DNA of 64,000 nt from Sulfurovum sp. (lineage in GTDB: Bacteria > Campylobacterota > Campylobacteria > Campylobacterales > Sulfurovaceae), in NCBI GenBank assembly GCA_030949325.1, contig JAUZSQ010000041.1, forward strand, positions 1 through 64,000. Reading direction: 5' to 3'. Below the pieces are notes generated by a model that was not told the origin of the DNA, ran no database searches, and saw only the letters and a program-made list of their open reading frames with translations. The translations under genes and the position numbers were made by a program. Positions 1 to 64,000 of this stretch are shown one piece after another (the first letter of the stretch is position 1; each line of letters starts with the position of its first letter).

Positions 1-692
1 GCTTTCAAAGCCCATGCTTTTTCATGTTGGCACCATGCCCTAAAGGTATGGGTATCATGGTACTCTTGAAACATAAACGAGACAGGATGAATCCCTGCTA
101 TCTTGGCATCAACTAAAAACTTGGAGAGTATATAATCAATAGTAGGGTTAGCTAAACGCACAAGAGATTGGGGTAAGCCCAAAGAGCTGAGTAAATCTAA
201 TATACCCAAATTGGCAGTGGTTAATCGTGGGTCTATACCAAAGCTAGAGAGATTAGCAAAGGCTTCTTTGGTTTCTATTGAGAGGTGTAATTCTTTGTCG
301 GGGTGCAAGAGTTTTAGTGCTGTTTCAATCTCTTTTTGATTTTTGATTTTTGCAATACGCACAGCATCAAAGGCAAAATCATTCAAAAATGCTATCTCTT
401 GAGAGCCTCCTTCATGTAGAGGATTGGTACGTACAATAATAAAGCTAGGCGAATGTTCCATATACGATAAAAAGAGTGCTATATTATGTAGGGCTTCTTT
501 TTTACGAGAGGGTGCGATGGCATCTTCTAGGTTGAGTGTTATCGTGTCTGCTAGAGGGGTATCTATACGGTTCAGATGAGAAAGGTTAAGGGGATTTAGC
601 ATCATGTTTGAGCGTCTTTTTCTAGATGATGAAGCTATTTTCCTGTGCTTTCCAAAGGTTTGGGGTAAGGTATCAAGGCTATTAAATATCAT
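1..692 (-). CDS. HpcH/HpaI aldolase / citrate lyase beta-like protein (C-terminus off window)
   Basis: Reverse-strand frame open from an ATG at 692 to the window edge, so the C-terminus is missing. The N-terminal part reads TLNLEDAIAPSRKKEAL, the acidic metal-binding signature of CitE-like lyases, then IIVRTNPL, LHLSIETKEAF (the glutamate of the TIM barrel) and GIDPRLTTANLGILDLL. CitE-like proteins cleave or form C-C bonds of CoA thioesters or oxoacids with Mg2+. No citrate lyase alpha or gamma subunit is visible, so a stand-alone malyl-CoA- or methylmalyl-CoA-lyase-like role is possible; substrate unknown. A second ATG pair at 600-605 would drop about 29 residues, but the frame upstream to 692 is clean. 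The gene is divergent from the RNase T2 gene. Confidence 0.75.
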   Translation of the reverse strand, partial: MIFNSLDTLPQTFGKHRKIASSSRKRRSNMMLNPLNLSHLNRIDTPLADTITLNLEDAIAPSRKKEALHNIALFLSYMEHSPSFIIVRTNPLHEGGSQEIAFLNDFAFDAVRIAKIKNQKEIETALKLLHPDKELHLSIETKEAFANLSSFGIDPRLTTANLGILDLLSSLGLPQSLVRLANPTIDYILSKFLVDAKIAGIHPVSFMFQEYHDTHTFRAWCQHEKAWALK

Positions 693-727
693 AAGAGTAT
701 AATAGCATAACATTTTAAGGATATCAA

Positions 728-1472
728 TTGAAAACATTTATAAAAATATTTATACTTTCCCTATTTTTTGTCTCAACACTTCAGGCATTTTTCCCGAAGG
801 CTCAAATATCTTCTGAAAACCTTTTGGCTCTTTCATGGCAAAATGCCTTTTGTGAAACACACCGTTACAAAAAAGAGTGTAAACGAGACCAAAAATAGTT
901 TGATACGTTCTGTGCCTCATGAGACACAATTTGTCCTACACGGACTCTGGCCTCAACCACGCAACAATATTTATTGTCATGTAGATAAAGAGCTCATAGA
1001 CGCAGATAAAAATAGGCGATGGAGAGATTTACCCTGTTTGGCTTTAGATGCCGAGGTAGAAACAGCACTCAAAAAAGTGATGCCAGGCTTTGCCTCAGAT
1101 TTGCATAAGCATGAATGGGTCAAACATGGTACTTGCTATGGAACGCAACCTAGTGATTATTATCGTGATGCGATACAGCTCACCCAACAGGTTAATAATT
1201 CAGCCCTAGGTAGGCTCTTTAGCCAAAATATCGGCAAGATGATGACGCTCAAAGAAGTACGAAGGGTAGCAGATAAAACATGGGGCAAAGGCAGAGGGAA
1301 GAGCATTGAACTGCGTTGTAAAAAAGGCTTAATCACAGAGCTTTGGTTACATCTTGGAGGAAGTGAGATTAGGGGGAATACGAATACTTTATCTAGCCTA
1401 TTAAGACAAGGCAAACGTATCAAGAGCCGTTGTAAACAAGGACGTATAGATAGGGCTGGTTTTGGCAGATAA
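728..1472 (+). CDS. Ribonuclease T2 family protein, exported (one frameshift)
   Basis: RNase T2 enzymes cleave RNA through a 2',3'-cyclic phosphate in the periplasm or outside the cell. A TTG start at 728 opens a signal peptide (KTFIKIFILSLFFVSTLQA) and LALSWQNAFCETHRYKKEC, the usual N-terminus of the bacterial family. That frame stops at 895-897 and the protein continues one frame over with FVLHGLWPQPRNNIYC (CAS-I, catalytic His) and KHEWVKHGTC (CAS-II, catalytic His-Glu-Lys-His). Removing one A from the A5 run at 891-895 fuses both halves exactly. The paired cysteines are preserved, so the protein is probably real and the indel an error or a recent mutation. The end overlaps the helicase gene start by 11 nt. 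Confidence 0.8.
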
Positions 1473-2748
1473 AAGCGATGTACTCGAAGCCCTTAAGCAT
1501 AGCAATGTCTTTCTCACAGGTGGGGCAGGGGTAGGCAAAAGTTATATTACCAATGAAGTGATAAAAGTCTATAGAAACAAGGCAAAGCAAGTGGTTTCTT
1601 TAGGTTCTACGGGTGTGTCTGCTGTGAATATTGGAGGATTTACCGTACATAGCTTTTTTGTGTTTGGTATTGCTTCTGATTTTGATGCACTCAACCAACA
1701 AGACAAACGTGCCAAAAAACGCTTGTTGGATTTGAAAAAGATATTACATTCTACAGATTTGATTATTATTGATGAGATTTCTATGGTGAGTACAAATTTA
1801 CTTGATATGATAGCCTATAGACTCAACAATTATGGCTACTTGGGCAAAGTACTCTTTGTGGGGGATTTCTTTCAATTGCCTCCTGTGGTCAAATCCAAGC
1901 CCTCAGCAGATGTCTTTGGAGAGAAATTGTATGCCTTTGAATCTATGGCATGGAAGCGTTTTGAATTGCTAGTGATAGAACTTACACAAATGAAGCGTAC
2001 GAAAGATGCAGAATTTACACAGATACTGTCCAAAGTACGCAAGGGTGTATGTGACGATGAGGTGATTGCGTATATGAATAGATTGTGGCAAAATACCAAG
2101 ATGAACACAGAGTCTACCTATCTCTATGGACGCAATATCGAAGTAGAACAAACCAACCGTACAAGACTCAATGCCTTGGACAGCGAAGAGACCATACTTT
2201 TTGCCAATATAGAACTCTTTGGGGTAGTACATGAAAAACGTCTTGACAATTGGAAAAATATGTTGCCTATCTCTCCACAGCTTACACTCAAAATTGGTGC
2301 ACCTATTTTGTTTACTGTCAACAAATGGGGGAAGTTTGTCAATGGAGAACGAGGGATACTCAGAGAAATCACCGATGCCTATCTTGTGGTAGAAAAAGAA
2401 GAAGAGAGGGTTCGTGTCGAGCGTCATGATTTTGATTTATTGGATATGCAAGTCCAAGATGATGGGACGGTAGAGAGTATTGCATTAGCCACACTTTCAC
2501 AATTCCCCCTCAAACTAGCCTACGCTGTGACAATTCACAAATCCCAAGGTATGAGTATAGACCATCTTATTTGTAATGTCGATAATATCTTTGCTCCGAG
2601 TCAATTTTATGTAGCCATTTCTCGAGCGACCAATCCAAAGCATTTGAAAATAGATTTTTCTAAAGACTATTTGACCTCGTATTTGCATAGGGTGATTCAT
2701 GTAGATAGGCGTGTGGTAGAGTATTATGAAGGCATAATAGATAAATAA
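1462..2748 (+). CDS. Pif1/RecD-like ATP-dependent DNA helicase
   Basis: 428 residues from a TTG at 1462. Walker A GGAGVGKS lies at residues 20-27, Walker B LIIIDEISM near residue 100, then GDFFQLPPV (motif III of SF1B helicases) and, near the C-terminus, AYAVTIHKSQGMS and FYVAISRA (motifs V/VI). This set is diagnostic of Pif1/RecD2-type superfamily 1B 5'-3' helicases, which unwind forked or structured DNA. The gene overlaps the RNase T2 gene in another frame, suggesting cotranscription, although the functions do not obviously connect. Stand-alone Pif1-like proteins are common in Campylobacterota; no phage genes lie nearby. Confidence 0.85.
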   Translation: MADKSDVLEALKHSNVFLTGGAGVGKSYITNEVIKVYRNKAKQVVSLGSTGVSAVNIGGFTVHSFFVFGIASDFDALNQQDKRAKKRLLDLKKILHSTDLIIIDEISMVSTNLLDMIAYRLNNYGYLGKVLFVGDFFQLPPVVKSKPSADVFGEKLYAFESMAWKRFELLVIELTQMKRTKDAEFTQILSKVRKGVCDDEVIAYMNRLWQNTKMNTESTYLYGRNIEVEQTNRTRLNALDSEETILFANIELFGVVHEKRLDNWKNMLPISPQLTLKIGAPILFTVNKWGKFVNGERGILREITDAYLVVEKEEERVRVERHDFDLLDMQVQDDGTVESIALATLSQFPLKLAYAVTIHKSQGMSIDHLICNVDNIFAPSQFYVAISRATNPKHLKIDFSKDYLTSYLHRVIHVDRRVVEYYEGIIDK

Positions 2749-2824
2749 ACTAAATCCCTAGATTTACTTTATTTTAAGCGTTCCTTTGTTATACTAGCTG
2801 TATCAAAACTATAAAGGATATATC

Positions 2825-3061
2825 TTGAACTTCAAAAAACAAAAAATACTTATCATTACTACAGCACTATTAACACTCTCATTTACTATGTTACATGCAG
2901 TAGATTCAAAGAAGCAGATAGCTCCTATGGCTACGACATCCTATCTTTCTATGACTACAGAGGTATTGGAACAAGAAGTAGAAAAACGTACCATCGAAGG
3001 GAATCTACCTTTTGATATGGGACTTGAATTGATGAAACGATGGACAGAAGTAGCAGATTAA
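2825..3061 (+). CDS. Small exported protein of unknown function
   Basis: 78 residues from a TTG at 2825 preceded by an AAGGA-type ribosome site. Residues 1-26 form a signal peptide (basic start, ILIITTALLTLSFTML, then HAV as a likely signal peptidase I site). The mature part is about 52 residues, mostly helical, ending in MGLELMKRWTEVAD. No family is recognised. It lies 35 nt upstream of the HlyD-like envelope gene and may be transcribed with it. Confidence 0.55.
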   Translation: MNFKKQKILIITTALLTLSFTMLHAVDSKKQIAPMATTSYLSMTTEVLEQEVEKRTIEGNLPFDMGLELMKRWTEVAD

Positions 3062-3095
3062 CGCTATTTGGATATAATCAACAAAAAGTAGTAAT

Positions 3096-3887
3096 ATGAA
3101 AATTTTATTCTTGTTGATTAGTCCCTTTCTTCTGTTTGCCAAAGTCCATTATGCCAAAGTCGAACCTTATGAATCTATCTTGTTAAAATCTTCGGTAAGT
3201 GCCTTGGTGGTTTATGCCAATGTGGATGCTGAGGGTACTTTAATAAAAGACAAGCAAATTATCGTATTGGATGATGCCTTAGATAAAGTCAATATCGAGT
3301 TTACCCAAAACAGTGTCCTCCTTTTGGAACAGATGCTTCAAATCAATCAAAATATTGCCAAAAGTCTCAATGACACAGTCAAAAGGCAAGAGGGATATTA
3401 TCAGCGTATCAACAAACTCTCCACAGCGTCCAAAACCCAAAAAGACAATGCTTATAGTGCCTTTAGTACAGCCAAAACACAATACCTAAGTACGCGTGAA
3501 AAGATTATTAGCCTAGAAAAACAGATATTAGAATTGGGCTATAAAGTCAGACAACTCGAAGACAGCATTGCCAAGAAGTCTATTGTTCTCAAAGATAAAT
3601 ATCTCTATAAACTTTTGGTACGCAAAGGAGATTTTGTCAATGCAGGTACGCCTTTGGCAGAAATCAAAGACGTGAGCCGAGCCAAATTGGTACTCTTTTT
3701 GGCTTCTGAAGAGATAGCCGAGATAGAGCATAAGATATTGTATCTCAATGGCGAAAAGACAGACTATAAAATAGACAAAATATGGAATATAGCAGATGAA
3801 AAGTTCATCTCTTCTTATCGTGCAGAGATTTATATCCCTAGCCCCAAAGATAGATTTTCTAAGCTCATAAAAGTTGAGATAAAATAG
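3096..3887 (+). CDS. HlyD-like periplasmic adaptor (membrane fusion) protein
   Basis: 263 residues: a short signal peptide (ILFLLISPFLLFA), a beta-rich stretch, a long alpha-helical hairpin (about residues 75-160, with the QINQNIAKSLNDTVKRQ and AFSTAKTQYLSTREKI arms), then a lipoyl/barrel half with KLLVRKGDFVNAGTPLAEI, a motif typical of membrane fusion proteins. Such adaptors link inner-membrane pumps to outer-membrane channels. No pump or TolC gene is adjacent (the RND pump is 14 kb away), so the partner is unknown. The stop codon touches the next gene's start at 3887, implying coupling with the NlpC/P60 lipoprotein. Confidence 0.7.
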   Translation: MKILFLLISPFLLFAKVHYAKVEPYESILLKSSVSALVVYANVDAEGTLIKDKQIIVLDDALDKVNIEFTQNSVLLLEQMLQINQNIAKSLNDTVKRQEGYYQRINKLSTASKTQKDNAYSAFSTAKTQYLSTREKIISLEKQILELGYKVRQLEDSIAKKSIVLKDKYLYKLLVRKGDFVNAGTPLAEIKDVSRAKLVLFLASEEIAEIEHKILYLNGEKTDYKIDKIWNIADEKFISSYRAEIYIPSPKDRFSKLIKVEIK

Positions 3888-4498
3888 TGGATTTACGCTT
3901 TGTCTCTTTTGTGATTGTGACGCTATTGTTCTTGTCTTCTTGTTCACAGCGTTATGATTATACTATTCATAAACCTAAGGTCAAGTATCAAAAACCTAGC
4001 CCTTATGCTTTGCAAAGTATGCTCAAAGAGAGTCTAGGTAAACCCTACCGTTGGGCAGAGGAAGGTAAGTCTTCTTTTGATTGTTCGGGTCTGATTTATT
4101 ATAGTTATGGCAGTATGAACCTTTGGCTTCCTAGACGCTCTATTGAACAGTCTCGTGTGGGAAAAACCGTGGCAGTCAAAGATTTGGTCTATGGTGATTT
4201 GATTTTCTTTGATACCAAAAAACATTCGAGGGGCAATGTCAATCATGTAGGTATTTATGTAGGCAATCACTATTTTAGACATGCCAGTAGCAAAGGGGGA
4301 AAAGTAATGACCTCTTCTTTGAAAAATCATTTTTATCGCAGTCGCATTGTAGTATGTAAACGTGTAATGGGGACTAAAAAGGTGAGAGTCAAGAAGCCCA
4401 CTAGGGAAAAAAGAATGCTACCTAAACGCACTACGTATCCAAAACAAGCTATTATCGAATACAACATAGAACCACTAGATACTATTCATCTGTTTTGA
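3887..4498 (+). CDS. NlpC/P60 family peptidoglycan hydrolase, lipoprotein
   Basis: 203 residues from a GTG start. The N-terminus VTLLFLSSC is a signal peptide with a lipobox, so it is probably a lipid-anchored envelope protein. The NlpC/P60 domain follows: SSFDCSGLIYYSYG holds the catalytic Cys, NVNHVGIYVGNHYFRHAS holds the His residues. Family members cleave D-Glu-mDAP bonds in stem peptides. The C-terminal 40 residues are basic (KKVRVKKPTREKR). The start overlaps the stop of the HlyD-like gene. Confidence 0.85.
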   Translation: MDLRFVSFVIVTLLFLSSCSQRYDYTIHKPKVKYQKPSPYALQSMLKESLGKPYRWAEEGKSSFDCSGLIYYSYGSMNLWLPRRSIEQSRVGKTVAVKDLVYGDLIFFDTKKHSRGNVNHVGIYVGNHYFRHASSKGGKVMTSSLKNHFYRSRIVVCKRVMGTKKVRVKKPTREKRMLPKRTTYPKQAIIEYNIEPLDTIHLF

Positions 4499-4552
4499 TG
4501 TGTGTTGTAAGATTTTATATCATTATACTATAATGGGCAAAAAGAGAAACCT

Positions 4553-5831
4553 ATGTCAAATATAATAGCCCATTTTCAAACCCTCACCCAAATCCCTCAC
4601 TGTAGTGAAAATAGCGAGAAGCTTTTAGCATTTCTCGTTGATTTTGCAAAAGAAAGAAGCTATGAGGTACAAGTAGATAGCCATAGAAATATCCTCATTA
4701 GCAAAGGAAACCCAAAACTCTGTCTTCAAGCCCACTATGATATGGTATGTATGGGCAAAGCCCCTCAAATAGAAACCTATATAGAAGAAGATATTATGAG
4801 AGCCAAAGATTCCTCTTTGGGTGCAGACAATGGCATGGCAATTGCCATGATGATGGCACTTATGGACAAAGGCGAAGACCTAGAGTTTCTACTTACAGCA
4901 GATGAAGAGATAGGACTTATCGGTGCCAATGCCCTTACCTTTAAGCTAGCAAAGTGACTTTATGCTCAATCTTGACAGTGAAGATGAGGCAGAAGTGTAT
5001 ATAGGTTGTGCAGGAGGTGTGGATATTACAGCCACTCTCAAAGATACTTATACGCAAGGCAAAGGAGACTGTTATGAAATAGCCGTCAAAGGACTCGTCG
5101 GAGGTCATTCGGGTGTGGATATAGACAAGGGTATTGATTCTGCTATTAAAGTCTTAGCCCAATATCTGTCCCAAAATAATATTACACAACTAGCGTCCAT
5201 CTACGCAGGAGAACGCCGAAACTCCATTCCTGCGAATGCTGTAGCCATCATTAGAACGACAAATCCTTTAGAAAATGACAACGAAGTACAAGTACGCCTA
5301 CTAAAGGAAAAGCCCAAAGTCTTCTCTAAGAGTAGCCAAATCATAGAGATGCTAGATACCTTCAAGCATGGTGTACACCTTTATAATGACACCCTCAATA
5401 TCCCAGATACGAGTATCAACCTAGCTATCATCACAGCAGACGAAAAAGGTGGACTCAAAGTCGAGACATCGGCAAGGGCTATGGACAGTGCAAGTTTAGA
5501 AAAGCTCTCCTGTGAGACTTTGGCATTTTTTGATTCTTATGGATTTGAGACCAAACTAGAAGACAAATACCCAGCATGGAAACCCGATATTAGCGATTTT
5601 ACCACACTCGTAGATACAGCAATGAAACAAGAGTTCGGAAGCAGTAAACTCATGGCAATCCACGCAGGACTAGAATGTGGAGTCATCGCCAAAATCTATC
5701 CCCACATCAAATTCGCCTCCATAGGTCCTACCATCCGTTACCCACACTCCACCAGAGAAGAAGTAGATTTACTTTCGGTGGAGAGGACTTATGCTGTGTT
5801 GTTGAGGGTGATTGAAGAGATGCATGTGTAA
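4553..5831 (+). CDS. pepD: Aminoacyl-histidine dipeptidase, M20 family (one frameshift)
   Basis: A cytosolic dinuclear metallopeptidase that splits Xaa-His and related dipeptides. The first frame (4553-4957) gives LQAHYDMVCMG (His-x-Asp), SLGADNGMA (bridging Asp) and TADEEIGLIGA (catalytic Glu pair). The second frame (to 5831) starts MLNLDSEDEAEVYIGCAGG (third metal ligand) and carries VGGHSGVDI, HAGLECG and the terminal TIRYPHSTREE His. The frames join if one A is removed from the AAA at 4951-4953, giving KLASDFMLNL. With the fusion the length (about 425 aa) is close to the family norm (about 480). All ligands survive, so the indel is probably not a true inactivation. Confidence 0.85.
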
Positions 5832-5861
5832 CGTTTAATAAAAATTGACAAGATCTTGTAG

Positions 5862-5880
5862 GGTGCGTTTTTAACGCACC
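5862..5880. terminator. Perfect hairpin, likely terminator
   Basis: GGTGCGTT (5862-5869) pairs perfectly with AACGCACC (5873-5880) around a TTT loop. It lies between the convergent dipeptidase and endonuclease III genes, 31 nt after the former's stop. No long U-tract follows on the plus strand. The palindrome resembles short repetitive hairpins scattered in many genomes, so it may be a repeat rather than a pure terminator. Confidence 0.5.
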
Positions 5881-5915
5881 AAATATTCGCAAAAAGAAAA
5901 AGTTATTATTTGACT

Positions 5916-6569
5916 TTAGACCTTAAAGGTTTGGCTCGTTTTGCAGTGGGCTTCCATAAAGCATCCTTCGCAGAGGGGTTTGATGGCTTTGCATGTGTAT
6001 CTTCCAAAGAGTACCATCGCTTGATGCAAGAGGTGTAAATCGGTTTTGAATTTTTTGCTGAGTTCTTCTTCACATTTGGTGGCTGTTTTGGTATCGCTTA
6101 GACCTAGACGGTGGGCGACTCTATAGACGTGGGTATCGACTGCCATGAGATTGGCTTGTGCATATTCTATCATGACTACATTGGCTGTTTTTTGTCCTAC
6201 ACCTGCTAGTGTCATGAGTGCATCTCTTTCTAGGGGGACTTTTCCTTCGTAGTTCTCTATGAGTGCTTGTGCCATTTTGATGAGGTTTTTGGATTTGTTG
6301 TTGAAGAATGAACAGGTGTTTAAGTAGGATTTTACTTCGTCCAAATGGGCATTGGCTAGGGCAATAGGATGGGGATATTTGGCAAAGAGTGCAGGGCTAA
6401 TAATATTGACCCGTTTATCAGTACATTGGGCAGAGAGCATGACTGAAATGAGAAGCTCATAGAGATTTTTGTAGTTTAGTTCTGTAATAGAATGGGGATA
6501 GTGGTGTAAAAAGAGTGCTTTTATCTCAACAATCTCTTTCTTGGTGGCTTTTTTCACTTTTGGCATCAT
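5916..6569 (-). CDS. nth: Endonuclease III
   Basis: 217 residues. A bifunctional DNA glycosylase/AP lyase removing oxidised pyrimidines in base excision repair. The helix-hairpin-helix LAGVGQKTANVVM contains the catalytic Lys, VDTHVYRVAHRLGL the catalytic Asp, and the C-terminus CKAIKPLCEGCFMEAHC provides the C-x6-C-x2-C-x5-C ligands of the 4Fe-4S cluster. The length is typical (about 210). Convergent with the dipeptidase gene and divergent from the PpiC-type chaperone. Confidence 0.95.
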   Translation of the reverse strand: MMPKVKKATKKEIVEIKALFLHHYPHSITELNYKNLYELLISVMLSAQCTDKRVNIISPALFAKYPHPIALANAHLDEVKSYLNTCSFFNNKSKNLIKMAQALIENYEGKVPLERDALMTLAGVGQKTANVVMIEYAQANLMAVDTHVYRVAHRLGLSDTKTATKCEEELSKKFKTDLHLLHQAMVLFGRYTCKAIKPLCEGCFMEAHCKTSQTFKV

Positions 6570-6681
6570 TTAAACCTTGCTTTAATTAAATACTAATTAG
6601 AATATTAGCACATTAATGAATGATTTACCCAAGAGAGATATACTTTGGGTAAATAATTACTCTATTCTAAGGAAATAACCC

Positions 6682-7533
6682 ATGTTAACACGCGTAAAAA
6701 CGACACTTATAGCACTCTCTATTATTACTTCATCGGCACTCGCTTCAGATATTTTGGCAACGGTTAATGGTAAAAATATTACCAAACAAGATGCCCAAAC
6801 TTTTGTGACAGCACAAGTACCTCAAGCAAACTTTGCTGAGCTAAAAGCAGAAGAAAAGAAAATGATTACGAATAGATTGATTGAAAAGCATCTATTTATG
6901 GAATTGGCGGCCAAAGAGGGTATTGCTTCTAAGCCTGATTTCAAAAGAAATATGCAGAAGATAAAAGAAGAACTTTTGGTCAATATGTGGATGAAAGAAC
7001 AAATGGACAAAACCATTGTAAGTGACAGTGAATCCAAAGCCTTTTATGACAAGAATACCGATAAGTTTATGGGTAAAGCATCCATGCATGCAAGACATAT
7101 TTTAGTAGAAGGTGAAGCTGTAGCCCAAGAGATTATTGCTACGCTTAAGCCACTCACTGGAGAAGCACTCAAAGAAAAGTTTATCGCTTTGGCTAAAGAA
7201 AAATCTACAGGACCCTCTGGTCCTAAAGGTGGAGATTTGAGTACCTTTACCAAAGGGCAAATGGTACCAGAGTTTTCAACAGCAGCGTGGGCATTGGACA
7301 ATGGTCAAATGACAATGACACCTGTAAAAACTCAGTTTGGTTATCATGTGATTTATGTAGAAAAGAAGACTCCTGAAGCTGTAGTAGCGTATGATGAAGT
7401 CAAAGAAAATATCCTTGCTTCTTTGAGACAAAAACAATTTGCTGCGAAAATCTCTGAAGTTGCTACAGAACTCAAAAGCAAAGCTCAAATTGTAGAAGTC
7501 CTTGCTGAAGTCAATGCAACACAAAATAAGTAA
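6682..7533 (+). CDS. PpiC-type peptidyl-prolyl isomerase (PEB4/Cbf2-like)
   Basis: 283 residues with a signal peptide (residues 1-21, ending SALA), a SurA-type N-terminal helical domain (SDILATVNGKNITKQDAQ onward), then a parvulin domain from about residue 135 (ARHILVEGEA, STGPSGPKGGDLSTFTKGQMVPEF, QFGYHVIYVEKK). In Campylobacter the PEB4 homologue is a periplasmic chaperone for outer-membrane proteins and its gene is next to fba; here fbaA follows after one further chaperone-like gene. An AAGGAAATAACCC ribosome site precedes the ATG. 12 nt separate it from the next gene, so a joint transcript is likely. Confidence 0.9.
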   Translation: MLTRVKTTLIALSIITSSALASDILATVNGKNITKQDAQTFVTAQVPQANFAELKAEEKKMITNRLIEKHLFMELAAKEGIASKPDFKRNMQKIKEELLVNMWMKEQMDKTIVSDSESKAFYDKNTDKFMGKASMHARHILVEGEAVAQEIIATLKPLTGEALKEKFIALAKEKSTGPSGPKGGDLSTFTKGQMVPEFSTAAWALDNGQMTMTPVKTQFGYHVIYVEKKTPEAVVAYDEVKENILASLRQKQFAAKISEVATELKSKAQIVEVLAEVNATQNK

Positions 7534-7545
7534 AGAGGAACAAAT

Positions 7546-8586
7546 ATGAAAAAGATTTTTGTCTTTGGTACATTATGGGTGATAATGGGTATGACGAGTA
7601 TTTCTGCGGATGGTCTTAAAAATAGTTTGAACAATATTATGGGTGAAGGAGATTCATCACAAATGGTAGATTTGAGTAGTTTGGACCTCAATGCCAAGCC
7701 TAAGCCTGTACCAAGAGTACAAAAGAAAAGGTCAGCAAAAACCGTTATTGCTACAGTCAACAATGCGAAGATATTGAAAAAAGATGCCGATGGCTATCTC
7801 TTGGGGCGTACCAAAGGAAAGATAGACAACTTTGATATCTTACCAGCAGCTCAACAAAAGCGTCTTATCTATGAAATGGCATTGCCTATTCTTGCATTTG
7901 CAGCGGCAAAAAAAGAGTTGACAGAGGTAGAAAAAGAGACAGTAATGGCAAGGGTTTGGATGCAAAAAGAAGCCCGTGAAATTAAAGTCACGGTAGCTGA
8001 GGTACAAGTTGTGTATGAACAGTTAAAGCAACAAGCGATTGATAACAATGATACAAGAGAGATTCCTAAGTTTGAAGCGATACAAGATAAGCTTCATATT
8101 CAAATGGTAGAAAAGCAGATGATGGATAGTCTGACTAAAGATATGAACATTACGATAGCCTCAACAGATAAAACGGTTGCCAAAATCAATGATATTGGAC
8201 TGAGTCTTGAAGAAGTAAACAAGGCACTAGATATTTTAACCAAAGGTAAAAATACTTGGAGTGCATTGCCTGATGATGCTAAAAAACAATTGATTCAAAT
8301 GATGGCACCTTCTAAGTTGATTGCCCATGCTTCAGCGAAATCGTTTACTAAAAAAGAGAGGAAAACAGCACTTTCTGGTTTTTGGATGCAAAAAAAGATG
8401 TCTGAAATGAAAGTCACAGACAAAGACATCAAAGAGGCTTACGATAAAGCCGTTGCCAATGCCAAAAAAACCAAAAATGCCAATATCCCTGCGTTTGATA
8501 AAGTCAAGAAGGACTTTAAAATGCGTTATGCACAAGAAAAAGTCGTCGCTGGTTTGATGAAAAATGCAAAAATAAAAGTGAAATAA
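7546..8586 (+). CDS. SurA-N-like periplasmic protein with two internal repeats, no PPIase domain
   Basis: 346 residues after a signal peptide (1-21). Two similar segments are visible: residues about 65-165 (TVIATVNNAKILKKDADGYL, later ARVWMQKEAREIKVT) and about 205-300 (AKINDIGLSLEEVNKALDIL, later SGFWMQKKMSEMKVT). Each matches the N-terminal chaperone domain of the PpiC protein just upstream, including the conserved W-M-x-K block, but no parvulin domain is present. It probably arose by duplication and would act as a holdase chaperone. It sits between the PEB4-like gene and fbaA with 1-12 nt gaps, hence one operon. Confidence 0.7.
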   Translation: MKKIFVFGTLWVIMGMTSISADGLKNSLNNIMGEGDSSQMVDLSSLDLNAKPKPVPRVQKKRSAKTVIATVNNAKILKKDADGYLLGRTKGKIDNFDILPAAQQKRLIYEMALPILAFAAAKKELTEVEKETVMARVWMQKEAREIKVTVAEVQVVYEQLKQQAIDNNDTREIPKFEAIQDKLHIQMVEKQMMDSLTKDMNITIASTDKTVAKINDIGLSLEEVNKALDILTKGKNTWSALPDDAKKQLIQMMAPSKLIAHASAKSFTKKERKTALSGFWMQKKMSEMKVTDKDIKEAYDKAVANAKKTKNANIPAFDKVKKDFKMRYAQEKVVAGLMKNAKIKVK

Positions 8587-8587
8587 T

Positions 8588-9661
8588 ATGTCAACAAATG
8601 TTTTAGATGTTATGGACGCAGGGGTAGTTACAGGTGATGATTTACAAACACTTTTTGCCATAGCCAAGGCAGAAGGGTTTGCCTTACCTGCGGTCAATGT
8701 CGTGAGTACTTCTTCTATCAATGCGGTCTTAGAATCTGCGAAAAATGTGCACTCTCCTGTGATTGTACAGTTGTCCAATGGTGGGGGAGCGTATTATGCA
8801 GGTAAGGGCTTGGATGCAAAAGTAGGGGAAGTATTAGGTACTATTTCTGCGGCAGAGCATGTACATACTATGGCTCATGCCTATGGTATCCCTGTAGTAT
8901 TGCATACTGACCATGCAGCACGGAAGCTTTTGCCGTGGATTGATGCACTACTTGATGCGAGTGAAGCACATTTCAAGATACATGGTATTCCTTTATTTTC
9001 TTCTCACATGATAGACCTTTCTGAAGAGCCTATTGAAGAGAATATAGCCACTTGTAAGCTGTACTTAGAACGTATGGCTAAGATGGGTATGACTTTGGAG
9101 ATAGAACTAGGTGTTACAGGTGGAGAAGAAGATGGTGTAGATAATACCCAAATTGATAATGCACTGCTGTATACACAACCCGAAGAAGTAGCCTATGCCT
9201 ATGAAGAACTGATGAAAGTCTCTGATAAGTTTACTATTGCAGCGTCTTTTGGTAATGTACATGGTGTGTATAAGCCTGGAAATGTGAGTCTAACTCCGAA
9301 GATATTGGACAATTCTCAAAAGTACATAGAAGAAAAATATGCTACTTCTAGCAAACCTGTGAACTTTGTCTTTCATGGTGGCTCGGGTTCAGAATTAGCA
9401 GACATTAGAGAAGCTATTTCTTATGGTGCAATCAAGATGAATATTGATACCGATACACAGTGGGCTTTTTGGGATGGAGTTAGAACGTATGTCTCTCAAT
9501 ATCATGCCTATTTGCAAAGTCAAATTGGCAATCCTGAAGGGGCAGACAAGCCCAATAAGGGGTATTATGACCCACGCAAATGGTTACGTTGTGCAGAGCT
9601 TTCCGTCGTGACTAGGTTAGAACGTGCCTTTGATGATTTGAACTGTATAGGACGAAATTAA
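8588..9661 (+). CDS. fbaA: Fructose-bisphosphate aldolase, class II
   Basis: 357 residues. Interconverts fructose 1,6-bisphosphate with GAP and DHAP using zinc; in autotrophs it runs in the gluconeogenic direction. HTDHAARKLLPW carries the zinc-binding His and catalytic Asp, LEIELGVTGGEEDGVDN the loop Glu residues, NFVFHGGSGS the second zinc His with phosphate-binding Gly/Ser, and KMNIDTDTQWAFW the C-terminal phosphate site. Length and motifs match the class IIA long form (E. coli-like). It starts 1 nt after the preceding stop. Confidence 0.95.
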   Translation: MSTNVLDVMDAGVVTGDDLQTLFAIAKAEGFALPAVNVVSTSSINAVLESAKNVHSPVIVQLSNGGGAYYAGKGLDAKVGEVLGTISAAEHVHTMAHAYGIPVVLHTDHAARKLLPWIDALLDASEAHFKIHGIPLFSSHMIDLSEEPIEENIATCKLYLERMAKMGMTLEIELGVTGGEEDGVDNTQIDNALLYTQPEEVAYAYEELMKVSDKFTIAASFGNVHGVYKPGNVSLTPKILDNSQKYIEEKYATSSKPVNFVFHGGSGSELADIREAISYGAIKMNIDTDTQWAFWDGVRTYVSQYHAYLQSQIGNPEGADKPNKGYYDPRKWLRCAELSVVTRLERAFDDLNCIGRN

Positions 9662-10545
9662 TTTTCTCTTCATCCTTTAGGTTTGATACTTCTGCTATAG
9701 AGCAGGTCTCTTTTCATCATCAGGCTTTTTATATCAAGCGTGATGATTTACTTCATCCCGATTTCTCTGGTAATAAAGCACGAAAATTTCATTACTTTCT
9801 TCACAATGACTTTCCTTTGATACATAAAATCATTTCGTATGGTTCGGCACAATCGAATGCTATGTATTCATTATCGGTACTAGCAAAGATGAAAGGGTGG
9901 GAATTTGAATATTATGTGAGCCATATCGCTGAGTATCTCAAAGACAATCCCCATGGAAACTATAAGGCTTCTTTGGATAATGGTATGAAAATACATATTG
10001 ATAAAGTACTGCCAAATATAACACAAGAGATACTTCTCATAGAAGAGGGTGGACGACAACAAGAAGCGAAGTTTGGGCTTGATATCTTGGCACAAGAGAT
10101 AGGCTCATGGCAAAAAGCACAGCATATACAAGGGTTAAATATCTTTTTACCCTCAGGTACAGGGACTACATCACTCTTTTTACAAAAGGCACTTATCGAA
10201 AAAGGGATGCTTGATAGCAAAGTCTTTACTTGTCCTTGTGTAGGAGACCGTGCTTATCTCAAAGCACAATTTTTGGCGTTGGAATCAGATGAAAGCTACC
10301 ATCCTCAGATTATTAGCTTGGTAAAAAAGCACCATTTTGGAAAACTTTATAAAGAAAACTATAAAATTTGGCTAAAATTACAAGAAGAAACAGGGATAGT
10401 CTTTGACTTACTTTATGATGCTTTGGGATGGCGAACTTTGTTGGCTCATCCTGAACTTTATAGCAAAGCAATACTCTATCTACACCAAGGTGGACTCTTG
10501 GGTAATGAGAGTATGCTCCCTAGATATGAACGCAAATATACATAG
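9661..10545 (+). CDS. PLP-dependent ACC deaminase / D-cysteine desulfhydrase-like protein
   Basis: The frame encodes FHHQAFYIKRDDLLHPDFSGNKARKF, the hallmark of the ACC deaminase/D-cysteine desulfhydrase family (the Lys of SGNKARK binds PLP), then ISYGSAQSNAM and FLPSGTGTTSLFL (phosphate-binding Gly/Thr loop). These enzymes open 1-aminocyclopropane-1-carboxylate or release H2S from D-cysteine; the substrate here is undecided. No ATG, GTG or TTG is available before the PLP Lys. The frame opens at 9637, and the best-placed start is ATT at 9661, overlapping the fbaA stop, with AGGA at 9648-9651. The real start is therefore unusual, or a base is wrong. hisD follows after 8 nt. Confidence 0.65.
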   Translation: MFSSSFRFDTSAIEQVSFHHQAFYIKRDDLLHPDFSGNKARKFHYFLHNDFPLIHKIISYGSAQSNAMYSLSVLAKMKGWEFEYYVSHIAEYLKDNPHGNYKASLDNGMKIHIDKVLPNITQEILLIEEGGRQQEAKFGLDILAQEIGSWQKAQHIQGLNIFLPSGTGTTSLFLQKALIEKGMLDSKVFTCPCVGDRAYLKAQFLALESDESYHPQIISLVKKHHFGKLYKENYKIWLKLQEETGIVFDLLYDALGWRTLLAHPELYSKAILYLHQGGLLGNESMLPRYERKYT

Positions 10546-10553
10546 GATATAAA

Positions 10554-11846
10554 ATGAAAATATTTTACCGTAACGATGAGACTTTTGAAGCCAATTTTAA
10601 TACACTTCTTGCACGTGGCAAGATGGATATAGAGGGTGTAACAAACATCGTCTCAGCTCTTCTCAAAGAGATACAAACAGAGGGAAACACAGCACTCAAA
10701 GCACAAATAGCCAAGTTTGATAGATGGGAACCCAAAGAAGATAGCGAACTGTTGGTATCAACAGAGGATATGGCAAAGGCCTATGACAATATAGACCCTG
10801 CTCTGCGTGATGCCTTGCATCTTGCGTATGACCGTATCGAAAGTTATCACCAAAAACTCATGCCCAAAAGCTGGATGGATACAGAAGAAAATGGCAGTAT
10901 CTTGGGGCAAAAAGTCACAGCTGTTGACCGAGCAGGGCTTTATATCCCTGGAGGGAAGGCTGCTTATCCTAGTTCATTACTGATGAACGTTATTCCTGCC
11001 CAAGTCGCAGGTGTAGAAGAGATAGTTATTTGTACCCCTGCACCTGATAATGAACTCAATGAACTGCTCTTAGCAGCCTGTCACCTTTGTAAAGTGACAC
11101 AAGTGTATAGGGTAGGGGGTGCTTCAGCCATTGGGGCTATGGCGTATGGGACAGAGACCATCCCCAAAGTAGATGTCATCACAGGGCCGGGGAATATCTT
11201 TGTGGCTACGGCTAAAAAATTGGTCTATGGTGAAGTAAATATAGACATGATAGCAGGACCTTCTGAGATAGGAATTTTAGCCGATGAGACAGCAAGAGAA
11301 GACTATGTAGCCATAGATTTACTCAGCCAAGCAGAACACGATGAAATGGCATCTGCTATCCTCATAACCACCGATAGCGAATTAGCCAATAAGGTCAGTG
11401 AGAAAGTAGAAGAACTACTTCAAACACTAAGCCGTGAAAGCATAGCTAGGAAGTCTATAGAAGAGCGTGGAGCTATTATCGTCACCGATACGATGGAAGA
11501 AGCCATAGCACTCATGAATGAGATAGCCCCTGAACATTTAGAGATTATGACTGCTGACCCCATGTCACTTTTGGACTCTATCAAACACGCAGGTGCTATC
11601 TTTTTGGGTGAAAATACACCAGAACCTATAGGCGACTATGTAGCAGGACCTAACCATACCCTACCTACAGGTGGTACTGCAAAGTTTTATTCCCCACTGA
11701 GTGTAGATAATTTCTTGAAAAAGTCTTCTATCATTGCTATGTCTGAAAAAGGTATGGATGAAATAGGTGAAGCCTGTGCATTGATAGCCCATACTGAGGG
11801 ATTGACAGCACATGAGCAGAGTGTGAGGATGAGGTTAAAAAAGTAG
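10554..11846 (+). CDS. hisD: Histidinol dehydrogenase
   Basis: 430 residues. Catalyses the last two steps of histidine synthesis, L-histidinol to L-histidine, with NAD+ and zinc. Family blocks are all present: DRAGLYIPGGKAAYPSSLLMN, VITGPGNIFVATAKKLV, IDMIAGPSEIGILAD, LLSQAEHDEMASAILIT (zinc Gln/His), IAPEHLEIMT, and PEPIGDYVAGPNHTLPTGGTA with the catalytic Glu-His region. It is the only his gene here, so the pathway is dispersed, as is common in this phylum. An AGGATATAAA site precedes the ATG. The seven-tRNA cluster lies downstream on the opposite strand. Confidence 0.96.
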   Translation: MKIFYRNDETFEANFNTLLARGKMDIEGVTNIVSALLKEIQTEGNTALKAQIAKFDRWEPKEDSELLVSTEDMAKAYDNIDPALRDALHLAYDRIESYHQKLMPKSWMDTEENGSILGQKVTAVDRAGLYIPGGKAAYPSSLLMNVIPAQVAGVEEIVICTPAPDNELNELLLAACHLCKVTQVYRVGGASAIGAMAYGTETIPKVDVITGPGNIFVATAKKLVYGEVNIDMIAGPSEIGILADETAREDYVAIDLLSQAEHDEMASAILITTDSELANKVSEKVEELLQTLSRESIARKSIEERGAIIVTDTMEEAIALMNEIAPEHLEIMTADPMSLLDSIKHAGAIFLGENTPEPIGDYVAGPNHTLPTGGTAKFYSPLSVDNFLKKSSIIAMSEKGMDEIGEACALIAHTEGLTAHEQSVRMRLKK

Positions 11847-11879
11847 TGTATAAAGTGTAATACGTTATTTTTAAATGTG

Positions 11880-11956
11880 TGGCGCGGCGGACGAGACTCG
11901 AACTCGCGACCTCCTGCGTGACAGGCAGGCGTTCTAACCAACTGAACTACCACCGC
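11880..11956 (-). tRNA. tRNA-Asp (GTC)
   Basis: Reverse strand. The acceptor GCGGTGG pairs with CCGCCGC, the D arm contains AGTTCAGTTGGTTAGA, the anticodon loop is CTGTCAC with GTC, the T arm contains GTTCGAGTC, and CCA is encoded. It is the last member of the cluster, with a second identical copy at 12385-12461. Confidence 0.95.
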
Positions 11957-12006
11957 ACCTAAACCAATTTAATGGCTAAAAATACATCTGATGAAGACTG
12001 TAATCA

Positions 12007-12082
12007 TGGTGGTCGCTATAAGACTCGAACTTATGACATCTACCTTGTAAGGGTAGCGCTCTACCAACTGAGCTAAGCGACC
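12007..12082 (-). tRNA. tRNA-Val (TAC)
   Basis: Acceptor GGTCGCT/AGCGACC, anticodon stem CTACC/GGTAG with loop CTTACAA (anticodon TAC), T loop GTTCGAG, encoded CCA. It has the same sequence as the copy at 12206-12281. Confidence 0.95.
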
Positions 12083-12102
12083 GTATATAATGTTTAAAAC
12101 TT

Positions 12103-12178
12103 TGGCGACCCCTAAAGGATTTGAACCTCTGTTTTTACGTTGAAAACGTAATATCCTTGGCCACTAGATGAAAGGGTC
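12103..12178 (-). tRNA. tRNA-Glu (TTC)
   Basis: Begins GACCCTTTCATCTAGTGG, anticodon loop GTTTTCAAC with TTC, T arm GGTTCAAATCC, acceptor 3' strand followed by G and encoded CCA. It is the only single-copy member among the four isoacceptors in the cluster and sits between the two tRNA-Val copies. Confidence 0.95.
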
Positions 12179-12205
12179 ATTAAGAACATAAAACAAATTT
12201 GTTAA

Positions 12206-12281
12206 TGGTGGTCGCTATAAGACTCGAACTTATGACATCTACCTTGTAAGGGTAGCGCTCTACCAACTGAGCTAAGCGACC
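12206..12281 (-). tRNA. tRNA-Val (TAC), second copy
   Basis: Same sequence as the tRNA-Val at 12007-12082: acceptor GGTCGCT, anticodon TAC, encoded CCA. The flanks differ, so this is a gene duplication and not a repeated stretch of contig. Confidence 0.95.
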
Positions 12282-12305
12282 GTGTGTTTGTATATTATTT
12301 TATAG

Positions 12306-12381
12306 TGGTGACCCTTCTTGGATTCGAACCAAGGGCCCATTCCTTAAAAGGGAATTGCTCTACCAACTGAGCTAAAAGGTC
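12306..12381 (-). tRNA. tRNA-Lys (TTT)
   Basis: Begins GACCTTTTAGCTCAGTTGG, anticodon stem ATTCC/GGAAT with loop CTTTTAA (anticodon TTT), T arm GGTTCGAATCC, encoded CCA. A second copy with the same sequence is at 12484-12559. Confidence 0.95.
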
Positions 12382-12384
12382 ATG

Positions 12385-12461
12385 TGGCGCGGCGGACGAG
12401 ACTCGAACTCGCGACCTCCTGCGTGACAGGCAGGCGTTCTAACCAACTGAACTACCACCGC
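12385..12461 (-). tRNA. tRNA-Asp (GTC), second copy
   Basis: Identical in sequence to the tRNA-Asp at 11880-11956, with anticodon GTC and encoded CCA. Only three bases separate it from the tRNA-Lys downstream of it in transcription. Confidence 0.95.
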
Positions 12462-12483
12462 ACAACACTATAAATAATAAAAA

Positions 12484-12559
12484 TGGTGACCCTTCTTGGA
12501 TTCGAACCAAGGGCCCATTCCTTAAAAGGGAATTGCTCTACCAACTGAGCTAAAAGGTC
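12484..12559 (-). tRNA. tRNA-Lys (TTT), first of cluster
   Basis: Identical to the tRNA-Lys at 12306-12381. It is the first transcribed member of the seven-gene array. The AT-rich stretch at 12560-12630 between it and the CinA-type gene is where a promoter or leader would lie. Confidence 0.95.
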
Positions 12560-12630
12560 ATTTTTAAACTTAACCATTGGTGATTAAGTGGACGGAATTA
12601 TAGCTTAGTAATCTCTTAATGTCAAGTGTT

Positions 12631-13143
12631 TTATAAATTATTTTTATTTTCTATGGCTTCTTTGAGGGTTTTGATAGCAAAGATAATGGATTTTTCTTGT
12701 ATTTCTTGCCTATTTCCTTCAAATTTACAGTGCTGTATTTGTTGTCCCAAAGGGGTTTGAATACCAATATAAACAGTACCTACAGGTTTGAGGTTTGTAC
12801 CACCATCAGGTCCTGCTATGCCACTAACGGCAATATTATACTCGCTGTTGGCCATAGTAGTAATGCCTACTAGCATTTGTGCTACACACTCTTGGCTGAC
12901 TGCTCCATAGCGTAGGAGTGTTTGAGGTGAGACACCTAGCCACTGCTCTTTGATAGTATTGGAATAGGTGACACAAGAACCTCCAAAGACAGCAGAGACT
13001 CCTGCTACAGAGGTAAAGACAGAGGCTATGCCTCCTCCTGTACAGCTCTCAGCAAAGGAAAGAGTGTGATTGTTGGCTTTGAGGGTGGCGATGATGCTTT
13101 GTACCTCAGGGACAATAGCACTGAGGATAGAAGAGTATGGCAA
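12631..13143 (-). CDS. pncC: CinA C-terminal-type nicotinamide-nucleotide amidohydrolase
   Basis: 170 residues forming only the CinA C-terminal domain. Characteristic stretches are LSFAESCTGGGIASVFTSVAGVSAVFGGSCVTYSN, GAVSQECVAQM, and AVSGIAGPDGGTNLKPVGTVYIGI. The stand-alone domain deamidates NMN to nicotinate mononucleotide, salvaging pyridine nucleotide released for example by DNA ligase. Length is normal for the PncC form (about 165 aa). It is divergent from ileS and upstream of the tRNA array on the same strand. Confidence 0.9.
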   Translation of the reverse strand: MPYSSILSAIVPEVQSIIATLKANNHTLSFAESCTGGGIASVFTSVAGVSAVFGGSCVTYSNTIKEQWLGVSPQTLLRYGAVSQECVAQMLVGITTMANSEYNIAVSGIAGPDGGTNLKPVGTVYIGIQTPLGQQIQHCKFEGNRQEIQEKSIIFAIKTLKEAIENKNNL

Positions 13144-13251
13144 GGGGTATCCTTTTTGACGTGGGTATAGTGGCTATGAATATTGTTATTCTAACCATAT
13201 CCAAACAACTTTTAGATATAATCTTTACAATTTAGTACAAGGTTATTTCTT

Positions 13252-16004
13252 ATGGATTATAAAGACACACTTCTTCTTCCCAAAACAGCTTTTCCTATGC
13301 GTGGAAACCTCCCCAATAATGAACCCAAAAAGTATAATGCTTGGTATGATGCCAATATATATGAGCAAATGAAGACTAAGCGTGAGGGTGCTGAGATGTT
13401 TACCTTGCACGATGGACCTCCTTATGCCAATGGTGATATACATATAGGTCATGCCCTCAATAAAACGCTCAAAGACATCATCTTGAAATACCATTATTTT
13501 CAAGGTAAGGCTGTACGGATGACCCCAGGTTGGGATTGTCATGGTTTGCCTATTGAGCAAAAAGTAGAAGAAAAGCTTGGCAAGAGCAAAAAAGAAGCCA
13601 TGCCTACAGCAGAATTTAGAGCCTTGTGTCGGAGCCATGCGAGTAAGTTTGTAGAGATACAAAAAGCAGGGTTCAAAGAGCTTGGTATCATCGCTGATTG
13701 GGAAAATCCTTATGTCACGATGGATTTTAAATTTGAAGCAAATATCTATAGAACCTTATGTGACGTGGCTAGGAAAGGTCTCTTGGTGGAGAGACACAAG
13801 CCTATCTTTTGGTCATGGGCTGCTAGAACGGCACTCGCCGATGCTGAGGTAGAGTATCAAGACAAAGAAGATTATTCACTCTATGTGCATTTTGAGCTTA
13901 GTGATTCTGCCAAAGAGACCTTGGGCATTGAAGGCAAAGCAGGGCTTGTAATATGGACAACCACGCCATGGACACTCCCTGCAAATACAGGTATCTCTTT
14001 GCATCCTGAAGCGATGTATGTCTTGACGGATGATGGGCATATTGTAGCAGATGTACGTTATGACGCGATGATAGAAGAAGGCGTAGTCTCTGGTCATGCT
14101 TCACGAAAGATAGCGTCTACTGAGCTTGAAAATCTCTTAAGTATCAATCCTGTAAATGGACGTAGTTCCAAAGTCGTATTGGGTGAACACGTCTTGATGG
14201 ATGGTGGAACGGGATGTGTACATACAGCCCCAGGGCATGGTGAAGAGGATTATAAAGTAGGACTCAAATATGCTCTTGATGTCATCATGCCTGTAGATGA
14301 AAGAGGTTGTTTTGATGAGTCTGTAGTAGGACTCAATCTTTTGCCAAATCCTGAAGCCTTTGTAGGTATGCATATTTTTAAAGCCAATGAGCCAATTTTG
14401 GAGATATTGGGTGATAGCTTGTTGAAACAAAGTAAGTTTATGCATTCTTATCCACATTGTTGGAGAACGAAGAAGCCACTTATCTATAGAGCTACAAACC
14501 AATGGTTTATCTCTATAGATGACAAAGCAGAGGGTGCCAAAGAGACGCTAAGAGATACAGCACTTCATGCCATCGAAGAGGTAGATTTCTATCCTAAGAC
14601 TTCTAAAAACCGTTTGAAACCTATGATTGAGGGCAGACCTGATTGGTGTATTTCGCGTCAAAGAAGTTGGGGAGTACCGATTGCGTTTTTTAGAATCAAG
14701 AGTACGAAGGCTGTGATTTTTGATGCAGATGTCTTAGAACATATCGCCAAGCTCTTTGATATCCATGGTGCAGATGCTTGGTATTCTATGAGTAATGTAG
14801 AGCTTTACCAACGGATTCTAAATACAATCCTGATGACTTAGAAAAGTTGACAGATATTTTAGATGTATGGTTTGATTCGGGTTCAACGTGGAACTCTGTA
14901 TTAGGTTCGGGGAATTATGATGCAGGAGAATATCCAGCATCCTTGTATATAGAAGGTTCTGACCAACATAGAGGGTGGTTTCAGTCTTCACTCTTGCTTT
15001 CTTGTGCCGTCAATGGCGTATCCCCGTACAAAACGCTCATTACCCATGGTTTTACGGTCGATAACAAGGGTGAGAAGATGTCCAAATCTAAGGGGAATGT
15101 CATGGCTCCTAGTAAAGTCATCAAGCAGTATGGTTCTGAGATACTAAGACTTTGGGTCGCACTCTCTGATTATCAATCTGACCTCAAAATCTCTGATGGT
15201 ATATTGAAACAAACGGCTGAACAGTACAGAAAGATACGCAATACCTTTAGATTTTTACTCGCCAATGTCGATGATTTAGAAGCGTATGTATCTCATGATG
15301 CTTATGGCGAACTTGATAGATGGATATTAAACAAAGCAGGAGAGGTTTTTGCTTCTGTCAAAAGCTCTTTTGATGTCTATGACTTTTTGAGAGGATTTGC
15401 AACACTCAATCACTTTATTACCAATGAGCTATCGGGTATCTACATGGATATTACCAAAGATAGACTCTATTGTGAAGACAAAAATGACCCTATCCGACGT
15501 GCCACACAGTCTGCTATGGCACATATTGCCAAATCTATGCTAGGGCTAATAGCACCTGTCTTGACCTATACAGCAGATGAGATACTTGAATACGCTTCGG
15601 ATTTATTTTCAGAGGGTATGGAAAATGTATTTGACCTTGTGTATGTTGAAGTACCCAAGGTTGAAGCTAGTTTTGAGGATACGCTTTTGATAGAAGCACG
15701 TCAAAGCTTTTCTGAAGCCATTGATTCACTCAAAAAAGAGAAAATCATTAAATCTACATTGGCATTAGAAATGGTAGGAGATAGGCATCTTTTACCTATA
15801 CAAAACACTAAAGACTTAGAAGATTGGTTCGTAGTCTCTGCTATCAAAAGTAGCAGTGAAGGTGAAAAATTGGCTTCTTTTGAAGTAGAAGGACAGACCT
15901 TTACCGTACATAAAGCTATGGCTTCTAAGTGTCCTAGATGTTGGAGATTTACCTCTTCTAGCGAAGACTGTGCTTGTGAACGTTGTGCCAAGGTCGTAGC
16001 CTAA
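13252..16004 (+). CDS. ileS: Isoleucyl-tRNA synthetase (one frameshift)
   Basis: Charges tRNA-Ile, with editing of valine. The first frame (13252-14841) contains the HIGH motif (GDIHIGHALNK), WDCHGLPIE, the CP1 editing domain (VIWTTTPWTLPANTGI, GTGCVHTAPGHGEEDY) and SRQRSWGVPI. The second frame (to 16004) contains DVWFDSGSTW, GEKMSKSKGN (KMSKS loop) and the C-terminal zinc-binding CPRCWRF plus CERC. The frames join if one T is added to the TTT near 14811 (giving ELLPTDSKYNPDDLEK). As this enzyme is normally essential, the indel is almost certainly a consensus error. Total length about 917 aa matches the bacterial type. Confidence 0.95.
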
Positions 16005-16126
16005 TGTTTGATATGACACAGCCTATAGGAATAGAAGTGATACTAGGGTCTATCATTTTTATTCTTGGGCTTGTGGGTGTTGGCTTGGCAGTTGTAGCAT
16101 ATTACAAAAAGAAACTAGGTCAATAA
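16004..16126 (+). CDS. Small single-pass membrane protein, unknown
   Basis: 40 residues: MFDMTQPIG then a hydrophobic helix (residues about 11-33, rich in I, L, V and G) and a basic tail YYKKKLGQ. The ATG overlaps the ileS stop (TAATG), so it is translationally coupled to ileS. The topology would be N-out, C-in by the positive-inside rule. No family recognised. The overlap, clean hydrophobic span and immediate stop before the convergent gene support a real small gene. Confidence 0.5.
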   Translation: MFDMTQPIGIEVILGSIIFILGLVGVGLAVVAYYKKKLGQ

Positions 16127-16699
16127 TTAGAGGTTCGCAGACAGAGCCAATAAGCGACAAGAATTTTCCAAGATAGAAATTTTCTTTGCCATTTCGGTAA
16201 TATCTCTGTCATAGGCAATGAGTCCAAACCCTTTGATGAGCAAGAGATGCGTGTCATGTTCTTGAAAGAATTTGGGTATCTCATAGGGTGCTCTTTCTAG
16301 CCAATCATCAATATTTTTGGGGTCATAGATAAGAATATCTCCTAAGATTTTCTTGCCAAAGAAGTCTTGTGGGGAGAGTTTCCCATGTTTGAGCGAATAG
16401 GCAGTCGCATAAGGAGGCATGGTATAAGAGATGTACTTGGCACTAGGGATATTTTCATAAATATGTTCATGAATATGGACATCAGGGTTTGCCATACTCC
16501 AGCGATAATCTCTTTTTTTAGCATCTAGTTTAACCAAGGAATCTTCGTTAATTTCATTTAAAATAGTATCTTTACGGTTGATAATAAATCCATGGCTTGA
16601 AATACGTGCAGAAATAGAGCCATGATAGACACCAAAGAAGTTTTTGTCAAAGAGTGACAAAGAGATATGTTTAATGTCGTCTATAAGGTGCTTATCCAT
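16127..16699 (-). CDS. Class II aldolase/adducin-domain protein, metal site degenerate
   Basis: 190 residues. The fold signature is recognisable: FGVYHGSISARI, NPDVHIHEHIYENIPSAKYISYTMPPYATAYS, and LLLIKGFGLIAYDRD. In active class II aldolases such as L-fuculose-phosphate aldolase the second block reads V-x-HTH-S/P-PYATA and the last reads NHG; here those positions are SYT and IKGFG, so the zinc His residues are absent. It may therefore be a non-catalytic or regulatory member. It is convergent with ileS, and no sugar-phosphate pathway genes are near. Confidence 0.7.
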   Translation of the reverse strand: MDKHLIDDIKHISLSLFDKNFFGVYHGSISARISSHGFIINRKDTILNEINEDSLVKLDAKKRDYRWSMANPDVHIHEHIYENIPSAKYISYTMPPYATAYSLKHGKLSPQDFFGKKILGDILIYDPKNIDDWLERAPYEIPKFFQEHDTHLLLIKGFGLIAYDRDITEMAKKISILENSCRLLALSANL

Positions 16700-16779
16700 A
16701 AATGAGAAACCTTTATTAGCATAATTTTGCTATTATAACATCTATAGTTAAAAGATAGATTTTCGCAGAAAGGAAAACC

Positions 16780-17702
16780 ATGCAAACCCCTCACATACCT
16801 GTACTCTTAGAGGCAGTGCTTCAGAGCTTTGAAGAGATAGAAGAAGGGTACTTTGTAGATTGTACCTTGGGATACGCAGGGCATAGTTCAGAAGTCTTGG
16901 CAAGGTATGCACATTTGTCTCATATTGGCATAGATAGAGATGAGGAAGCTTTGGATTTTTCGCGTCATCGCTTGTTGCCTTATGCTGAGAGAAGTAGCCT
17001 TTATAAAGGCACATTCGCTAATATCTTTCCTACTTTGACCCAAACGCCTATTATGGCAGTATTAGCAGACTTTGGGGTTTCTTCTTTACAGCTTGACAAA
17101 CGTGAACGAGGGTTTTCCTTTCATTCTGAGACTTTGGATATGCGTATGGATACTGCTTCAAGTTTGAGTGCCTATGAGGTCGTCAATACCTATTCTCAGG
17201 ATAAACTAGAATATATCTTGATACCTATGGTGAAGTACGCTCTTATCGTAAACTAGCAGGGGCAGTGATAGAAGCTAGAGCCAACGCCCCTATACAAAGT
17301 GCCTTGGCATTGAGTGAGATAGCCAAAGCAGTCATTCCCTCAGGGGCGAAAATCCATCCTGCTACCTTGATGTTTCAAGCGATTCGTATAGAAGTGAACA
17401 ATGAACTAGGAGAGATAGAAGGATTACTCGATGCCTTGGAGAAGAACCATTGTAAAGGTACGGTAGTCTCCTTGATTTCTTTTCACTCACTAGAAGATAG
17501 GTTGGTCAAAAATCGCTTTAAGCAATGGGCAAAGTCTTGTATTTGTGAAGCCCAAGCCATGCGTTGTACTTGTGGTAAAAATCATGCCATAGGCAAAGCC
17601 TTTGCTTCCAAACCTGTTATCGCTACGCAAAAAGAGTTAAAAGAAAATAAACGAAGTCGTTCTGCGAAGTTACGAAGCTTTAGGTTTAGTAGGGATGTTT
17701 AA
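16780..17702 (+). CDS. rsmH: 16S rRNA m4C1402 methyltransferase RsmH (one frameshift)
   Basis: Methylates N4 of C1402 in 16S rRNA using SAM. The first frame (to 17256) holds HIPVLLEAVLQSF, VDCTLGYAGHSSEVL (SAM loop), LADFGVSSLQLD and RGFSFHSETLDMRMD. The second frame (to 17702) holds IHPATLMFQAIRIEVNNELGEIEG and VSLISFHSLEDRLVKNRFKQW. One base is missing near 17220; restoring it gives YIL-D/H-TYGEVRSYRKLAGAVIEAR. In most bacteria rsmH opens the division/cell-wall cluster with ftsL next, matching the downstream gene here, but no mur genes follow. Confidence 0.93.
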
Positions 17703-17964
17703 GAGCAAAAAACAAGCAGCCAATGGGATTACCTTTGGGATGTTTTTTGTGGTATTGATGTCTATGGCAATTGTGATTATTTTGGCAACAACAAAAATTT
17801 ATTTGTCCAATCAGATTTATTATGAATCAAAGATTGTCAACAAAATGAAAACAGAAGTCTCAGCACTTGAAGCAGAGAAAATCTTATTGGAACAAGAGGT
17901 GGAAGCATTGACATTTAAAAATAAAGTCACGGATACGATTTTTACTATCTATGAGAGCGATTAG
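17695..17964 (+). CDS. FtsL-like small bitopic membrane protein
   Basis: 89 residues overlapping the rsmH end by 8 nt. Architecture: short cytoplasmic N-terminus, one transmembrane helix (about residues 15-36, GMFFVVLMSMAIVIILATTKI), then a coiled-coil-prone periplasmic part with leucine/alanine spacing (SALEAEKILLEQEVEALTFKN). This topology, size and position after rsmH are those of FtsL, the divisome protein working with FtsB and FtsQ. Sequence alone cannot prove it because FtsL is poorly conserved. The RND pump gene starts 6 nt later. Confidence 0.55.
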   Translation: MFKSKKQAANGITFGMFFVVLMSMAIVIILATTKIYLSNQIYYESKIVNKMKTEVSALEAEKILLEQEVEALTFKNKVTDTIFTIYESD

Positions 17965-17970
17965 ACTAAT

Positions 17971-20900
17971 ATGAGAAGTTTTATTCGTTTTGCTGTGGAT
18001 AAGCCTATTATCAATCACATGTTTATGGTCTTTATTTTGATGCTTTCTGTCTTTTCTTACCGACATATTGCCAAAGAGATATTTCCTCCTTCTGCACTGG
18101 ATATGATTTCTGTTGAAGGGGGCGTATCTAGGAGCCAGTGCGGATGTATTAGATAAAATGGTAGTCCACAATATAGAAGATGAGGTCAAAAGTTTATCTG
18201 CGATTTCTACTATTTATAGCAGTATCCAAAATGGAAGTTTTCGGATTCAAGCTGATATTAAATCAGGGGAAGATGCAGAGAGTATTTTGGCTGATGTCAA
18301 AGACATTATCTCCAAAACAAGGCGTGATTTACCCTCCGATATGGATGAACCTCTTGCGCGTATTTTGGTGCAAGATTATCCTCTTTTACTCATTGCTATT
18401 TCAGGAGATATCGATAAAAAAGACCTCATAAAAGCAGGGAATGACCTTAAAAGTAGATTGGCACTCTTAGGTGATTTGAGCAGTATTGATTTACGTGGGG
18501 GGACTGAGGAAGAGGTGGTCATTCAACTAGACCAAAAAAAGTTAGATGCCTATGATTTGGACAAGCTGTTAGTCTATCAAGCGATTGCCAATATATCAAG
18601 TATCTTTCCTCTAGGTACGCTAGATGCCCAAGGAGAGCATTTATATATCTCAACGATTAATGGCGAAAAAGATGCCCAATCTTTGGGAAATACCTTACTA
18701 CAAGTAGGTACAAAACATTTTCGTCTCAAAGATATTGCCACTGTATCCTACAGCCTAGCTGACCCCACAGAAATCTCTCATTACAATGCCAAGCCAAATC
18801 TCTCTTTGAATATCAATAAAAGCAAAGAAGGCAATGCGATTGCCTTGAGCAAAGAAATCAAGACGATACTCTTAGGCTTTAATGACAAATATGAGGGTAT
18901 AGAATTTAAGGTGTATACCGATACTTCCGTGTGGATTAAGAACCGTCTGAATCTTGTCTCTTCTAATATCTTGTTTGGCTTGATTCTTGTCTTTTTGGCT
19001 CTGTTACTCTCAGTCAATATCCGTATTGCTTTGGTTGTAGCTATAGGGATTCCTATGAGTTTTATGATAGCGTTGATTATGTCTGATATGCTTGATTATA
19101 GTCTCAATATGCTAAGTCTTTTGGGGGCATTAATTGCCTTGGGGATGCTTGTAGATGAAGCGATTGTTGTGGCTGAGAATATCTATAGGCACATGGAAAT
19201 GGGCAAAAGTGCTAGGGATGCATCTATTGATGGTGCGTTGGAAATGTTTCCTGCTGTATTGACTGCTACACTCACGACTATCTTTGCTTTTTTACCATTA
19301 CTATTGATGTCAGGGAAAATGGGAGTATTTATGCAGATTTTGCCTATTATGCTTTCTATCTTGTTACTCTCTTCTTTGTTTGAAGCCTTTTATTTTCTCC
19401 CTTTACATGCCAAAGAACTTTTTGGACTCAAACCCATCAAAAAAGAAACACAGAAGACGGGTATGTGGTCAAGGTGGCTGGTGGGATATACATCGTTGCT
19501 ACTCTTCTTACTTTGTTACAAGAAAACCTCTTTATTTTTGCTCGTGACATTGATAATAATGGCTACCATTGGTATGGGTAAGCTGATAAAGTTTCAGCTT
19601 TTCCCTGAGTTTGATGCACAGCAGATTTATATGAATGGTACGATAGATATTAACAATAATCTACGTGAAACCGAAGTGTATGTGTCCGAAATTGAAGAAG
19701 CATTATTAGACTTACTCCAAGACCAAGATATGGATTCGGTGACTTCTGTTATAGGGTTTAAACTCAACAAAGACCAAAGTTTTGAAGTAGGAGAAAACCG
19801 TTTTCAAATTTTTATTAACCTACATGAAAAAGCAGCAGAAAACTTTTTTGAAAAATATATTAATCCTATCTTTTCTTTGGAATATGATGACAGTGATATG
19901 ATACGTCATCGTGTCTCACAAGATATTGCCAAGGAAATCGAAGAAAAAATTGTCCAAAAGTTTAGGAATCAAATGATTGATGGCAAAAAACTCTATGAAG
20001 AGTTCAATGTCTATGTCCAACAAGCAGGTATCGTCTCCAATGATATAGAAATAGGATTAGAGCATACAGACAAAGAGAAGATATTAGATGCAATACAACG
20101 TGTAGAAGAGAAGCTCTCAAATATAGAAGGGGTCAAAGATATTGCCAACAATGCGAATATCGGTGAACGTGAATTAAAATTACGGATAAATCACTATGGA
20201 CAATCTCTAGGTTTTAGTGAAGGGTATCTAGCCTCCGTACTCAAAGGGGCATTTCTCAAATCCGAATACAGCAAAATGTTTAACGCACAAGGACTCATGC
20301 GTGTCAAAATAGAAGATGTATATAAAGACCATACCTCCAAAATTGGCAATTTTGAATTGAGTACACCTGATGGTAAAAGGCGTGTAAGACTTTCTGAAAT
20401 ATGTGATTTTACCTATCACAAAAGTTTTGTCAAAATCTTTAAAGAAAATGGTAATAAAGTGCGTACGGTAGTAGCCAATGTAGAAAAAAAGGTCATTACC
20501 TCTATTGACGCGATGAAAGACTTAGCTCCATTGCTAGAGACACTGGAACAAGAAGGTCTCAAAGTGAGTATCAAAGGCGAAGCAAAAGAGAACAATACAC
20601 TCAAAAAAGAGATGGGAGAAGCCCTTGTATTGGCAGTTTTTCTCATTTTTATTACTTTGGTATGGATGTTCAATTCTTTGGTCTTACCTCTGATTATCTT
20701 ATCCATTATTCCTTTGACTCTTTTGGGAGCATTGCTAGGGACATATATTATGGGTATTCACATGACCATGCCAGGGATGATGGGGGTGGTAGGATTGGCA
20801 GGAGTGGTGGTAAATGACGGCTTAATCATGCTAGATTTTATTAGAAAAGGGGATAACTATACGAAGCTTAGTCAGTATGCAGGTATGCGTTTACGTCCTA

Positions 20901-21088
20901 TTATCCTTACCTCAGTGACTACAGTATTGGGTCTATCTTCACTCATGTTCTTCGCCTCAGGACAGGCACTCATCTTGCAACCTATGGCAATCAGCCTAGG
21001 CTTTGGCATCGCATGGGCTACAATATTGAACCTCTATTATGTCCCCTTGATGTACGCTGTAGTGTATCGTATAGGGGAGAAAATATAG
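17971..21088 (+). CDS. RND-family efflux/export permease (HAE1-like, one frameshift)
   Basis: Large inner-membrane proton antiporter of the AcrB/MMPL superfamily. The first frame gives MRSFIRFAVDKPIINHMFMVFILMLSVFSY (TM1); after codon 50 it shifts into the frame opening at 18113. One G too many in the G5 run at 18117-18121 explains the break (MISVEGAYLGASADVL restored). The body has the two repeated halves: GMLVDEAIVVAENIYRHM in TM4 (Asp-Glu replaces the usual Asp-Asp) and GVVGLAGVVVNDGLIMLDFIRKG in TM10. Restored length is about 1038 residues, typical for the family. No adaptor or outer-membrane gene adjoins it; the HlyD-like gene at 3.1 kb is distant. Confidence 0.88.
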
Positions 21089-21153
21089 ATTTATTACCTT
21101 AGCTTTGATTAATGTTTTATATGGTAAAGTATGGTAAATAAAAGGCTTAAGGT

Positions 21154-21369
21154 ATGACTAAAAAAATTACTATTACACTAGAAGAAAATCTTATTGATGA
21201 ATTGGCAGCTATGGCACTCAATAGTGGTAAAAAAAAGACACAAGTCATAAGAGAAGCTTTGCAAGAATACCTTGATATTAATGATGTAACACAAACAGTA
21301 CAAGAGTATAAAATGGGTACATTAAAAACCATAACTCATGATGATGTCAGAGCTTCTCTTGGCTTATAA
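21154..21369 (+). CDS. Ribbon-helix-helix antitoxin
   Basis: 71 residues. KKITITLEENLIDELAAMALNSGKKKTQVIREALQEYL is a classic ribbon-helix-helix DNA-binding domain (beta strand, two helices, as in CopG/ParD). The C-terminal 30 residues would wrap the toxin. It overlaps the toxin gene by about 30 nt, the standard layout of a type II toxin-antitoxin operon that represses its own promoter. Confidence 0.85.
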   Translation: MTKKITITLEENLIDELAAMALNSGKKKTQVIREALQEYLDINDVTQTVQEYKMGTLKTITHDDVRASLGL

Positions 21370-21613
21370 AATAGAGTATGACCCCAAAGCTGTAAAGCAA
21401 TTACATAAACTTAACAAACAAATAGCATCAAAGATATTAGATGGGATTGAAGCGTATGCATCAAATCCAATATCCACAAAAATTAAAAAACTAAAAACAC
21501 CTTTTGATGGAGCATATAGACTTAGGATAGGTGATTATAGAGTCGTCTTTTATGAAGAAGGTGAACTCATGCTTATTGCTAAAATTGCTCATAGAAAACA
21601 GGTGTATATTTAG
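21338..21613 (+). CDS. RelE/ParE-family toxin
   Basis: 91 residues from ATG 21338 (ATG at 21341 is equally possible). YDPKAVKQLHKLNKQIASKIL, KLKTPFDGAYRLRIGDYRVVFYEEG and IAKIAHRKQVY are the conserved blocks of RelE-type ribosome-dependent mRNA interferases; the R-x-R-x-GDYRV pattern and terminal HRKxVY include the putative catalytic residues. The overlap with the antitoxin reading frame indicates translational coupling. Confidence 0.85.
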   Translation: MMMSELLLAYKIEYDPKAVKQLHKLNKQIASKILDGIEAYASNPISTKIKKLKTPFDGAYRLRIGDYRVVFYEEGELMLIAKIAHRKQVYI

Positions 21614-21616
21614 TAT

Positions 21617-22354
21617 TTACTGAATATTCGTAAATACCGTTTGGACATCTTCATCATCTTCTAGTTTGTCAATGAGGGTTTCTAGTTCTTCTATATGTTC
21701 TTCTGGCAAGTCAATAGGGGTATTGGCGATGTATTCTAGGGTGGCTTTTTTGACAGCGATGTGCATATCTTCTAGTCCTTTAGAGAGGTCCCCAAAGGCA
21801 GTAAAGTCTCCATAGATTTTGATAATCTCAATATCATCTCCTTCTTCTTGTGGTTCTATATCTGCTTCAATCTCTTCTAGTCCAAAATCAATCAGTTCGA
21901 GTTCGAGTTCTTCTATGTCCATATCTGCTGTTTTATCCAAGACAAAGACACATTTACGCGTAAACATAAAGTTAAGAGAGCCAGAGGTGAGCATTTCTGC
22001 ACCATTACGCACCAATATAGCTTTGACATTGGCAACGGTTCTCATGTTGTTGTCTGTGGCACAAGCAATGACCATTTGTACGCCATGACCAGCTTTGACA
22101 TCATAGGTAATCTCTTTAATATCTGCCAAATCTTTGGCTTCTGCACGTTGGATGGCTGCGTCGATATTGTCTTTGGGCATATTTTGGGCTTTGGCATTGA
22201 GTATGGCCGTACGAAGCTTAGGATTCATATCGGGGTCCATACCACCATCTTTGGCTGCCATAGTGATAATTTTACCCAATTTAGGGAAGATACGAGACAT
22301 CGCTCCCCATCTTTTCATTTTTGCTGCTTTACGATATTCAAATGCTCTACCCAT
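21617..22354 (-). CDS. yebC: YebC/PmpR family protein
   Basis: 245 residues. [38 protein letters not shown] is the family N-terminus, followed by [14 protein letters not shown] and [25 protein letters not shown]. YebC proteins have long been called transcriptional regulators; more recent work assigns YebC members a ribosome-associated role relieving stalls at proline-rich stretches. Length is standard (about 240 aa). Convergent with the toxin-antitoxin pair. Confidence 0.93.
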
Positions 22355-22440
22355 TGCGGATTCCTTAGAAATAAATTGTAAAATTATACTCCTAATACTA
22401 TAAAAGTATGGTACTATAAATGTATATACAAGGAAGTACT

Positions 22441-22758
22441 ATGACATTAGAAGCATTAAAAAGCACGATTAAAGATGAAGTAGGGGTATTACTCTATTTT
22501 TCAGGTGAACATTGTTCTGTCTGTCACACGCTTAGACCCAAGTTCAAAGCAGTCTTTGACAAAGAATTTAGCCAACTGAAACAACTCTATCTTGATATAG
22601 AAGAATATCGCGAGATTGCCTTAGATTATGGGGTATTTTCTGTGCCTACGATGATAGTTTTTATGGAAGGTAGAGAGTTTGCTCGTGAAGGACGATTGGT
22701 GAGTCTTCAGCTCTTAAGTGAAACACTCAAACGTCCTTATGCTATGATGACAGAGTAG
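22441..22758 (+). CDS. Thioredoxin-like protein (CSVC active site)
   Basis: 105 residues from ATG 22441, preceded by AAGGAAGT. The thioredoxin fold is shown by VLLYFSGEHCSVCHTLRPKF (C-x2-C), LYLDIEEYREIALDYGVFSVPTMIVFMEGREF (cis-Pro VPT) and a final helix. CSVC replaces the CGPC of canonical thioredoxins, so it is probably a specialised cytosolic reductase. It lacks a signal peptide. Confidence 0.85.
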   Translation: MTLEALKSTIKDEVGVLLYFSGEHCSVCHTLRPKFKAVFDKEFSQLKQLYLDIEEYREIALDYGVFSVPTMIVFMEGREFAREGRLVSLQLLSETLKRPYAMMTE

Positions 22759-22759
22759 A

Positions 22760-23137
22760 TTATTCTTTGGTGACAATAGAAATATTTTCAAAGCCTTTGG
22801 TTTTGAGTATATCTATAATGGAGACAAAGTACTTAAACGCCGAAGATTTGTCCATGTGCAAAGAGATAATATCTTTTTTGGGGTCAAGCTTATAGAGTCT
22901 TGCTTTGATGGCTTCAAGGCTTAAGGCATCTTTATCATAAAAATATTTGCCTTCTTTGTCGATGGCTATATGGATGGTCTTTTTATTCTTGGATTTTTTA
23001 CTACTTGCCGTAGGTAGTTCTACTTTAATCGTTTGGTTTTTGACAAAGGTTGATGTGGCTAAGATAATGACAAGTAGAACCAAAACAATATCAATAAAAG
23101 GAACGACATTCATTTTGTCAAAGCGTTCACGTCTCAT
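22760..23137 (-). CDS. exbD: ExbD/TolR biopolymer transport protein
   Basis: 125 residues: FDKMNVVPFIDIVLVLLVIILATSTFV carries the single transmembrane helix with the essential Asp, followed by a periplasmic domain with KTIHIAIDKEGKYFYD and the terminal GFENISIVTKE. With ExbB it harvests the proton gradient to energise TonB-dependent uptake. It overlaps exbB by 4 nt (ATGA type). No tonB gene is present in the window; a TonB-dependent receptor lies at 37-38.9 kb. Confidence 0.9.
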   Translation of the reverse strand: MRRERFDKMNVVPFIDIVLVLLVIILATSTFVKNQTIKVELPTASSKKSKNKKTIHIAIDKEGKYFYDKDALSLEAIKARLYKLDPKKDIISLHMDKSSAFKYFVSIIDILKTKGFENISIVTKE

Positions 23138-23574
23138 GTATGGCTATCTTGTAGTATTTCCCATTGGGCAAGGAGGGTATCTACTTTGCTAAGTAATGCA
23201 TTATACAGTACCGTCGCAGGAATTGCCACAAAGAGTCCTGCTGCTGTGGCTTTGAGTGCTAGAGCCAAGTGTTTCATAATCTCCCCAGGGTTAATCGTAT
23301 CTTGTTGGTCACCGATAATATAAAAGGTAAGAATAATCGCAAGAACGGTGCCTAATAGACCAATATACGGGGCATTTGAACCAATACTTGCAATGGTTGG
23401 CAAACGCTTAGAGAGGTCAATTTCGAGTGAGAGTTTATGATTGTAGGCATGAAGGTCAATAGAACGGTAATACAAAAATCTTTCTACGGTATAGGCAAAA
23501 GTGATAAAGCTCAAAAAGATGAGTAATCCAATAATACCATAATCTATAACATCTTTCATTTGTTCAATGGGCAT
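23134..23574 (-). CDS. exbB: ExbB/TolQ/MotA-type proton channel protein
   Basis: 146 residues with three hydrophobic segments: near residues 10-30 (GIIGLLIFLSFITFAYTVE), about 68-88 (PYIGLLGTVLAIILTFYIIG) and about 106-128 (LALALKATAAGLFVAIPATVLYN). GLLGTV and the A-G-L-x-V-A-I-P block are diagnostic of ExbB/TolQ. The short form (under 160 aa) is common in Campylobacterota. It is the first gene of the exbB-exbD pair and is divergent from the gene at 23731. Confidence 0.9.
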   Translation of the reverse strand: MPIEQMKDVIDYGIIGLLIFLSFITFAYTVERFLYYRSIDLHAYNHKLSLEIDLSKRLPTIASIGSNAPYIGLLGTVLAIILTFYIIGDQQDTINPGEIMKHLALALKATAAGLFVAIPATVLYNALLSKVDTLLAQWEILQDSHT

Positions 23575-23730
23575 AGGTTTTCCTGCTAGTAATTAAGTGA
23601 CTGTATCATACAATACCTTTGCCAAAAAGTAACGTAATAATCTTTAAAAAACTAAATCAAAGAAAATACATACAATTTAAAGTTATCTTTGATATAACAG
23701 TAAATAAAATATATATAAAAGGATATAGTC

Positions 23731-24078
23731 ATGCCAAATACTGAAGCAACGGCTCCAAGAGAAACCCTAGCGTTTGAGGTTATCACCTATACAGATACAG
23801 TAGCATTTAATTACACTTTACCCAATGATGATGAAGCACGAGTTATAGAACATGAACTTACCATTGTGTGGGAAGATACATTAGAGAAGTTTATAGAAGC
23901 ACTAGGCGCTGAAAAAGCGTATAAGATACATAGCTTTAAACGAGAAAGAGAACAAAAAAGCCTCATAGACCAAATTGATGATGAAACAGAAGACTTAATC
24001 GATAATGTGCAAGAAGAGATAGCCAACAAAATGAAATTTGGCTTTGACTTTACTGGACCATTACATAATGATGATTAA
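23731..24078 (+). CDS. Conserved-looking acidic protein of unknown function
   Basis: 115 residues. No family is recognised. The first half is beta-like (LAFEVITYTDTVAFNYTLPN), the second is helical and strongly acidic (SLIDQIDDETEDLIDNVQEEIANKM), ending FGFDFTGPLHNDD. No signal peptide or membrane helix. An AAAGGATATAGTC ribosome site precedes the ATG, supporting translation. It lies alone between exbB and the Crp/Fnr gene. Confidence 0.5.
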   Translation: MPNTEATAPRETLAFEVITYTDTVAFNYTLPNDDEARVIEHELTIVWEDTLEKFIEALGAEKAYKIHSFKREREQKSLIDQIDDETEDLIDNVQEEIANKMKFGFDFTGPLHNDD

Positions 24079-24195
24079 TCCATCATCTTAAAAGCAATAC
24101 CTTGCAATTTTGTATTTTTACTAAAAATACTATTTTCTTCTTCTCAACCTCTCCGGTTTGAACCTTCAAAATAGGTCATTTTCTATTCAAGGATT

Positions 24196-24810
24196 GTGAA
24201 AGATTTACTAAAAGAAAGCACCCTGTTCTCTGCTTTAGAAGAGGTAGATTTGATTGCTTTGGAAAAGATTGCCTCTGTGTGTAGTTATCATGAGGGTGAA
24301 ACACTCTTTGTCGCAGGTGAGGTGAGTACGGTATTGATGCTTTTGGTAGAAGGTGTGGTAAGTATCTTCAAGCATGATGATAAAGGCAATGAAATTGTCA
24401 TAGGCTACTTTAGCCGTGATGCACTCCTTGCCGAACCTGCAACATTGAGGCATAGCCCTTTGCCTTCTTCTGCTAGGTTTGTCACCCAAGGAAAGCTACT
24501 AAAGATTGAACTTAGAGCATTTGAAAAGACTTTTCTCCACTCTCCCAATATTTCTCATGCTATCATACAATCTCTGCTTAAAAAGATAGAATTACTACAG
24601 CAAAATATACATTTCAATATAGCCACCAGTGCCAAAGAAAAGATATTGCAGTTTTATACTAAAAATCCCACACTGAGTGTAGATTTGAAGCAGTATGAAA
24701 TTGCTTCTGTCTTGGGTATGACTGCTGAGACATTTTCACGAAATATAAGCAAACTCATCAAAGAAAAGAAACTTCTCAAAGTCCGTATGGGTTATAAAGT
24801 GATAAAGTAA
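24196..24810 (+). CDS. Crp/Fnr-family regulator, NssR-like
   Basis: 204 residues from GTG 24196. Cyclic-nucleotide-binding-type beta barrel (HEGETLFVAGEVSTVLMLLVEGVVSIFK), a long dimerisation helix (ISHAIIQSLLKKIELLQQN), and a C-terminal winged helix with SVDLKQYEIASVLGMTAETFSRNISKLIKEKKL; the recognition helix reads TAETFSRNISKL. No Cys set for an Fnr-type Fe-S cluster is visible. The gene directly downstream encodes a single-domain globin, the same pairing as NssR with its globin target in Campylobacter, so it is probably a nitrosative-stress regulator. Confidence 0.85.
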   Translation: MKDLLKESTLFSALEEVDLIALEKIASVCSYHEGETLFVAGEVSTVLMLLVEGVVSIFKHDDKGNEIVIGYFSRDALLAEPATLRHSPLPSSARFVTQGKLLKIELRAFEKTFLHSPNISHAIIQSLLKKIELLQQNIHFNIATSAKEKILQFYTKNPTLSVDLKQYEIASVLGMTAETFSRNISKLIKEKKLLKVRMGYKVIK

Positions 24811-24825
24811 GTGTACTAGAGAGTG

Positions 24826-24847
24826 CTTCTTGACAATTGTCAAGAAG
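24826..24847. promoter_or_regulatory. 22-bp palindromic operator upstream of the globin gene
   Basis: A perfect palindrome with core TTGAC-AATT-GTCAA, a Crp/Fnr-type site of spacing N4; NssR of Campylobacter jejuni is reported to bind TTAAC-N4-GTTAA. A TATATT hexamer lies at 24866-24871, which puts the likely transcription start near 24878 and the operator centre at about -41.5. That is the classic class II activator position. It could alternatively fold as an RNA hairpin after the regulator stop. Confidence 0.75.
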
Positions 24848-24900
24848 AGATTAGCACTTTTTTGTTATATTGGCGTATCTAAAAACAAAAGGATACACCA

Positions 24901-25322
24901 TGAATGACAGCACTAAAAATATTATCAAATCTACAGCACCAATACTTAAAGCACATGCCGAAGCAATTACTACGCAAATGTACAAAATTTTATTTGCAAA
25001 ATATCCTGAGACACAAACTTTATTTAAAGATGCCTCTCCTGAGCAATCTAAAAAATTGGCAGCCGCAGTCTATGCTTATGCAGCCAATATTGATAAGTTA
25101 GAAAATCTCACTAAAGGTATTGAAAAAATGGCTAGCGTACATGTAAAAAGCAACATACTCCCCAAACATTACCCTATGGTAGGCGATGCACTACTTCAAG
25201 CTATTAAATCAGTATTAGGAGATGGGGCAACGGATGAGATAATGTCAGCATGGGAAGAAGCCTATGGATTTTTGGCAGATGTACTCATAGCAAAAGAAAA
25301 AGAACTTTACCTCAAAGGGTAA
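24901..25322 (+). CDS. Single-domain haemoglobin (Cgb/Vgb type)
   Basis: 140 residues. Globin landmarks: TTQMYKILF with the distal-pocket Tyr (B10, residue 28), SKKLAAAVYAYAANID in helix E, and KMASVHVKSNILPKHYPMVGDALLQAI, where His 81 is the proximal haem ligand. No reductase domain follows, so it is the single-domain Cgb/Vgb class. In Campylobacter this protein converts NO to nitrate. It is probably activated by the Crp/Fnr protein encoded upstream through the palindrome 53 nt before its start. Confidence 0.93.
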
Positions 25323-25397
25323 AGTTCTTAATAGAGTAAATCCTAGATTTCTATCCTAAAATGACCAACCTATACCCAATTAGGCTACCCCAACTAA

Positions 25398-25808
25398 AAA
25401 ACAAACTAAATAGAAAAGACATTAAAAGGGACGCAGAGACGAGTGTTTATGGCTCGTGTAGTAAAAGCATTGGGATATGGAGGACAATATTATGTGGAAA
25501 AAGAGTTCCACTGGAATCGTGAGACACTGAAGAAAGGGAAACAAGAACTAGAAAGTGGAGAAGCAATTATAGATAATTTTTCAGGAAGAGGGAAAAAGAG
25601 AATAGAAGAGAAATTGCCAAATTTATCGATAGACATCAAAAGTATTGTCGATGGAGAAGCCCAAACAGACCCCACATTCAAGACCACAAAAAAAATTCTT
25701 GAAACAGATGAAATCTTTGAAAACCTAAAGAAAATGCATCAAAAGTGTGAAGCCGATGAAAGTATATTGCGAATTTCAATGGATGAAGTTGAGAAGAAAA
25801 TAATTTGA
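25398..25808 (+). pseudogene. Remnant of an ISAzo13/Rhodopirellula-type transposase (N-terminal part)
   Basis: The frame from about 25398 reads KGTQRRVFMARVVKALGYGGQYYVEKEF, then RETLKKGKQELESG, GRGKKRIEEKLPNL, GEAQTDPTFKTTKK and finally ILRISMDEVEKKII before a stop at 25808. This resembles the N-terminal third of ISAzo13-family transposases (R-R-x-x-A-x-E-A-x-x-L-G-x-G-G, GRGRK, and the ISVD block with the first catalytic Asp). Full-length members are about 400 aa, so the catalytic core is missing. No inverted ends recognised. The AT-rich 180 nt that follow show nothing more of the element. Confidence 0.5.
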
Positions 25809-25990
25809 CTTCATGGCTTAGAAAAATAGGCAGTTTTTGTGCCTTATAGAGGATGATTTATATTGTGGTTTATTTTGTTGTGGTATCCTTATTTATTATT
25901 TTATTATTTTATTATTTTTAGTGGGTTTTTTCCTTATTTAAGAAAGTAAGAAAGTTATGCTACAATTCATTTTTTAAAAAGGAATAAATT

Positions 25991-26884
25991 ATGAATATTT
26001 TTCAAAATAGATGCTTGTTGAGTGTAGGATCAATAGTGATACTCTCCCTTTTGGGATGTAACAATAGTAGTAATCTCCGTCCCGATAATTATGTAGGGAA
26101 TACAGGTGAAGTTTCTAATGAGATTATTGCTCAACAACGGACAGTACTCAAAGAAAGTATTGTGGGTCAAGATGTTGGTGCACAGTCTCCTAGGAATATA
26201 GATGTACTAAGAGGCTCTAATCTTAAAGCCACAGTTACTGCACCTGCTTCTACAGAGATGTATCTTTGTGATATCCATTTTCATAAGAATGCAGAGCATA
26301 AAGGTGGAGAATTTACTACCTATGCAGGGAATGGTAATGCAGAAGGATATGGAACAGGGTATAAATATTCTGGAACCTTAACAGAAGAAGAAAAAATGCC
26401 TTCTGTCATTGAAGATAAGGCTAATACATTATCTTCAGGAGATACCATTGAAGTACACTATGTTTATTCTGGCAATGCCTATGCATCACTAGGTAATGGA
26501 CTGGGTACTTGTTTTGGAGATGTAGTCAAAGGTACACAGCCTTTGTTACGAGTAGAAACACAAGTATATGTACTCGTATCTGATGAAACAGCCTTAGATT
26601 TTAAAGATTTAACCAAGGTATCTATGGTGAATGGTCGTTATCAAGCAGAGAATATCCCTTCAGACACAGGTACACCTATTGAATATGAAGGTTCGACAAC
26701 GGGTCCTGGATATAATACAACAGTTTCACCATATCAGGTGACATGGAGAGTACGTCCAAATATTGCAAAGGTAAATATTACAACAGTAGGAGAGTGGTTG
26801 AATGATAATAATTTTGAAGAACATTATGCACATGCAGTAAGAAACCTTGTACTCAATACAGATCTTCTTTCTGATATACAATAA
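25991..26884 (+). CDS. Delta-class carbonic anhydrase-like lipoprotein
   Basis: 297 residues. Signal peptide with lipobox LSLLGC (Cys about residue 23), so probably anchored on the periplasmic side. YLCDIHFHKNAEHKGGEF and, later, TIEVHYVYS supply three candidate zinc His residues in the arrangement seen in delta-class carbonic anhydrases (H-x-H plus E-H-K, then E-V-H). Two Cys (CDIH and GTCFGD) could form the known disulfide. It would hydrate CO2 in the periplasm, useful to an autotroph. It stands alone after the transposase remnant, with an AAAAAGGAATAAATT ribosome site. Confidence 0.75.
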   Translation: MNIFQNRCLLSVGSIVILSLLGCNNSSNLRPDNYVGNTGEVSNEIIAQQRTVLKESIVGQDVGAQSPRNIDVLRGSNLKATVTAPASTEMYLCDIHFHKNAEHKGGEFTTYAGNGNAEGYGTGYKYSGTLTEEEKMPSVIEDKANTLSSGDTIEVHYVYSGNAYASLGNGLGTCFGDVVKGTQPLLRVETQVYVLVSDETALDFKDLTKVSMVNGRYQAENIPSDTGTPIEYEGSTTGPGYNTTVSPYQVTWRVRPNIAKVNITTVGEWLNDNNFEEHYAHAVRNLVLNTDLLSDIQ

Positions 26885-26886
26885 GC

Positions 26887-27393
26887 TTATTTAAGTATAA
26901 CTAGTAGTTCCTCAACCACAGAGACTACGGTTTCTTTTTTATACGGTTTAGCATAATTGTTAATAATCTCACGAGACAATACATTTGCTCCTATATAGGA
27001 AAACATCGCTCGTACTGCATCATTTCCTCTCATGCCTCCACCACCTGAATGAGAGGCAAGGGCTACAAATTTTTGATTAAAAATGGCTCGAAAGTCATCT
27101 CCTACGCGTGAGACCCATGCGATGGTATTGTTGAGTACTGGTGGCATACTGCCATTGTATTCTGGTGAGACAATGATGAGTGCATCAAAGGTTTGTAACT
27201 GTTTGGCTAAGAAGTGTACTTCTTTTGGAATGCCTTTCTCCTCTTCTATCACAGAAGTGTACATGGGTAAATCTAGGGCTACGAGGTTGAGTATTTCACT
27301 CTTGCACTCTAGTGCTGTCACGACTTCTTGAATATTCTGAGCCAGTGACATATTTTTTCCTACACTGGCTAAAATAATAGCGATATTTTTCAC
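26887..27393 (-). CDS. NADPH-dependent FMN reductase-family flavoprotein
   Basis: 168 residues with a flavodoxin-like fold: IILASVGKNMSLAQNIQEVV (phosphate loop), DALIIVSPEYNGSMPPVLNNTIAW (the hallmark SPEYNGS..P..LKN/NN motif) and VALASHSGGGGMRG. Such enzymes reduce FMN, quinones or azo compounds with NAD(P)H. It overlaps the DoxX-like gene by 4 nt and forms the end of the minus-strand redox cluster that starts with the CDGSH-glutamate synthase at 30160. Confidence 0.88.
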   Translation of the reverse strand: MKNIAIILASVGKNMSLAQNIQEVVTALECKSEILNLVALDLPMYTSVIEEEKGIPKEVHFLAKQLQTFDALIIVSPEYNGSMPPVLNNTIAWVSRVGDDFRAIFNQKFVALASHSGGGGMRGNDAVRAMFSYIGANVLSREIINNYAKPYKKETVVSVVEELLVILK

Positions 27394-27767
27394 GATTTAA
27401 ACATCCCAGTATAGGCTTCTTTATGTCTTATCATGACAACAATAGTAAAGACAGTCAACATTAATGAGCCACCGATACCTGATATATCCAAAAATAAATG
27501 GGCTAAAAAGGCATTGACCATCACAGGCATTAAAATAACAGCCATGAGTGCAGTATATTTATTGAGCAGGAAAGAGATACCAGCACCTATTTCTATAATT
27601 GCTACTAAGGTCATCAAATAGCCTGTTGCCATTAACGCACCTAAATACGCTCCTAGTTCAGCTGGTGGTGGAGGCATGGGGATAAAATGTAAAAATTTAT
27701 TCATACCAAACATGATGAGCATTAAACCTGCGAGTATTTGAATTCCTGTGTATATTTTTGTTTTCAT
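27390..27767 (-). CDS. DoxX-like membrane protein
   Basis: 125 residues with four predicted membrane helices (GIQILAGLMLIMFGMNKFLHF, YLMTLVAIIEIGAGISFLL, ALMAVILMPVMVNAFLAHLFL, SLMLTVFTIVVMI). FGMNKFLHFIP and the acidic IIEIGAGI block are typical of the DoxX/DoxD family, often found with pirin and flavin reductases in redox-stress operons. Four-base overlap with the flavoprotein gene; 12 nt from pirin. Confidence 0.8.
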   Translation of the reverse strand: MKTKIYTGIQILAGLMLIMFGMNKFLHFIPMPPPPAELGAYLGALMATGYLMTLVAIIEIGAGISFLLNKYTALMAVILMPVMVNAFLAHLFLDISGIGGSLMLTVFTIVVMIRHKEAYTGMFKS

Positions 27768-27779
27768 TGCATTTCCTTA

Positions 27780-28622
27780 TTATTTGGGTGGAAAAGTACG
27801 ACTATGTACTTCTGCTAGTGTTTGTTTGATTTCTTCTTTGGTATTCATGACAAAAGGTCCCCAGCGTTCTATGGGTTCGTTTATCTTTTGTGCCGCAGCT
27901 AACATGAGTCGTGCATGTGTGGGAGTAGAAAAGCTAAGGCTTTCTCCTTCACTGAGTACGACAAGCTTGGGGGCTTGGACAGATTGCATACTTCCATCTT
28001 CACTTAATACTGAAGTTTCGCCTTCAAACAAGTAAAAAAAGGCATGATGTGCTTTGGGTAAATCAAGTTCAAGTATGCCGTCATTTAAGCTAATATCAGC
28101 ATAAAGGGGCAGGGTACTGACTTCTTTTATTGCACCTTCTTTACCAAGAAGTGAGCCTGAGATAAGTACTATTTCATTGCCATCATGGGTAAACTTGGTA
28201 ATTTCCTTGGCATCATATTCTTGATACTGGGGTTTCTTCATTTTTTCTGAAGCAGGGAGGTTTACCCACAGTTGAAAGCCGTTGAGGCTTCCGTTATTTT
28301 CATGGGGCATTTCTTCGTGCATAATACCACGCCCAGCAGACATCCATTGTACACCACCTGTAGCGATAGTGCCTTTTCGTCCCGTAGAATCACTGTGTGA
28401 TAAACTGCCTTCAAGCATATAGGTCACGGTTTCTATGCCACGATGTGGGTGCATAGGAAACCCAGCGATAAAATCACTGCTATTTTTAGAACCAAAATGG
28501 TCCAAGAGCAAAAATGGGTCGATATTGTCTATCTCAGCAATAGGGAAAACCCGTTTTATTTTCACCCCTGCACCATCTTGTGTGGGCAGTGGGTTAAATG
28601 CATTGACTATTGTTCGTATCAT
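27780..28622 (-). CDS. Pirin-family protein
   Basis: 280 residues, bicupin. The N-terminal cupin carries DNIDPFLLLDHFG, FPMHPHRGIETVTYMLEGSLSHSDSTG (H-x-H and E metal ligands) and GGVQWMSAGRGIMHEEMP (fourth ligand His). The C-terminal cupin contains HHAFFYLFEGE. Bacterial pirins bind Fe(II) and some have quercetinase activity or modulate central metabolism; the substrate here is unknown. It is second in the cluster after the CDGSH-glutamate synthase gene, with a 14-nt gap. Confidence 0.92.
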   Translation of the reverse strand: MIRTIVNAFNPLPTQDGAGVKIKRVFPIAEIDNIDPFLLLDHFGSKNSSDFIAGFPMHPHRGIETVTYMLEGSLSHSDSTGRKGTIATGGVQWMSAGRGIMHEEMPHENNGSLNGFQLWVNLPASEKMKKPQYQEYDAKEITKFTHDGNEIVLISGSLLGKEGAIKEVSTLPLYADISLNDGILELDLPKAHHAFFYLFEGETSVLSEDGSMQSVQAPKLVVLSEGESLSFSTPTHARLMLAAAQKINEPIERWGPFVMNTKEEIKQTLAEVHSRTFPPK

Positions 28623-28636
28623 GAGGTATCCTTATC

Positions 28637-30160
28637 TTATTTAATACCATAACCAGAATATCTAACCCCTGAGAGTTCTGACATTTCTTTCTTCCATGTG
28701 GCTAAATCTCTTTGCTCAAATTTGTTTAAGTCATCATGTCCACAAGCACGAGCCATCACTTGCATCAGCTCCGTGGAGGCTGTAAAGAAGTTGTAAAGTT
28801 GTTTGGCAGACTTTTCGACATCAAGGTTTTTACGCAAGGACTCTTTTTGTGTGGCAATCCCTGCAGGACAGTTGTTAGAATTACACATTCTAGCACCCAC
28901 ACAGCCTATGGCTTGCATCGCAGAATTAGAAAGAGCCACACCATCAGCACCCAAAGCCAAGGCTTTGACAAAGTCTATAGGCACACGCAATCCACCCGTA
29001 ATAATAAGTGTTACACGCCCTGAAGCCCCTTGCTTATCCAAGTACGCTCTAGCACGAGCCAAGGCAGGAATCGTAGGGACTGAAATATGGTCTCTAAAGA
29101 TTTCTGGAGCTGCACCTGTACCACCACCTCTACCATCGAGTATGATATAATCAGCACTAGCATCAAGTGCAAACTGAATATCTTCTTCTATATGATTGGC
29201 TGAGAGTTTAAAGCCTATAGGAATACCACCTGTGATTTCTCGTACTCTATCGGCAAAGGCTTTAAAGTCTTCAACCGTGACTAGGTCTGTAAATGTAGGA
29301 GGAGACACAGCAGGTTCTCCCTCAGTAATACCTCTTACTTCAGAGATTTTTCCTTTATTCTTGCTTCCAGGTAAATGTCCTCCTGTACCTGTCTTCGCCC
29401 CTTGCCCACCTTTGAAGTGAAAGGCTTGTACATTTTTGAGTTTTTCTTCATCATAGCCAAATTTAGCAGAAGCTAGTTCATAAAAATAGCGACTATTTGC
29501 TTCTTGCTCTTCGGGTAACATCCCCCCTTCACCAGAACAAATACCTGTTCCTGCGAGTTGGGCTCCTTTGGATAAAGCAATTTTCGCTTCTTCTGACAAG
29601 GCTCCAAAACTCATATCCGAGACAAAAAGAGGGATATCTAATACCAAAGGTTTTTTAGTCTCTGGTCCGATGATAAGTTGTGTACTTACTGCTTTGTCTT
29701 CAAGTAGAGGTTTCGTAGCCATTTGTGCCGTCATAATTTGTAAATCATCCCAATGAGGTAAGGCATAACGAGGCACACCCATAGAAGTCATAGGACCATG
29801 ATGACCCATTTTTGACAAACCCTCTTTGGAGAGTGCTTGAATATACGCAAGTGTAGGTTCTTCTTTGGTAGCCGTGGCTTGTTTTGGCGTTTCTTTAGGC
29901 TCTTTGCCTACTTGTTCTGCTGTAAATTTCTTATGTGTCCCATCACAAAAAGGGGCATTATTACTTTGTTTACAGGCACAGAGATAGGCATCTCCATCTT
30001 CTTCGGCTGTAAATGGCTTGGGTGTAAATGATGTTCCTGCATGTGAACCATCACAAAAAGGTTGATTGGCTGATTTTCCACAGGCACAATAATAATATTC
30101 TTCACCTTTGGTGAGTGTGACTTTACTTGGTTTGTTGTCTGCTATGACGGCGTTATTCAT
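28637..30160 (-). CDS. Glutamate synthase-like FMN protein with two N-terminal CDGSH domains
   Basis: 507 residues. Two CDGSH iron-sulfur motifs come first: YYYCACGKSANQPFCDGSH (ligands C25, C27, C36, H40) and YLCACKQSNNAPFCDGTH (C61, C63, C72, H76). From about residue 110 follows the FMN-binding glutamate synthase barrel: LVSDMSFGALS-like block, CSGEGGMLPEEQ, GAKTGTGGHLPGSKN, DGRGGGTGAAPEI and the 3Fe-4S Cys pattern CVGARMCNSNNCPAG (C-x5-C-x4-C). No glutaminase domain, so ammonia or another electron acceptor may be used. It is the first gene of a minus-strand redox operon, facing a TetR gene across twin palindromes. Confidence 0.88.
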   Translation of the reverse strand: MNNAVIADNKPSKVTLTKGEEYYYCACGKSANQPFCDGSHAGTSFTPKPFTAEEDGDAYLCACKQSNNAPFCDGTHKKFTAEQVGKEPKETPKQATATKEEPTLAYIQALSKEGLSKMGHHGPMTSMGVPRYALPHWDDLQIMTAQMATKPLLEDKAVSTQLIIGPETKKPLVLDIPLFVSDMSFGALSEEAKIALSKGAQLAGTGICSGEGGMLPEEQEANSRYFYELASAKFGYDEEKLKNVQAFHFKGGQGAKTGTGGHLPGSKNKGKISEVRGITEGEPAVSPPTFTDLVTVEDFKAFADRVREITGGIPIGFKLSANHIEEDIQFALDASADYIILDGRGGGTGAAPEIFRDHISVPTIPALARARAYLDKQGASGRVTLIITGGLRVPIDFVKALALGADGVALSNSAMQAIGCVGARMCNSNNCPAGIATQKESLRKNLDVEKSAKQLYNFFTASTELMQVMARACGHDDLNKFEQRDLATWKKEMSELSGVRYSGYGIK

Positions 30161-30185
30161 GCGTTATCCTTGAGTAGATTTCTTT

Positions 30186-30201
30186 TAGTGTAATTACACT
30201 A
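30186..30201. promoter_or_regulatory. Palindromic operator, copy 1
   Basis: TAGTGTAATTACACTA, a perfect 16-bp palindrome 26 bp upstream of the CDGSH-glutamate synthase start on the minus strand. It is identical to copy 2 at 30258-30273. Size and symmetry fit a TetR-dimer site, presumably for the divergently encoded TetR protein. Confidence 0.75.
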
Positions 30202-30257
30202 GACTATAACACTTTAGGCTAGGAATGTCAAGATAAAGAGTCTGAGACTAGTAAAAT

Positions 30258-30273
30258 TAGTGTAATTACACTA
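30258..30273. promoter_or_regulatory. Palindromic operator, copy 2
   Basis: The same 16-bp palindrome as copy 1, 72 bp away centre to centre and 22 bp before the TetR start. It is followed directly by a further half-site (ATAATTACAC, 30273-30282). This position would block transcription of tetR itself, so autorepression is likely. Confidence 0.75.
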
Positions 30274-30295
30274 TAATTACACAAGAAGGAAATAT

Positions 30296-30883
30296 ATGTC
30301 ACGAAAATTAGAGATAATAGAGACGGCACGAACGCTTTTTAATGCCAGTAATACCCAAGCAGTCACGACCAATCATATCGCCAAAGCCATGGGTATTAGT
30401 GCGGGGAATTTGCATTATCATTACCGTAACCGTGAAGAGATTATTAGAGTGCTTTATATACAACTACGAGAAGAAAGTAGTTTAGACATAGAAGAATTAC
30501 CCAAAGATATTAGCACTCTCAATGGACATCACACTCTATTGATACAGATACAGTGGAAGTATCGGTTTATCTTTAGAGAATTGCTTTTTTTGTTTGCGCG
30601 TGATGAGAAACTAAGAGTCATGTATGTAGCAGACAATATGGCACATAGAATTCGTATCAAAAAAGTGATGCAAAACCTTGTGGAACATGGGGCATTAGAC
30701 TTTCCCCATAGCAAGGCTTTGGAACATTTGGTAGATTCTATTCTTATGGCATGGCAGTTTTATACTTCTTATCGTTCTACTTTAGGAGAATATTTAGATG
30801 AAAATACCATTAAAGAAGTCATAGATTATACAAATCAAGCAATGCAAGTATTTAGAACCACTACACTAAAAGGACAAAAATGA
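30296..30883 (+). CDS. TetR-family transcriptional regulator
   Basis: 195 residues. The N-terminal helix-turn-helix reads KLEIIETARTLFNASNTQAVTTNHIAKAMGISAGNLHYHYRNREEIIRVLY, the classic TetR pattern with recognition helix GNLHYHYRN. The rest is a helical ligand-binding domain of unspecified ligand. Divergent from the CDGSH-glutamate synthase operon with two operators between, and overlapping the methyltransferase gene by 4 nt. It probably controls both directions. Confidence 0.92.
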   Translation: MSRKLEIIETARTLFNASNTQAVTTNHIAKAMGISAGNLHYHYRNREEIIRVLYIQLREESSLDIEELPKDISTLNGHHTLLIQIQWKYRFIFRELLFLFARDEKLRVMYVADNMAHRIRIKKVMQNLVEHGALDFPHSKALEHLVDSILMAWQFYTSYRSTLGEYLDENTIKEVIDYTNQAMQVFRTTTLKGQK

Positions 30884-31475
30884 AAGCACACAACAAAGCA
30901 TCAGCATGGTTTGATGATTTATACAAAAACAATAAAGAAAGTCAAGACAAAATCCCTTGGGCAAGACAAGCCGTTAATCCACTCTTGAAAAGTTATTTAG
31001 AAGAAGCTTTAGGACATAAAGGCTCTGCTTTAGTCATTGGCTGTGGGCTAGGAGATGATGCTATAGCACTTGAACTCGCAGGGTATGAGGTTGTCGCTAT
31101 AGATATTTCTCAAACAGCCCTAGACTTAGCCAAGGAGCGTTTCCCTGAGTCTAAAATTGACTTTAAAAAACAAGATATTTTTGAATATACCCAAAAGTTT
31201 GACTTTGTCTTTGAAGCACTAACCATACAATCTTTACCCATTGAATTTAGAGAAAAGATGATAAAAGCCGTAGCAGGTACAGTAGCCAAAGGATGGGAAG
31301 ACTTTTACTCGTAGCTCATCAAAGAGAAAATAAATTTGGAGGACCTCCATGGCCTTTGACTCTTGATGAGGTCAATCTCTTTAAAGAACAAGGCTTAGAA
31401 GAACTCTCTCACGAGCTACATACAGAAGCATCAGGGGTATCTAAGACGCGTTTTCGGGTGCTATATCAAAGGTAA
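30880..31475 (+). CDS. Class I SAM-dependent methyltransferase, TPMT-like (one frameshift)
   Basis: First frame: ASAWFDDLYKNN, IPWARQAVNPLL, ALVIGCGLGDDAIALELAGYEVVAIDIS (SAM loop and acidic end of strand 2), DIFEYTQKFDFVFEALTIQSLP. It stops at 31314; the adjacent frame continues GRLLLVAHQRENKFGGPPWPLTLDEVNLF. One extra G in the GGG near 31296 would join them (KGWGRLLLVAHQ). This is the thiopurine/thiol methyltransferase-like group. It overlaps tetR (ATGA) and so shares its transcript; a thiol or metalloid substrate would fit the redox setting but is unproven. Confidence 0.8.
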
Positions 31476-31486
31476 GGGTTAGCTAG

Positions 31487-31507
31487 TTCCCACCATCTTG
31501 GTGGGAA
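31487..31507. terminator. Terminator hairpin
   Basis: TTCCCACCA (31487-31495) and TGGTGGGAA (31499-31507) form a perfect 9-bp stem with a TCT loop, placed between the convergent methyltransferase and DUF819 genes. No strong U-tract on either side, so it may act in both directions. Confidence 0.7.
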
Positions 31508-31525
31508 TTCATACATAATCCCCCC

Positions 31526-32686
31526 TTACCCAATCCACTCCAAAACCCTACCTACCATCAATCCACCAAATGTGCCTAAGATGTAGCCCATCATTGCCAT
31601 GAGTACGCCTATGGGGATGAGGGCTTTGGAGTAGGCTGAGGCTAGGATGGGGGCTGAGGCTATGCCTCCTATGTTGGCTAGAGATGCCACACCCAAGGAA
31701 AATAGGTCAAGACGAAATAGTTTGGCAAAGAGTATCATGATGAGTACGTGGATGAAGATGATGACAAACCCTGCGAAGATGTAGAGAGGGGCTTGGGTGA
31801 GTTCGCTAAAGTTGGCACGACTAGCAATGAGGGCTATGATGAGATAGAGCATGATGTTGGCTAGTTCGGATGCACCTGATATTTTGGCTAGGGGGTCATG
31901 GCAAAGAGTATTCCTGCGATGGTGGCTAGGAGTACTACCCATGTACTCTGTGTGAGGAATGCCGATGTAGGCAAAAATGAAGCCCCATATTGTGCCAAAG
32001 CAGAGACAAGTAACGCCGAGCCTAATAAGAAAAATAAAGAAGCAAATTCTATGGGGGCTTTGTGGCTTTCTTTGAGGGCTAGGCGTTGTCCTACTTCATC
32101 TATGACAGAGGTATCAGCTTTGCTCCAGAGGTTGAAGGTCTTGGCAAAGGGGACTAGGGCTAGAAGTATCATCACCCATATTGCATAGTCGATGGAGTCG
32201 ATGAGTAGGGTGTATCCCATGGCACTATCTGGTATGTCCAATGCCCCTTGTATGGCTACCATATTGGCAGTACCACCCATCCACGAGCCACTCAGAGCCG
32301 TAAATGGCTTTCCATGCATTGGCATCAAAATAGGTATGAAAGAGTGCAAACATAGCGATGAAACCCAAGGCGATACTTAGTGATGCCAAGAAAAAGGTCA
32401 GTATCATCTTTTTGCCTAGCTTGAGTATCTCTCTCATATCTGCTAGAAGAAGCATGAGAAATATCATCGCAGGAAGGAGATTGGATTTGACGGCTGTATA
32501 GGTGAGTGTAATAGACGAAGTCTTTTGCCATAGCCCCATAGTAGAGAGTAACATCACGACAAAATAGAGTATCACAATAGCAGGTAAATACTCAAATATC
32601 TTATGTTGGCTACGCTCTTGGGTATAGACAATAGACGCAGAAAGTATCATCAGTAACGCCAAGTAGCTAAAACCATTTTCAATCAT
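31526..32686 (-). CDS. DUF819-family membrane protein (two frameshifts)
   Basis: Three collinear frames together make a polytopic membrane protein of about 385 aa. N-terminal piece 32686 to about 32293 (ENGFSYLALLMILSASIVYT, LLPAMIFLMLLLADMREIL); middle piece to about 31898 (LSGSWMGGTANMVAIQGAL, DYAIWVMILLALVPF); C-terminal piece to 31526 (KISGASELANIMLYLIIAL, FSLGVASLANIGGIASAPILASAY). GSWMGGTANM and ANIGG(I/T)ASAP are signatures of DUF819, a predicted transporter family of unknown substrate. The second break fits a C5 run one base short. The start overlaps the patatin gene end by 8 nt. Confidence 0.8.
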
Positions 32687-33493
32687 TGTAGAATCCTACA
32701 TCCAAAAGCCCCAAGCCCAAAGCACGTATTTCTAGGTATTTGTGAAAATGATACGTGTTGTAGTTTGAGGTTTTGGGTTCTAGTAGATAGATATTTTTGT
32801 CGGAGTTTTCTCGCTGTGCTTTACTTTGGTTGTAGATGAGTAATCTCAGGGGTTTTTCAAACATTTCTATGACATTGGCTGTTTTGAAAAAATGATTGGG
32901 CATTTGCTTTTCAAAAGAGTTTTCACCTAAGACATCGACTGCTAAGAGTGTGTCATAAGAGGCTTCGTTGATACCTAGGTTTTCACACAAAAATCCATCG
33001 GCGTAAATCTCACCTTCTATAGTATGCTCATCAAAAATCCAGGGATTGCCATGGTGGCTAAGACAGCATCTTTGATGTAGATGTCATCTTGGGCTGTAAA
33101 GACGCGTTTGTGTCCATTTTGTATGTTGGTGCTGATAAGTTTGAGAGGGATGAGGGTTTCTTTCATTTTCTTGTCTTGAAAAATACTGCTTAAGATACGT
33201 TCTATCTTGGAGTTATCGACAATGGCATTGCCAGAGAAGGAAAATTTTATCCATTTGGATACAGAAGAAAAGTCTTTGATATGAGAGAGTATTTGGGATT
33301 CTTTGAGTCCTATAGCCATACAAGCAGCGATAATACCACCCATGCTTGTGCCTATGATTTCACTAGGAGTGAGATGATGTTGTTCTAAGTCATGCAAGAC
33401 ACCCAAATGGGCAATCCCCAAAGCCCCACCTCCTGAGAGGACTAGGCTAAAAGGGCTGTCTTTGAGTATTTTTGTGATGGCTGTCTTTTGCAT
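32679..33493 (-). CDS. Patatin-like phospholipase (one frameshift)
   Basis: The N-terminal frame (33493-33017) has SLVLSGGGALGIAHLGVLHDLE (oxyanion-hole glycines), IIGTSMGGIIAACMAIG (nucleophile Ser in G-x-S-x-G) and DAVLATMAIPGF. It stops, and the next frame gives FDEHTIEGEIYADGFLCENLGINEA, where DG is the catalytic Asp motif. One T missing in the T5 run near 33022 accounts for the break (AIPGFFDEHTIE). The catalytic Ser-Asp dyad survives across the frames. Patatins are lipid acyl hydrolases. The DEAD-box helicase gene ends 3 nt upstream on the same strand. Confidence 0.85.
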
Positions 33494-33495
33494 AT

Positions 33496-34764
33496 TTATC
33501 TCTTTTTGCCTTCTTCTTTTTTCTTCTTCTGGGCAGCATAGGTGTAGCGACGTTTTTTGTCGTAGTCTATCTTTCCTTTTTTCTCCGAGAGTGACTTTTT
33601 GCGTGGACGTGCTTGACGGGGTTGCTTGTCTGTAATCTCAAAGCCTTCCATAATCTCACGTTTGACATTGAGTTTGAGATGCTTTTCTATCTTGGAAAAA
33701 GCATTATACTCTAGGATAGTAAGAAGCGTCACCACGCCCCCTTTATTATTGGCACGTCCTGTCCGTCCTACTCTGTGTGTAAAGTCATCCGTACTCTCTG
33801 GCAAGTCAAAGTTTATCACCAAAGGAAGCTCTTTGATGTCTATGCCTCGTGCCGCGATGTCTGTGGCTACAAGGACTTGTGTTTTACCCGTTTTGAGAAG
33901 ACTCAAGGCTTTGGCTCGTCCTCCTCTGTGGATGTCTCCGTGTATGATAGAAGTCCAAATATCTTGGGTTTTGAGATAGCTATAAAGTTTGTCTGCTATG
34001 TCTTTTTTGTTGACAAAGATGAGGACTTGTTCTACACCCATATCTTTGATAAGCTTGGCTGTGAGTTCTGCTTTACGTTTCTTATCTACTTTGTAGGCAC
34101 GATGCTTGATGGCATTGACTACGTCTCGTCTGTTGCTGACTTCTACTATAGTTGGATTGGACAAAAATTCTTTGGCAAGTTTCTTGATATTTTGAGAGAT
34201 AGTAGCTGAAAAACACATCATTTGCTTGGGCTGATTACAGCTTCTGAGGATGGCCTTTATCTCACCCAAAAATCCTAACTCTAGCATGGTATCGGCTTCA
34301 TCTAGGATGATGGTATTGACATGTTCTAGGTTTATCTTGCCATGGTGGATGAAATCTTGTAGTCTCCCAGGGGTGGCTACTACGATGTCTGCTCCTTGTT
34401 TGAGCTTTTGGAGTTGCTCACTCTTTTTGGAGCCACCTTGTACTTTCATGGTTTGTATATCGAGGTACTGAGAAAAGGAGACGATGGTACGAGAGACTTG
34501 GTCTGCTAGTTCGATAGTAGGAACCAAGATTAAGGCACGGATGACTTTGTCCTCTTTTTTGACTATCTTTTGAAGCTTGTTAAGCAGTGGCAAGACATAC
34601 GCAGCCGTCTTTCCTGTACCTGATTTGGATGCACCCAAAATATCTATGCCTCTCATGGCAGGAGGGATGACTTTGTTTTGTATGGCTGTGGTGTTTTCAT
34701 ATTTTTCATGTGCTACAGCACGTAATATATCGGGGTGTAAATTGAGTTTTTCAAATGCCTTGAT
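33496..34764 (-). CDS. DEAD-box RNA helicase, non-AUG start likely
   Basis: Motifs in order: Q motif YENTTAIQNKVIPPA, Walker A ASKSGTGKT, LVPTIELADQ, TPGRL, LDEADTMLELGF (DEAD), SAT, IIHGDIHRGGRA, ATDIAARGIDI and HRVGRTGRANNKG, then a basic tail (PRQARPRKK onward). The first ATG (34656) lies after the Q motif, so translation must begin earlier. The frame is open to 34803 with no ATG, GTG or TTG; ATC at 34764 follows an ideal AAGGAG (34771-34776) by 6 nt and would give a normal N-terminus (AFEKLNLHPDILRAV). Either a rare AUC start is used or the base is wrong. Confidence 0.85.
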   Translation of the reverse strand: MKAFEKLNLHPDILRAVAHEKYENTTAIQNKVIPPAMRGIDILGASKSGTGKTAAYVLPLLNKLQKIVKKEDKVIRALILVPTIELADQVSRTIVSFSQYLDIQTMKVQGGSKKSEQLQKLKQGADIVVATPGRLQDFIHHGKINLEHVNTIILDEADTMLELGFLGEIKAILRSCNQPKQMMCFSATISQNIKKLAKEFLSNPTIVEVSNRRDVVNAIKHRAYKVDKKRKAELTAKLIKDMGVEQVLIFVNKKDIADKLYSYLKTQDIWTSIIHGDIHRGGRAKALSLLKTGKTQVLVATDIAARGIDIKELPLVINFDLPESTDDFTHRVGRTGRANNKGGVVTLLTILEYNAFSKIEKHLKLNVKREIMEGFEITDKQPRQARPRKKSLSEKKGKIDYDKKRRYTYAAQKKKKEEGKKR

Positions 34765-34809
34765 GAGGAACTCCTTAGATTTAATACGCGTATTATAACC
34801 AAACTAAGC

Positions 34810-35679
34810 CTAAGAGGTCAGTAGCCTATAAAAGTCACGAGGTGCATCCACTTTGATATCAATAGATTTTTTGCTCAGAGGATGTATAAAGGTGATTTGT
34901 GTAGCATGAAGCCCCATTCTAATACCTTTTTTACCATAGCGTTCATCTCCTACGATAGCATTGCCCATCCATGCCATGTGGGCGCGTATTTGGTGCTGTC
35001 TGCCTGTTTCTATGCTGACTTCTAGCAATGAACGTGATGTGCTAGGATTTTTCTGTTCTTTGAGGGCATAGTGGGTAATGGCTGATTTGGCATCTTTGTG
35101 TATGCCCACATGCATTTGGTAGAGCTTGTCATCCATACGCAGAGGTTGGGTAATGGTATCGGCTTTTACACTAGGTACGCCTTCTACTATAGCCAAGTAC
35201 ATTTTTGTTGTTTTTGACCAATTGTCCATCATCGCTTCACGAATATCTTTGGAAGTGGCAAAAAGTAAGATACCAGAGGTTTCTCTGTCTAGTCTATGCA
35301 CGGGCCAAAGCTTCATACCTTTGTGTGTACGTGAAAGCTGTGTGCGTAAGAGTGCTAGGGCATGGACTTTACTTTCTTGATGACTGGCTACGGAAAGCAG
35401 TCCTGCAGGTTTGTGTATAGCAATAATATGTGCATCTTGATAGACAATATCAAGGGTCATACTTTTATTTGGCTGTTGTGTCCTGCCTTGGGATATATCT
35501 ATTTGGACAATATCATGGGGATGTAATACCCAGTTATGCTGTGTTTGCATGAGGTTATTGACCAGTATTTGTTTGTTTTTGAGACGCTGTTTAATCGTCT
35601 TCTTTGACCAACCCTCTAGTGTGTCAAAAAGGAAGGGGAGCAGTGTCGTTTGTTGATGTACGGTGTATTGTTGTGCCAT
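34810..35679 (-). CDS. RluA/RluD-family pseudouridine synthase
   Basis: 289 residues. An S4-like N-terminus (SKKTIKQRLKNKQILVNN) precedes the catalytic domain, with IIAIHKPAGLLSV, WPVHRLDRETSGILLFA (catalytic Asp in HRLDRETSG), LLEVSIETGRQHQIRAHM and GDERYGK. It converts uridines in rRNA or tRNA to pseudouridine; the exact target cannot be read from sequence. It is just upstream of the DEAD-box gene on the same strand, with no overlap. Confidence 0.92.
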   Translation of the reverse strand: MAQQYTVHQQTTLLPFLFDTLEGWSKKTIKQRLKNKQILVNNLMQTQHNWVLHPHDIVQIDISQGRTQQPNKSMTLDIVYQDAHIIAIHKPAGLLSVASHQESKVHALALLRTQLSRTHKGMKLWPVHRLDRETSGILLFATSKDIREAMMDNWSKTTKMYLAIVEGVPSVKADTITQPLRMDDKLYQMHVGIHKDAKSAITHYALKEQKNPSTSRSLLEVSIETGRQHQIRAHMAWMGNAIVGDERYGKKGIRMGLHATQITFIHPLSKKSIDIKVDAPRDFYRLLTS

Positions 35680-35745
35680 GTGCTAGATACCTTAAAAACT
35701 ATTTCTGTATTATATCCATAGAACTCTTCACCTAAAGGAAAATCT

Positions 35746-37008
35746 ATGCGTTTCATGCTTATTATAGGGCTACTAGCTATTATTTATTGGCAATCTTTGC
35801 AAGAATCTACAGAGATAAGCTCCAAACCTCTAGTGATTGTTAATGCCTTGCCTATGGACATCCTTTATGAAAAAGGTAAAGCCTATAGCCTTCTGAATAA
35901 CATTAGAGAAGCGATGGGGCTAGGCTATCTGTATCGTAATGATGCCCTTGATGAAGCCTCACAAGGACATGCCAAGTATCTTGTAACCCAGCATGAATCT
36001 GCACATATACAAAAAGAAAATACCCTAGATTTTACAGGAAGTAGCCCTAGTGATCGTGTGATGGCTACAGACTACGCATCTAGGAAAACCCTTGAAAACC
36101 TTTCTACCAATACAGGCAATGCCCAAAGCTCTATAGACGGACTCTTTGCTGCGATATACCATCGTCTTGCTTTTTTGGATATGAGTATAGATGAGGTAGG
36201 TCTAGGTGTAACACAAGATGCTTTAGATTCTACAGAAAGTGCGTTTGTCTATGTGATGGGTAACAGCGAATTAGATAGACTCTGTCGTGAACATCATTTT
36301 AGAGGTCAGGGTAAATATTATTATAAAGTTTGCAAGGATGAGGCACATCGTATAGGAGAAAAAGCCTACACCCAAGCCCAAAGCAACATCCAAAGAAACA
36401 ATCCTCAGATTGTCCATTACCCTTATGCCAATCAGACCCAAGTAGTTCCTGCTTTTTATGTAGAAACCCCCGACCCTCTTCCCCAACATGATGTCAGTGG
36501 TATGCCTATTAGTATTGCCTTTAATCCTTACTATTTTGATAAGGTAGAAGTATTGTCTTTTGTCTTATACGATGCCCAAGACAGACGTATAGAAAATGTA
36601 CTCCTAATGCATCAAGCCAATGACCCACATCAGCACTTTACAGACAAAGATTTTGCACTCTTCCCTTTGGAGAGATTGGAGTATGACAGTCAATATCGTG
36701 TAGAAGTAGAATATCGTAGTAAAACAGAAGAGCAAACCCTCTCATGGTATTTCAGCACCCTAAAACCTAGAGAACCCCTACATACCATCACCTCAAAAGA
36801 GACGACGCTTACCTTGGAATCTTCCAAGTCTTATATCCTCTATTTTAAACCACTAAACCCTCATGATATGTTATCTGAAATCATTTATCCCCTAGACGTA
36901 AGCGTAGAACGCCTCGATAACAACACCCTCAAACTCACCATGTCCAAAGACAAAAGAGACTACAAAATAGTCAGTGGAGACAAAACGGTGTATATTGAAG
37001 TCGAGTGA
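35746..37008 (+). CDS. CAP/SCP-domain exported protein
   Basis: 420 residues. N-terminal hydrophobic segment (FMLIIGLLAIIYWQSL) serves as signal or anchor. The CAP domain spans about residues 45-155: LLNNIREAMGLGYLYRNDALDEASQGHAKYLVTQHESAHIQ (conserved His and Glu), SDRVMATDY, ENLSTNTGNAQSSIDGLFAAIYHRLAFLDMSIDEVGLG. The C-terminal 200 residues look like two beta-sandwich (Ig-like) modules. Bacterial CAP proteins are secreted or surface-bound with largely unknown roles. Convergent with the TonB-dependent receptor. Confidence 0.82.
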   Translation: MRFMLIIGLLAIIYWQSLQESTEISSKPLVIVNALPMDILYEKGKAYSLLNNIREAMGLGYLYRNDALDEASQGHAKYLVTQHESAHIQKENTLDFTGSSPSDRVMATDYASRKTLENLSTNTGNAQSSIDGLFAAIYHRLAFLDMSIDEVGLGVTQDALDSTESAFVYVMGNSELDRLCREHHFRGQGKYYYKVCKDEAHRIGEKAYTQAQSNIQRNNPQIVHYPYANQTQVVPAFYVETPDPLPQHDVSGMPISIAFNPYYFDKVEVLSFVLYDAQDRRIENVLLMHQANDPHQHFTDKDFALFPLERLEYDSQYRVEVEYRSKTEEQTLSWYFSTLKPREPLHTITSKETTLTLESSKSYILYFKPLNPHDMLSEIIYPLDVSVERLDNNTLKLTMSKDKRDYKIVSGDKTVYIEVE

Positions 37009-37012
37009 AGCA

Positions 37013-38870
37013 TTAAAAAGTAGCTCTTAACCCTCCATAGAATGCTCTAGGGCTTGAGGTATAGTCATAGACGGTTTGGTATTTAATATCTCCAAGGTTT
37101 TCTATTTTGGCATAGATTTGTAGTGCGTCATTGATTTGATAATCTACGGTAAAGTTGACTAAGGTGTAATTGCCTGTTTGGGTATCGGAGGTACTAAAGT
37201 CTGGGTTGAAGATAATATCTGTACGGTCGCCTATATAAGAGGCATCAATCCCTAGGTGTAGGTCTGAACTTGCATAGTAATCTAGGGCAATGTTGAAGGT
37301 GTCTTTGGCTCTTCTTAGGAGTAGGTTTCCTTCTTGGTCTTGGGCAGTAAAGAGGTGGGTGTAATTCATGTTGAGGAGTAAGCTATCGCTAAGGCTATAG
37401 GCATAAGTAGCTTCTATACCGTCTATTTTGGATGTGCCTTTGACGTTGTTGTAGCCTGAGGTGTATTGTATGAGGTTGTCTATATTGTTGTTGAAATAAC
37501 TTACAGATAGGTCTTTGTACGCAATGGTAATATCATAAGATTTTGTCGTTTCTGCTTGTAAGTTAACATTGCCTACAGGATAGCTAACGCCTCCAAAACT
37601 AGAAGCTGGGGCATAGAGTTGGTAAAGCGTAGGGACGGTGTAGGCAGTACCATAGTTAATAGAGGTGACTAGCCCTGCAATCTTTGCATGGATATGTTTG
37701 AGTCCAATTTTACCTGTGAGTTCATTGTCAAAGCTACTATAGGCATCGTAACGCAAAGATTGGGTAAAGATAGTTTTGCCTCCCATAAAACCTGCAAAGA
37801 CATTATGATTGGTGATAAAAAGGCCTTGGTTGTCAAAATCTTGATTAATAGCATTGTCGTGTTCAAACTTTTTGTATTCTGCTCCTAGGAGTAAAAAGTG
37901 TGCGTCACCATAAGCGATTTTGGAGTTGAATCCTAGTTCATCGACTTTTCCATCAAAATCATCAGTGGAGAAATCGGTCTTAAAGGTCTTGGCAAAGCTA
38001 GAACGTTTGGCATAGAGATTAAATTCGTGAAAGCTGTCTATGTGATTGTAGTTGATAGACGTAAAATAATTTTTGCTTTCGTATGTGGCTAGGGCATTGG
38101 GATTTTCAAAGGTATCATATTGTCCTTGTGTATCTATAAGGGTATAAGAAATATCAATTTTATTGTTTTGATTGATAGTGATACCTGCTTGGATTTGCGT
38201 CGTTTTGTTGGTATAGCCATCATCTTCAAAGTTATCGAGGTCTTCGCCTTTGGGTGCTTGTGCTGTAAAGCCATCTGTATCTATGACATTATGGCTGACT
38301 TTGAGAGAGTAAGCATCTGTTTTTTGAGAGAGTGAAGCCCCATATTTTTGGGTAGAAAATGACCCCATTTCTATATGTGCCGAACCTCCAAAGCCTTGGG
38401 TAGCTTTTTTGCTAATAATGTTGATGACTCCTGCACTGGCATCTGCACCCCAAATACCTGACTGAGCACCTTTGATAACTTCTATTTGTGCAATGTTTTC
38501 TAGCATAAGGTTGGCGTAGGGTGCACCTGATAGGCTACTTACGTCATTGTAACGTATGCCATCAATGAGGACAAGGGTATTTTTGGAATCCAATCCTCGA
38601 AGATAGACAGCACTATTACCTCCCAATCCTCCATTGCGTGTAAAGGACAGTCCTGCTGTGTGGCTAAGGGCTTGGGTGAGGGTGGTGTATCCTCTGTCTT
38701 GTATCTCTTGTGCTGTGATGACGGATACATTAGCAGGGCTATCGGCTAGAGATTGAGAGGTCTTGGTCGCTGTAGTAATGATAATATCGTCTAAATGAAT
38801 CTCTTTGGCTAGGGTATGGGTCTGAAAGAGTAGGGTGGCTGTAATGAGGCTGAGTGTTTTTGTTGTGCAT
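37013..38870 (-). CDS. TonB-dependent outer-membrane receptor, BtuB-like (one frameshift in signal peptide)
   Basis: Plug domain: IHLDDIIITTATKTSQSLADSPANVSVITAQEIQDRG, TLTQALSHTAGLSFTRNGG, NSAVYLRGLDSKNTLVLIDGIRYND and IEVIKGAQSGIWGADASAGVINIISKK; then a 22-strand barrel ending SSPRAFYGGLRATF. The plug and short barrel (about 610 aa overall) resemble BtuB-type receptors, so cobalamin or an iron chelate are the likely cargo, but none is proven. The only ATG that makes a signal peptide (MHNKTLSLITATLLFQTHTLA) is at 38870, one A-run base out of frame (T5 at 38857-38861 on the plus strand). It depends on ExbBD (23 kb). Confidence 0.88.
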
Positions 38871-38923
38871 AGTGAATCCTAGTAGGGTGTAAATAAATAT
38901 ATAGAGCTAATGGAGGTTTTGTT

Positions 38924-39094
38924 TTAGAGTGATTGGGTACTAGGAGGTGCAGTTTTCAGAGGTAAAGCACAAAAGGCTTTTCGATAATACTGGTAATTGC
39001 TGTCAAGTCTTGTAAGCTTATGTAGCGTGGAGTACATAGCGATGACAGCCAGTGAAAAATAAAGTTTATTGTGACCACGTAAGTATTTTTTCAT
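38924..39094 (-). CDS. Possible small protein preceding the TonB receptor gene
   Basis: 56 residues: MKKYLRGHNKLYFSLAVIAMYSTLHKL, with a short hydrophobic stretch flanked by basic residues, then RLDSNYQYYRKAFCALPLKTAPPSTQSL. It lies on the same strand as the receptor, 53 nt upstream of its start. No family recognised. The codon pattern is plausible, but there is no conserved motif, so it may be leader sequence rather than a gene. Confidence 0.3.
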   Translation of the reverse strand: MKKYLRGHNKLYFSLAVIAMYSTLHKLTRLDSNYQYYRKAFCALPLKTAPPSTQSL

Positions 39095-39117
39095 GGTCGT
39101 ATTATAACTACTATAAC

Positions 39118-39570
39118 TTAAAGTATATATCCTAGTAATTGTTTGACTAGGGTATTGATACGCTTTCCGTCTGAACGGCTTCCTATGGTACTTTTGGCTT
39201 GATTCATTACAGGACCCATATCTTTCATACTCGTGGCGTTGAGTGAGGCGATAATCTCTTTGATGACAGTTTCTAGTTCTGTATCATCGAGGGGTTGAGG
39301 TAAATAAGGCTTGATAATTGCAATTTCTACATTTTCTTTATCGACTAAGTCTTCTCTCCCTGCTTGGGCAAATTGTATTTTGGCATCTTCTCTTTGTTTG
39401 AGGTATTTGACCAAGATATTTTCTAGGTCACTGTCTGTGACTTCTCTACGCTCATCGACTTCGATTTGCTTAACGGCTGCTTGTATATTTCTGAGCGTAT
39501 TTCTTTTGACCGTTTCTTTGGCTCTCATAGCATCTTTGATGTCTGATTTGATTTGTGCATTTAAATTCAT
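39118..39570 (-). CDS. GatB/YqeY-domain protein
   Basis: 150 residues. LNAQIKSDIKDAMRAKETVKRNTLRNIQAAVKQIEVDERREVTD and VEIAIIKPYLPQPLDDTELETVI, SMKDMGPVMNQAKSTIGSRSDGKRIN are signatures of YqeY, the helical tRNA-binding tail domain shared with the GatB amidotransferase subunit. Stand-alone YqeY function is not settled. It is the left neighbour of the island insertion; its promoter region shares the short intergenic space with the disrupted host gene copy. Confidence 0.93.
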   Translation of the reverse strand: MNLNAQIKSDIKDAMRAKETVKRNTLRNIQAAVKQIEVDERREVTDSDLENILVKYLKQREDAKIQFAQAGREDLVDKENVEIAIIKPYLPQPLDDTELETVIKEIIASLNATSMKDMGPVMNQAKSTIGSRSDGKRINTLVKQLLGYIL

Positions 39571-39582
39571 AAAGGGAACTCC

Positions 39583-39668
39583 TGTGTATTTTAGTAGGAT
39601 TATACTATAATCTTTTTATGATTATAACTATACAAGATAAACAATTTGAAACGCGTAAGATTACACAG
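39583..39668. repeat. 86-bp direct repeat, left copy
   Basis: 86 bases identical to 49111-49196. It carries the intergenic promoter (TATAAT-type -10) and the first 17 codons of the gene whose complete copy is at 49146. The left copy is followed by island DNA instead of the rest of that gene. The res stop codon (39661-39663) lies inside it, so the island gene ends on the target sequence. Confidence 0.97.
39618..39668 (+). pseudogene. 5' fragment of the duplicated host gene
   Basis: Encodes MIITIQDKQFETRKITQ, the same first 17 codons as the intact gene at 49146, then runs into island DNA as an unrelated frame that stays open to 39809. It is a by-product of target duplication. Confidence 0.9.
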
Positions 39669-42600
39669 ATAGTATCCTATCAAACATCTTACCAATATAA
39701 ATATTCTTATCATCTTGTTGGAACAATACATTTTTATCTTCAAGTTCTTCTTTTGAAATATCACTATGCAAATCTACTATCTCACTATAGCGTGTATTTG
39801 ACACTATAAAAGAGTTTAATATTATATTTGTATCGCCAAGATTAGCTTCTATCTCTTTAATTTTTACTGATAAGTTAATTTTTGGGTCATTGCTTGGATT
39901 TAAGTTCCTTATCCCTTTAGGGTCAATAAAACTAATGTATTGCTTATCATATTTTTTTATCCACATAATAAAATCAGGGTAAAAATTACCCTCTGTGAAA
40001 AACCCAAGTCCTGTTTTACTTTGGTTTCTAAGTAGGTATATCTCTGTATATTCATAAGTAGAGCTATTTCGTTTTAAGTAGCTATCTAAATCTTCCACAA
40101 AATCTTTTTCGCCATCGTTCAGCTCTATTGGTTTTATGGATAAAGAAGTCATTCCTTTATTGGTATAAATCAAAGGATTATAAAGATGTTTATTGAAATT
40201 AAAAACTTTTAAGTCTGTTCTATCAAAAGTTGGCAGTTTTTTATCTTTTAGGTCAATTTCTAGCTGTTTAAGTATCTCTATAAGTTCTATTTCTTTATCT
40301 TCTACTGTAATGGTATATTTGTCTATTAAATTTGCTCTATCTTTTTTCTCATCTAGCTCTCTATACTCTAAAAATTGGCTCTCCCACTCACTCTTTTTAT
40401 ACTCATAAAACGATTTCATATACTTTTTAAGTAGTGTAATCATAATCTGCTCAAAGTTAGCAATATTTTTGAAGCTACTTACTTTCATAGCATCTTTTGG
40501 AATAAATAGTTTATACCAATCATTTCTATTGATTAAATCATTTACATCATTTTTTGAGATATTTAGATTACTCCAACTTTTTTCATTTTTGAATTGTTGT
40601 AGTGTGAAAAATAGTTTGTCAATACTCATAAAGCTTAGATGTTCTTTTTGAAGTATCTCACTATTTAAATCGTATTTATTTCCCGTTCTATTTTCACTCT
40701 CTAATATATCTACTTGCTTATATAAACTTAGAACTACTTTTTTACTTATACCTCTAATATCACTATATTCTAAATCAAGCTTAACTTCTCTTTTATAGTC
40801 TTTACCAACTTGAAGGTCTAACACTTTTAATTTTTTAGTTTTATAGCTTTTATCATAAATCAAAGGTAGAACAAATTCAACTCTCTCATCAGTAGGAACA
40901 CCCTCATCTTTTAGATAGTCCTTAAAAGCTTTCATATAATCAGCTTTTAGTCCAAATATATTTAATGTTTCAACTGCTTGATATTTTCTCTCAAGCTCAC
41001 GACCAGCAATAGCTCTACTTCTTTTCAAGCAAAAATCATAACCCTTTAGTCTAACACCACGACCAAATAATTGAATAATCGCAGAACCCTCTTTTTTACC
41101 AACATTCATAAGACCCATAGTTGATACTCTCCAAGAACTCCAACCCTCACTAAACTTCTTTGAGCCTATAAGTATATTTAGATTTGAAGTAGTGTCATTT
41201 ATAGTCTTAAAGAGTGAGCTTGCAAAATCTCTACTTGTTATATTCAACCCATTAGTTTCACAAATCTTTACAAGCTTATCACTATCTCCAACATTGATAA
41301 CACCAAAGTATTCATTCTCTCCAATACGAAGTGCTATCTCTCCATCTACACCTTTTAGGTTCTCTATATGAAGAGTTCCGTTTGTTGCATTAAAGATAAG
41401 ATTTAACATATCATCAAACAGTTGAGCAGCATTTAGTTTTGTATGTGTCAAAAAGCTAAACTTATTAGCAAATATATCTACACCTTTTGTAGTTTGAAGA
41501 CCACTATCAAAGCTCAAAATCTTTTCTATATTTGCGATACTCTCTGCTTTACTTTTAATGAACTCATCTATAAACATCAATACATCAACTACATCAGAAA
41601 CATCTTTACCACTACTTTTTCTAACGGCATTTACACTTGAACCTACAAATACCATAAGTGGCTTTTCAATAAGATAAGGTTTCAGTAGTGCTTTTGAACT
41701 CTCAAATATTTTCATCTGTTGATAAAAACTTAGTAGTGAAGCTGTTAAGTAAGTCTGCTTTATATCCTCACTATCAACGCTCAGATTTAAAATAGAGTAG
41801 TCTTTACCATAACCATCATTATAAAAATACTTGTAGCTATAATCAAATAGTATAGCTTTAGTATATTCATTTTCAAGCTCTTTTTTCTTAGTTCCAGTAG
41901 CACTATTAATTGCTTGAGCAAAAGTAGCTGAGTATTCAAAAGCAAAACCTTTTTTACTTAGTTTATCTCTGTTGGTTTTCCATATTTCGCCTTTAGCTCC
42001 ACGGTGTCCTTCATCAATAAACACAAGGTTACACTCTTCAAAGCTATCAACGGCTACGGTCTTATCGCCTTCTTCTTCTCCAAGCTTTGTTATCTCTATA
42101 ATCTCTATAGCATTACTTTCAAAAAGTCCTTTGCTATCTTTAGAAAATATCTCTGCTTCTATGTTTGAAGCTTGGAACTCTTCTAAATGCTGATTTGACA
42201 ATCCCTCATTTGGAGTTATCAAAACTGTTTTATTGATTTTAATTTTACCATAAGAGTAATGGTTAAATTGTAATATATTCATTTGAAGTAAAAGAGTTTT
42301 ACCACTTCCAGTAGCATTGTATAGAGCTAATTTATTTAACTCGCTTTCTCTATACTCTGTTAGTTTCTCTTTTTGGTTGTCTATATCAGTATTAAACTCT
42401 GCAAGATAAGTGTTTAGGTCTTGTAATAATTGCTCTTTATCATCAAAGTATTTATCTAAGTAAATCTCAATAAACAGTAGTGATAAGTATTGAAAATATT
42501 TCCACTTTATCCCACGACCCATAGCTTTAGTGTGTCTAACTATATTTTCATCATACTCTTGAAGCTTGTCATCACTAATAATCTTGTGAGTGCTTACAAG

Positions 42601-42756
42601 TTTATCTTTAAGTTCGTGATAGAAAAGTGAGTTATCATTTTCATCAAGTTCTTCAAGTCTTGAAGCTTTTAAGTCTTTTGCCAACTCTTCAAAACTATCA
42701 ACACCAAAGAGTGATAATAGATATGAGTTTAAGACTAATTTTTCGTTAAATTTCAT
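39661..42756 (-). CDS. res: Type III restriction enzyme, Res helicase-nuclease subunit
   Basis: About 1031 residues from ATG 42756 (an earlier in-frame ATG at 42783 lies inside the upstream gene). SF2 motifs: Walker A ALYNATGSGKT, TVLITPNEGLSNQH, Walker B LVFIDEGHRG (DEGH), FEYSAT, then FSEGWSSWRVSTMGLMNVG and IIQLFGRGVRL (motif VI). C-terminal PD-(D/E)xK nuclease: FYPDFIMWI, then ISFIDPKGIRNL. The frame is intact over 3.1 kb with no indels, unlike its partners. Start ATGA overlaps the stop of the AlbA-type gene (translational coupling). Type III Res translocates or switches on DNA and cleaves only with Mod. Confidence 0.9.
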   Translation of the reverse strand: MKFNEKLVLNSYLLSLFGVDSFEELAKDLKASRLEELDENDNSLFYHELKDKLVSTHKIISDDKLQEYDENIVRHTKAMGRGIKWKYFQYLSLLFIEIYLDKYFDDKEQLLQDLNTYLAEFNTDIDNQKEKLTEYRESELNKLALYNATGSGKTLLLQMNILQFNHYSYGKIKINKTVLITPNEGLSNQHLEEFQASNIEAEIFSKDSKGLFESNAIEIIEITKLGEEEGDKTVAVDSFEECNLVFIDEGHRGAKGEIWKTNRDKLSKKGFAFEYSATFAQAINSATGTKKKELENEYTKAILFDYSYKYFYNDGYGKDYSILNLSVDSEDIKQTYLTASLLSFYQQMKIFESSKALLKPYLIEKPLMVFVGSSVNAVRKSSGKDVSDVVDVLMFIDEFIKSKAESIANIEKILSFDSGLQTTKGVDIFANKFSFLTHTKLNAAQLFDDMLNLIFNATNGTLHIENLKGVDGEIALRIGENEYFGVINVGDSDKLVKICETNGLNITSRDFASSLFKTINDTTSNLNILIGSKKFSEGWSSWRVSTMGLMNVGKKEGSAIIQLFGRGVRLKGYDFCLKRSRAIAGRELERKYQAVETLNIFGLKADYMKAFKDYLKDEGVPTDERVEFVLPLIYDKSYKTKKLKVLDLQVGKDYKREVKLDLEYSDIRGISKKVVLSLYKQVDILESENRTGNKYDLNSEILQKEHLSFMSIDKLFFTLQQFKNEKSWSNLNISKNDVNDLINRNDWYKLFIPKDAMKVSSFKNIANFEQIMITLLKKYMKSFYEYKKSEWESQFLEYRELDEKKDRANLIDKYTITVEDKEIELIEILKQLEIDLKDKKLPTFDRTDLKVFNFNKHLYNPLIYTNKGMTSLSIKPIELNDGEKDFVEDLDSYLKRNSSTYEYTEIYLLRNQSKTGLGFFTEGNFYPDFIMWIKKYDKQYISFIDPKGIRNLNPSNDPKINLSVKIKEIEANLGDTNIILNSFIVSNTRYSEIVDLHSDISKEELEDKNVLFQQDDKNIYIGKMFDRILSV

Positions 42757-43917
42757 CTGATAATACTTCTTGGAATAATACATTTAAATTGTTCTAACTC
42801 TTTGTCGTTTATAAACTCTACATCTGAATTTATTTCTATAACCCTTTGAATGCCACTTCCATAACCAGTATAAGGCAATATTTTTTTAGAAATAGAGTTT
42901 AATATAGGATTTCTATGTACAGATAATCCATTTTTAATTTTATCAATAGTCAAAGAGTTTGTTAATTTACCAGGACTTATAATTTCAACTCTATCATCAA
43001 ACATAAAAATTTTTATAGAAGAGTTTATATAATAATCTCTATGAATTAAGGCATTTATAACTAACTCAGTAAATATTGTTTCATCTATCTCTAATTTTGC
43101 ATTGGAATTAAAATCTTTTTCGACCTGATAACTTCTTAAATTACTTTTTATAAAACTCAAAGATTCATTAAGCATAGTGTTAAAAGTTCCCTTTATTGTT
43201 TTTTGTGACTTATAACTATTTGTAGCAATAGATTCACCTACAAAATAGCAACAATCAACATAAAAAGATGGGCAAAATCTTTGAGGCTCTAATCCAAATA
43301 ATAAATTTCCAGCCAAGGTAAGTCTGTTTTGAGACAATAACTCTTTATTTTCTAAAACCTGTTTAAAAGATAATTTTTTTAATTTCAGTTCTGTATATAT
43401 TTTTTCATTATCTTTTTTCAAAAATTGCATAAACATTTCACTATTTATATCTGTAATATCTGTTTTAGGTAATATCTCTTCATCTGCATAAAGTCTTTTT
43501 GGCTCAGAAAATAGTCTTTTTAGCTCTTCGTCAGACATTATCTTTTTATCTGCTCCACTTTTAGTATAATATATACCACTGCTTGTTTTATATGGTTTAG
43601 CAAATCCACTCTCAACAGTTACCACAACTACTCTTTTATCGTCAATAGTCATATTTTGAGTAAGTGGATGAATAGGTGGTTTTCACATTTTCTTGACCAA
43701 CATTACCTACGAGTTGTCCTAGATTTTCTATCTCTTCTTTCTCTAAACCTACAATATTTTCATCATCATCTACACCAAAAATCAAAATCCCACCATCGGC
43801 ATTAGAAAAAGCTACAAACTCTTTGGCTAAATCTTTTGAAGATATCATCTGTTGTTTAAACTGAGTATAACTGTCTTCACCATTAGATATTCTCTCAATA
43901 AGTTCTAATTTTTTCAT
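42753..43917 (-). CDS. AlbA_2/Schlafen-type ATP-binding protein (one frameshift)
   Basis: N-terminal AlbA_2 (Schlafen-like) domain: EDSYTQFKQQMISSKDLAKEFVAFSNADGGILIFGVDDDENIVGL. After codon about 79 the frame breaks near 43673 (one A too many in GTGAAAACC; VGQENVKPPIHPLTQNM restored) and continues with KRVVVVTVE, PYKTSSGIYYTKSGADKKIMS, then a C-terminal ATPase-like and winged part: TIFTELVINALIHRDYYINSSIKIFMFDDRVEIISPGKLTNSL. This is the RecG-like/HTH regulator layout widespread in bacteria and often next to defence genes. Coupled to mod (TGATATG) and res (ATGA), so it is an integral operon member. Confidence 0.8.
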
Positions 43918-43918
43918 A

Positions 43919-46874
43919 TCATTCTCCAAACATCAATTTTTTAAACTCTTGCTCTATCAACTTTACTTGATAGTGGTCTTCATCAAATCTCAGGTTATCT
44001 AAGTTGTTATCGCCATTTACATAGAGAGTGTCAAACTCTCTGTCATATACAGACCAATCCATCTTTTGAAGAATTCATTTAGTTCTTCACTACTTTGTCC
44101 ATCTCTCCAAATGATAAGGATTTTCTCTTTTTTGAGGTTTTGTCCCTCTACTACAAGATAGCCTTTTAGTAGTTCTATTCTTTTTACTACAAGACCTAAA
44201 AGGTAGTTAAATGTTTCTACTAAATCAATAGCAGTATCTTTTGTTTCTCCAACACTTGAAGTAGCGATTTTCAGCTTATAGTCAAATGGAGTTTTGAAAG
44301 TGTCTATGTTTAGCAGTGAAGCTTGGCTCTCTACATCTAAAGAGTAGTTAAGCATATAGTCATCTTTAGCTTACTGGATATAAACCTAAAAGTTTCTTCT
44401 TGCTCTTTTGTTCTTTTGAATTCAAGGTTATTTAGAGTGTCTTCATAGCTTTCAAGTTTGAAGTATTTGAAGATTTGAGATATACCGTTTTTAGTAGTTG
44501 GTTTTGCCATCTTTCCAGCTGTCTGAGTAGATTACTTTTTGTATTCTTGGTTTTGTAACACTATCAAAATATTCTCCCATCTCAACTAAGATATATTTTC
44601 TTTTTCCATTATCTTCACGGTTTAAGTTTATAACTGCGTGTCCTGTTGTTCCTGAACCTGCGAAAAAGTCTAATACTGTTGAATTTTTATTTGAGCCATG
44701 TTCAAAAACTCGTTTAATAAGTTTTACTGGTTTTGGGGATTATTAAACAATTTATTGATAAATAGTTTAAATAAATCTAAAGTTCCTTCATCAGTATTTC
44801 CTGCATATCCATGTTCCCAAAAATTAGTTGGTGTCAAGCCTCTTGCTTCTGACAAAAACATTTTTTATTGATGGTATTGCTTGTTTTCCATCAATGCCCC
44901 AATATAATTTATTCTCTATTAATAATTTTGCAAATTCTTCTTTTTTGAGCGTCTCCATGCATTGGTTGTTGGATTAGTTTCAATATTAGTATTTGGATTA
45001 ATAATTGGATAACATAAATTAGGTCTTTCTTTTTTGGTGTTGCAGGATTTAAAAAAGAAGCACCTTTCCATGAACCTCTTTCATCTTTATCCAGTTTGTA
45101 TCTATCATCTGCTTCTTTTGTTCTTGGTAATAAGTTCACGATAAAATCATCTGTTTTAGAAAAACTAATATAAATTCCAATACAGTTGTAAAATCTATGT
45201 ATTATTGCTCCTTGTATATCTTTTTTGCCATCCAATATTTGTATTAAAATTATTATTGCCAAACTAAGTCATTAATAACTTTTTAAATTATGCTGTTCTT
45301 TATCATCAATACTACTAAAAATAACTATCATTACACATCAACTCTCTACCTAAAGCCAATCTATCATACATAAAACTCATCCAAGAACTGTGCTTATAAC
45401 TATCATTATATAAAAATCCATCATTTCCCGTGTTATATGGTGGGTCAATATACACAGTTTTCACTTGCTCTTTATATCTATCTTGAAGTAAAGTTTAATG
45501 CTCCAAAGTTTTCACTGTTGATAAGCACTCCATCTATATCTTCATCAAGATTATCAAACTCACTAAGAAGCTTGTATTTGAACTTCATATCAAAAAACTT
45601 AGTATCTAATACAAGATATTTTTCTTCTTTTAGGTCATCGGCACTTTGAACATCCACATCAAAAAGCTTTTTCCACTCACTTAACTGTTCTTTATTTTCA
45701 AATATATGGCTGTAATGTTTCGCTTCTATTTTATCAAGAGTGATACAGTAGTTAGTTTCTATAATAAACTTTTTCTTCTCCCATAGTTTCTTTTGTAGCT
45801 CTTCAAACTGTGTAAGAAATGCTATGATTTTAGAAGATACCTCTTTGAATATTTTAACCTTACCCATAACCTCTTCATACTTGATAGGACTATCCATAAT
45901 ATCATCTAAAAATAGAATTTCATTTTTGATATAGAAGTCTAACTCTCTACCTAAAAATCCTCCTAAATCTTTATGTATAAAGTAATCAAAAGAGTTTCTA
46001 CTTGTATAGCTCCTTAAGTGCTTTTCAAATATAGTTCTGTTCTATTTTCATCAGTTGGTATAGGTGCTAAAGTATTCAAGGCTTCATTAAAATCTAAATC
46101 TTTTATAAATGAAAATAGATTGCTAAATAGTTCTGTATTCAATTTATAAACATCTTTACTTTTTATTTTTTTCTTTATAAATAAATCTTTTGTTTTATCC
46201 TTGCCTATGGCTTTATATTCAAAGTTTATGAATAACTCATCATCTATCACTTCACAAGGATTGTCTTCTAAGATTACAAATCTTCTCTCTTTCTCACTTG
46301 TAACTTTATTATTATTGCTCTGCGTTTCTGCATCATTAAGTTTCAAGTGTATAGTTTTGTCATTAACTGTAAATGTATAATCTCTAAAATACTCTCCACT
46401 TTTTATATAGTATTGGTCACTATTTGCCCAGTGTAACTTAACTTCTTCTCCCTCGTAAGGAATAGCATAAGTATCTTTTTTATATCTTCTAAGGCTTACA
46501 AAATCCCCATCTTTATAGTATCTCTTAAAGAAGTTCGCTAAGTGAGAAAATACCTCGTTTTCAAGATTTGAAGAAGTTGTAGTTGATGATAGTTGCTCTC
46601 TAAGTGCTATGACTTTTGGAAGTGTTTCGGGGTCTGCTCCAAGTGATTGTGCTTGTTGTATTGCTTCATCTAACTCTTTTTGTGTTGAGTTGTTATCGTT
46701 TGAGCTAAAGGCACTTGCTACACTTGATAATAAGTCTTTATCTAAAAACTCATTTATCTCTTTGCTTTTAGAATTCATAATACGGTATATACCAAAGTCT
46801 AAATCACTTTGGTCAAGTTGGAATATTTCGTTTAGTATTTTTAATAGTTTCTTTTGATTTTCAGTTTGTGCCAT
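43919..46874 (-). pseudogene. mod: Type III DNA methyltransferase (Mod), broken by many frameshifts
   Basis: Beta-class N6-adenine methylase, recognised piecewise. N-terminal frame (46874-46014): IFQLDQSDLDFGIYRIMN, LANFFKRYYKDGDFVSLRRYKKD. Next: HLRSYTSRNSFDYFIHKDLGGFLGRELDFYIKNE, then VYIDPPYNTGNDGF (motif IV, DPPY) at about 45440, the target-recognition middle, and LDFFAGSGTTGHAV (motif I) at about 44680. The DPPY-before-FxGxG order is that of type III Mod. At least nine single-base shifts lie between 46015 and 44040; no frame longer than 290 codons survives. I found no clear in-frame stop substitution, so decay and poor consensus are both possible. It starts directly at the helicase stop (TAAATG). 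Confidence 0.85.
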
Positions 46875-49095
46875 TTATAGTATCTCCCATTGGATTGCAA
46901 TAATTCATCTGTTGTAATTGTCTGTTCTTTTGCTTTTTTAAGTTCTGCTATCAACTCATCGCGAAGTTCTTCAATCTCTTCTTCAATATCAAAAATCTCT
47001 CTTTGTATCTTTCTTCTCTTCTTCTCTTGTGCTTTTATTTGAAGTTGTATATCTGTTTGTTCTGCTATATTTTCAGTAGTTAATGCTTGGCGATTTAGCT
47101 CTTTGATTTTACCCTTAGTATCTTTTAACTCTTTTTCAATACTTGCTAATTTATCCTCAGCCCACTTATGTAGTTTGGTGCTTTGGTTAATAAAGTGAGT
47201 TTGATTTGTGGCTTCATTCTCTTTTAGAATTATATCTTTTTGTTTGAGGTATTCATACTCTAATTTTTCAGTATCATTAGTATCAATATTTACTCTTGTA
47301 TTTCTTCCATTAGCTTCGTTGGCTTCAAGAGATAGTAGCTTTGTAGCCACTTCTTCATCTAAGCAGTTTTATAATCACTTGTAAGTGCCGTAATGATTAC
47401 ATACTCTTCTAAGTCATAAGATTGTATAGATACTTTAGTAGCTTTTAGAAAACCTCTTTTGCCTTTGTAGTCATCAAGAACAGATATTTTATACTTGTTG
47501 TGTGTAAGGTCAAAGATAAGTTTAGTAAGTCTCAGCTCTCTTTGTTTAGCTATACCCTCACTTCCTGCTTCAGTTGCTATCATAATAGAAGCTGTATCTT
47601 TGAAATAATCTACTATGGCTTGTTTCATATCAGCACTTTTAGCACCAGTGGCTCTATCGCTATCTTTATACATATCTGCCCAAGCTTTATAAATCTCTTT
47701 TGACTTAGGGTCTGTATTTGTTCCGTTGAATAATACAACTTTATCAAGAAATCCATTAGCACTAAGGTAGTCAAATAAAAACTGTTGGGTTCTTCTACTC
47801 TCTGTAAAGATAATAGCTTTTTGGTCAATGACACCAAGGTTTCCTTGAGCTTCAAAACCTTTTGTTAAAGCACTTAAAAGTGATTTAGCCTTAGTATCTA
47901 TCTCTATACTTTTTGCTAACTCTATAAATGTTTCAAGCTCTCCTATCTCTTTTTCAATTGCTTCTATATCATCATCAAGTAATTTTACTTCTTGAAATGG
48001 TATTTTAGGTTTAACTTCATTTTCTTCTTCAAGATAATCTTCTATAAGTTCATCTTCATCATCCGTTATAATTTCTAAATCTTCCTGAGTAATCTTTTTC
48101 TCAACTACCATTTTTCTAAGTCGTTTTGATTAGAGTTTCAAGAGTTCCAATTATAGCAGTGGTAGAGGAAGCTAAGTAATTTTCTAACTACTAAAGTAAT
48201 AAGGCTTCTTTGTGCTGTTGGGTATAGAATATAAATCTTCATTTAGCATAAAATCAGATATTAAATCATAGAGAGCAACTTCTTCTTTTGATGGTGTAAA
48301 TTCTTCAACTATTGATATTCTCTTAGTGTAGTTGATATACTCAATTACATCTTTTCTAAGAGTTCTTTTTACTATTGGTTTTAGTCTTTCTTTGAGGTCG
48401 TGTATATCACTTGTAGTTAAAGTAGTTGAAGAGAATTGTTTCATAAAGGACTTTTTATTTCCAAATACAAAATCATCTATAACACTTACCAAACCGAATA
48501 TATCAAGTAAAGAGTTTTGAAGTGGTGTAGCTGTAAGTAAAATCTTTTTAGTATCTCTCAAAGCATTAGCAATAGCAAATGACATTTTGGCTTTTTCGCC
48601 TTTGTGGTAGTTCCTAAGTTTGTGAGCTTCATCTATGACTGCTAATTGAAAATCTGCTAAAAACATCGCTTCATTATGTCTTGAAGCAAATTGGTATGAA
48701 GTAATAACTATTTTATCTTTTTGTTCAAAGGGATTTTTATTGCCTTTTGCTACTTCTTCTTTGTAGCTTTTACCATCTAATATAAAGCTATCTAAAAAGA
48801 ACTTCTCTTTAAGTTCCATAGACCACTGTTTTCTAAGACTTGATGGTGCGATAACAATGATTTTTCTTTTTCTTTCACTCCAATACTGAGTAAGAACAAG
48901 ACCAGCTTCATCAGCTAAAATAACACCACTAGATATTGGTGACTTAAAAGCAAAGAGCGCTGCTTCAACTTGATGAGGGTTCAAGTCAATCTGAGCATTG
49001 AATATTGACTGAGATAATCTATCAATAGAATTAGCACTGTTTTGAAGTGTCAGTAGTTCGGCATAATACTTTGAGTGATATTGAGTAAAATTAAT
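46875..49095 (-). pseudogene. SNF2-family helicase missing Walker A and motif V/VI region
   Basis: N-terminus: FTQYHSKYYAELLTLQNSANSIDRLSQSIFNAQIDLNPHQVEAALFAF. Helicase signatures: GVILADEAGLVLTQYW, where family members have ILADEVGLGKTIEAGLVL, so eight residues including GKT are absent; IIVIAPSSLRKQW; AVIDEAHKLRN (DEAH); LLTATPLQNS. C-terminal part: AIIFTESRRTQQFLFDYL, IMIATEAGSEGI, after which the expected NLQ..-IGR.HRxGQ block is missing and a helical tail follows. At least three single-base shifts (near 48190, 48130 and 46900) plus one at 47355. The best start is ATT 49095 after AGGGGATA. As read it cannot hydrolyse ATP. Confidence 0.75.
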
Positions 49096-49110
49096 ATTAT
49101 CCCCTAAAAT

Positions 49111-49196
49111 TGTGTATTTTAGTAGGATTATACTATAATCTTTTTATGATTATAACTATACAAGATAAACAATTTGAAACGCGTAAGATTACACAG
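49111..49196. repeat. 86-bp direct repeat, right copy
   Basis: Exact copy of 39583-39668, offset 9528 bp. It restores the promoter and first 17 codons to the intact host gene at 49146, so insertion of the island did not destroy that gene. Confidence 0.97.
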
Positions 49197-49412
49197 CTCT
49201 ATCCTGCTGTTGTAGTCAAGACAGGATACAAAGATGAGACGACACAAGTGAGCCTAGAGTGGATTGATGTTGAAGCCAAAGGCAAGGTAGAGATTGTAGG
49301 CTATGGTGTCTTTATGTATCTAGGTGAGGATGAGAAGCACTCTTTTGTCTTTGAAAGCAGAACAGAGATGGATGAGTTGATAGGAGATATTGCTTCACAG
49401 TTACAAAAATAG
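49146..49412 (+). CDS. Small conserved-looking protein of unknown function (host gene at island border)
   Basis: 88 residues: MIITIQDKQFETRKITQLYPAVVVKTGYKDETTQVSLEWIDV continuing in short beta strands and a final helix (EMDELIGDIASQLQK). No family recognised. TATAAT at 49134-49139 would place the transcription start at the ATG itself, and there is no Shine-Dalgarno, so a leaderless mRNA is plausible. Its first 51 nt are duplicated at the other end of the island. The TPR gene follows 76 nt later. Confidence 0.7.
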   Translation: MIITIQDKQFETRKITQLYPAVVVKTGYKDETTQVSLEWIDVEAKGKVEIVGYGVFMYLGEDEKHSFVFESRTEMDELIGDIASQLQK

Positions 49413-49488
49413 ATTTCAATTTTTATCGCTTTTTCTTTGCTTTTAAGTTAGATTATTCTATGATGTCATATTTACTTTTGGAGCATTC

Positions 49489-50133
49489 ATGACTACATTT
49501 CAACTTTTACTTTTTATTATCGCTGGAGGTATCTTATACCTTTTTTTCAAACAACTTTTTTCTGGCAATCATCCCAAAAGAGGTATCGACTTTGAAGCCA
49601 AAACCGAGGATACCCATATCGGTGGAATTAACCGTCCTGACAAAACCTTTGCTCGACCTAGAGTAGAGGTTTCACGTATAGAGCAACTCTTAGTGATGGC
49701 AGATGAAGCTATGGAGAAAAACGATTTTGATGAAGCATCCAAAGCCTTGGGTTCTGCACTCATTATCGAACCCAAAAATGCCCATGTTTTACAAAAAATG
49801 GGCTATGTATATACACAAACCCAAGTATTTACTGAGGCAAAATCTTGCTATGAAACGCTTCTTAGTATAGATGCCAATGACGATATGGCTCATGTACTGT
49901 TGGCAAATACCCTACACAGTATGGGTGAAAATAGCGCAGCAGAAGTACATCACAAGAAAGCCATCGCCTTAGATGAAGAGTATGCAGGACATTACTTTAA
50001 CTATGCCAATACACTCTATGACAGTAAACGTTATAGCGATGCCTTAGTACAATATCAAAAAGCCTATGCGTTAGATGATACCCTAAGTGTAGCCAAAGAA
50101 ATGATAGAAGAACTAGAGGCAAAGCATGCGTAG
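49489..50133 (+). CDS. Membrane-anchored TPR protein
   Basis: 214 residues. One N-terminal transmembrane helix (TTFQLLLFIIAGGILYLFFKQLF), a linker, then tetratricopeptide repeats from about residue 70: EKNDFDEASKALGSALIIEPKNAHVLQKMGYVYTQTQVFTEAKSCYETLLSIDANDDMAHVLLANTLHSMG and two more. TPR arrays are protein-interaction scaffolds; the partner is unknown. It overlaps the next small gene by 8 nt. Confidence 0.85.
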   Translation: MTTFQLLLFIIAGGILYLFFKQLFSGNHPKRGIDFEAKTEDTHIGGINRPDKTFARPRVEVSRIEQLLVMADEAMEKNDFDEASKALGSALIIEPKNAHVLQKMGYVYTQTQVFTEAKSCYETLLSIDANDDMAHVLLANTLHSMGENSAAEVHHKKAIALDEEYAGHYFNYANTLYDSKRYSDALVQYQKAYALDDTLSVAKEMIEELEAKHA

Positions 50134-50350
50134 TCATAGCTACTTTATCTCACAAGAAGCTACTGTAGAGTTACTAGCAAGGGTAAGTCATCTTTGTGCT
50201 GAATGTTATAACGATATGGCTGAAGGAGATATTATTCATTATGATAGGGAGCATTATCGTTATGTATGTAAATCATGTGAAGAAGTATTGTATACAAGAC
50301 GTCAAGAACATGAGGCAAAGAGTGAGGAAGAGGGTGCTATACTATTTTAG
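50126..50350 (+). CDS. Small zinc-ribbon-like protein
   Basis: 74 residues with two Cys pairs, HLCAECYNDM and YVCKSCEEVLY (CxxC each), 25 residues apart, the spacing of a zinc ribbon. The C-terminus is charged. Overlaps the TPR gene end and ends inside a hairpin. Function unknown; a similar small CxxC protein could be regulatory or a metal-binding accessory. Confidence 0.6.
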   Translation: MRSHSYFISQEATVELLARVSHLCAECYNDMAEGDIIHYDREHYRYVCKSCEEVLYTRRQEHEAKSEEEGAILF

Positions 50351-50354
50351 CACC
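50333..50354. terminator. Hairpin overlapping the zinc-ribbon gene stop
   Basis: GGTGCTA (50333-50339) pairs with TAGCACC (50348-50354) around an 8-nt AT-rich loop. It lies between convergent genes (zinc-ribbon protein and bactofilin) and includes the TAG stop. Flanking bases extend the stem imperfectly. Confidence 0.5.
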
Positions 50355-50364
50355 TCTTGATAGA

Positions 50365-51063
50365 CTATTTTTTAAAGAAATCATCTTCGCCTTCGCTAGA
50401 TACTGACCCTTTACCCTTGGCTGTAGGTTTGCCTTTGGCTGTAGGTTTGCCTTTAGATGGAGTGGCTTTAGCTTTGATATTGGTATTTTCGTCACTTTCT
50501 TGATAGGTTGACATCGTACCTATCATTCGACCACCTTCTTCGGTTTTGATATTTTTGACCGTAATTTGTCCTTCTACGAAACCTTTGGCACCAATTTCAA
50601 GTATTTCAGAAGCAATGACTGTTCCATCAATTTTGCCATGGACAGTAATGGTTTTACTCTTGATACATACGGCATCAATATGACTGTTTTCCAATACTTG
50701 AATGCTTTCAAGACCTGTAATCTCACCATTGATAGCACCATCGAGAATAAGGTGCTTGGCTACAATACTTTTACCTACTTTACCTGTTTTCATGACTTCT
50801 AGGTTATCACAATGAATCGTCCCTTTAAGCTCACCATTAATAATGACATTTTTTGCACGAACATCACCTTCGACGACGCCACTGTTTCCAATGACTAGCG
50901 TGTTACTTACGGTGATATTTCCCAATACATTTCCATCTACATGTATCGTATCACTACCATCCAAATCTCCTGTGACTTTCATACATGCTGTAATGATAGT
51001 TGCCGAAGAAATTTTATCCGAGCTGATAGTTCTAGGTTCTTTCTTGTCTCCAAATAATGCCAT
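50365..51063 (-). CDS. Bactofilin
   Basis: 232 residues. The core is the bactofilin beta-helix: IHVDGNVLGNITVSNTLVIGNSGVVEGDVRAKNVIINGELKGTIHCDNLEV and further turns of about 17-18 residues. The C-terminal tail has a duplicated GKPTAKGKPTAKGKG. Bactofilins polymerise without nucleotides and position cell-wall enzymes; in Helicobacter pylori the bactofilin CcmA works with the M23 peptidase Csd1 for cell curvature. An M23 peptidase gene directly precedes it here, which supports a cell-shape role. Confidence 0.92.
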   Translation of the reverse strand: MALFGDKKEPRTISSDKISSATIITACMKVTGDLDGSDTIHVDGNVLGNITVSNTLVIGNSGVVEGDVRAKNVIINGELKGTIHCDNLEVMKTGKVGKSIVAKHLILDGAINGEITGLESIQVLENSHIDAVCIKSKTITVHGKIDGTVIASEILEIGAKGFVEGQITVKNIKTEEGGRMIGTMSTYQESDENTNIKAKATPSKGKPTAKGKPTAKGKGSVSSEGEDDFFKK

Positions 51064-51091
51064 ATTATTTCCTTTTTGTGTTTGTTTTGTG

Positions 51092-52105
51092 TTATTTTGT
51101 AGAAAGACTAATGAGTTTTTCTGTTTGTTTTAAAATACTTGTCCAATTGACTAAGTCTATTCTATCGCTTATATTGTTAATGTTATCTAAATCCATAAAC
51201 ATAAATTTCTTAGGGTCTAACCACTTGCTCAGATAACGTACTTCATAGTGTAGATGAGGTCCTGTACTTCTGCCTGTACTTCCTACATAGCCTATCTTTT
51301 GTCCTTTGCTCACATAGTCACCACTTTTGACAGCAAAACGGCTCAAATGCCCATAGGCTGTTTTGAATCCATACGAATGTGCAATGAGGATAAAGTTACC
51401 ATAATGCCCCTTTTTCTTGGCATAAACGATTGCACCACTTGCAGGAGCATAGATAGGCGTACCATGTTTCGCAGGTAAATCTAACCCTGCATGAAAGGTT
51501 TTTCTTTTGGTCACGGGGTGGACTCTATAGCCAAATTCACTAGAGACACGTTTGTACTTCAAGGGTTTACCATTGGGGATATTATTGAGTAATAACATCT
51601 TTTGGATGGCGGTAATTTTTTCTTGCTTACTTTCTTCTTTGACATGCTCTACAAGTATATCTTTTTTGGTTTGTTCTTGTTCCTTGGCTTGTACGATACG
51701 CTCTGAAAAACTGGTATTGATATCAGGTCCTATTCCCATGATATCTTCGACCTCACGCAAATACTCATTGACCGAATAGAGCTTATCTGTATCCTCATTG
51801 ATTCGGCTAAGTAACTGTGCTTTGTGGTCTTTGAGTTTATCATTATTACTTTGGAGGGTATCTCCCATAGTCTTAAGCTCAGTGGTCATCGCCTTTAAGC
51901 CAACAATCTCTGTCTTAAATGAATTTATTTCTACTTTTGAGTGGTCTATTTTTTCACTTAAGAACTGAATATAATAGAGTGTGCCTACCCCAATAAGAAG
52001 AAAAATCATCACCAGCACAAAAATTACTTTTTTAATAATTTGATGCACAGAGTATTGCTTGGAACCATTAATCGTACTGATGGTAATAATAAGACGGTTT
52101 TTCAT
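51092..52105 (-). CDS. M23 (LytM) peptidoglycan endopeptidase, membrane-anchored
   Basis: 337 residues: transmembrane helix near residues 25-47 (VIFVLVMIFLLIGVGTLYYI), a coiled coil (residues about 50-120), then the LytM domain with TFHAGLDLPAKHGTPIYAPASG (zinc His and Asp), AYGHLSRFAVKSGDYVSKGQKIGYVGSTGRSTGPHLHYEVR (HLH). It would cut D,D cross-links. The architecture matches cell-shape endopeptidases Csd1/Csd2, and the bactofilin follows on the same strand. It overlaps pdxA by 4 nt. Confidence 0.92.
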   Translation of the reverse strand: MKNRLIITISTINGSKQYSVHQIIKKVIFVLVMIFLLIGVGTLYYIQFLSEKIDHSKVEINSFKTEIVGLKAMTTELKTMGDTLQSNNDKLKDHKAQLLSRINEDTDKLYSVNEYLREVEDIMGIGPDINTSFSERIVQAKEQEQTKKDILVEHVKEESKQEKITAIQKMLLLNNIPNGKPLKYKRVSSEFGYRVHPVTKRKTFHAGLDLPAKHGTPIYAPASGAIVYAKKKGHYGNFILIAHSYGFKTAYGHLSRFAVKSGDYVSKGQKIGYVGSTGRSTGPHLHYEVRYLSKWLDPKKFMFMDLDNINNISDRIDLVNWTSILKQTEKLISLSTK

Positions 52106-53037
52106 GAAATATCCTTAATATATTGTATAGCATTAAGATAGCTATAGGAGTTGAGCTTGGTATGGGTGTAGGCAATATCAAATGCTGTACCGTGGTCAAC
52201 GGAAGTACGCACAATAGGTAGATTTAAAGAAATATTGATGCCTTCATCAAAATACAGAGCCTTTAGAGGTGCCAAACCTTGGTCATGGTACATGGCAATA
52301 TAATGGCTATAGTTTTTGCGAACATTAGGCGTAAAAGCCACATCAGGAACCAGAGGCTTAGTATAAATAGGGTAGGGTTTATCTTGACCTATTTGTGTAT
52401 GCACATACTCAATGGCTTCTTCAATAATACGCTCTTCATCTCCTAAGACTCCCTCATCTCCTGCATGAGGATTCAGACCCAATACTGCTACGGTACTGCT
52501 AGGTTTGGCTGTCTTGTAAAAATCAAGTAAAAATCGGACTAAAGACTTTTTGTTGATAGAAGATGCCACTTCTTTGAGTGGAATATGCTCGGTAAAGAGT
52601 GCCACATACATTTGCTCACAACCTAGCATCATAATCGCTTCAGCATCAAAAAAGTCACGCAAGGCATCCGTATGACCCTTGTACTCTACACCTGCTAACT
52701 CCCATGCTTTTTTGTGAATAGGCAAGGTACAAATAGCATCAACTTCATGGCAGTTTGCTAAAGAGACTGCTTTGACAAAAGAGGCATAGGCATAGGCACC
52801 ACTTTCTTTGGAGACTTGTCCTGCTTCAATATCAAAATACGCAGAGATATCTTCAATCGTCTCAAAGCCCTCAGGGATAGGGATATCAAGTTTTTGGGAG
52901 GCTTGAAGAAGCATGGCTTTGTCTATACAATAAAATATATCACTAGACTCATAGAGCAGGGCATGATTTTGGAGTGCCAGTTGAATACCTATACCATTGA
53001 GGTCACCGATGGAGACAGCAATTTTTTTCCTGCTCAT
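52102..53037 (-). CDS. pdxA: 4-hydroxythreonine-4-phosphate dehydrogenase
   Basis: 311 residues. VSIGDLNGIGIQLAL (N-terminus), VEYKGHTDALRDFF, VLGLNPHAGDEGVLGDEE, MYHDQGLAPLKAL and VRTSVDHGTAFDIAYT supply the substrate loop and the three metal His residues. It makes the phosphohydroxy-aminoacetone used by PdxJ. One-nucleotide overlap with pdxJ upstream (TAATG-like junction), so the two are expressed together. Confidence 0.95.
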   Translation of the reverse strand: MSRKKIAVSIGDLNGIGIQLALQNHALLYESSDIFYCIDKAMLLQASQKLDIPIPEGFETIEDISAYFDIEAGQVSKESGAYAYASFVKAVSLANCHEVDAICTLPIHKKAWELAGVEYKGHTDALRDFFDAEAIMMLGCEQMYVALFTEHIPLKEVASSINKKSLVRFLLDFYKTAKPSSTVAVLGLNPHAGDEGVLGDEERIIEEAIEYVHTQIGQDKPYPIYTKPLVPDVAFTPNVRKNYSHYIAMYHDQGLAPLKALYFDEGINISLNLPIVRTSVDHGTAFDIAYTHTKLNSYSYLNAIQYIKDIS

Positions 53038-53819
53038 TATCGAATCATTTGTGTTTTGATATCATGTATAGATTGCTCTAATCCTACATAAATAGCACGG
53101 GCTACAATACTTTGACCAATATTGAGCTCCTCAATCGTCTCTATCTCTACAATATCTTTGACATTTTGCATCGTCAGTCCATGACCAGCAGCAACGCGTA
53201 AGCCTTGCTCCATCGCTTCACAACTCAGCAGTCGTAATTTACAAAGCTCTTCTTTGAGCATTTTTTTGAGGTCTGTTCGGCAGAGTTCTAGTTCTGGGAT
53301 GCTGTGATGTGTTTTTGACAAATTGCTATAGAGCATCGCATAGATATTGGCATAATGTCCTGTATGAAATTCTATCCACTCTACACCCAAAGCAATAGAA
53401 GCCCTAATCGCATCAAGACTAAGGTCTATAAACAAAGAAACCTCTATCTCATGGGCTTGTAAGCTCTTGATAGCTTCCTTAAGTTGCACTTGTTCCCCTT
53501 GGATATAGAGTCCACCTTCGGTAGTGACTTCTTCTCGTTTCTCAGGGACTAGCGTCACACGATGGGGTTTGAGCTCACAGGCTATCTTTATCATCTCTGG
53601 TGAAATAGCACACTCCAAATTGACAGGCAGAGCAGAGAGCTCAATAATATTTTGGGCATCCTTGTCTTGGATATGTCGTCTGTCTTCACGCAAATGTATC
53701 GTAATCTGGTCAGCCCCTGCACGTTTACAGATACCCAAAGCATCAAGTGGGTCAGGTTCTGCTATCTTTCTGGCTTCTCTAAGGACAGCTATATGGTCTA
53801 TATTTACGCCTAATAACAT
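53037..53819 (-). CDS. pdxJ: Pyridoxine 5'-phosphate synthase
   Basis: 260 residues. LLGVNIDHIAVLREARKIAEPDPLDALGICKRAGADQITIHLREDRRHIQDKD is the family N-terminus with the catalytic Glu/His set, followed by VTLVPEKREEVTTEGG, WIEFHTGHYAN and AAGHGLTMQNVKDI. It condenses 1-deoxyxylulose 5-phosphate with the PdxA product to give pyridoxine phosphate. PdxA-PdxJ define the DXP-dependent vitamin B6 route. Confidence 0.95.
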   Translation of the reverse strand: MLLGVNIDHIAVLREARKIAEPDPLDALGICKRAGADQITIHLREDRRHIQDKDAQNIIELSALPVNLECAISPEMIKIACELKPHRVTLVPEKREEVTTEGGLYIQGEQVQLKEAIKSLQAHEIEVSLFIDLSLDAIRASIALGVEWIEFHTGHYANIYAMLYSNLSKTHHSIPELELCRTDLKKMLKEELCKLRLLSCEAMEQGLRVAAGHGLTMQNVKDIVEIETIEELNIGQSIVARAIYVGLEQSIHDIKTQMIR

Positions 53820-53831
53820 AAGAGACTCCCT

Positions 53832-54215
53832 TTAAGTATGGTGTATATCGATGCTATCATCTGCATCTTCTGTATAAGATTTGGTGGTTTTTCGTTTCTT
53901 GTAGGTTCGCTTACTAGGATTTTGTTCTGCTATAAGGTTCTTGGTTTTTTTCAAAGAAAGATTATAAAACCAAATAATAGCCAAAATCAAAATAGCCCCT
54001 ATCATAAAATGATAAATCACAATCCCTGCACCAATCCCATAGCCAAAATTAAGCAGGTGCTGTTTCTCTATCTTCTCTTCGACGGACATAGAAGATTCAT
54101 CTTTCTTAAAAACTTTCACAGCATTATCAATAAACCCACCTACATGAGACAAGAGACTACTGCCTTTGCTTTTAATGTTTTTTAATGTAAAATTATTTTT
54201 TTCTATTTCATTCAT
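53832..54215 (-). CDS. Bitopic or hairpin membrane protein, unknown
   Basis: 127 residues: polar N-terminus (EKNNFTLKNIKSKGSSLLSHVGGFIDNAVKVFKKDE), one long hydrophobic segment (residues about 55-85, FGYGIGAGIVIYHFMIGAILILAIIWFYN), then a basic tail KRTYKKRKTTKSYTED. No recognised domain. It is 12 nt upstream of pdxJ on the same strand and probably on the pdx transcript. Confidence 0.55.
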   Translation of the reverse strand: MNEIEKNNFTLKNIKSKGSSLLSHVGGFIDNAVKVFKKDESSMSVEEKIEKQHLLNFGYGIGAGIVIYHFMIGAILILAIIWFYNLSLKKTKNLIAEQNPSKRTYKKRKTTKSYTEDADDSIDIHHT

Positions 54216-54275
54216 GAGATTATTATAGCCAAAAATGGGTAAACAGTCTATGAAGTTAGGACGAGAAGTATTAGC

Positions 54276-55104
54276 TTATCTCAACAAACGCACGTCCAAA
54301 CTCAAACCTGTTTTACTAGCAATCGTCTCATCATCCAAAATATCTAAGAGGTTTTTTGCTATGGCTATTTTACCTTGCTCTAATCCCTGCTCCAATCCTT
54401 GCTCCAAACCTATCAACACCCCTTCTTTTTCTGATTCTTCTTTGGCATAGTCCATCACAGCTTTATAGTCGAGTCTTCGCTTTAAGTCTTGTTGATAGGT
54501 AAATTGTTCATCTTTATTAAGGGCTAAAAACTCTGCGACTTCAAAGGCTTCTGTAAGTACGTTATCTTTTTTAAGTTTGCTCGGTATGGCTTGGCTATCT
54601 GCTAGGTTATTGAGATAATAGAGCCAATATTCCAAATGAGAAGAGAGTTGGGATTCACTCTTTTTAAACTTGGGCATTTCCAAATAATAATAGGTAAGCT
54701 TATCATAAAATATCTCTTTGCTATCGCAGTTCATCAGTTGGACTTTGCTGAGATAATTATCATGTGTATCATCCATTACAAAATCTAAGATACCTACAAA
54801 GTATATTTTCTCCAAGCGATAATCCCAGTCTCCTTTTTTGGACTGTTCTTGGATAGGAAATGACGTATAATACACACTTCTATCTTTGAAATATCGTTGT
54901 TTACTTCTTTGGAGTTCTACGATGAAGTTATGGTTTTTCTCATCCGTACAATAGACATCAAAGATAGCACGTCTATCAATAATAGACAAACCCAATTTCT
55001 CTAAGTTACGGTATTCCAAATCTATAATTTTGCGTTCCAAAGATATGCTTGAACCCAAAGTCTGTAAAGGGGTCGATATATTTGTCTTTTATGGTCATGC
55101 ACAT
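54276..55104 (-). pseudogene. Rpn/PD-(D/E)XK nuclease-family transposase-like protein, internally deleted
   Basis: From ATG 55104: TIKDKYIDPFTDFGFKHIFG, the family start. The segment that normally follows (TEPNKELLIDFLNxLL) is missing and the frame changes, continuing LERKIIDLEYRNLEKLGLSIIDRRAIFDVYCTDEKNHNFIVELQRSKQ (catalytic D and E-x-Q), RSVYYTSFPIQEQ, ILDFVMDDT, YYLEMPKFKK. A C-terminal LEQGLEQGLEQG repeat is typical. Rpn proteins cut DNA and promote recombination. The deletion removes roughly 20-25 residues plus the frame, so it is probably inactive. It lies beside the RAYT element. Confidence 0.75.
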
Positions 55105-55171
55105 AGGGTTTCCTTTTTTAGATTTTATCCAATTTTCATTAGAACTTTGACGAGGCTAAAGCCCAATGCCA

Positions 55172-55203
55172 AAGGTATAGGGGTCAAGAAGGTATAGGGG
55201 TCA
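55172..55203. repeat. Two tandem copies of AAGGTATAGGGGTCA
   Basis: Exact 15-mer at 55172-55186 and again at 55189-55203, two bases apart. The second copy runs into the left terminal inverted repeat of the RAYT element. It may be REP-like substrate sequence. Confidence 0.7.
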
Positions 55204-56052
55204 GGTAACAATCACAACTCACTTCCTACCCCTTTTTATCACAGCAAACACAGCTTGTTGTGTTATCTCCAATACCTTAGCAATCATCTGCTGAGAGTAT
55301 CCCTCTTTATAAGCTTGTATGATTATACTATTTCTCTCTTTTAACTCTTTTACTTTTTTAAACATTTGCTTAAGTTTATTTTCGTCTGGCTTTTTATCTA
55401 TATTTGGGGCTTCTATAAGGGAGGCTGCTTTTTTCATCTGCGAGAGTTGGCTCATATCTATAGGGCTATTGAGCATAGCTATAATAGCTTCACTGTCAGT
55501 ACCATAGTTTTGTACTATCCATGATTGTTGTAGGCACTCAGGTATTTCTGAAGCCAAGAAGTAATTATATGTACTGTAAGGGTATTCTTCCATACTTTTT
55601 ACCATCTTAGCTTTAAGAGGATTTTGTTCTATGTAGAGCATAAGTGTATAGAGGTAAGCCTCATCTGTTACGTACCATGATTTAAAGCGTCCTTGCCATA
55701 GGTGTCCTACTCTTTTATTTTTTTTGTTAAAGTAGATGGCGTAATTCATATTGAGTTGTCTCATAAACTTTGAGAGGTTTTCTTCTTGTATCTCTATAAG
55801 TAGATGATAGTGGTTTGTCATAAGACAATAGTTATGTATTGTAATCCCATAACTTTTAGCATAAAAGCACATCAAATCTTCAAAGTATTCAAAGTCAGCA
55901 GGTTCTTTAAAAATAACTCTTTGTTCTACACCTCGGTTGATGATATGGTAATATCCTGCTATTTCAATACGTGGTTTTCTGGGCATGGCTATTTCCTTTT
56001 ATGTGGAGTATAGCAGATAGATACTTGGTTGTAGTTGTTACCTGACCCCTAT
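55194..56052. mobile_element. 859-bp RAYT element with 18-bp terminal inverted repeats
   Basis: ATAGGGGTCAGGTAACAA at 55194-55211 is repeated exactly in inverse orientation at 56035-56052, enclosing one Y1/HUH transposase gene. The GGGGTCAGG end motif is of the kind seen around REP-associated tyrosine transposases. On its right the element abuts a truncated YafQ-type toxin gene; its left flank does not contain the missing toxin end, so a deletion accompanied or followed insertion. Confidence 0.8.
55219..55986 (-). CDS. REP-associated tyrosine (Y1/HUH) transposase
   Basis: 255 residues. PRKPRIEIAGYYHIINRGVEQRVIF and ITIHNYCLMTNHYHLLIE (HxH: the HUH metal site), MRQLNMNYAIYFNKKNKRVGHLWQGRFKSWYV and LYTLMLYIEQNPLKAKMV, where the Tyr is the nucleophile. 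The C-terminal 40 residues form a helix-turn-helix (GYSQQMIAKVLEITQQAVFAVIKRG). Family members process single-stranded REP hairpins. The gene is intact and flanked by inverted ends. Confidence 0.92.
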   Translation of the reverse strand: MPRKPRIEIAGYYHIINRGVEQRVIFKEPADFEYFEDLMCFYAKSYGITIHNYCLMTNHYHLLIEIQEENLSKFMRQLNMNYAIYFNKKNKRVGHLWQGRFKSWYVTDEAYLYTLMLYIEQNPLKAKMVKSMEEYPYSTYNYFLASEIPECLQQSWIVQNYGTDSEAIIAMLNSPIDMSQLSQMKKAASLIEAPNIDKKPDENKLKQMFKKVKELKERNSIIIQAYKEGYSQQMIAKVLEITQQAVFAVIKRGRK

Positions 56053-56071
56053 GCTTTTAAATAGCTATCGT

Positions 56072-56206
56072 TTATAGGGTTATTTCTTCGATTAAAGTAT
56101 CCATGACATATTTAAGTTCTATAAAGTCAGTTGTATTTAATCTACCAGATTTTTTATCTCGTTTAATATCTTTTTTAAAGGCTTTATCAAGATGAATCTC
56201 TAACAT
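56072..56206 (-). pseudogene. Truncated YafQ/RelE-type toxin
   Basis: 44 residues, MLEIHLDKAFKKDIKRDKKSGRLNTTDFIELKYVMDTLI, match the start of YafQ-like mRNA interferases (L-x-x-x-x-F-K-K-D-x-K-R-x-K-K-S-G). The catalytic half is missing; after a one-base shift the frame continues PINDSYLKA and meets the RAYT element at 56052. Directly downstream of its antitoxin (TAAATG junction). Confidence 0.75.
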
Positions 56207-56464
56207 TTAGATACCTAAATCATCAAATAATTTATCTTTTGAACTATAGGTTTCTATATCTGTACCATTTTCAAGATTTGCAATAGCTTTGAGTGTTTCG
56301 TCATTGGCTACTTTATCTATGTATTGTTCTATACGCTTATACTTTTCATAATCCATGACTACAACAAAGGGTTTATTTCTTTTAGTGACTAACAAATCAC
56401 TTCTTAATGCATCTTGGAGTCTCATACTATTTTGTTTCAAATCACTGGCTGTTATGGTTTGCAT
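56207..56464 (-). CDS. Phd/YefM-type antitoxin (orphaned)
   Basis: 85 residues from ATG 56464 (AAGGA upstream; an in-frame ATG at 56521 lacks a ribosome site). MQTITASDLKQNSMRLQDAL, LLVTKRNKPFVVVMDYEKYKRIE is the Phd/YefM DNA-binding fold; the C-terminal LENGTDIETYSSKDKLFDDLGI is the toxin-wrapping tail. Its partner toxin gene is truncated, so this is a residual antitoxin. Confidence 0.85.
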   Translation of the reverse strand: MQTITASDLKQNSMRLQDALRSDLLVTKRNKPFVVVMDYEKYKRIEQYIDKVANDETLKAIANLENGTDIETYSSKDKLFDDLGI

Positions 56465-56544
56465 GGTATGTTCCTTATTGTCTATTTCGTCCATTATAGA
56501 GGTGATAGACTTTATCATCACTTAAAGAATGAGTAGGATTTTAA

Positions 56545-57633
56545 TTATGATATATCTTCTTCTCTTTCCCACGCCACCCCCAATCCATAAGCTTCACTTA
56601 GCGTAATCTTGCTTTCGTTGAAGTCAATTTGGGTATCAATGGGATGTGAGGCTAGGAGGCTTACGGCATCTAGGTCTATCATGCTGATGCTGTGGGCTTT
56701 GGCAGAGGCTAGATGTACTCCTGCACTGAGTGAGATGGGACCTTCTAGCATACAGCCTATCATGCACTTGACTCCAAAATCTTGGGCTAGGTCTGCCAAG
56801 GCTAGGGCTTGGCTGATTCCTGCTGTTTTGGCGAGTTTGATATTGACATAATCAATGGCTTCAAGCTCCAAGAGGTGACGTGCATCGTCCAAGGAGAAGA
56901 TACTCTCATCGGCGAGTAGGGGGGTTTGGACACGTTCTTTGATGTATTGGAGTCCTGCTATATCTTGGGCTTTGACAGGTTGTTCTATGAACTGAGCGAT
57001 AATATCTTGCTTTTCTAGGGTATGAAGTAGGGTGACACTCTCTTGGGCTGTCCAACCTTGGTTGGCATCGAGTCTGAGGGTGATGTCTTTGCCTAGGGCT
57101 TGATGTATGGCAGTGACACGGTCTATATCTTTGTGGGGGGCTTCTCCAATCTTGATTTTGAGTGTATCATATCCTAGGGCTACGGCTTTTTGAGCGTGGA
57201 GAATCATGGTCTCAATAGGATTGAGGCTAATGGTAATATCGGTAGAAAATACGGTCTTTGTCCCACCCAATAGTCTAAACAGAGGGAGCTTCTTACTTTT
57301 GGCTAGGAGGTCATAGAGGGCAATTTCCAATGCAGACTTGGCAGTGGTATTGTGCAAGATAACGCTGTGTACTAAGTCCAAGATAGTCTCGAAGTCTTCT
57401 ATCTCCTTACCTATTAGATAGGGTTTTATGTACGCAATACAGGCTTTCATAGAACCCAAGGTTTCACCAGTAATGACAGGAGTAGAAGCCCCTTCGCCAT
57501 AGCCTATGTATCCATTGTCGCATTCTATAATGACTACGAGGTCTTCGAGCATCTCTACTTTTCTCAATGCTGTGATAAAAGGGGTCTTAAGGGGTGCTTG
57601 TAGGATTTGGGTTCTGATATGGGTTATTTTCAT
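56545..57633 (-). CDS. Dipeptide epimerase (L-Ala-D/L-Glu epimerase-like), enolase superfamily
   Basis: 362 residues. The muconate lactonising subgroup pattern is complete: TLKIKIG (K-x-K base), LRLDANQGW, FIEQPV and LLADESI (three metal carboxylates) and YVNIKLAKTAG (second Lys base). AGVHLASA and IGCMLEGPIS close the barrel. Such enzymes epimerise Ala-Glu dipeptides from peptidoglycan recycling; specificity is inferred. An isolated gene between TA remnants and the 57.9-kb gene. The 270 nt upstream (57634-57905) hold no gene. Confidence 0.88.
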   Translation of the reverse strand: MKITHIRTQILQAPLKTPFITALRKVEMLEDLVVIIECDNGYIGYGEGASTPVITGETLGSMKACIAYIKPYLIGKEIEDFETILDLVHSVILHNTTAKSALEIALYDLLAKSKKLPLFRLLGGTKTVFSTDITISLNPIETMILHAQKAVALGYDTLKIKIGEAPHKDIDRVTAIHQALGKDITLRLDANQGWTAQESVTLLHTLEKQDIIAQFIEQPVKAQDIAGLQYIKERVQTPLLADESIFSLDDARHLLELEAIDYVNIKLAKTAGISQALALADLAQDFGVKCMIGCMLEGPISLSAGVHLASAKAHSISMIDLDAVSLLASHPIDTQIDFNESKITLSEAYGLGVAWEREEDIS

Positions 57634-57905
57634 GTGAGACTTCTGCTAATAGTATATTGAAACCATGAAGCATAGACTATACGTTTGATTGTGTTGTACA
57701 TTTGTATCCTTGGTATATATTTTGTGTATTAAATAGTAATTTGGATTAAAGTGTATTTAAAGTGTAGGTCTTTTGATAAAGAATGTCGATAGTTCATTTT
57801 TACTCCTTAATTAAGGTAGAGACTATGTTAGCCGTTAAATCTTAAGTAAATATAAAATAAGTATAATAAATTGTAGATAAACAAAACTATTTTTATGGGA
57901 AACTT

Positions 57906-58349
57906 ATGTCAAATACAAACGATGAAAAAGCCTTTGCTTTCTTGGAAAAAGCTGTGTATAAAGCCCAAGATACTTTGGTAGAGACGAAACACTTTCAACC
58001 CTTTCTTATGTTACTTACTGATACAGATGAGGTGGAAGTGTATGAAAATGAAATCAAAGATTCTACTCAAAGTTATGAAGCTTTAGAGGTCTTACTTGGG
58101 GAGCGTATTGTCAAAGGGGATGTGGATATTATGATTTTGGCAGTGGATACACTTATCCCTGAGAAGGTTGCTAAGGGGATGGATTCTAGCATACGCTTAC
58201 ATATAGAAGAGAAAAGCCAAAAGAACAATAAAATAGGGGCTAGGTTTTTGTATGTGCCTTATACGCTTTGTCAGTCGCCAAACACAGCTATGTATGTGAA
58301 ACTTCATGCTCCTTTGCCTCTTGGCTTTCCTGCTGAATATATTGTGTAA
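57906..58349 (+). CDS. Conserved-looking cytosolic protein, unknown
   Basis: 147 residues without signal peptide or membrane helix. KAFAFLEKAVYKAQDTLVETKHFQPFLMLLTDTDEVEVYENEIKDSTQSYEALEVLLGERIVKGDVDIMILAVDTLIPEKVA is mixed alpha/beta; later FLYVPYTLCQSPNTAMYVKLHAPLPLGFPAEYIV. No family named with confidence. A good start context (ATGGGAAACTT before the ATG) and about 105 nt to icd on the same strand. Confidence 0.6.
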   Translation: MSNTNDEKAFAFLEKAVYKAQDTLVETKHFQPFLMLLTDTDEVEVYENEIKDSTQSYEALEVLLGERIVKGDVDIMILAVDTLIPEKVAKGMDSSIRLHIEEKSQKNNKIGARFLYVPYTLCQSPNTAMYVKLHAPLPLGFPAEYIV

Positions 58350-58454
58350 AATTGAAACAAAGAATATAGACCTTAACGAATATAAAGTATTTTAATTATT
58401 CCTATATTAGAAAGATGCTAAGATTTATTTATTAAAAAATTCAAGGAATTAACT

Positions 58455-60638
58455 ATGTCAAAATTACCAAAAATTATCTGGACAAAAATCGATGAAGCGC
58501 CAGCACTTGCTACGTATTCATTGTTACCAATCGTAAATGCGTTTACTCAAGCAGCAGGTGTGTCTGTTGTTGAAAGTGATATTTCACTGGCAGGTCGTGT
58601 ACTTGCAGCTATGGATTTAGGTGTTGATGAACTTTCTAAACTTGGAGAAGTTGTTCTTGAAGCAGATGGTAACATCATCAAACTTCCAAATATTTCAGCA
58701 TCAGTAGGACAACTTAAAGATTGTATCGCAGAGCTTCAAGGTCAAGGTTATGATATCCCTGCTTACCCTGAAAATCCAGCAAATGCAGATGAAGAAGCAA
58801 CTCAAGCTAAGTATGGTACTTGTCTAGGTTCAGCTGTAAACCCTGTTTTAAGAGAAGGTAACTCAGATAGACGTGCAGCAGTAGCTGTAAAGAAGTTTGC
58901 ACAAAATAATCCTCATAAACTTAGAGCATTCCCAGAAAATCCTAAAGCCTATGTGGCTCACATGGAAGGTAAGGGAGATTTCTTTGCAAATGAAAAGTCT
59001 ATTACTAATGATAAAGATCAAAAAGTAACGATTGCTTTAAATGGTAATACACTAACAACTATTGACGCTATTGCCTCTGAAATTCTTGATGGTACATTTA
59101 TGTCAATTTCAGCATTGAATACTTTCTATGCAAAAACGATTGCAGATGCAAAAGAAAATGGTGTTTTATGGTCGCTACACCTTAAAGCTACTATGATGAA
59201 AATCTCTGACCCAATTATGTTTGGTCATGGTTTTGTTGCATTCTTCCCAGAAGTATTCGCTAAATATGCAGATACATTTGCAGCATTGAATGTAAACCCT
59301 AACATGGGTATGTCTGACCTTGAACAGAAAATTGCAGGTCATGCAGACGAAGCAGCGATTAAAGCAGCTTTCTTAGGTGCAGTGGAAGCTGATTCTCCAA
59401 AAATTGCAATGGTTGATTCTGACAAAGGTACAACAAACTTTAATGCATCTAACGATGTAATCATCGATGCTTCAATGCCTGTTGTTGTGCGTGAAGGTGG
59501 TAAACAATGGGACAGAACAGGAGCTGCGGTTGAATGTGTAGCTGTTATTCCTGATTCTACTTACGGTATGTTCCATGCTGAAATGGTAGCTGATTGTGTG
59601 AAGAATGGTCAGTATGATGTATCTACAATGGGAACCATGCAAAACATTGGTCTTATGGCACAAAAAGCAGAAGAGTATGGTTCTCACCCAACTACATTTG
59701 AACTAGGTGAAGCTGGTACAGTAACTGTAACTGCTGAAGATGGTACAGTACTTATGAGTCACGAATGTGAAGCTGGTGACATCTGGAGAATGAGTAGAAC
59801 AAAAGATATTCCAATCAAAGACTGGGTAAGACTTACAGTTGAGAGAACAAGATTAGAAAATGTTCCTGCTATCTTCTGGTTAGATGAAAACAGAGCTCAC
59901 GATGCAGAAATCAAAATCAAAGTAGATGCTTACCTTGCACAGCTTGATACAGCTGGACTTGATATTCAATTTATGAATGTAACTGACGCTACTAGCTTTA
60001 CAAATGCTAGAGTTAGAGAAGGTAAAGTAACTATCGCAGTAACTGGAAACGTGCTTCGTGATCACCTTACAGATATGTACCCAATCTTAGAGCTTGGAAC
60101 ATCTGCTAAAATGCTTTCTATTGTACCTCTTCTTGCAGGTGGTGGATTGTATGAAACAGGTGCAGGTGGTTCTGCTCCTAAGCATGTGGATCAATTCCTT
60201 AAAGAAGGTCACTTAAGATGGGATTCACTTGGTGAAATCTTGGCACTTGCTGAGTCATTAAGATTTATCGGTAACAAACATGACGATGCGAAACTTAAAG
60301 CTCTTACCGAAGCACTTGATGTTGCAAACAATGCCTACCTTGACAACAACAAAGAGCCAGGTAGAAAAGTAGGACAACCAGACAACAAAGCGTCTCACTT
60401 CTTCGTAGCTCAGTACTGGGCAGATGCATTGGCTAAAGGCGACAACGCTGAACTAGCAGAGAAATTTGCACCAGTAGCAAAAGCACTTCAAGACAATGAA
60501 GCAAAAATCATTGAAGAGCTTTTAGCTGTTGAAGGTCAAGCACAAGATATCGGTGGTTACTTCCATCCAAATGACGAGTTAGCTGCTAAGGCAATGAGAC
60601 CTTCTGCTACACTTAATGCTATTATTGATGCTATTTAA
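58455..60638 (+). CDS. icd: Isocitrate dehydrogenase [NADP], monomeric type
   Basis: 727 residues, the length of the monomeric IDH class. PKIIWTKIDEAPALATYSLLPIVNAF, SVNPVLREGNSDRRAAVAVK (substrate loop with the conserved Ser), VSSADKG-type region here MVDSDKGTTNFNAS, FWLDENRAHDAEI and YETGAGGSAPKHVDQF. It interconverts isocitrate and 2-oxoglutarate with NADP(H). In autotrophic Campylobacterota this serves the reductive TCA cycle. Codon use is biased toward preferred codons compared with neighbours, suggesting high expression. A strong terminator follows. Confidence 0.97.
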   Translation: MSKLPKIIWTKIDEAPALATYSLLPIVNAFTQAAGVSVVESDISLAGRVLAAMDLGVDELSKLGEVVLEADGNIIKLPNISASVGQLKDCIAELQGQGYDIPAYPENPANADEEATQAKYGTCLGSAVNPVLREGNSDRRAAVAVKKFAQNNPHKLRAFPENPKAYVAHMEGKGDFFANEKSITNDKDQKVTIALNGNTLTTIDAIASEILDGTFMSISALNTFYAKTIADAKENGVLWSLHLKATMMKISDPIMFGHGFVAFFPEVFAKYADTFAALNVNPNMGMSDLEQKIAGHADEAAIKAAFLGAVEADSPKIAMVDSDKGTTNFNASNDVIIDASMPVVVREGGKQWDRTGAAVECVAVIPDSTYGMFHAEMVADCVKNGQYDVSTMGTMQNIGLMAQKAEEYGSHPTTFELGEAGTVTVTAEDGTVLMSHECEAGDIWRMSRTKDIPIKDWVRLTVERTRLENVPAIFWLDENRAHDAEIKIKVDAYLAQLDTAGLDIQFMNVTDATSFTNARVREGKVTIAVTGNVLRDHLTDMYPILELGTSAKMLSIVPLLAGGGLYETGAGGSAPKHVDQFLKEGHLRWDSLGEILALAESLRFIGNKHDDAKLKALTEALDVANNAYLDNNKEPGRKVGQPDNKASHFFVAQYWADALAKGDNAELAEKFAPVAKALQDNEAKIIEELLAVEGQAQDIGGYFHPNDELAAKAMRPSATLNAIIDAI

Positions 60639-60654
60639 TTACTTATAGTTTCTA

Positions 60655-60681
60655 TTGTTCCACCTTATAAAGGTGGAACAA
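60655..60681. terminator. Strong terminator between icd and vapC
   Basis: TTGTTCCACCTT (60655-60666) and AAGGTGGAACAA (60670-60681) form a perfect 12-bp stem with an ATA loop, 16 nt after the icd stop. No clear U-tract follows, but the stability and convergent position fit a bidirectional terminator. Confidence 0.8.
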
Positions 60682-60688
60682 ACGTATT

Positions 60689-61089
60689 CTAAAGACTCCA
60701 ATCTTCTAAAACTAACTTTTCAACTCTCTTAAATTCTCTAGTATTATTAGTCACTAAAACAGCCCCAAGACTCAAAGCATGAGAAGCTATGAGTAAATCA
60801 TTAGCTTCTATAATCTTTCCCTTTTCTCTAAGTCAGTACGAATATTTGCATAGGATTGGGCTGATGCTTTAGAGTAATCATAAATAATAAAATTATCTAT
60901 AAAAGCAAGGACAATTCTCATAAGTTTTGGAATATCTTTTTTGGTCGCTCCATAAAGTAGTTCTGAAACCACAATACTAGAGAGTGCAATAGTATGATTT
61001 TCTTCTACCTCTTGCAATTTCTTTTTTATACTTTGTGGTTTATTTCTGATAATATAAGAACAGATATTGCTGTCAAGCATATAGAGCAT
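60689..61089 (-). CDS. vapC: VapC-type PIN-domain toxin (one frameshift)
   Basis: First frame: MLYMLDSNICSYII (first catalytic Asp), ALSSIVVSELLYGA (Glu), ASAQSYANIRTDLEK; it stops early, and the next frame gives GKIIEANDLLIASHALSLGAVLVTNNTREFKRVESL-like C-terminus with the third and fourth acidic residues (N-D, N-T-R-E-F). One base in the CCCTTTTC run near 60820 accounts for the break. VapC cleaves initiator or other tRNAs, rRNA. Overlaps vapB by 1 nt. Confidence 0.85.
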
Positions 61090-61325
61090 TAAAATATTTT
61101 CTTACTGTCTAGCGGTGGTTGAACTCTATCTACAAAGAAATCAGAGCTATCACAATCATCTAACATTAGAAAAAAGTTATCCCATTTATTTTGTGGTTTA
61201 GGGCGTATAACTAAGGTATCTCCTACTTTTTCTATATAGACTTCTGTTGTATCGACTCTAAACTCTTTGGGTATTCTAATGGCTTGGCTTCTGCCGTTTT
61301 GAAATACTTTTGCTAGTTGTGTCAT
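61089..61325 (-). CDS. vapB: VapB/MazE-type (AbrB-fold) antitoxin
   Basis: 78 residues. AKVFQNGRSQAIRIPKEFRVDTTEVYIEKVGDTLVIRPK is a swapped-hairpin AbrB/VapB DNA-binding domain; the C-terminal DDCDSSDFFVDRVQPPLDSKKIF is the toxin-binding tail. First gene of the vapBC operon, preceded by AAGGAGTAACCC. Confidence 0.9.
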   Translation of the reverse strand: MTQLAKVFQNGRSQAIRIPKEFRVDTTEVYIEKVGDTLVIRPKPQNKWDNFFLMLDDCDSSDFFVDRVQPPLDSKKIF

Positions 61326-61467
61326 GGGTTACTCCTTTTTGATATATATCTTTAAGTATATATCAATGAGTTGTATAATTAGCTGAATTGTGTAAAGTTA
61401 AAAATTCGAGATATTAAATCTAATAACTTTTTAGCTATACTCATGAAAATATATTAAGAAGAATTAT

Positions 61468-62403
61468 ATGGCATTATTTGAAATAAATAAAGAGAAAATA
61501 CACTACATCAAAGAAGAAAAATTTAAACTTGAAAAGGATATTCAGCAATTAACAGAAGATAATTTATCCATGATATTTGGATTAAATTTTGTTAAATCTG
61601 AATTTTCACTTAATAAATTTAGGATTGATTCTTTAGCTTTTGATGAGACATCCAACTCTTTTGTAATTATAGAATACAAAAGAGATAAAAGTTTTAGTGT
61701 AGTAGACCAAGGTTATGCTTACCTATCTTTAATGCTAAAGCAATAAAGCAGATTTTATTTTAGAATATAATGAAAATAACACAAAAACACATTAGAAAAG
61801 AAATGAGTATTGACTGGTTAATCAACAATACTTGCCAAGGAGCATTTCGAAGTGTTTATATCTCCTTCATTTACAACCTATCAAAGAGAAGCAATAAATT
61901 TCAAAGATTTACCCATTGAACTATGGGAGATTAAGAAATATACAAATCAAACAGTATCATACAATCAAATACAAACAGACGGGGCAGAAGAAAGTATAAA
62001 AACAATTTCAAGAGAGAATACTACCATTAATTCAGTAAGTAGAGAGATAAAAGTTTATACTGAAGATGATAACTTATCAAAAGTAAATGATGAAATTAAA
62101 GAATTATATGAAAAATTTAAAATGTCTATTTTAAATTTTGATGGTGTTACTATAAAAGCAAATAAATTTTATATTTCATTTGTTAAAAACTCAAAAAATG
62201 TAACAGATTTTGAAATTCTTTCAAAATCCATAAAGATAACAATCAATTTACAAAAAAATATATTAGAAGACCCAAAAGAGATAACAAGAGATGTGTCAAA
62301 TATTGGTAAAATGGGCAATGGTGATTATCAAATAAGAATCACAAATGATAATGACTTTGAATATATATTAAGCTTAATTAAACAGTCATATATTTTAAAA
62401 TAA
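61468..62403 (+). CDS. DUF5655/nuclease-like protein (several frameshifts)
   Basis: The first frame, 61468-61746, gives MALFEINKEKIHYIKEEKF, LSMIFGLNFVKSEFSL, KFRIDSLAFDETSNSFVIIEYKRDKSFSVVDQGYAYLSLML: RIDSLAFD then IIEYKR is a PD-(D/E)xK-type core (D, E-x-K). Removing one G near 61738 restores ADFILEYNENNTK; further shifts near 61790 and 61850 lead to the last frame, FISPSFTTYQREAINFKDLPIELWEIKKY and a C-terminal DUF5655-like domain (EIKELYEKFKMSILNFD, KNSKNVTDFEIL). AT-rich; possibly a defence or repair nuclease. Confidence 0.6.
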
Positions 62404-62521
62404 TAAGTTTATGATAAAAAATAAAAGCGTATTATCTTAATTTAAAGTATGAAATAGCGACAAAAGAAACCTTTCAGAAGAAGAGGTTGGAGGGGTTTTA
62501 TCTTATTATATAGCTTGGAGA

Positions 62522-62734
62522 ATGATGCTAAATCACGCTTTTGGGTGTTATTTGGATGTAGCATTAGAAAAAGGAGATGTGATTAAAGAACCCTCACACC
62601 TATTGAAAACAAAAAGGATTAATATTGCTATTCCTCTTTATGCTTTGGAGCAGATAGATAAATATGAGAAGAGTCATAATATAAATCGGAGTACCTTTTT
62701 GGTTGAGAGTGCTTTGAAGAGGGTTGGGGTTTGA
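62522..62734 (+). pseudogene. HicB-type antitoxin, C-terminal remnant
   Basis: 70 residues: YLDVALEKGDVIKEPS, then KRINIAIPLYALEQIDKYEKSHNINRSTFLVESALKRV, the C-terminal ribbon-helix-helix half of HicB antitoxins. The N-terminal partial RNase-H-fold and any hicA gene are missing, though the sequence just upstream (62460-62520) may hold a decayed part. Confidence 0.65.
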
Positions 62735-63099
62735 AGGTGAAAAATTATACTGTATTCTCTTTTATCATTGAATTTTATCAAATCTAATATTAGAGAAGAG
62801 AAGAGAATGAGACTATCTGTTACTCGTAATGTTATTTAATTATCTTGATGATGTTTCTTCCCTTTGGGATGGGATTTATAAATATAAAATTTCTACTCTA
62901 ACTTTTCCCTTTTATCAATATAGTCTATAAAAATTATGTTAGACTATAACTAAATAAATTTATCAATACCTTCGCCAAAATGAAAAAGAGCATATTTTTA
63001 AAAGTTCAAACAGTAAATAGGAGGGTTGAAGGAAGAAAATAGCTATTTTTAGTAAAAATACAAATTGGCTAAGGTATTGATTTATAGGAGTTATTTTAA
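62735..63099. other. 365-nt AT-rich spacer without a gene
   Basis: No credible coding frame. It contains the inverted repeat described separately (62963-62978 / 63065-63080) and a small TATTTTT/AAAAATA hairpin (63044-63060). A promoter for the downstream gene must lie here. Confidence 0.6.
62963..63080. repeat. 16-bp inverted repeat spanning 118 nt before the last gene
   Basis: TCAATACCTTCGCCAA at 62963-62978 and TTGGCTAAGGTATTGA at 63065-63080 are inverse complements with one mismatch. The 86 nt between contain a second perfect stem (TATTTTT, AGT, AAAAATA, 63044-63060) and a weak TTCAA/TTGAA pairing. It ends 19 nt before the ATG at 63100. It may be an operator pair or the stem of a structured RNA. 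Confidence 0.65.
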
Positions 63100-64000
63100 A
63101 TGTCAAATCCTATTTTTTCAGCAAAAGAGCCATCTTTAGGTTATTTATATCAAATACAATATGGATTACTTTTATTATTAACTTCTAAACAAGAAAATAA
63201 TGCAAAAATCTTAATTGAGGCTCTTGATGATATAGAGTTACAAACAGAAGATGAAACTAAATTATATCAAACTAAGTATCATAAAAAGAAAGATACAAAC
63301 CTTACAGATAGAAGTTCTGATTTTTGGAAAACTATAAGAGTTTGGTCTGAACAAATTTTAGATAAAACAGTAGATATAAAGAGTACTAGATTTACACTTA
63401 TTACTACAGTAAATATTTCTGATGATTCTATTATACTTAAGATTAAAAATAAAAGGGTGAAACTAATAAGAGTAGAGGATATTTTAAATAAATTAAATAT
63501 AATTACAAATGAAGCTGGAAATGATACTAATAAAAAAGGATATATTGCATTTCAAAGATTATCTCCTTCTCAACAAAAAGAACTTATCCCAAAAATATAT
63601 ATTATAGACTCATCTTTTGATTTTAAAGATATTGAGCAAAAAATACAAAATGAATTGAAAATATTTGTAGAACCCAATAAAATTATTCCTATGTTTGAAC
63701 GACTTAGTGGATGGTTTTTAAATAATTCTATTTTACATTTACAGAGTAAAAAAGACTTTTATTACTTTAGAAGAATTATCAGAAGAAATTTATTCTATTT
63801 TAGAAACTTTTAAAAAGATAATCTACCAATGGATTTTACTGATAAAATATCATTGACGGATGAAGAGTTAAAGACAATTAAATCTTTTAACTTTATTAAA
63901 CAGCTTCAACTAATAAATATTTCATCAAGAATGGAAACAACAGCCATTAGTGATTATTATAGAGCATTTCAACAAAGATCTAAATGGTTAAGAGAGAATC
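63100..64000 (+). CDS. ABC-three-component-system-like effector (C-terminus off window, two frameshifts)
   Basis: The N-terminus SAKEPSLGYLYQIQYGLLLLLTSKQENNAKILIEALDDIELQTEDETKLYQTKYHKKKDTNLTDRSSDFWKTIRVWSEQ follows the pattern of the large variable proteins of ABC-3C defence systems (GYLYQ-x-x-x-x-LL, E-x-x-DD, LLQ-x-K-H, LTD-x-S-x-D-x-W-K-T-x-R-x-W), taken to be a restriction-endonuclease-like domain. The frame stops at 63813; two homopolymer indels (T run near 63757, A run near 63815) restore ITLEELSEEIYSILETFKKDNLPMDFTDK and the frame runs off the edge. Partner ATPase genes would lie beyond 64 kb. Confidence 0.6.

Follow-up and report, generated by a model that had tools for sequence, protein, structure and literature searches.

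The Palindrome and the Predicted Promoter of the Globin Gene

A perfect palindrome separates a Crp/Fnr-family regulator gene from a globin gene in this Sulfurovum sp., a sulfur-oxidizing bacterium, and the locus raises the question of whether it is the switch of the globin gene and, if so, which protein operates it. In the window, i.e., the whole analyzed stretch of 64,000 nucleotides, the regulator gene occupies positions 24196–24810 of the forward strand (204 aa, GTG start, PF00027 and PF13545). The globin gene (24900–25322, same strand) encodes a single-domain globin of 140 aa, of the flavohaemoglobin/Vitreoscilla/Cgb type, starting at the ATG at 24900 and not at the start of a longer TTG ORF. 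Direct reading placed the palindrome, the TATATT box and both genes where the preliminary description of this DNA had located them. Six globin residues, Tyr28, Phe42, Gln49, His81, Tyr91, and Glu133, were invariant in alignment A1, and we take them to be B10, CD1, E7, F8, G5, and H23, respectively. In the PDB, the globin matched thermoglobin best; Vitreoscilla haemoglobin and C. jejuni Cgb ranked lower in the list.

The 22-bp palindrome CTTCTTGACAATTGTCAAGAAG extends over 24826–24847, without strand, and relatives do not share the outermost 4 bp of either arm. Within it, the likewise strandless 14-bp core TTGACAATTGTCAA (24830–24843) is kept before orthologous globin genes. The operator is centered at 24836.5, and the first base of the –10 box TATATT (24866–24871, forward strand) lies 29.5 bp from this center. 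The transcription start of the globin gene predicted from that box is 24878 on the forward strand, exactly 41.5 bp beyond the center. Class II Crp/Fnr sites are centered at –41.5. Furthermore, a promoter scan of the window found no TTGACA-like –35 hexamer 16–18 bp before TATATT, which fits an activator-dependent promoter. The –41.5 center, the –10 box and the lack of a good –35 element are together those of a class II Crp/Fnr promoter with a predicted start.

In the 64 kb window, CTTCTTGACAATTGTCAAGAAG was the sole perfect palindrome of at least 18 bp, and 60 first-order Markov copies of the window held on average 0.5 palindromes of at least 18 bp and 0.1 of at least 22 bp. The 14-bp core was not rare genome-wide (6 in 2.53 Mb); it is the position kept across related genomes, and not the sequence alone, that sets it apart from chance.

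Conservation of the Site and of the 29.5-bp Spacing

Genomes of Campylobacterales supplied 66 globin genes of the cgb type, and the region upstream of each (up to 160 bp) was scored regardless of distance; globin matches had to reach 50 bits, and four second copies with weak scores (60–62 bits) were left out of the sample. A full 10/10 TTRAY-N4-RTYAA site was present in 46 of the 66 regions and a site of at least 9/10 in 48, while Markov shuffles of the same regions (200 runs) gave a mean of 1.39 full sites and a maximum of 7. The full site was absent from the other 20 regions; nine of these belong to family f16, and the second globin copies of G003 and G027 are also among them.

When the best –10 hexamer was picked by its similarity to TATAAT alone, it lay exactly 29.5 bp from the site center in 42 of the 48 regions whose site scored 9/10 or higher; at other positions of the same sequences, this spacing won in 3.2%. 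By family, and with the rows being related, the counts were 11/12 (f1), 1/1 (f3), 1/1 (f6), 1/3 (f8), 20/20 (f10), and 8/10 (f13); the spacing failed in f4 (0/1), where it was the second choice. The positive control, G386, has a globin that equals C. jejuni Cgb (2WY4) at every one of 138 aa, and it carried the site TTAACACAAGTCAA at the same 29.5 bp. The class II geometry claimed earlier for this promoter was thus borne out by a spacing conserved across families. Judged from the site and spacing that relatives keep, the globin operator would be a real switch of a largely known kind, although its layout within a probable terminator (see below) appears unusual. This fixed distance from Crp/Fnr site to –10 box, found before cgb-type globin genes of Sulfurovum, Campylobacter, Helicobacter and others, makes globin switches of the NO type recognizable from sequence.

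Among the closest relatives, the flanks varied around a constant 14-bp core. Because the core stays while the flanks change, the conserved unit in these sequences is the core only, and not the 22-bp palindrome. A stretch similar to AAATCAGACNAATTTACTCCTATT, just upstream of the operator, was conserved in G005, G028, G039, G043, G059, G060, and G106 and was absent from the window. In G326 (C1:27772–28320), the regulator gene was broken by several stops and the globin operator was intact.

A Terminator-Like Hairpin Overlapping the Proposed Operator

The palindrome lies inside a larger terminator-like hairpin (24818–24863, forward strand), which starts 8 bp after the stop codon of the regulator gene. 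Its stem, in which AGTGCT (24822–24827) pairs with AGCACT (24853–24858) around the palindrome, carries a 7-nt one-sided bulge and is followed by a T-run at 24858–24863. The predicted fold had an energy of –18.1 kcal/mol (z –4.2), the most stable among the 46 promoters folded, i.e., those with a full site only (next, –16.1 and –14.4), and it was the best of 110 hairpins abutting at least five T in the window. A simple terminator scan of the window did not list it, and no known RNA family matched it at E 0.1. A stable hairpin and then a T-run after a gene are the marks of an intrinsic terminator, so termination is predicted here, and the hairpin is probably the terminator of the regulator gene.

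The gene order fits this reading. In G039, G043, G054, G062, G183, G385, and G442 the globin gene precedes the regulator gene on one strand, and in other relatives the two are non-adjacent or on different contigs, whereas in the window the regulator gene comes first, so that a terminator would separate the two genes. Hairpin arms that hold G+C were found in the window's genome alone among the genomes compared.

Both the stability of the hairpin, unmatched in either comparison, and its start so close behind the regulator stop codon would suit a palindrome whose sole function is intrinsic termination of regulator transcription, with no part to play as an operator. However, the core keeps a constant distance from the start codon and the –10 box in relatives that have a different upstream gene and lack such a hairpin, which makes this explanation improbable. 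As to the operator embedded in a terminator, we tentatively suggest that one 46-bp element may play two roles, ending the regulator transcript as RNA and serving as a class II activator site as DNA, in which case bound regulator could roadblock or tune the termination of its own gene.

The Regulator and Its Sites in the Genome

The adjacent regulator was the one PF00027 protein, and the sole detectable Crp/Fnr gene, in the genome. With completeness at about 93%, another gene of this family may be absent from the assembly. Its recognition helix reads E178-S181-R182 (CRP positions A180, E181, and R185). The structure model of the regulator had a pLDDT of 87, and the 50 PDB matches listed for it bear the names of Crp/Fnr-type regulators or of putative cyclic-nucleotide-binding proteins. 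The protein is without the FNR cysteine cluster, having one Cys in its 204 aa. This residue, Cys29, was considered as the NO sensor and rejected, being kept in only 4 of the 19 members of the regulator's clade. His139, in contrast, is shared by all 19 clade members, and the model puts it on the long central helix; it is a candidate heme ligand, heme binding itself being only a guess.

No sign of autoregulation was found, as none of 15 genomes had an operator-like site 150 bp or less from the start of the regulator gene. In 11 of the 15 (L008–L017, L243), the regulator ATG follows 5–7 bases after the end of a TATAGT or TATAAT box, which suggests that the regulator mRNAs of these relatives may be leaderless. 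The regulator gene in the window has AAGGAT and a GTG start instead.

Close copies of the regulator (at least 50% identity) were found in 14 of 100 genomes and the globin in 15, with both in 11 (Fisher p 3e-9, indicative only since the genomes are related). The three genomes with the regulator and without the globin were 74–87% complete.

The preliminary description had called for a search for further TTGAC-N4-GTCAA promoters. Six sites of this pattern, the globin site included, were present in the genome; five lay within genes, as called with a simple gene caller for which some of these assignments rest on ORFs of 60–100 aa, and the globin site was the sole intergenic one. A larger regulon in this genome was rejected on these counts. 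The relaxed pattern TTGAY-N4-RTCAA occurred at 40 places, and among the 78 oriented sites scanned for a –10 box at 29.5 bp, a match of 5/6 was found at the globin site, again the sole intergenic one, and at one other, intragenic (L080).

In three relatives (G024, G050, and G015), the same 14-mer precedes, with the 29.5-bp spacing, a gene that we presume from its sequence to be nrdD-like, encoding a protein similar to anaerobic ribonucleotide reductase. TTGACAATTGTCAA and a TATAAT box at 29.5 bp were located there at L107:2669, L113:1501 (minus strand), and L321:2724 (counted on the minus strand). A search of these Sulfurovum genomes for a close copy of the window's regulator found none. Other Crp/Fnr proteins can hence use the 14-mer, which by itself names no regulator. 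Together with half-sites of the FNR type, this occurrence would accord with an operator that serves another, Fnr-like Crp/Fnr protein and not the product of the adjacent gene. Such an assignment is nevertheless quite improbable, given that a single PF00027 protein was found in the genome and that this regulator type and the globin strongly co-occur. The adjacent regulator is thus retained as the protein most likely to bind the operator.

Half-Sites and Relation to Known Systems

In families f1, f3, f4, f6, and f8, both halves were TTGAY in all 18 full sites. In f10 and f13, which would correspond to Campylobacter (from the 2WY4 match) and Helicobacter, 25 of 28 full sites had A as the third base of the half more distant from the promoter and G in the closer one. 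The operators of these two genera are therefore lopsided, with TTAA far from and TTGA near the promoter, an asymmetry that the symmetrical published NssR consensus misses. Part of PMC1274295 links Ala180-Gln181 of NssR to TTAAC. Gln181 as the cause of the TTAA half was rejected, since the regulators (taken as the best A2-profile match per genome) of the 26 full sites with TTAA on the left comprised 22 with Glu181, 3 with Gln181 (G282, G289, and G386) and 1 broken (G326). As far as these sequences tell, the operator asymmetry is not explained by regulator residue 181. In the window, the helix E--SR agrees with the TTGA half-sites under the code set out in that source (PMC1274295).

The system most alike is NssR-cgb of C. 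jejuni, which also has a Crp/Fnr regulator, a single-domain globin as target and a site centered 29.5 bp from the –10 box. The operator there is TTAAC-N4-RTCAA, in contrast to TTGAC-N4-GTCAA in the window, and the reported NssR operator TTAAC-N4-GTTAA likewise differs from the window's site, both halves of which are TTGAC. The regulators fell in separate clades: the window's regulator and 18 others formed one (99, quick tree), and NssR of Campylobacter and Helicobacter another (99). The rows of nine genomes (near-copies) were dropped from the first regulator tree, and four more long rows from a later one. The earlier label "NssR-type" fits only loosely: the globin target and the class II spacing agree, the half-sites differ, and the regulator grouped apart from NssR, although a joint clade of the regulator group and NssR was not rejected (p-AU 0.292). 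The regulator is predicted to act like NssR, which does not make it NssR itself.

The TTGAC half-site had also been described as one base away from the reported NssR TTAAC. It is no variant peculiar to this genome, as it corresponds to the HcpR motif of delta-proteobacteria, TTGACnnnnGTCAA, published in PMC1274295 (part), and fits the consensus TTGA-N6-TCAA for Nss-type regulators of Campylobacterota, as given in part of PMC11539149. The HcpR1 regulon predicted in delta-proteobacteria (Rodionov et al., 2005; PMC1274295, in part) shares the motif wyTTGACnnnnGTCAArw and the E181 code, and the TTGAC-N4-GTCAA site of the window fits it exactly. The same part of this source predicts HcpR control of a cgb ortholog in A. 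ferrooxidans. In contrast, the main target of HcpR1 is hcp, and no PF03063 match was found in the window's genome; HcpR1 carries Ser/Pro180-Glu181, whereas the window's regulator has Ala180-Glu181 and its relatives Ala or Pro180-Glu181. The Nss regulators of Wolinella and Nitrosophilus recognize TTGA-N6-TCAA at sites that begin 48–49 bases before the start, equivalent to class II; however, the targets named in the relevant part of PMC11539149 are nap, nor, and nos genes, with no globin among them.

Proposed Control of the Globin Gene

Crp/Fnr proteins are able to repress, and the site overlaps the position of a –35 element. That the regulator represses the globin gene from this operator until NO releases it is nonetheless the least probable of the explanations weighed, as the promoter lacks a TTGACA-like –35 hexamer 16–18 bp before the –10 box, as an activator-dependent promoter would, the 29.5-bp spacing is constant, and in the known NssR-cgb pair the regulator activates its target (PMC4601167, in part).

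Activation by the adjacent regulator is, taken as a whole, the likely mode of control. A dimer of the protein encoded upstream would bind TTGACAATTGTCAA, centered at –41.5, and touch RNA polymerase in the class II manner, switching on the single-domain globin. The trigger would most likely be NO or other reactive nitrogen species, a signal suggested by the globin type and by analogy with NssR; according to part of PMC4601167, NssR activates cgb and its DNA binding is unchanged by NO. The hairpin and T-run would end the regulator transcript and insulate the globin gene from read-through, so that the same stretch could be an insulator as RNA and the binding site of the regulator as DNA.

Shortly after the globin gene, the beginning of an ORF at 25443–25808 repeats part of a longer ORF located at another place in the genome (L066:417–932), and the ORF at 25443–25808 is therefore likely a truncated mobile-element gene; a Pfam search with it gave no match. 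A delta carbonic anhydrase gene (PF10563, E 2e-64) is present at 25991–26884 in this Sulfurovum.
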